Assembly (NCBI GenBank): GCA_017397695.1
Contig: JAFQIF010000215.1
Span: 1 to 16,804, forward strand
Origin: Clostridia bacterium
GTDB lineage: Bacteria > Bacillota_A > Clostridia > Christensenellales > Aristaeellaceae
DNA length: 16,804 nt
Direction: 5' to 3'
The translations under genes were made by a program, and so were the position numbers. Under the pieces are notes generated by a model. It ran no database searches. It was not told where the DNA came from and saw nothing but the letters and a program-made list of their open reading frames with translations. Shown here one piece after another: positions 1-16,804 of this stretch (the first letter of the stretch is position 1; each line of letters starts with the position of its first letter).

Positions 1-62
1 ATCCCTTGACCCTTCTTCGATTCGCGGCGGCTTGAAGCTGCCTTAATGAACTTTCTATCCCT
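1..62 (-). repeat. Left copy of a 62-nt end repeat (hairpin arm)
   Basis: Read on the minus strand, this stretch matches 16736-16797 of the plus strand at 57 of 62 positions without gaps. Four of the five differences sit in one 10-nt patch. The repeat edge is only 4 nt beyond the stop codon of the mutase at 67, so it occupies the spot where that gene's terminator would be. The first bases of the window (ATCCCTTGAC...) are the complement of the last bases of the other copy. This suggests that each copy is one arm of a long palindrome cut at its loop. No coding potential is visible. It could be a genome-wide interspersed palindrome, a convergent-gene terminator, or a MITE-like element; the sequence does not decide between them. 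Confidence 0.85.
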
Positions 63-66
63 TTCG

Positions 67-1488
67 TTAATCATGGAACTCCAGATTCAGGAAACTCGCC
101 ATGATACGGACAAGCCCCCTCGCCCGTTCCTTCGTCGGCATCTCGGCAAAGATTCTCACACGCGGTTCCGTGCCGGAGAATCGAGCAATAATCCATCCCT
201 CCTCAAAATACACCTTGCAGCCGTCCCGATAGCTCACCTGCTGAACCGGCAAACCAAAGTCCGGCAGCAGCTTGCGCTCCATCAGCGTATCGTAAATCGA
301 CAAGCGGGACTGCGTCGTCAACGCCCAGTCGTATTCCGCCATGTACAGCGCGCCGAACTGATCCGTCAGTTCCTTGAGCAGCAGCGACAACGGCTTGTGC
401 GTCACCGATACCATCTCCACCAGTAGCGACGCCGCATACAGACCATCCTTGCCGCTGATGTGTCCGCGTACTGTCAGGCCGCCGGAGGATTCGCCGCCGA
501 TCAGCGCATCGTATTCGTCCATGCCGGCAGAGATATGCTTGAAGCCTACCGGCACTTCGATGCATTTCTCCCCAAATGCCGCCGCTACGCGGTCCAGCAG
601 ATGCGTGGTCGCGATATTTCGCACCGCCGCACCCTTCCAGCCCTTGTATTTGAGCAGATAATAGTAGAGCAGCACCAGCACATCATTGGCCGATACATAG
701 CGCCCTTTTTCGTCGATGATGCCCAGGCGGTCCGCATCGCCATCCGTGGCGATGCCCAGGTCCGCATGATGATCGGCCACGCTGCCCTGCAGATCGCGCA
801 GCGTATCCGGATTGGGCGCAGGCAGATGGCCGCCGAAGAATGCGTCGTGGCGGTCATTGATCACGTCCACATCACAGCGCGCCGTAAAGAGAATCGTCAT
901 CAGGCCCGTCAGGCTCACGCCATACATCGGATCGAGCACAACGCGCGGCCTGCGCGCACGGATAGCCTCCATGTCGATCTTTTCCATAATGGAATCCAGA
1001 TACGCATCGCGCGGATCGATAAAATGTACCCAGCCTGTGCGCAGCGCCTCTTCAAAAGGCATCACCTGAATCTCGCTGTCGCTGAGCGCATTCGCCTGTG
1101 CGCCGATGGATCCGGTCACATCCTCCGTAGCGTCGCGTCCTCCGCGCGTAAAGAGTTTGATACCGTTATACACCGCCGGATTATGGCTGGCCGTCACCGC
1201 TGCGCCATAGGGCAATTTTCTATCCTTGACGGTAAACATGATCTGCGGCGTCGGCGCAGCCAGATTCACAAAGCTCAGGCGCACGCCCTCGCCGGCCATC
1301 ACCTCGGAAAACCAGATTGCCGCCTCGCGACTGAGAAAACGCCTGTCGTAGCCAATGCAGAATCCCTCGTCCTGCACGCCCTCCTGCTTCATGCGCCGCG
1401 CCACCGCGCAGGCCACGCGCCGGATATTCGCCTTGGTAAAGCCATCGCCGATGACCTCGCGCCAGCCGCCTGTACCGAATCTGATCAT
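67..1488 (-). CDS. Phosphohexomutase (phosphoglucomutase/phosphomannomutase family)
   Basis: This is an alpha-D-phosphohexomutase of 473 aa, which would interconvert hexose 1- and 6-phosphates in the cytoplasm through a phosphoserine enzyme. All four family landmarks are visible. The catalytic loop TASHNP has the phosphoserine at S101, the Mg-binding loop DGDADR is at 249-254, the sugar-selecting loop GGESSGG at 331-337, and the C-terminal phosphate loop FSGTEPR at 437-443. The start at 1488 is chosen because MIRFGTGGWR is the usual family N-terminus and a purine-rich GGGAAAGG lies upstream. An in-frame ATG at 1539 would add 17 residues with poor support. The GGESSGG loop is the phosphoglucomutase/phosphomannomutase type, but substrate preference (Glc, Man, GlcN) cannot be fixed from sequence. 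A second, longer mutase lies at 14942. The upstream gene ends in its own terminator, so this gene probably has its own promoter, which I could not place. Confidence 0.93.
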   Translation of the reverse strand: MIRFGTGGWREVIGDGFTKANIRRVACAVARRMKQEGVQDEGFCIGYDRRFLSREAAIWFSEVMAGEGVRLSFVNLAAPTPQIMFTVKDRKLPYGAAVTASHNPAVYNGIKLFTRGGRDATEDVTGSIGAQANALSDSEIQVMPFEEALRTGWVHFIDPRDAYLDSIMEKIDMEAIRARRPRVVLDPMYGVSLTGLMTILFTARCDVDVINDRHDAFFGGHLPAPNPDTLRDLQGSVADHHADLGIATDGDADRLGIIDEKGRYVSANDVLVLLYYYLLKYKGWKGAAVRNIATTHLLDRVAAAFGEKCIEVPVGFKHISAGMDEYDALIGGESSGGLTVRGHISGKDGLYAASLLVEMVSVTHKPLSLLLKELTDQFGALYMAEYDWALTTQSRLSIYDTLMERKLLPDFGLPVQQVSYRDGCKVYFEEGWIIARFSGTEPRVRIFAEMPTKERARGLVRIMASFLNLEFHD

Positions 1489-1598
1489 ATGTACGCCTTT
1501 CCCGGGGCAGCCGCCCCGAATCCCGCCTGGTTCTTTCATCCCCAGACCTTATGTACGCTTCGCAACGTATACACTGCCGCACACTTGCTTCCTTCCCT

Positions 1599-1648
1599 CC
1601 GCGCAAAGCGAAGAGGACTGGCAATATCCCTCAGACGAATTTGCGCGG
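1599..1648 (-). other. Nested hairpin upstream of the phosphohexomutase
   Basis: A perfect 9-bp stem (CCGCGCAAA at 1599-1607 with TTTGCGCGG at 1640-1648) encloses a second 4-bp stem (GAGG 1613-1616 with CCTC 1629-1632), separated by a near-symmetrical internal loop. It starts immediately after the U-tract of the dehydrogenase terminator (minus direction) and lies about 110 nt before the mutase start. It has no U-tract of its own. It may be a 5'-leader structure or a processing site; it matches no riboswitch class I recognise. Confidence 0.4.
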
Positions 1649-1649
1649 C

Positions 1650-1697
1650 AGCGAAAATACAAAACGGGAAACCCGCATGGCAGCGGGCTCCCCGTTT
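1650..1697 (-). terminator. Intrinsic terminator of the D-2-hydroxyacid dehydrogenase
   Basis: On the minus strand, a 15-bp stem (1697-1683 with 1676-1662) contains two G-U wobbles and a 6-nt loop. It starts 2 nt after the stop codon at 1700 and is followed by TTGTATTTT. It closes the transport/dehydrogenase operon and separates it from the mutase gene. Confidence 0.88.
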
Positions 1698-1699
1698 GA

Positions 1700-2665
1700 T
1701 TATTTGAGATACTGTGCGTTGACGATGTCCTTGTCCGTGTTCAGCGGCAGACCCTGATCGAACTTGACGATGTTCGAATAGACATAATTCACCATGTTGA
1801 TATGGTTGTCCTTCGTGTTGCCGCCCGCATGTGCGCTGGCGACGACATTATCCAGCGTCAGCAGCGGATGATCCTTGGGCAGCGGTTCGCGCTCATAGGT
1901 ATCCAGTCCAGCAGTGGCAATTTTACCGGTGGAAAGCGCGTCAATCAGCGCAGCCTCTTCCACGATCGGGCCGCGCGCAGTATTGATAAGCATGCAGCTT
2001 TCCTTCATTTTGGCAAACTCATCCCACCCAATCAGACCGCGCGTGGTTTCATCCAGCGGACAATGGATGGAGAAAATATCGCTTTCGCGAAGCAGCGTAT
2101 CCATATCGACAAAGCGATAGCCAAACTGCGCCTCCTGCTCATGCATGCGCACGATGTCATAATAGATGACATTCGCACCGAAAGCAGAAACCAGCGCTGC
2201 CACCTTCTTGCCGATATGGCCCAGTCCAAGAATACCCACGGTCTTTCCGCGGATCATGAACGAGCGGTCAAAATACTCCGTGCGCGGCCAATGGCCTTCG
2301 CGCAGGTTGCGGTTGATCTGCAGCAGGTTGCGGTATCCTGCCAGCATCAGCATAATCGCCAGCTCCGCCACGATGCCGGAATTGATACCCGGGCAGGTCG
2401 CAATCGGAATGCCGCGTGCCCCCCAGGCCGCCAGATCCACATGATCAAAGCCCGCGCCCCAGCGCTGCCAGAAGCGCACATTGGGGGTATGATTGATGAT
2501 ATCCGGATCAATATCCAGACGGGAAATGAGATATTCGCAGTCCGCCAGATTGCCGTAAGCCTCGGGGCTGAGCGCGTCGACAAGTTCAAATCCTTCCGGC
2601 ACATTCTGATGCAGCGCATCGTATGCGCCCGGGAAGTAGATGCCGACCAAGCCAATCTTTTTCAT
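1700..2665 (-). CDS. D-2-hydroxyacid dehydrogenase, NAD(P)-binding
   Basis: This is a cytoplasmic 321-aa enzyme of the D-isomer-specific 2-hydroxyacid dehydrogenase family, which reduces 2-keto acids to D-2-hydroxy acids or the reverse. The Rossmann motif GLGHIG is at 147-152. The catalytic triad is complete: Arg231 in INTARG, Glu260 in YEREPLP, and His279 in SAHAGG. The expected acidic residue after the second Rossmann strand is D170 in YYDI, which favours NAD over NADP. The ATG at 2665 has GGAGG 7 nt upstream; the longer frame would need a TTG start with no ribosome binding site. It lies 118 nt downstream of the TAXI binding protein, so it may process the acid that the TRAP system imports. 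That link is inference. The exact substrate (lactate, glycerate, phosphoglycerate-like) cannot be told. A 7-bp hairpin (2686-2703) lies in its leader. Confidence 0.92.
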   Translation of the reverse strand: MKKIGLVGIYFPGAYDALHQNVPEGFELVDALSPEAYGNLADCEYLISRLDIDPDIINHTPNVRFWQRWGAGFDHVDLAAWGARGIPIATCPGINSGIVAELAIMLMLAGYRNLLQINRNLREGHWPRTEYFDRSFMIRGKTVGILGLGHIGKKVAALVSAFGANVIYYDIVRMHEQEAQFGYRFVDMDTLLRESDIFSIHCPLDETTRGLIGWDEFAKMKESCMLINTARGPIVEEAALIDALSTGKIATAGLDTYEREPLPKDHPLLTLDNVVASAHAGGNTKDNHINMVNYVYSNIVKFDQGLPLNTDKDIVNAQYLK

Positions 2666-2719
2666 GTGTATGCCTCCGCACGATCTGCCCGGCCATCCGG
2701 GCAAACCTTCCTATCAGAT

Positions 2720-2748
2720 ATGATAACAGAAAAGAAACCGGAGAGCAA
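2720..2748 (-). promoter_or_regulatory. Possible promoter for the dehydrogenase
   Basis: On the minus strand, TTGCTC (2748-2743) and TATCAT (2725-2720) are separated by 17 bp. The match is moderate. The -35 lies inside the hairpin of the terminator at 2731-2763, so the dehydrogenase could be expressed separately from the transporter or by read-through. Confidence 0.4.
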
Positions 2749-2763
2749 GCGCTGCTCCCCGGT
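2731..2763 (-). terminator. Terminator or attenuator after the TAXI binding protein
   Basis: An 11-bp stem (2763-2753 with 2747-2737), with one mismatch or wobble and a 5-nt loop, is followed on the minus strand by TTTCTTTTC. It lies 20 nt after the stop of the binding protein gene. It would limit read-through into the dehydrogenase. Confidence 0.75.
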
Positions 2764-2783
2764 CTTTGTCTCTTTTTTGGCAA

Positions 2784-3731
2784 TTACTCCATGATGCCGA
2801 TCTCACGGTAGTAACGGGCAGCGCCTTCATGAATGGCCACGCCGGCGACGTCGTTGCAGGCTTCCTTCGGATCAGCTTTCTTCAGCGCAGCATGGGTATC
2901 GCACAGGTAATCCCAGTTCTCCCAGAAGATCTTCGTCATCTGGTAGACGGTCTCCTCATCCACGTCCGCCGTAATAAAGAGCGTCAGCTTGACAGCGGAG
3001 GTCGGCACGGCCTCATCCTGACCGGCGTACGTACCTGCCGGGATTTCGCCCGCAGCGTACCACGGGTAATCAGCCTTCAGCGCCTCAACTTCCTCGGCGG
3101 TGATGGGCATGAGCTTGGAATCGGTGGTCGTCATGATCTGCGTCACAGCAGAGTTCGGCGTACCGGCCATGATCCACACACCGTCGAGCAGCTTGTTGCT
3201 GACAGCGTCTGCAGCAGCAGAGGTATCCATATATTCAGCCTTGATGTCGTCAAGCGTTTTGCCCATGGAGCCCAGATGCACGATCGCCTCGTCCACGGTC
3301 GTAGCGCCTGCCGCGCCGATGGAGATCTTCTTGCCCACCAGATCGGACAGACCATTGATGCCGGAATCCTCGGTCACGACCACCTGATTCGGATTGAGGT
3401 ACAGGCCTGCAAAGATTCGCAGATTGTCGTTGGCGTAGCCTTCGAAGGAGGCGAGACCTTCCTGCGCCTGATAGACGAGGTTCGCATTGGCGATACCGAT
3501 CTGCGCCTCGCCGTCATACGCCTGATTCAGGTTGTCAATGCCGCCGCCGGACGGAGTCGCCACAGCGCGCATGCCCTCAATATTGTCATTCCACAGGCCG
3601 ACTACGGTCGCGCTGATGGGATAAAACGTGGACGCCGTGCCCGCGGTAACGAAATTGATGTTCGCCGCAAACGCGCAGGAGGCGCTCAGGCACAGAGCCA
3701 GACACAGGACAGCCACAAGAATCTTTTTCAT
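2784..3731 (-). CDS. TRAP transporter substrate-binding protein, TAXI family
   Basis: This is a 315-aa extracytoplasmic solute receptor that delivers a substrate, typically an organic acid or amino acid, to the TRAP permease encoded just upstream. The N-terminus is a classical signal peptide (KK, then a hydrophobic run) with likely cleavage after AFA at residue 22. The mature N-terminus NFVTAGTASTFYPI matches the TAXI-family opening strand and glycine/threonine-rich ligand loop. Other family blocks are IGIANANLVYQ and the KKISIGAAGATTVDEA region. The start at 3731 has GGAGA about 8 nt upstream. The cysteines in the signal region do not form a good lipobox, so I read it as secreted or wall-associated rather than a lipoprotein. 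It is encoded 69 nt after the permease on the same transcript. The substrate cannot be predicted from sequence. Confidence 0.93.
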   Translation of the reverse strand: MKKILVAVLCLALCLSASCAFAANINFVTAGTASTFYPISATVVGLWNDNIEGMRAVATPSGGGIDNLNQAYDGEAQIGIANANLVYQAQEGLASFEGYANDNLRIFAGLYLNPNQVVVTEDSGINGLSDLVGKKISIGAAGATTVDEAIVHLGSMGKTLDDIKAEYMDTSAAADAVSNKLLDGVWIMAGTPNSAVTQIMTTTDSKLMPITAEEVEALKADYPWYAAGEIPAGTYAGQDEAVPTSAVKLTLFITADVDEETVYQMTKIFWENWDYLCDTHAALKKADPKEACNDVAGVAIHEGAARYYREIGIME

Positions 3732-3800
3732 ACGTTTTCTCTCCTTCTTAAAGGTTCATTCCGGATGCCGGGCTTATCTCCCGCGCATCTGTTTACCAAA

Positions 3801-5798
3801 TCAGGCCGCTTCGGCGATGGGCTTTGCCTTGGCAAGCACCAGCTTGTCGATGACGATCTCCGCCGCAATGATCACAAGACCGAAAGCATCGGTCGCCAGC
3901 GACGGATTGACGAAGAGCAGACCGCCCACGATCAGCATCGCGCGGCAGACCAATCTCAGCACGGTTGTACCGCCGCTGTACTTGTGTACCGGCATACCCG
4001 CAAGACCCGCCGCCAGCGCCAGCACGCCCACGGACGAGGTAGCAAACGCACGGATGGTTTCCGCCAGCGCCACGCCCTCGGTGCTGCCATAGAGGAGCAC
4101 CGGATTATTCAGGAAGAAGAACGGCAGGATGAAACCCGCAACGCCCAGCTTCATCGCAATCAGCGACGTCTTCGTCATGTTGCTGTCCGCAATGCCGGCG
4201 GCAACATACGAGCTCATCGCCACCGGCGGGGTGATGTTGGACAAACACGCATAGATCAGGCAAAACAAATTTGCCGCCATCTCGGTCGCGCCCGTTGCGC
4301 GCAGTACCGGCACCGCCACCACGTACACAATAACATATGCCGCCACGCCCGGCACGCCCATGCCCAGGATGGTGGACATGATCATCACCATCAATCCGCC
4401 CAGGAACAGCTGCCCCTCGCCCACGACCTTAAGAATCAGATTGCCGAAGTTCAGGCCCAGGCTGGTCATATTCACAGAGCCGATGATGACGCCGATAATG
4501 ATGCAGCTGATGCCCACGCCGATGGCGCTGCGGCTGCCCTCAACCGTCGCCTGCAGGATGGTTTTCAGATCCATCCGCGTGTCCCTTCGGATCCAGGAAA
4601 CGGGAATCGTGACGAAGATCGCCACAATCGCCGCAAACAGCGGCGTATAGCCCATGAACATGAGCGCCATGAGCACGACCAGCGGTATGAGCAGATGACC
4701 GCGTTCGCGCATCACCTTGCCTGCCTGCGGAATATTCTCCGGAGCGAGGCCGGAAAGGCCAAGCCGCTTCGCTTCCAGATGCACGGAATAGATGAGAGCG
4801 AGATAGTACAGAAACGCCGGAATCGCCGCCGCGAGCATCACCTTGGTGTAGCTGACCGCCATGAACTCCGCCATAACGAAGCCAACCGCGCCCATAATCG
4901 GCGGGGTGAACTGTCCGCCGGTGGAAGCAACCGCCTCGACTGCCGCAGCGAAATCCTTTTTGTAGCCGGTCTTCTTCATCAGCGGAATGGTGATCGTGCC
5001 GGTCGTCGCCACGTTGGCGATTGCCGAGCCGTTAATCATGCCCATCAGCGCAGAGGCGATGACAGCCACCTTCGCCGGGCCGCCCGGAGACCGGCCCACC
5101 AGCGTGAGCGCGATGTCGTTAATAAACTGGGAGAATCCGGAATACTTGAGGAACGAGCCAAAGAGGACGAACACAAAGATATACGTAGCCGAGACACCCG
5201 CGCCCGTGCCGAGGATACCGTTCGTATCCCAGACCAGCGCCTTGATCACACGCTTGAGCGTGAATGCGCTGGTGCCGAATGTACCGGGGATATAGCGGCC
5301 CCATACCGCGAAATACGACAGGAAGAGAAGCGCAATGATTGCCAGATTGCCGCTTGCTCGCCGCGCCGCCTCGAAGACGACCAGCAGACAGATCACGCCG
5401 ATCCAGACGTCCGTTTGATTCAGCCGGCCTGTTCTTGCCAGCGCATCATAGCGCCGGAAGAGATAGCCAAAGCAAACGATGGTAACGGCAATGAGCGCCA
5501 CATCCCATACCGGAATCGTCTTCCTGCGCCGGCGCTCCTTTTTGTAGGTCGGATAGAGCAAAAACGCCAGCGGCAGCAAGAACATGATATGCACTGTGCG
5601 CAACTTGACCGCGCCCAGCGTGCCCAGCGTGTTGGCCCACACCTGAAAAACGGCCCACACCACGAGCAAAACTGTCAACACTTTGTCCATCCCACCCATG
5701 AGAATACGTGTTCTGGACTCCGCATCCTTCTCTTCTATCAGGCGCTGCGCCCTGGCGTCCAACGCTTCAGAAGGTATGTTTTTCTCCTTTTCCGCCAT
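3801..5798 (-). CDS. TRAP transporter fused permease (small and large subunits joined)
   Basis: This is a 665-aa integral membrane protein of the fused 4TM/12TM TRAP permease type. It would use an ion gradient to import the ligand handed over by the TAXI protein. After a charged cytoplasmic N-terminus of about 35 residues come many hydrophobic segments. The first four or so correspond to the DctQ-like subunit and the rest to the DctM-like subunit. The DctM signature EAVASTGGQFTPPIMG lies at about 288-303, preceded by NGSAIANVATTG. The ATG at 5798 (MAEKEK) is preferred because GGAGG and AAAGGA precede it. The 5-residue extension would need a TTG at 5813. It is first in an operon with the TAXI receptor, 69 nt away, under the promoter at 5850-5878. 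Confidence 0.94.
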   Translation of the reverse strand: MAEKEKNIPSEALDARAQRLIEEKDAESRTRILMGGMDKVLTVLLVVWAVFQVWANTLGTLGAVKLRTVHIMFLLPLAFLLYPTYKKERRRRKTIPVWDVALIAVTIVCFGYLFRRYDALARTGRLNQTDVWIGVICLLVVFEAARRASGNLAIIALLFLSYFAVWGRYIPGTFGTSAFTLKRVIKALVWDTNGILGTGAGVSATYIFVFVLFGSFLKYSGFSQFINDIALTLVGRSPGGPAKVAVIASALMGMINGSAIANVATTGTITIPLMKKTGYKKDFAAAVEAVASTGGQFTPPIMGAVGFVMAEFMAVSYTKVMLAAAIPAFLYYLALIYSVHLEAKRLGLSGLAPENIPQAGKVMRERGHLLIPLVVLMALMFMGYTPLFAAIVAIFVTIPVSWIRRDTRMDLKTILQATVEGSRSAIGVGISCIIIGVIIGSVNMTSLGLNFGNLILKVVGEGQLFLGGLMVMIMSTILGMGVPGVAAYVIVYVVAVPVLRATGATEMAANLFCLIYACLSNITPPVAMSSYVAAGIADSNMTKTSLIAMKLGVAGFILPFFFLNNPVLLYGSTEGVALAETIRAFATSSVGVLALAAGLAGMPVHKYSGGTTVLRLVCRAMLIVGGLLFVNPSLATDAFGLVIIAAEIVIDKLVLAKAKPIAEAA

Positions 5799-5849
5799 TC
5801 CTTTCCCCTCCAAAGAGTGGTTTTTCGTCCTTGTCTCTTAATGGGTACA

Positions 5850-5878
5850 AGTGTAACACCGAGCAAACATTTTGTCAA
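5850..5878 (-). promoter_or_regulatory. Sigma-A type promoter of the TRAP operon
   Basis: On the minus strand, a perfect TTGACA (5878-5873) and TACACT (5855-5850) are separated by exactly 17 bp. This gives a start near 5843 and a leader of about 45 nt. A short inverted repeat, CTTGT (5830-5834) and ACAAG (5847-5851), straddles the start and overlaps the -10, a plausible but weak operator. Confidence 0.85.
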
Positions 5879-5935
5879 CATGCATTTTGAACTTTCTCAT
5901 CTGTATTTGGCGCATTTATGAGCAGAGCAATAGCA

Positions 5936-5968
5936 GAAAAGAAAAAAGCCGCCTCCATGGAGACAGCT
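5936..5968 (-). terminator. Intrinsic terminator of the sortase/HAD/PG-binding operon
   Basis: On the minus strand, a stem formed by 5968-5959 and 5956-5947, with two G-U wobbles and a tight loop, is followed by TTTTTTCTTTTC. It lies 7 nt after the stop codon of the peptidoglycan-binding protein. Confidence 0.9.
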
Positions 5969-5975
5969 TCTTCTC

Positions 5976-6875
5976 TTACAGATAGATCACCGGCACGCCG
6001 CCCACCAGCAGGCAGGTGACATTCATGCGCTCAAGCAGCGCTCCGGTCACGTAGGCCTCCTCGCCATACACGTATACCTGCGCTTCATCGTCCATCAGGA
6101 AAATGACACCGCCGGAGGAACCCATCGCGCCTTCGCACAGGCCGTCCGTTCCGTCCGTCATCAGCGCGATCTCGCCCTCGCCATAGCGGTTGCGCAGCTG
6201 CCAGCTTCCCGCTCCATACGCGCTTTCGTAACCCAGATGTCCCATCACACCGCACAGCGGATAGAGCAGTTCTCCCACCTGTGTCTTACCTACAAGCAGC
6301 CGGACCGGTCTGTCATCCACGTACAGTTCCATTTCTTCCATAGCAAACGGCGCGGCCCCCGCATCGGGCACCGCCGTCGGCTCCGGCGTGGGAATCGGCG
6401 TAGGCGTGGGCGTGGGCGTGGGCACAGGGGTTGGCGTAGGCGTGGGCGTGGGCGTGGGCTTTACAATTGCATCCTCGTCAAACATCGCAGCAATCGTCGC
6501 CGGGCCTACCTTACCGTCTACCTTCTCCATCTTGTGGGCGCGCTGGAAAGCATACACCGCCGAGCGCGTGCCCAGGCCGAATACACCGTCGATCTCGCCC
6601 AGATAGTATCCCAGCTCATACAGCCTGCGCTGCACAAGGCTTACATCACCGCCCTCCATGCCGCGCCAGAGAATGCGCGCGCCTAGGCCTGCCTCATCCA
6701 TCTCCTGCTGCGTTACCGCCTCCAGCACAAAGGGCGTTGCGGTCGGCTCTGCCGTCGCAGCGGCAGTCGGCGTAGGCGTATCCTTCACCTGTACACCCAG
6801 CATCACACCACCCTCGCCAAGCGCGCAGGCGGGCAGCAGCGCTGCCAGCAGCACGGCAGCCATTCGTTTGAGCAT
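5976..6875 (-). CDS. Exported peptidoglycan-binding protein with Pro-Thr linker
   Basis: This is a 299-aa protein predicted to act outside the membrane. Residues 1-20 form a signal peptide. LPAC could be a marginal lipobox, or signal peptidase I may cleave near ALG. Residues 32-48 are Pro/Thr/Ala-rich. About 73-131 is a PG_binding_1 domain with the typical repeats DVSLVQRRLYELGYY, DGVFGLGTRSAVYAFQ and DGKVGPAT. Residues 138-167 are an almost pure Pro-Thr linker. The C-terminal part, about 183-299, looks like a copper-amine-oxidase-N-terminal-like 'stalk' domain (VDDRPVRLLVGKTQ...YPLCGVMGHLGY), which is a weaker call. The start at 6875 places GGAGG 7 nt upstream; ATG 6881 almost touches the same site. 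It is the last gene of the sortase operon, 59 nt after the HAD gene. There is no LPXTG-like sorting motif, so it is unlikely to be the sortase substrate. Confidence 0.85.
   Translation of the reverse strand: MLKRMAAVLLAALLPACALGEGGVMLGVQVKDTPTPTAAATAEPTATPFVLEAVTQQEMDEAGLGARILWRGMEGGDVSLVQRRLYELGYYLGEIDGVFGLGTRSAVYAFQRAHKMEKVDGKVGPATIAAMFDEDAIVKPTPTPTPTPTPVPTPTPTPTPIPTPEPTAVPDAGAAPFAMEEMELYVDDRPVRLLVGKTQVGELLYPLCGVMGHLGYESAYGAGSWQLRNRYGEGEIALMTDGTDGLCEGAMGSSGGVIFLMDDEAQVYVYGEEAYVTGALLERMNVTCLLVGGVPVIYL
6397..6459. repeat. Tandem repeat encoding the Pro-Thr linker
   Basis: A 27-nt segment at 6397-6423 recurs without change at 6433-6459, a 36-bp step, and each copy is made of GTGGGC-like hexamers. 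Each hexamer encodes two linker residues, so gain or loss of units changes linker length without breaking the frame. The low complexity is a good substrate for slippage. Confidence 0.8.
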
Positions 6876-6934
6876 ATTCATCCCTCCAGCCGTTTCTCTG
6901 TATGCATATGCGTATTTTTCCGTATCATGCATGC

Positions 6935-7582
6935 TCACAGAAAGAAACGATCCAGCATGCCCTTTTCATGCAGATGGAAACCGTGCATACCAAATCTATT
7001 TGCGCCTTCCACATTGCCAAGGGTATCATCGATAAACACCGTGCGCGCCGGTTCCAGCCCGTAGCGCTCGCACAGCAGCTGATAAATCTCTTTTTCCGGC
7101 TTGATCACATGCTCATAGCAGGAGATGATTCCGCCGTCAAACAGATCGCCAAAGTGATCGGCGAATTTCTCGCGCAAGCGCTCATAGCCCTGCATCGGAT
7201 AATTGGAGAGCAGGTAGAGCTTCTTGCCCGCGCGCTTGCAGCGCTGCGCCGCGCGCCAGCCCTCCTCAATCGGGGTCTTGAGTTCAATCCAGCCCGTAAG
7301 CGCATGCATATATTCCTCCGCGCTGCCGCCCGCCTCCTGAGCCAGGCGCTCGGCGGCCTCCTGATAGGTCATCGTGCCGCGGTCAAAACACAGCCAGTAC
7401 GGCCCCTTGTACACATGGCGAAGCATATGCTGCTGCTTTTCCTCATCACCGGGAAAGAGCTGCTCCAGAAAATCATCCGGCGCAAACTTGATAAGCACAT
7501 TGCCGATATCAAAGACCACGGCGTCCACCTTGTGCCATGGCATCGTCTCATAAGCCAGATCAAAACGGATTCCTTCAGCCAT
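6935..7582 (-). CDS. HAD-superfamily phosphatase (YihX-like)
   Basis: This is a 215-aa cytoplasmic haloacid dehalogenase-like hydrolase. Motif I is FDIGNV with the nucleophile D25. Gly replaces the usual second Asp at position 27, as in the DxGNV subgroup that includes E. coli YihX (alpha-glucose-1-phosphatase). Motif II is LLSNY (S126), motif III lysine is K161 in VIKPEKEIY, and motif IV is FIDDTLGN (D185, D186). A helical cap lies between motifs I and II, the subfamily I arrangement. The ATG at 7582 has GGAGG 8 nt upstream. It follows the sortase gene by 18 nt and precedes the peptidoglycan-binding gene by 59 nt, so the three are very probably cotranscribed. The substrate is unknown. The missing second Asp of motif I makes a sugar-phosphate phosphatase plausible, but a nucleotide or other substrate is possible. 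Confidence 0.88.
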   Translation of the reverse strand: MAEGIRFDLAYETMPWHKVDAVVFDIGNVLIKFAPDDFLEQLFPGDEEKQQHMLRHVYKGPYWLCFDRGTMTYQEAAERLAQEAGGSAEEYMHALTGWIELKTPIEEGWRAAQRCKRAGKKLYLLSNYPMQGYERLREKFADHFGDLFDGGIISCYEHVIKPEKEIYQLLCERYGLEPARTVFIDDTLGNVEGANRFGMHGFHLHEKGMLDRFFL

Positions 7583-7600
7583 TGCATTGTCCTCCTGATA

Positions 7601-9088
7601 TCACTGTCTGCTGCTCATGCGGATCAGTTCGCGCAGCTGCGAGCGCGTTTCATCCTCGCGCAGCCGTCTGCATACGATTACCAGCCGGTCGTCGTCCAGG
7701 CAGGTGCTCAGCGTCAGCAGCGCATCGCTGGGTTCCACATCGATCGGGATCGCATACGCAGAGCGAATCTGCAGTTGGCGGACGTACGACTTGAATTCCG
7801 CATCCGAAGAAAATGTATCGTGCGTAAAGTAATTGAAGAAGCGCTTATCCTGCGGGCTGAGCGATACATCCAGCACAGCGAAGATCACGTACTGTTCCTT
7901 CTTCCACAGCGTATCGAAGTAAATGAACGGATGATTGCGCAGATAGGTATCGTCGTAAAGATACTGCGCCAGGCGTCCGAACATCGTACCATCCTTCATG
8001 TTATGGCCGTGCAGCAGCAGGTTCTGCGTCTTTTCCTTAAAGGGATGATTCACATCCAGGAAAAGCGTGCCCGAGGTATTCTTCTTCTTGTTGAAATCAT
8101 GCGTGAGGTAATAATCATTGTCTCGATAGACGATCGGCAGATCCAGCACATCCGGAATCTGAATCCAGGCAACCAGGTCGTTGTTTTTTTCTCTCAGAGA
8201 CGCCATCTCCGGCAGTGCCTCACCGCCGACCTGATGATATTTCATGCTCTTGACCGCATCCGGTGCCTGTGTCGCTGCGGGCGCGGGCTCAATCTCGCGC
8301 CGCTGCGCGGAAGCCCGCTCAATCTCCTGCTCAATTTCCTGCGCAATCTCTTCCGGCGTCTTCATATTCGCAGCAGGTACCGGCGTACCGAACGGGCCGG
8401 GCACAAAGTCCGCTTCTTCCAGCGCCTCCAAAGCCGACACCTCCGCCTGCGATGCGGTATCACCTTCCTCCATCAGCGCCGCACGCTGTCTGGCCAGGTC
8501 GTCATTGAGCCGATTGGTGCGAAAACTTCTCAGCATAATCGCGCCGATCTGATACGCGCTCACCAGCGCCACGCAGGCGAGCAGCACCATGGCGATGCCG
8601 CGAAGGGGGAGCCGCTTTCCCCTCAGGCACAAAGCAGCCTTCACAGCGAGATCGCGTACTTTTCGCGCGCCCAGCGCAAGCGCCTGCGCCGCAGCGCCCA
8701 GCAGCATAGCTGCCGTCAGCGCCCATTCTCCCGCCGCTTTTTTCAGCTTTTGCGTCTGCTTTCTGCCATCCGCCTTTTTGAACGTTCGGAGATGCTTCTT
8801 CTTAGCCGGCGCGGATACCGTTCGCTTTTTGCGCGCCGCTGTTTCAGGCGCAGCAGCCGTTTGCGGCTGTGCAAACATTTCCACCGGCTCCGGCGCAGCC
8901 GCTTCCTTCTGATCCGGGATTGGCGCTTCTCCGTTTTCCTGCAAAACGGTCTGCGATGCCTGTATCCTGCGGCGATGCACGACATGCGGCTGTGTATTGG
9001 GCGCAGCATCATCCTGCAGCTGCGCAGCCGGTCGCTGTACTTCGGGCGCTTCCTGTGTCCTTTGCGCCCTTCGTCTGTGTTCTCCCAT
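7601..9088 (-). CDS. Class B sortase with long N-terminal extension
   Basis: This is a 495-aa membrane-anchored transpeptidase that would join a sorting-signal protein to the cell wall or another protein. The catalytic domain covers about 293-480: NNDLVAWIQIPD start, HGHNMKDGTMF with the likely catalytic His362, TLSTC with Cys463, and Arg468. Most class B sortases are about 230-300 aa. Here roughly 160 residues precede the main membrane segment (about 164-186). They are Arg/Lys-, Ala-, Gln- and Pro-rich and probably cytoplasmic. Alanine-rich 123-155 could be a second membrane-associated helix. Residues 187-290 form a charged, partly coiled stalk. Only four residues separate Cys463 from Arg468, fewer than I expect in this class. 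The ATG at 9088 has GGAGG 8 nt upstream. It is the first gene of the operon with the HAD and peptidoglycan-binding genes. No substrate with a sorting signal is encoded in this window. Confidence 0.9.
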   Translation of the reverse strand: MGEHRRRAQRTQEAPEVQRPAAQLQDDAAPNTQPHVVHRRRIQASQTVLQENGEAPIPDQKEAAAPEPVEMFAQPQTAAAPETAARKKRTVSAPAKKKHLRTFKKADGRKQTQKLKKAAGEWALTAAMLLGAAAQALALGARKVRDLAVKAALCLRGKRLPLRGIAMVLLACVALVSAYQIGAIMLRSFRTNRLNDDLARQRAALMEEGDTASQAEVSALEALEEADFVPGPFGTPVPAANMKTPEEIAQEIEQEIERASAQRREIEPAPAATQAPDAVKSMKYHQVGGEALPEMASLREKNNDLVAWIQIPDVLDLPIVYRDNDYYLTHDFNKKKNTSGTLFLDVNHPFKEKTQNLLLHGHNMKDGTMFGRLAQYLYDDTYLRNHPFIYFDTLWKKEQYVIFAVLDVSLSPQDKRFFNYFTHDTFSSDAEFKSYVRQLQIRSAYAIPIDVEPSDALLTLSTCLDDDRLVIVCRRLREDETRSQLRELIRMSSRQ

Positions 9089-9243
9089 GCGTGCATCCTC
9101 CGTATGATTCAGAATATGTTACAAATATACATCCTTATATAATTCTGTATCTTTTCCCTGTTTCCTGCCGGCTTGAAATCCGGAATCAAAATTAGCGCCC
9201 GATTTTGTCCCTGTTTCGCAGAAAGAACAAGGAATCTCCCCTC

Positions 9244-9326
9244 GGCTCTCGACTCGCCCCGGTCAGGGCGGCTCTGAGAGCCCACTGGGCCCTCATTCAC
9301 TTCCGCCCAGGTTCGATTCCCCTCAC
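9244..9326 (+). other. Structured GC-rich segment ending in a tmRNA/tRNA T-arm-like sequence
   Basis: A composite hairpin (GGCTCTC 9244-9250 with GAGAGCC 9276-9282, enclosing CGCCC 9255-9259 with GGGCG 9266-9270) is followed by a 6-bp stem (CTGGGC 9285-9290 with GCCCAG 9305-9310). Then comes GGTTCGATTCCCCTCAC (9310-9326). Those 17 nt are identical to the T-arm end of ssrA (11928-11912 on the minus strand). Here the T-loop lacks a matching 5' stem and no cloverleaf can be drawn, so this is not a working tRNA. It may be a decayed tRNA/tmRNA fragment or the trace of an attachment site. It lies in the 398-nt gene-free stretch upstream of the sortase. The rest of that stretch holds AT-rich sequence near 9120-9145 that could contain the sortase promoter, plus the repeats listed separately. 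Confidence 0.35.
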
Positions 9327-9361
9327 ACCTTAGTACCAAATCAAAAACTAATACAATTTCC

Positions 9362-9403
9362 GGCTATCGTTTTGCGATAACCCTTTCGTTTTGTAATGGG
9401 TGC
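9362..9403 (+). repeat. Left inverted repeat of the cassette
   Basis: It contains CTATCGTTTTG (9364-9374), CTTTCGTTTTG (9383-9393, a 19-nt step) and TGGGTGC (9397-9403). Aligned to the complement of 11636-11678, it matches at 37 of 43 columns with one gap. A further near-copy, CTTTCGTTTTT, lies inward at 9442-9452, and a second TGGGTGC at 9425-9431. The 8-bp stem GGCTATCG/CGATAACC around a TTTTG loop makes it a hairpin as well. Confidence 0.75.
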
Positions 9404-9410
9404 GTTTGGT

Positions 9411-9445
9411 GCAAAAATAGCTCAGTGGGTGCAACGCCGGACTTT
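9411..9445 (+). other. tRNA 5'-half-like fragment
   Basis: TAGCTCAGTGGGT (9418-9430) followed by GCAACGCCGGACT is what a tRNA D-arm and the start of its anticodon arm look like. The preceding GCAAAAA cannot be paired with a nearby acceptor strand. No anticodon loop, T-arm or CCA follows. It is a fragment at best, and chance resemblance is possible. Confidence 0.2.
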
Positions 9446-9486
9446 CGTTTTTTCTCATTGTTTGCGTACTTCCATGTTAGGATCTT

Positions 9487-10680
9487 TCAGTTTTTATCGC
9501 AATAGGCAACAGCGCCAATCATCATGAGTACAACACCCGAAAGAATCATGATCCACCTGAGTGGCATAATATCAGCCAAAGGGCCAAATAGGGCCATGCC
9601 AATTGGATAACAACTGGAATAGAGTGAACTCATCAGACCAAACACACGTCCCTGCATAGAATGATCTGAATTTGCCTGAAGCATGGTTGTAATGGTAGTT
9701 TGCACAGTAGTCAAAGCAATCCCATACAATAACATTAGGATGAGATACAATGCAAGATGATGGCTGATACCCATACCGATCGCCATTGCACCAAACACGC
9801 TCAAACCTACCGCTAATGTCAGTCTGCGATTTCTGAAACCTCCCCAAAGGCTCATAAGTAAACCACCCAGCATCATTCCGCCAAAGCCCACAAGCTCAAC
9901 CGCAGTCAAATACCAGTATGTGTCTCCAAATACACGGCTTACCAGCAAACCTGATAAGTATCCTGCCGGTACAGTGAAGAATACAAACGAACCGTAGATA
10001 ATCAGTGTTTTTCGAACGATCACATGGGAGTAAGCATAACGGAGGCCAACCCATACATCGGCTAAGACAGAAGATGCATTATGTGCTTCTTTCTGTTTGG
10101 GAAGATGTATAAGAGAGAATACGCCAATTCCGATAACGGCAGTGATTATATCAATCACCAATGTGGTGCGAAGTGTACTCATTGTCAGCACCACAGCTGC
10201 TGCCGCCGGAGTTCCAAACTGTACGACAGACTGCATTGTAGCGTTAATGCCGTTATAGCGCATGAGATGTTCTTCTGGAACAAGCTGCGGAATGACTGCA
10301 TTGACTGCCGGGTTTTGAATTCCAGCACCGACAGAGCGAATGATCGACATGAACAACAATGAGATAAGCAGTACAGGCTCTGCTGCAATGTGCGGCATCA
10401 TCATCATCATTGCTAATGTAACGGCAGCAATCAATGCATCCGCTCCAATAATGAGATGCTTTCTACTATAGCGGTCTGCCCAAACACCGCCAATGAAAGA
10501 AACAAAAAACTGCGGAAGATAAGAGCAAACTGAGAAAGCTGCTACCCATGCACCACTGTTTGTTTGCAAAGTCACATACCAAACAATTGCCATTTGAACA
10601 ATTTGAGAACCAAACAATGTAATGCATTGACTGGCAAAAAATAGAATTATTCGCTTTCTCCAATGTACATGCGTTTCCAT
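9487..10680 (-). CDS. MFS transporter, DHA3-like efflux family
   Basis: This is a 397-aa polytopic inner-membrane protein with roughly 11-12 hydrophobic segments. The MFS motif A is clear in the loop after the second segment: GGVWADRYSRK at 64-74. Overall length and the opening (FFASQCITLFGSQIVQMAIVW) fit the DHA3/MFS_3 group, which includes macrolide exporters and many drug exporters of unknown substrate, so proton-driven efflux is likely. The start ATG overlaps the stop codon of the AraC-GNAT gene (TAATG), so the two are translationally coupled. Codon use is AT-rich, unlike the flanking genes, which supports acquisition by transfer. The substrate is unknown; a resistance role is inference from family and partner. 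Confidence 0.88.
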   Translation of the reverse strand: METHVHWRKRIILFFASQCITLFGSQIVQMAIVWYVTLQTNSGAWVAAFSVCSYLPQFFVSFIGGVWADRYSRKHLIIGADALIAAVTLAMMMMMPHIAAEPVLLISLLFMSIIRSVGAGIQNPAVNAVIPQLVPEEHLMRYNGINATMQSVVQFGTPAAAAVVLTMSTLRTTLVIDIITAVIGIGVFSLIHLPKQKEAHNASSVLADVWVGLRYAYSHVIVRKTLIIYGSFVFFTVPAGYLSGLLVSRVFGDTYWYLTAVELVGFGGMMLGGLLMSLWGGFRNRRLTLAVGLSVFGAMAIGMGISHHLALYLILMLLYGIALTTVQTTITTMLQANSDHSMQGRVFGLMSSLYSSCYPIGMALFGPLADIMPLRWIMILSGVVLMMIGAVAYCDKN

Positions 10681-11528
10681 TATTCCTGTATATCCTCCAG
10701 ATGTTTTGGTGGGAGTACAAAGCGCTGCGTCGGATAACCGAATTCTATCAGCAATTCTCGTTCGGCAAAGCCAAGCTGTTTCAATGTGTCTCGGTGGCCC
10801 GTATCCGCTTTATCTCCCTCACGATAAGTGGTCATGCTGACTTCTCGTCCAGGCAAATATATTTCTACAAGAGCATCCAGAAATAGCCTTTGGATACCCT
10901 GCTTGCGATATTGAGGCTGTATACCTAAAAAATCAATGCAGCCGGACTGCTCTGAAAAAGTCATTGCGCCAATCAGAATGTTGTCATCCCTTAAGACAAG
11001 TGCCCGCTTTTCATTTATGCACTTTGTTATTGCATTCAAATAATCGACTTCATTCATGACCGGATATCCGTCGATCACCAATCGCATTAACTCCATCCAT
11101 GCAGTAAGATCAGTCTTTTCAGCAAAACAGATGTCATCCTTTGTAAATACTCTGTTTGCTATATTCCTATATAAAGAAAACCTTAATTGCAAAGGATAGA
11201 ATGTTCCATTGTCGCGGTATTCAGCGGGCGGAATTTTATACATGGACTTAAAAGCGACAGAAAATGCTTGTTGACTTTCATAGCCGCAGATAAACGCAAC
11301 TTCAATAATCGGTTTATCAGAAAAAACTAAAAGTTTTGCAGCTTCGGTCAATTGACGACGCTGCACATAGTCATGAATGGTCATTCCAACTGTGCTGGTA
11401 AACATCCGATGCAAGTGATATTTAGAGTAATGGACAGCTTCTGAAACTTTGTCCAGATCAATTTTTCCGTCAAGATGGTTTTCGATATACTCAATGACAG
11501 TTTCGATACTTACTACATTATCTTTCAC
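10680..11528 (-). CDS. AraC-type HTH regulator fused to a GNAT-like domain
   Basis: This is a 282-aa two-domain protein. Residues 8-106 are an AraC/XylS DNA-binding domain with both helix-turn-helix units (LDKVSEAVHYSKYHLHRMF and EVAFICGYESQQAFSVAFK). Residues about 130-270 resemble a GNAT acetyltransferase, with the acetyl-CoA region IDFLGIQPQYRKQGIQRLFL and the later DTLKQLGFAERE. In the pyrophosphate loop R208-K-Q-G-I-Q213, the last residue is Gln where Gly or Ala is usual, so catalysis is uncertain and the domain may only sense a ligand. The start is a GTG at 11528 with GGAGG 9 nt upstream. It is coupled to the MFS gene and probably controls it. Its 20-bp-spaced upstream motifs (11646-11696) could be its binding sites. 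Base composition marks it as foreign to the neighbourhood. Confidence 0.87.
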   Translation of the reverse strand: MKDNVVSIETVIEYIENHLDGKIDLDKVSEAVHYSKYHLHRMFTSTVGMTIHDYVQRRQLTEAAKLLVFSDKPIIEVAFICGYESQQAFSVAFKSMYKIPPAEYRDNGTFYPLQLRFSLYRNIANRVFTKDDICFAEKTDLTAWMELMRLVIDGYPVMNEVDYLNAITKCINEKRALVLRDDNILIGAMTFSEQSGCIDFLGIQPQYRKQGIQRLFLDALVEIYLPGREVSMTTYREGDKADTGHRDTLKQLGFAERELLIEFGYPTQRFVLPPKHLEDIQE

Positions 11529-11570
11529 GGATTGCTTCCTCCTTTCTACAGAGATATTCTAGCAAAACAC

Positions 11571-11684
11571 ATGATAGCTGTTTTCATAATTCTTGCTGTT
11601 GTATATATCATATTGGCCTTCATGTTATGCATAATGCACCCAAAGCAAAACGAAAGGGCTATCGACAAAACGAAAGCCCTATGA
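11571..11684 (+). CDS. Possible 37-aa single-span membrane peptide
   Basis: A short frame opens with a 21-residue hydrophobic helix (MIAVFIILAVVYIILAFMLC...) and ends in a charged tail (HPKQNERAIDKTKAL). Such a layout is common for small membrane peptides. There is no convincing ribosome binding site before the ATG. The tail is encoded by the repeat units of the cassette end, which argues for chance. It lies divergent to the AraC-GNAT gene in a 375-nt stretch without recognised protein genes. The rest of that stretch holds the right repeat, a hairpin, and the ssrA terminator. Confidence 0.2.
   Translation: MIAVFIILAVVYIILAFMLCIMHPKQNERAIDKTKAL
11636..11678 (-). repeat. Right inverted repeat of the cassette
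   Basis: This is the inverted partner of 9362-9403 (37 of 43 columns equal). In plus-strand order it has GCACCCA (11636-11642) facing the cargo, then repeat units running outward. Confidence 0.75.
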
Positions 11685-11696
11685 TCAAAACGAAAG
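11646..11696 (+). repeat. Three direct repeats CAAAACGAAAG at exact 20-bp steps
   Basis: Identical 11-mers lie at 11646-11656, 11666-11676 and 11686-11696. They are followed by the inverted near-copy CAATCGTTTTG at 11702-11712. The spacing is close to two helical turns, so a protein could bind all three on one face of the DNA. They lie about 120-170 nt upstream of the AraC-GNAT start. They could be recombinase/transposase sites at an element end, or operators for the regulator. Confidence 0.8.
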
Positions 11697-11714
11697 CTGA
11701 GCAATCGTTTTGTT

Positions 11715-11749
11715 ATGCACCCACCGGGAAAAGTGGGTGCATTTTCTCT
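11715..11749 (+). terminator. Terminator-like hairpin at the right edge of the cassette
   Basis: A perfect 10-bp stem, ATGCACCCAC (11715-11724) with GTGGGTGCAT (11733-11742), has an 8-nt loop and is followed by TTTCTCTATT. No clear gene precedes it on this strand except the doubtful small peptide. The stem uses the GCACCCA block of the repeats and may be part of the element end instead. Confidence 0.5.
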
Positions 11750-11859
11750 ATTCGGTTTTCATGGATATTGTTACCCTGGGAATGGCGGCGAAAGAAGCAC
11801 GCCTGTATTACTCATATTCCCGGGTGCATTTGCCATTTCGCATTAGGATTCTGCAAGAA

Positions 11860-11902
11860 CATAAAAAGGACTGAAACCTTATATCAAAGTTTCAGTCCTT
11901 TT
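11860..11902 (-). terminator. ssrA: Intrinsic terminator of ssrA
   Basis: A perfect 14-bp stem (11902-11889 with 11877-11864) around an 11-nt loop is followed by TTTTTATG on the minus strand. It starts 1 nt after the encoded CCA. It is intact, so the cassette did not enter the ssrA gene or its terminator. Confidence 0.92.
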
Positions 11903-11903
11903 A

Positions 11904-12252
11904 TGGTGGAGGTGAGGGGAATCGAACCCCTGTCCGAAAAAGCGACTGCCAAGCTTTCTCCGAGCGCAGTCTGCGTTTTAACATTCCCTCTCCCAGGCGC
12001 CCACAGACGGGCTCAAGGGTTCAGTAGCTTCATCATGTGGCCATGCTGCAAAGCTTAGGCATGGTCATGGCCCGCTAAATTGACGCCGGGAACCGGGACA
12101 GCGGGGATCCCGGGCCGACGCGCAGCCTAATTAGGCCGCGAGGCAATAATTGTTATTGTCAGTTAATTTTTAATTTCCCGGTTTTTACGTGTCCCGGGGA
12201 CACGGCTCGCTTACCTGACCGCCCACGATCCCGTCGAAACCAGTACACCCCC
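11904..12252 (-). ncRNA. ssrA: Transfer-messenger RNA (tmRNA)
   Basis: This 349-nt RNA frees stalled ribosomes by acting as tRNA-Ala and then as mRNA for a degradation tag. Its 5' end GGGGGTG pairs with CACCTCC before the discriminator A and the encoded CCA. GGTTTCGACGG near the 5' end and AGGGG-TTCGATT-CCCCT at the 3' end are the hallmark conserved blocks. The tag frame ends NNNYCLAA then TAA, at 12160-12131. I place the resume codon at GAC (12160-12158), giving Ala plus DNNNYCLAA; an in-frame TAA five codons before GAC limits other choices. The Cys four residues from the end is less usual than the common YALAA. A 6-bp hairpin (12253-12267) abuts the mature 5' end. Partner gene smpB lies 165 nt upstream on the same strand. 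A TTGACA at 12376-12371 is a possible -35 without a good -10. Confidence 0.96.
12131..12160 (-). other. ssrA: tmRNA proteolysis-tag reading frame
   Basis: The codons GAC AAT AAC AAT TAT TGC followed by CTC GCG GCC TAA encode DNNNYCLAA. The stop lies at the start of a pseudopalindromic helix (GCGGCCTAATTAGGCTGC), as expected for helix 5. The resume codon is inferred from the AACT context preceding GAC; the C-terminal residues are certain. Confidence 0.7.
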
Positions 12253-12417
12253 GTGGGCTGTGCCCACACCCGCTTCCGAAGCATCTCTGCCAATTGCCAT
12301 ACTCTTGCGCCCGAGGCCGCAAGTATGCAATTTACAGGAAGTCGGAGCAGATGCACACAACACTACTTTATGTCAAAGCTTTCGCCCTGCATACTGGACT
12401 CTGACGATCCTCTTGGA

Positions 12418-12891
12418 TCAGTCGAATTTGTTGTTGTTTCTCAGCGCGCGCTGCATCTCGCGCTTGGTGTCGCGCTCGGCAATGGAGTCGCGCTTGTCGT
12501 GCAGCTTCTTTCCCTTGCACACGCCCAGCTCCATTTTAAAGCGTCCATCCTTGAGGTAAACCTGCAGCGGAATGAGCGAATAGCCCATCTTGCTCGCCTC
12601 CTGCGCGAGGTGGCGAATCTGGCTCTTGTGTGCCAGCAGCTTCTTTTGCCGCAGCGGATCGGCATTGAAGATGTTGCCCTGCTCATACGGACTGATATGC
12701 ATGCCGCACACGAGCAATTCTCCGTCCTTCACGATCGCAAAGCTCTCCTTCAGGTTCATGCGTCCCTGACGCATGCTCTTGACCTCTGTGCCGTGAAGCT
12801 CCATGCCGCACTCCAGCCGTTCCTCGACGAAGTAATCGTGGAACGCTTTTTTGTTTTGAGCCATGGGCTTGATGCCCTTTGCGCGTGCCAT
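12418..12891 (-). CDS. smpB: SsrA-binding protein SmpB
   Basis: This 157-aa protein binds the tRNA-like domain of tmRNA and brings it to stalled ribosomes. Family blocks run in order: NKKAFHDYFVEERLECGMELHGTEVKSMRQG, then LKESFAIVKDGELLV, HISPYEQGNIFN, DPLRQKKLLAHKSQI, then the basic tail CKGKKLHDKRDSIAERD that enters the mRNA channel. Normal length is about 150-160 aa. The ATG at 12891 (MARAKG) has GGAGG 7 nt upstream. A later ATG at 12863 (MAQNKK) also resembles the common family start but lacks a clear site. It is placed between pepF (78 nt upstream) and ssrA (165 nt downstream), so RNA and protein partners are adjacent. Confidence 0.97.
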   Translation of the reverse strand: MARAKGIKPMAQNKKAFHDYFVEERLECGMELHGTEVKSMRQGRMNLKESFAIVKDGELLVCGMHISPYEQGNIFNADPLRQKKLLAHKSQIRHLAQEASKMGYSLIPLQVYLKDGRFKMELGVCKGKKLHDKRDSIAERDTKREMQRALRNNNKFD

Positions 12892-12969
12892 ACGATTCCC
12901 TCCCCGTTTTGCTGCTGGCACATAGTATAACACAAAATGGGGAGGGATTCAAGATGGCTCGTTTTCCGC

Positions 12970-14730
12970 TCAGTTTTCCTCAGCAGCCAGCTGCGCAAAG
13001 CGCTTCGCCTCGGCCACAACCGTAGCGACCGCTTCGCGCCAGAACGCCGGTGTGGTCACATCGATGCCCACACTCGCAGTCACGTTCTCGATCGTATCGC
13101 TGCCAAAGCGGGAAAGCAGATCGCAGTACACCGGTACGAACGCCTGGCCCTCAGCCTTGTAGCGCGCGTACAGGCCGCGTCCGAAGAGGCCGCCGAACGC
13201 ATACGGGAAATTGTAAAAATGTCTGCCGGTCGAGTAGTAATGGCTCTTGCAGGCCCACATGTACGGATGGCGCACCTCGGGATCCAGGCCGTCGCCGTAG
13301 CTCTGTGCCTGCGCCCAGAGCATCGCATCCTTGAGTTCCTGCACGCTGAGCGCGTGATCCGACTGTGCCGCAACCACCTTTTCCTCGAACAGGAAGCGGC
13401 TGTAGATGTCCACCATTACCTGCGTGTTTTCCGTCAGGCTCGCGTCCAGCAGCATCAGCTCCTCTGCGCGGTCTGCCTTTTCCATAAGCACGCCGGCGAG
13501 CAGCGTCTCGTTGAATGTGGAAGCCGTCTCTGCCAGCGGCATCGGGGTGTCGGTCATCAGCAGCGGCACGCGGTTCAGCATTCTGTTGTTGAAGGCATGG
13601 CCCAGCTCATGCGCCAGCGTGCTCACATCGGAGAGACTACCGGAGAAATTGGTCATCACACGGCTGATATTCTGCGCATAGCAACCCGCGCAGAACGCGC
13701 CGCCGCGCTTGCCCGCCTTGGGATAAACGTCAATCCAGCCCTCGTCAAAAGCCGTCGCCATCATATTGCTCATCTCGGGCGTGAATCTTTCGAAAACCTC
13801 CAGCAGCAGATCACGCGCCTGCTCGATGGTATAGGTCGTGGTGCTTTCGCCGATGGGCGCAAAGAGATCGTAGAACGGCAGACCGTTTTTGTGGCCCAGC
13901 AGCTTCGCCTTCGCCTTGAAATACTCGCGCAGCTCCGGCAGCGCCTCGCGGATCGCCGTCCACATCGCATCCAGCGTCTGTCTGCTCAGGCGGGAATCGG
14001 CCAGCGTCATGTCCAGTATGCCGTCGTAGCCGCGCAGCTCCGCGATCGTCTCACCTTCGGCCTTGATGGAATTCAGGCACACCGCCATCGGGATCTCAAT
14101 CTTCTTGTAGCAGGCAATCTCCGCCTCATAGGCGTCGCGGCGCACCTGCGGATCCGGATCATACGCCTTGCCGCGCACAGCGGAAAGCGGAATCTCCTCC
14201 CCGCGGAAATTGGCCGTCAGCGTCGCCTCGAGCTTGCCGCGCAGCTGGGAGAGCGCCTTGCCGCCGGAAAGCTGCATCTTAAGCACAGGGCCTTCGAGCG
14301 CCTCATCCATCTGATGACGCGCGTTCTCGGCAAATTCGCGCAGCGCAAAGCCGCGGCGCGCAAGCTCCGGATCAGCCGCTATCACGTCGTCCAGGTTCTT
14401 AAGCGAAGCCAGATAGCGCGAGAAGCTGCTCTCGCACTGGGCAAACGCCATATGTACGCGGTTCATCGGCGTCTGGGCGGCATTTGCCTGCGGATGATCC
14501 GCGTCTACGGAGATGGTGAGCATGTTCATCATACCCACGCGCTCGCTGAGGTTGCTCAGCGCCTCCATCGCGTCCACAATCGCACGAACCTTGCGCGGTG
14601 CGTTTTCATCCGGCTGCTCAATCAGAGCGGCAAGCGCCTGCACGCGCTCAGGGAGCGCCTTCATGTCGCGCGCATATTCCGGATCGCTGTAATCCTTATA
14701 GAATACGGTCAGATCCCAATTGGTTTTCAT
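12970..14730 (-). CDS. pepF: Oligoendopeptidase F-type M3 metallopeptidase
   Basis: This is a 586-aa cytoplasmic zinc peptidase that cuts short peptides. The zinc motif HELGH is at 374-378 (ligands His374 and His378, catalytic Glu375). The third ligand is Glu401 in ETASTFNET, 26 residues after Glu375, as in family M3. The N-terminal helical part (about 1-190) and the RGG region before HELGH (KAGKRGGAFCAGC, about 338-350) fit oligoendopeptidase F. Length is usual for the group. The ATG at 14730 has GGAGG 9 nt upstream and a good promoter 35 nt further up. There is no signal peptide. It is followed by smpB 78 nt later, possibly on one transcript, which would put peptide degradation beside ribosome rescue. 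That functional link is only positional. Confidence 0.94.
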   Translation of the reverse strand: MKTNWDLTVFYKDYSDPEYARDMKALPERVQALAALIEQPDENAPRKVRAIVDAMEALSNLSERVGMMNMLTISVDADHPQANAAQTPMNRVHMAFAQCESSFSRYLASLKNLDDVIAADPELARRGFALREFAENARHQMDEALEGPVLKMQLSGGKALSQLRGKLEATLTANFRGEEIPLSAVRGKAYDPDPQVRRDAYEAEIACYKKIEIPMAVCLNSIKAEGETIAELRGYDGILDMTLADSRLSRQTLDAMWTAIREALPELREYFKAKAKLLGHKNGLPFYDLFAPIGESTTTYTIEQARDLLLEVFERFTPEMSNMMATAFDEGWIDVYPKAGKRGGAFCAGCYAQNISRVMTNFSGSLSDVSTLAHELGHAFNNRMLNRVPLLMTDTPMPLAETASTFNETLLAGVLMEKADRAEELMLLDASLTENTQVMVDIYSRFLFEEKVVAAQSDHALSVQELKDAMLWAQAQSYGDGLDPEVRHPYMWACKSHYYSTGRHFYNFPYAFGGLFGRGLYARYKAEGQAFVPVYCDLLSRFGSDTIENVTASVGIDVTTPAFWREAVATVVAEAKRFAQLAAEEN

Positions 14731-14764
14731 CTCGATGCGCCTCCTTGCAGCATGCTATGCATCC

Positions 14765-14793
14765 ATTATACACAGCCTGCAGGACGCGCACAA
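14765..14793 (-). promoter_or_regulatory. Promoter of pepF
   Basis: On the minus strand, TTGTGC (14793-14788) and a consensus TATAAT (14770-14765) are separated by 17 bp, and TGTG precedes the -10 (TGTGTATAAT). Transcription would start near 14758, about 27 nt before the ATG. Confidence 0.8.
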
Positions 14794-14835
14794 GGGAAGG
14801 AATCGGTAAAAAAGAGAATTGCGGCAAATTTCCCC

Positions 14836-14864
14836 TTCCAAAATTAGACGGTTTGCATTATAAT
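14836..14864 (+). promoter_or_regulatory. Possible promoter of the PgcA-type mutase
   Basis: A consensus TATAAT (14859-14864) has only a weak TTCCAA (14836-14841) 17 bp upstream. The leader would be about 70 nt. CATTATAATG is itself symmetrical, so the -10 could serve either strand. The gene's strong codon bias suggests high expression, so an additional promoter element is possible. Confidence 0.45.
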
Positions 14865-14941
14865 TGATACAGGTATATTTATGCCCTTTTGTTTTCGTGC
14901 AATTCGGCATATGCGCAATTTTGAGAATAATTGGAGGATTG

Positions 14942-16675
14942 ATGACCATGACCTATCGCGAGCAGTATGAGGCCTGGCTGCGCGACTTTGCGGATGACAC
15001 CGCGACCGTCGAAGAGCTCAAGGCGCTTGAAGGCAACGAGAAGGAAATCGAAGACCGCTTCTACACCGAGCTGTCCTTCGGCACCGCCGGCATGCGCGGC
15101 GTTCTGGGCGCTGGCACCAACCGCATGAACCTGTACAACGTCCGCCGTGCGACCAAGGGCTTCGCCGACTATATCAACAGCCAGGATCCGGAATACGCCA
15201 AGCGCGGTGTCGTCATCGCTTACGATTCCCGCCGCATGAGCCCGGAGTTCGCCAAGGCTGCCGCTCTGGTTCTGTGCCAGGAGGGTATCAATGTCTGCCT
15301 GTTTGACGAGCTGCGTCCGGTTCCGGTTCTGTCCTACGCCGTCCGCCACCTGCATGCCATCGCCGGCATCGTCATCACTGCCAGCCACAACCCGCCGCAG
15401 TACAACGGCTACAAGGTGTACTGGGAGGACGGCGCGCAGATGCCGCCGGAGTACGCCGATCAGGTGCTCAAGATGATCCGCGCGTGCAAGTATCAGGACG
15501 CCGTGGAGATGGACGAAGCGAAGGCGCTGGAGAGCGGCCTGCTCAAGATCATCGGCAAGAAGGAAATCGACGACGACTACATCGCCGACGTCAAGACCCT
15601 GTCCGTCCAGCCGGAGCTGATGAAGACCGCCGGCAAGGAGCTTAAGATCGTCTACACCCCGCTGCACGGCTCCGGCAACAAGCCGGTTCGCCGCATCCTG
15701 GCGGAAATCGGCATCGAGAACGTCTACATCGTCAAGGAGCAGGAGCTCCCGGATCCGAACTTCTCCACCATCAAGGTGCCGAATCCGGAAGATCCGGCTG
15801 CTTTCGCCATGGCCATGAAGCTGGCTGACGAAGTCGGCGCGGACTGCATCTTTGGCACCGATCCGGACTGCGACCGCGTGGGCATCGCCGTCAAGGACAA
15901 CGAGGGCAAGTACTACCTGATGAGCGGCAACCAGATCGGCTGCGTGCTGCTGTACTACATCCTCATGAGCCGCAAGGCGCTGGGCACCATCCCGGCCGAC
16001 GGCGCTGTGGTCAAGTCCGTCGTTTCCACCGAGCTGGCGCGCAAGATCGCTGCGGGCTTCGGTCTGGTGACGTTCGACACCCTGACCGGCTTCAAGTGGA
16101 TCGCTGAGAAGATCCAGCAGTTCCAGGACAAGGGCGACCATACCTTCATCTTCGGCTTCGAAGAGAGCTACGGCTTCCTGTCCTCCACCTTCGTGCGCGA
16201 CAAGGACGGCGTCAACGCCTCCCTGCTCATCGCCGAGGCTGCCGCCTGGGCCCGCACCCAGGGCAAGACCCTCTACGACATCCTGCAGGAGATCTATGCG
16301 ACCTTCGGCTACTACGTCGAGAACGTCGTGTCCGTCACCCTGCCGGGCAAGGACGGCGTCGCGAAGATGCAGTCCATCATGAAGAGCCTGCGCACCGACG
16401 CGCCCAAGACCCTGGCCGGCAAGAAGGTTCTGGCTGTGCGCGATTACCTCGCCGGCACCCGCACCGAGCTGGCGACCGGCGACGTGACCCCGGCCGGCCT
16501 GCCGAAGTCCGACGTGCTCTACTTCGAGCTTGAAAACGACGCGTGGGTCTGCATCCGCCCGTCCGGCACCGAGCCGAAGATCAAGCTCTACGTTAACACC
16601 AACGCCGCTTCCCACGCCGAAAGCAAGGCGGAGAACGACGCGCTGGTCGCGGCCTGTAAGGAGCTCATGGCCTGA
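14942..16675 (+). CDS. pgcA: Alpha-phosphoglucomutase / phospho-sugar mutase (PgcA type)
   Basis: This is a 577-aa cytoplasmic mutase interconverting glucose 1- and 6-phosphate, feeding glycogen, wall-sugar and UDP-glucose synthesis. Landmarks are SFGTAGMRG (45-53), the catalytic TASHNP with Ser148, the metal loop DPDCDR (307-312), the sugar loop GFEESYG (405-411) and the phosphate loop RPSGTEPKIK (539-548). Length and the GFEESYG motif match Bacillus PgcA rather than the shorter mutase at 67. The ATG at 14942 has GGAGG 4 nt upstream; ATG 14948 (10 nt) is an alternative. Frames starting further upstream run into the promoter. Lys is AAG at practically every position and Gly, Ala and Thr codons end mostly in C, a bias much stronger than in neighbouring genes. 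That implies high expression. It diverges from pepF. Confidence 0.95.
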   Translation: MTMTYREQYEAWLRDFADDTATVEELKALEGNEKEIEDRFYTELSFGTAGMRGVLGAGTNRMNLYNVRRATKGFADYINSQDPEYAKRGVVIAYDSRRMSPEFAKAAALVLCQEGINVCLFDELRPVPVLSYAVRHLHAIAGIVITASHNPPQYNGYKVYWEDGAQMPPEYADQVLKMIRACKYQDAVEMDEAKALESGLLKIIGKKEIDDDYIADVKTLSVQPELMKTAGKELKIVYTPLHGSGNKPVRRILAEIGIENVYIVKEQELPDPNFSTIKVPNPEDPAAFAMAMKLADEVGADCIFGTDPDCDRVGIAVKDNEGKYYLMSGNQIGCVLLYYILMSRKALGTIPADGAVVKSVVSTELARKIAAGFGLVTFDTLTGFKWIAEKIQQFQDKGDHTFIFGFEESYGFLSSTFVRDKDGVNASLLIAEAAAWARTQGKTLYDILQEIYATFGYYVENVVSVTLPGKDGVAKMQSIMKSLRTDAPKTLAGKKVLAVRDYLAGTRTELATGDVTPAGLPKSDVLYFELENDAWVCIRPSGTEPKIKLYVNTNAASHAESKAENDALVAACKELMA

Positions 16676-16694
16676 TCCGCTTAACCGTATAACA

Positions 16695-16725
16695 AAGGCG
16701 CTGCAGTGATTCTGCGGCGCCTTTT
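16695..16725 (+). terminator. Intrinsic terminator of the PgcA-type mutase
   Basis: A 12-bp stem, AAGGCGCTGCAG (16695-16706) with CTGCGGCGCCTT (16712-16723), has one T-G wobble and a 5-nt loop. It runs into TTTT at 16722-16725. It lies 20 nt after the stop codon. Confidence 0.9.
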
Positions 16726-16735
16726 CCTGCGCACT

Positions 16736-16797
16736 AGGGATAGAAAGTTCATTAAGGAATCTTAAAACCGCCGCGAAGCGAAGAAGGGTCAAGGGAT
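16736..16797 (+). repeat. Right copy of the 62-nt end repeat (hairpin arm)
   Basis: It is inverted relative to 1-62, with 57 of 62 positions identical. It begins 10 nt after the mutase terminator. The seven bases that follow (GAA ATCC, 16798-16804) form a loop and the first four bases of a return arm (GGAT-GAA-ATCC). This indicates that the complete element is a palindrome with arms of about 62 nt and a 3-nt loop. The window stops inside it. Confidence 0.85.
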
Positions 16798-16804
16798 GAA
16801 ATCC

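Follow-up and report, generated by a model that had tools for sequence, protein, structure and literature searches.

An AraC/MFS gene pair as the probable cargo of a small cassette inserted behind the CCA end of tmRNA in an uncultured Clostridia lineage

An AraC/MFS gene pair in the window, the stretch of 16,804 nucleotides analysed as a whole, is probably the cargo of a small non-autonomous cassette located after the CCA of the tmRNA gene, ssrA; its integration is best ascribed to a serine recombinase supplied in trans, and the copy in the window is probably fixed. The cassette would insert exactly after the CCA, displacing or replacing the native terminator, and a hairpin in its right end would serve both as the new terminator and as one recombination half-site. 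It belongs to a widespread and apparently undescribed cassette family found at the CCA ends of many different tRNA genes. Integration would most likely proceed with a crossover of about 2 bp at the CCA, and the best candidate enzyme is a short recombinase without a zinc ribbon, encoded by some cassettes with the same right end. Insertion behind the CCA of tRNA and tmRNA genes is well supported by comparison of sequences, from which we also infer the enzyme, the crossover dinucleotide and excision of the cassette as a circle.

The host of the window is a gut bacterium of an uncultured Clostridia lineage, and its nearest relatives in the genome set are metagenome-assembled genomes (MAGs) from the ruminant hindgut. 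The M3 peptidase encoded next door is 91% identical to that of the window in L001 and 89% in L002. The genomes compared are MAGs in which short contigs are numerous. Features of the window are collected in Table 1.

Table 1. Position, strand and supporting evidence of features in the window.
Feature	Position	Strand	Evidence
Whole inserted cassette, 2,563 bp	9341..11903	.	Similarity limits to other copies; uninterrupted site in L002 and L003
Right end, abutting the tmRNA CCA	11634..11903	.	76-85% identical stretches in other genomes
Terminal hairpin, putative replacement terminator of ssrA and altered recombination half-site	11864..11902	.	Inverted repeat; present in other copies; family-wide covarying arms
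Left end, outermost bases eroded	9341..9455	.	Matches in other copies start at 9341; 13 left ends aligned
MFS exporter, cargo	9487..10680	-	Pfam MFS_1, 6.5e-29; under NCBIfam cut-offs
AraC-type regulator with GNAT-like C-terminal part, cargo	10680..11528	-	Pfam HTH_18, 1.5e-22; PF00583 in several close homologues
ssrA (tmRNA), insertion target	11904..12252	-	ARAGORN; Rfam RF00023, 4.1e-73
Structured tRNA-end mimic, ssrA-adjacent in L002 and L003, now beyond the cassette	9231..9338	-	Comparison with L002 and L003
smpB, flanking gene	12418..12933	-	Pfam SmpB, 1.6e-58
Left arm of inverted repeat	9362..9406	+	Arm alignment versus shuffles
Right arm of inverted repeat	11633..11678	-	Arm alignment versus shuffles
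Three CAAAACGAAAG units, 20-bp period	11646..11696	+	Unit search
Two CAAAACGAAAG units, one with a mismatch	9364..9393	-	Unit search

The initial annotation had proposed looking for an empty site behind ssrA, and the site is indeed uninterrupted in two relatives, L002 and L003. In both, ssrA still has its native terminator, and a segment equivalent to the mimic of the window comes within about 35-40 bp after it. In the window, this segment sits on the far side of the gene pair, and the native ssrA terminator is missing. The arrangement in the two relatives thus indicates that about 2.56 kb was inserted between ssrA and the mimic; the contigs of L001, L006 and L009 are too short to show this junction. 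Comparison with other copies places the right boundary at 11903/11904, next to the final CCA base of tmRNA, and the left one at 9340/9341. Among 10 near genomes searched, one holds a relative of the regulator that extends beyond the common DNA-binding part (G008, 43%, residues 12-274); in another (G005), residues 104-271 are matched at 25% by a sequence containing three stops. Regulator homologues up to 99% identical occur on other, short metagenome contigs.

Tyrosine integrases are the enzymes usually credited with islands at tRNA genes, and ssrA is a classic site for such islands, as the Islander paper (PMC4383910) describes. One alternative is an ordinary island of this kind, with the tRNA 3ʹ end directly repeated. 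It would also seem to account for a 17-bp copy of the tmRNA 3ʹ end at 9310-9326. This copy, however, is inverted and belongs to the mimic, and it was therefore rejected as an attachment repeat. Moreover, no direct repeat of the tRNA 3ʹ end was seen at the far end in the 13 left flanks read, which share only 2-3 bp with the target, and the window proteins scanned include no integrase. A tyrosine-integrase island is accordingly an improbable origin.

The genes of the pair had been described as AraC-GNAT and MFS. The AraC part, which matched Pfam HTH_18 and HTH_AraC, and the MFS part are borne out; in the window regulator, a Pfam scan reached no GNAT model at E 0.001, and PF00583 is present in several of its close homologues. 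The exporter resembles MefA/TIGR00900 but remains under every NCBIfam cut-off. None of the eight window proteins scanned with Pfam is a recombinase, in keeping with the transposase-less pair first described; the remaining main open reading frames were judged by eye. The GC content of 9341-11903 is 0.42, as against 0.575 and 0.591 in the flanks, in line with the lower GC reported for the pair. Both half-sites of the window copy deviate from the common pattern, and a strict pattern failed at both ends; for this reason the copy is probably immobile and fixed today, with intact relatives elsewhere. The pair is read as a non-autonomous passenger. The initial annotation had suggested a small passenger mobilised in trans or a decayed element, which is a good description, and for the window copy both halves of it may hold.

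The inverted repeat around the pair is real. Its arms agree in 39 of 46 columns with one gap, and their local alignment score of 55 compares with a maximum of 30 among 2000 dinucleotide-shuffled pairs. Furthermore, CAAAACGAAAG, allowing up to one mismatch, occurs six times in the window against 0.27 expected, and at least six occurrences were seen in none of 200 shuffles; the right-hand units at 11646, 11666 and 11686 are spaced by 20 bp. These units and GGGTGCA units are subterminal in window-type cassettes and are seen again in other copies; neither kind was found beside the tRNA-abutting ends of L163-L165. The repeat was first taken for the terminus of the element, a view that did not survive comparison with other copies, whose limits lie outside it.

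Inverted repeats without an enzyme gene could also denote a DDE transposon or MITE-like unit served by a transposase in trans. Against this, the repeats are not terminal, the target is fixed at CCA, and any target duplication is limited to the 2-3 bp shared; moreover, none of 18 right ends compared showed insertion at an unrelated site or a duplication. Such a unit is therefore very improbable here. The iterons may serve as sites for an accessory factor and may insulate the cargo. Parts of them fold, by eye, as terminator-like hairpins on either side of the cargo. An operator array for the AraC protein was considered and dropped, since such arrays also accompany unrelated cargo and one of them is located behind the MFS gene. 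Short repeat matches in L049, L050 and L058 were likewise discarded, as on reading they lie inside coding sequence.

The same ends recur around other cargo, one of the checks proposed at the outset. DNA of the insert matched 37 of 300 family genomes, and in 24 of these the match involved at least one end (two matches of 39 nt are left out of this count, and 20 regions were fetched). The right-end match extends to window position 11905 and takes in the hairpin resembling the ssrA terminator; the left end begins at 9341. With the window included, 18 right ends could be placed. Thirteen adjoin the CCA of a tRNA or tmRNA gene that was called, three adjoin a tRNA-end mimic, and two adjoin the left end of a further cassette; in L128 and L129 the right end matches over its last 61 and 43 nt only. 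The 13 called targets are tRNA genes for Ala, Leu, Ser or Pro, or tmRNA. The hairpin that resembles the ssrA terminator and the use of the CCA of many tRNAs both go beyond the initial annotation. A terminator-like hairpin precedes 12 of 13 left ends by eye, the exception being the window, and is read as the displaced original terminator or, in L121, as the end of a neighbour.

The smallest cassette copy measures about 0.8 kb (L129) and the largest possibly 26 kb (G211); although their ends match, the spans of G274 (11.4 kb) and G211 may contain more than one event. Tandem copies are present at L114 and L121. Cargo in other copies includes a macrodomain protein, an MFS protein with an AraC protein, BspA-type repeats, a SacI-type endonuclease with a cytosine methylase, an HsdR N-terminus, and a methylase with an AAA-type protein that PADLOC called a type II restriction enzyme. 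In a search for the empty site of the G093 copy, the neighbouring gene was present in nine of 17 genomes of the genus, G093 included; among the other eight, the fetched region contains a tmRNA in one, where the intervening sequence is different. The corresponding search for G211 matched two of 18 genomes, G211 among them. At E 0.01, nothing in phage and plasmid collections matched the right end, and an exact left-end pattern was absent from viral contigs.

Such a family might be mimicked by vertically inherited genes lying between conserved tRNA terminators and intergenic repeats, as the end hairpin resembles a terminator and additional terminator-like hairpins flank the cargo by eye. This is the least probable of the explanations considered. 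The same ends occur at different tRNAs with different genes, the GC content is lower, and two relatives have an uninterrupted site. Moreover, L117, at the tmRNA of genome G093, and L121, at a tRNA-Ser of G285, are 98.4% identical over 1,723 bp, which refutes vertical inheritance for the family and, at the level of sequence comparison, demonstrates horizontal spread; their match starts 3 bp before the predicted left boundary and goes 28 bp into the target gene. The pair was not syntenic in all relatives, nor were the repeats single gene-end hairpins, the two observations that the initial annotation had named as contrary to it.

Read inward from the CCA, the right ends have in common A-C at positions 8-9 and ATACAA at positions 20-25. 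In nine of 13 window-type left ends, the half-site has equal spacing in inverted orientation, so that, taken together, the ends resemble the two half-sites of an attP used by a serine integrase. A search with CCA-N7-AC-N8-TGATACAA found 129 matches in 83 of the 300 family genomes, compared with five for a reversed-pattern control. These matches end exactly at a tRNA or tmRNA called by ARAGORN in 85 cases (15 kinds, of which one "Pyl" call may be spurious), at an uncalled tRNA-like 3ʹ end in 12 (five by script, seven by eye), after the left end of a neighbour in 12 and after a mimic in three; for the other 17, inspection by eye showed neither a tRNA nor a mimic or neighbour, and these may be due to chance.

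The hairpin arms vary yet pair. Complementary bases fill 76.9% of cells at the right register compared with 33-47% at eight slid registers, and shuffling the arms among 68 distinct sequences gave a mean of 56% pairing and a maximum of 60% in 200 trials. Across the class, the half-site is found in 58 of 291 genomes (73 matches, with nine for the control). Thirteen of 29 class-wide loci examined end at a called tRNA or tmRNA, and in only four of these do 10 or more of the 11 positions pair at the register of the family, which indicates that the motif is less uniform outside it.

A candidate for the enzyme, a serine recombinase rather than a transposase, also goes beyond the initial annotation, which had proposed a search for a recombinase-coding element with the same ends. 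For the right end, such elements exist: L115 and L119 have right ends 85% and 84% identical to that of the window beside a protein of 338 or 333 aa with Resolvase and Recombinase domains, a protein that the window itself lacks. The left end of L115 differs from the window type, and that of L119 is off the contig. The active-site residues Y24, R26, S28, R98 and R101 are invariant in 40 recombinase sequences, 29 of which were picked among the 120 matches listed of 1525 database relatives; S28 is presumably the catalytic serine. A structure model of the short recombinase (pLDDT 79, pTM 0.54) matches the fold of serine integrases, the SPbeta enzyme ranking first. In an alignment, three short proteins end where the zinc ribbon begins in three long ones. 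The best plasmid match of the recombinase, from Peptoclostridium acidaminophilum, is 43% identical and annotated only in part (501 bp), and phage relatives exist at up to 43%.

The position of the gene connects this protein with the cassettes. Fourteen short relatives, with E values up to 1e-55 and frames of at most 396 aa, were compared. The half-site lies on the 3ʹ side of the gene in 10, eight of them at a called tRNA; it is absent beside the gene in L161, which has one internal stop, in L162 and L189, which lie at contig edges, and in L190, of 396 aa. The short recombinase is therefore proposed as a candidate integration enzyme of the cassettes. However, a family that is real may be moved by another enzyme, such as the full-length serine recombinase of a phage or conjugative element, with the short recombinase only a frequent cargo. 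The half-sites occur in 83 of the 300 genomes, whereas the short recombinase is found in seven (E < 1e-60), and long serine recombinases are widespread, 72 of 300 genomes having some relative at E up to 1e-40. The absence of a zinc ribbon from the short protein also favours another enzyme, as does the left end of recombinase-bearing copies. The five with a readable left end are in tandem arrays and differ from the passenger type; ATACAA is 5-6 bp farther from the core in four and absent in L115. Set against this are the 10 genes beside a half-site and three long relatives with no tRNA in the fetched region. Another enzyme is thus an appreciable but rather unlikely possibility.

At individual sites, the short recombinase is also rare, being encoded at seven of 105, once as a 103-residue fragment (up to 6 kb per site was examined, many contigs ending sooner). 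Owing to this rarity, the majority of cassettes look like passengers, and the short recombinase is their putative enzyme. A broader reading, for which the case is arguable and still somewhat short of even, is that serine-recombinase cassettes take the CCA of almost any tRNA or tmRNA, that the short recombinase works without a zinc ribbon, that the cassette end combines half-site, covarying hairpin and replacement terminator, and that exporters, restriction systems and other passengers can be carried through a bacterial class. With this triple role of the end, cassettes could pile up behind many tRNA genes without harm. If true, this would account for a class of gene islands that lack an integrase, make them recognisable by a simple sequence rule, and show how insertion behind a tRNA can spare its termination. 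It would also provide a compact recombinase with a target in every bacterium. The frequency of half-sites in this one family suggests an overlooked gene-exchange route in gut Clostridia.

The cassettes can be compared with several known systems. Like large serine recombinases, the L115 and L119 proteins have Resolvase and Recombinase domains and a matching fold; the zinc ribbon and coiled coil of those enzymes were not seen in the three short proteins aligned. Of attP-like inverted half-sites around a putative 2-bp core, equal spacing at both ends was seen for nine of 13 left ends, and recombinase-bearing copies differ on the left. In the staphylococcal cassette chromosome (SCC), a serine recombinase places cassettes behind a conserved gene, at the 3ʹ end of rlmH; tandem copies occur, and some cassettes lack a recombinase. 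The present cassettes resemble SCC in using the 3ʹ end of a conserved gene, in tandem copies and in members without a recombinase, and CcrB is the top NCBIfam match of four short recombinases. However, at 84-100 bits these lie far under its cut-off of 900, so none of the four qualifies as a CcrA, CcrB or CcrC recombinase. A zinc-ribbon part is absent, and the insertion site is the CCA of tRNA or tmRNA instead of the rlmH 3ʹ end.

Titles and abstract openings contained no account of such cassettes, in a search that covered subscription journals and bioRxiv thinly, and the accessible portion of PMC12884075 has nothing specific to them. Serine-recombinase IMEs such as Tn4451, as outlined in PMC5704250, likewise have a serine recombinase, a two-bp crossover (putative here) and very short direct repeats; they are described as disrupting dispensable genes or inserting with low specificity, whereas here the target tRNA stays intact and the site is exact. 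Tyrosine-integrase islands also target tRNA and tmRNA 3ʹ ends, according to the Islander paper (PMC4383910), but here the enzyme would be a serine recombinase, and there is no displaced tRNA fragment or long far-end direct repeat. The ssrA islands of Dehalococcoides, as presented in PMC3146451, similarly lie behind ssrA in tandem, some with a serine recombinase and others, termed cis-mobilizable, without. These islands insert in the T-loop with a 20-bp direct repeat and encode the 540-aa CcrB-like DsiB and the 200-aa DsiA; the cassettes described here instead abut the CCA with 2-3 bp in common, use many tRNA targets, and have a recombinase of about 300-340 aa, which at 300-338 aa differs from DsiB in length. 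As the defining features examined for ssrA islands and SCC are absent, the cassette appears to work like both systems and to be a member of neither.

On the side of the cassette facing away from the tmRNA gene (ssrA) lies a structured unit that mimics the end of a tRNA. Judged by eye, two arms enclose a core common to the copies: the 5ʹ arm matches the 3ʹ end of the neighbouring tRNA itself in reverse complement, and the 3ʹ arm is a copy of that same end. Folding z-scores lay between -4.1 and -6.2 for four copies, and the window copy scored -2.8; no Rfam match overlapped the unit.

Location of the tRNA-end mimic in the window and in regions of related genomes
Feature	Location	Strand	Description
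Structured unit, tRNA-end mimic	window 9231-9338	(-)	~110 nt, behind tRNA genes
Further mimic copies	L002, L003, L114, L312, L315, L318, L328, L330, L333, L335, L337		

With E values up to 1e-5, the mimic is present in 11 of the 29 genus genomes. At E 0.01, matches occur in 15 of 29, four of these solely through tRNA-like matches of 19-38 nt. A genome may carry up to about 17 copies, and tandem arrays spaced at 138-163 bp are found in L315, L328 and L333. Cassettes are also found inserted directly after the mimic's CCA (two cases in genome G004 and one in G012).

Among close relatives (the window flanks, L003, L005 and L011), the order of the M3 peptidase gene, smpB-ssrA and the sortase/HAD/peptidoglycan-binding cluster varies; the region behind ssrA is therefore frequently rearranged. 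Separately, one contig (G135:C139; L091, L167) contains DNA related to that of the exporter and regulator, with 68% over 2.1 kb. Because neither a cassette end nor a tRNA was found in the region fetched from this contig, the cargo apparently also occurs independently of such cassettes.

A short repeat resembling GAGTAGNCTAAA recurs near the start of the recombinase gene (L115, L163, L164, L165 and L185) and additionally near its end in L163-L165. One possible role for this repeat is that of an internal site for recombination or control.
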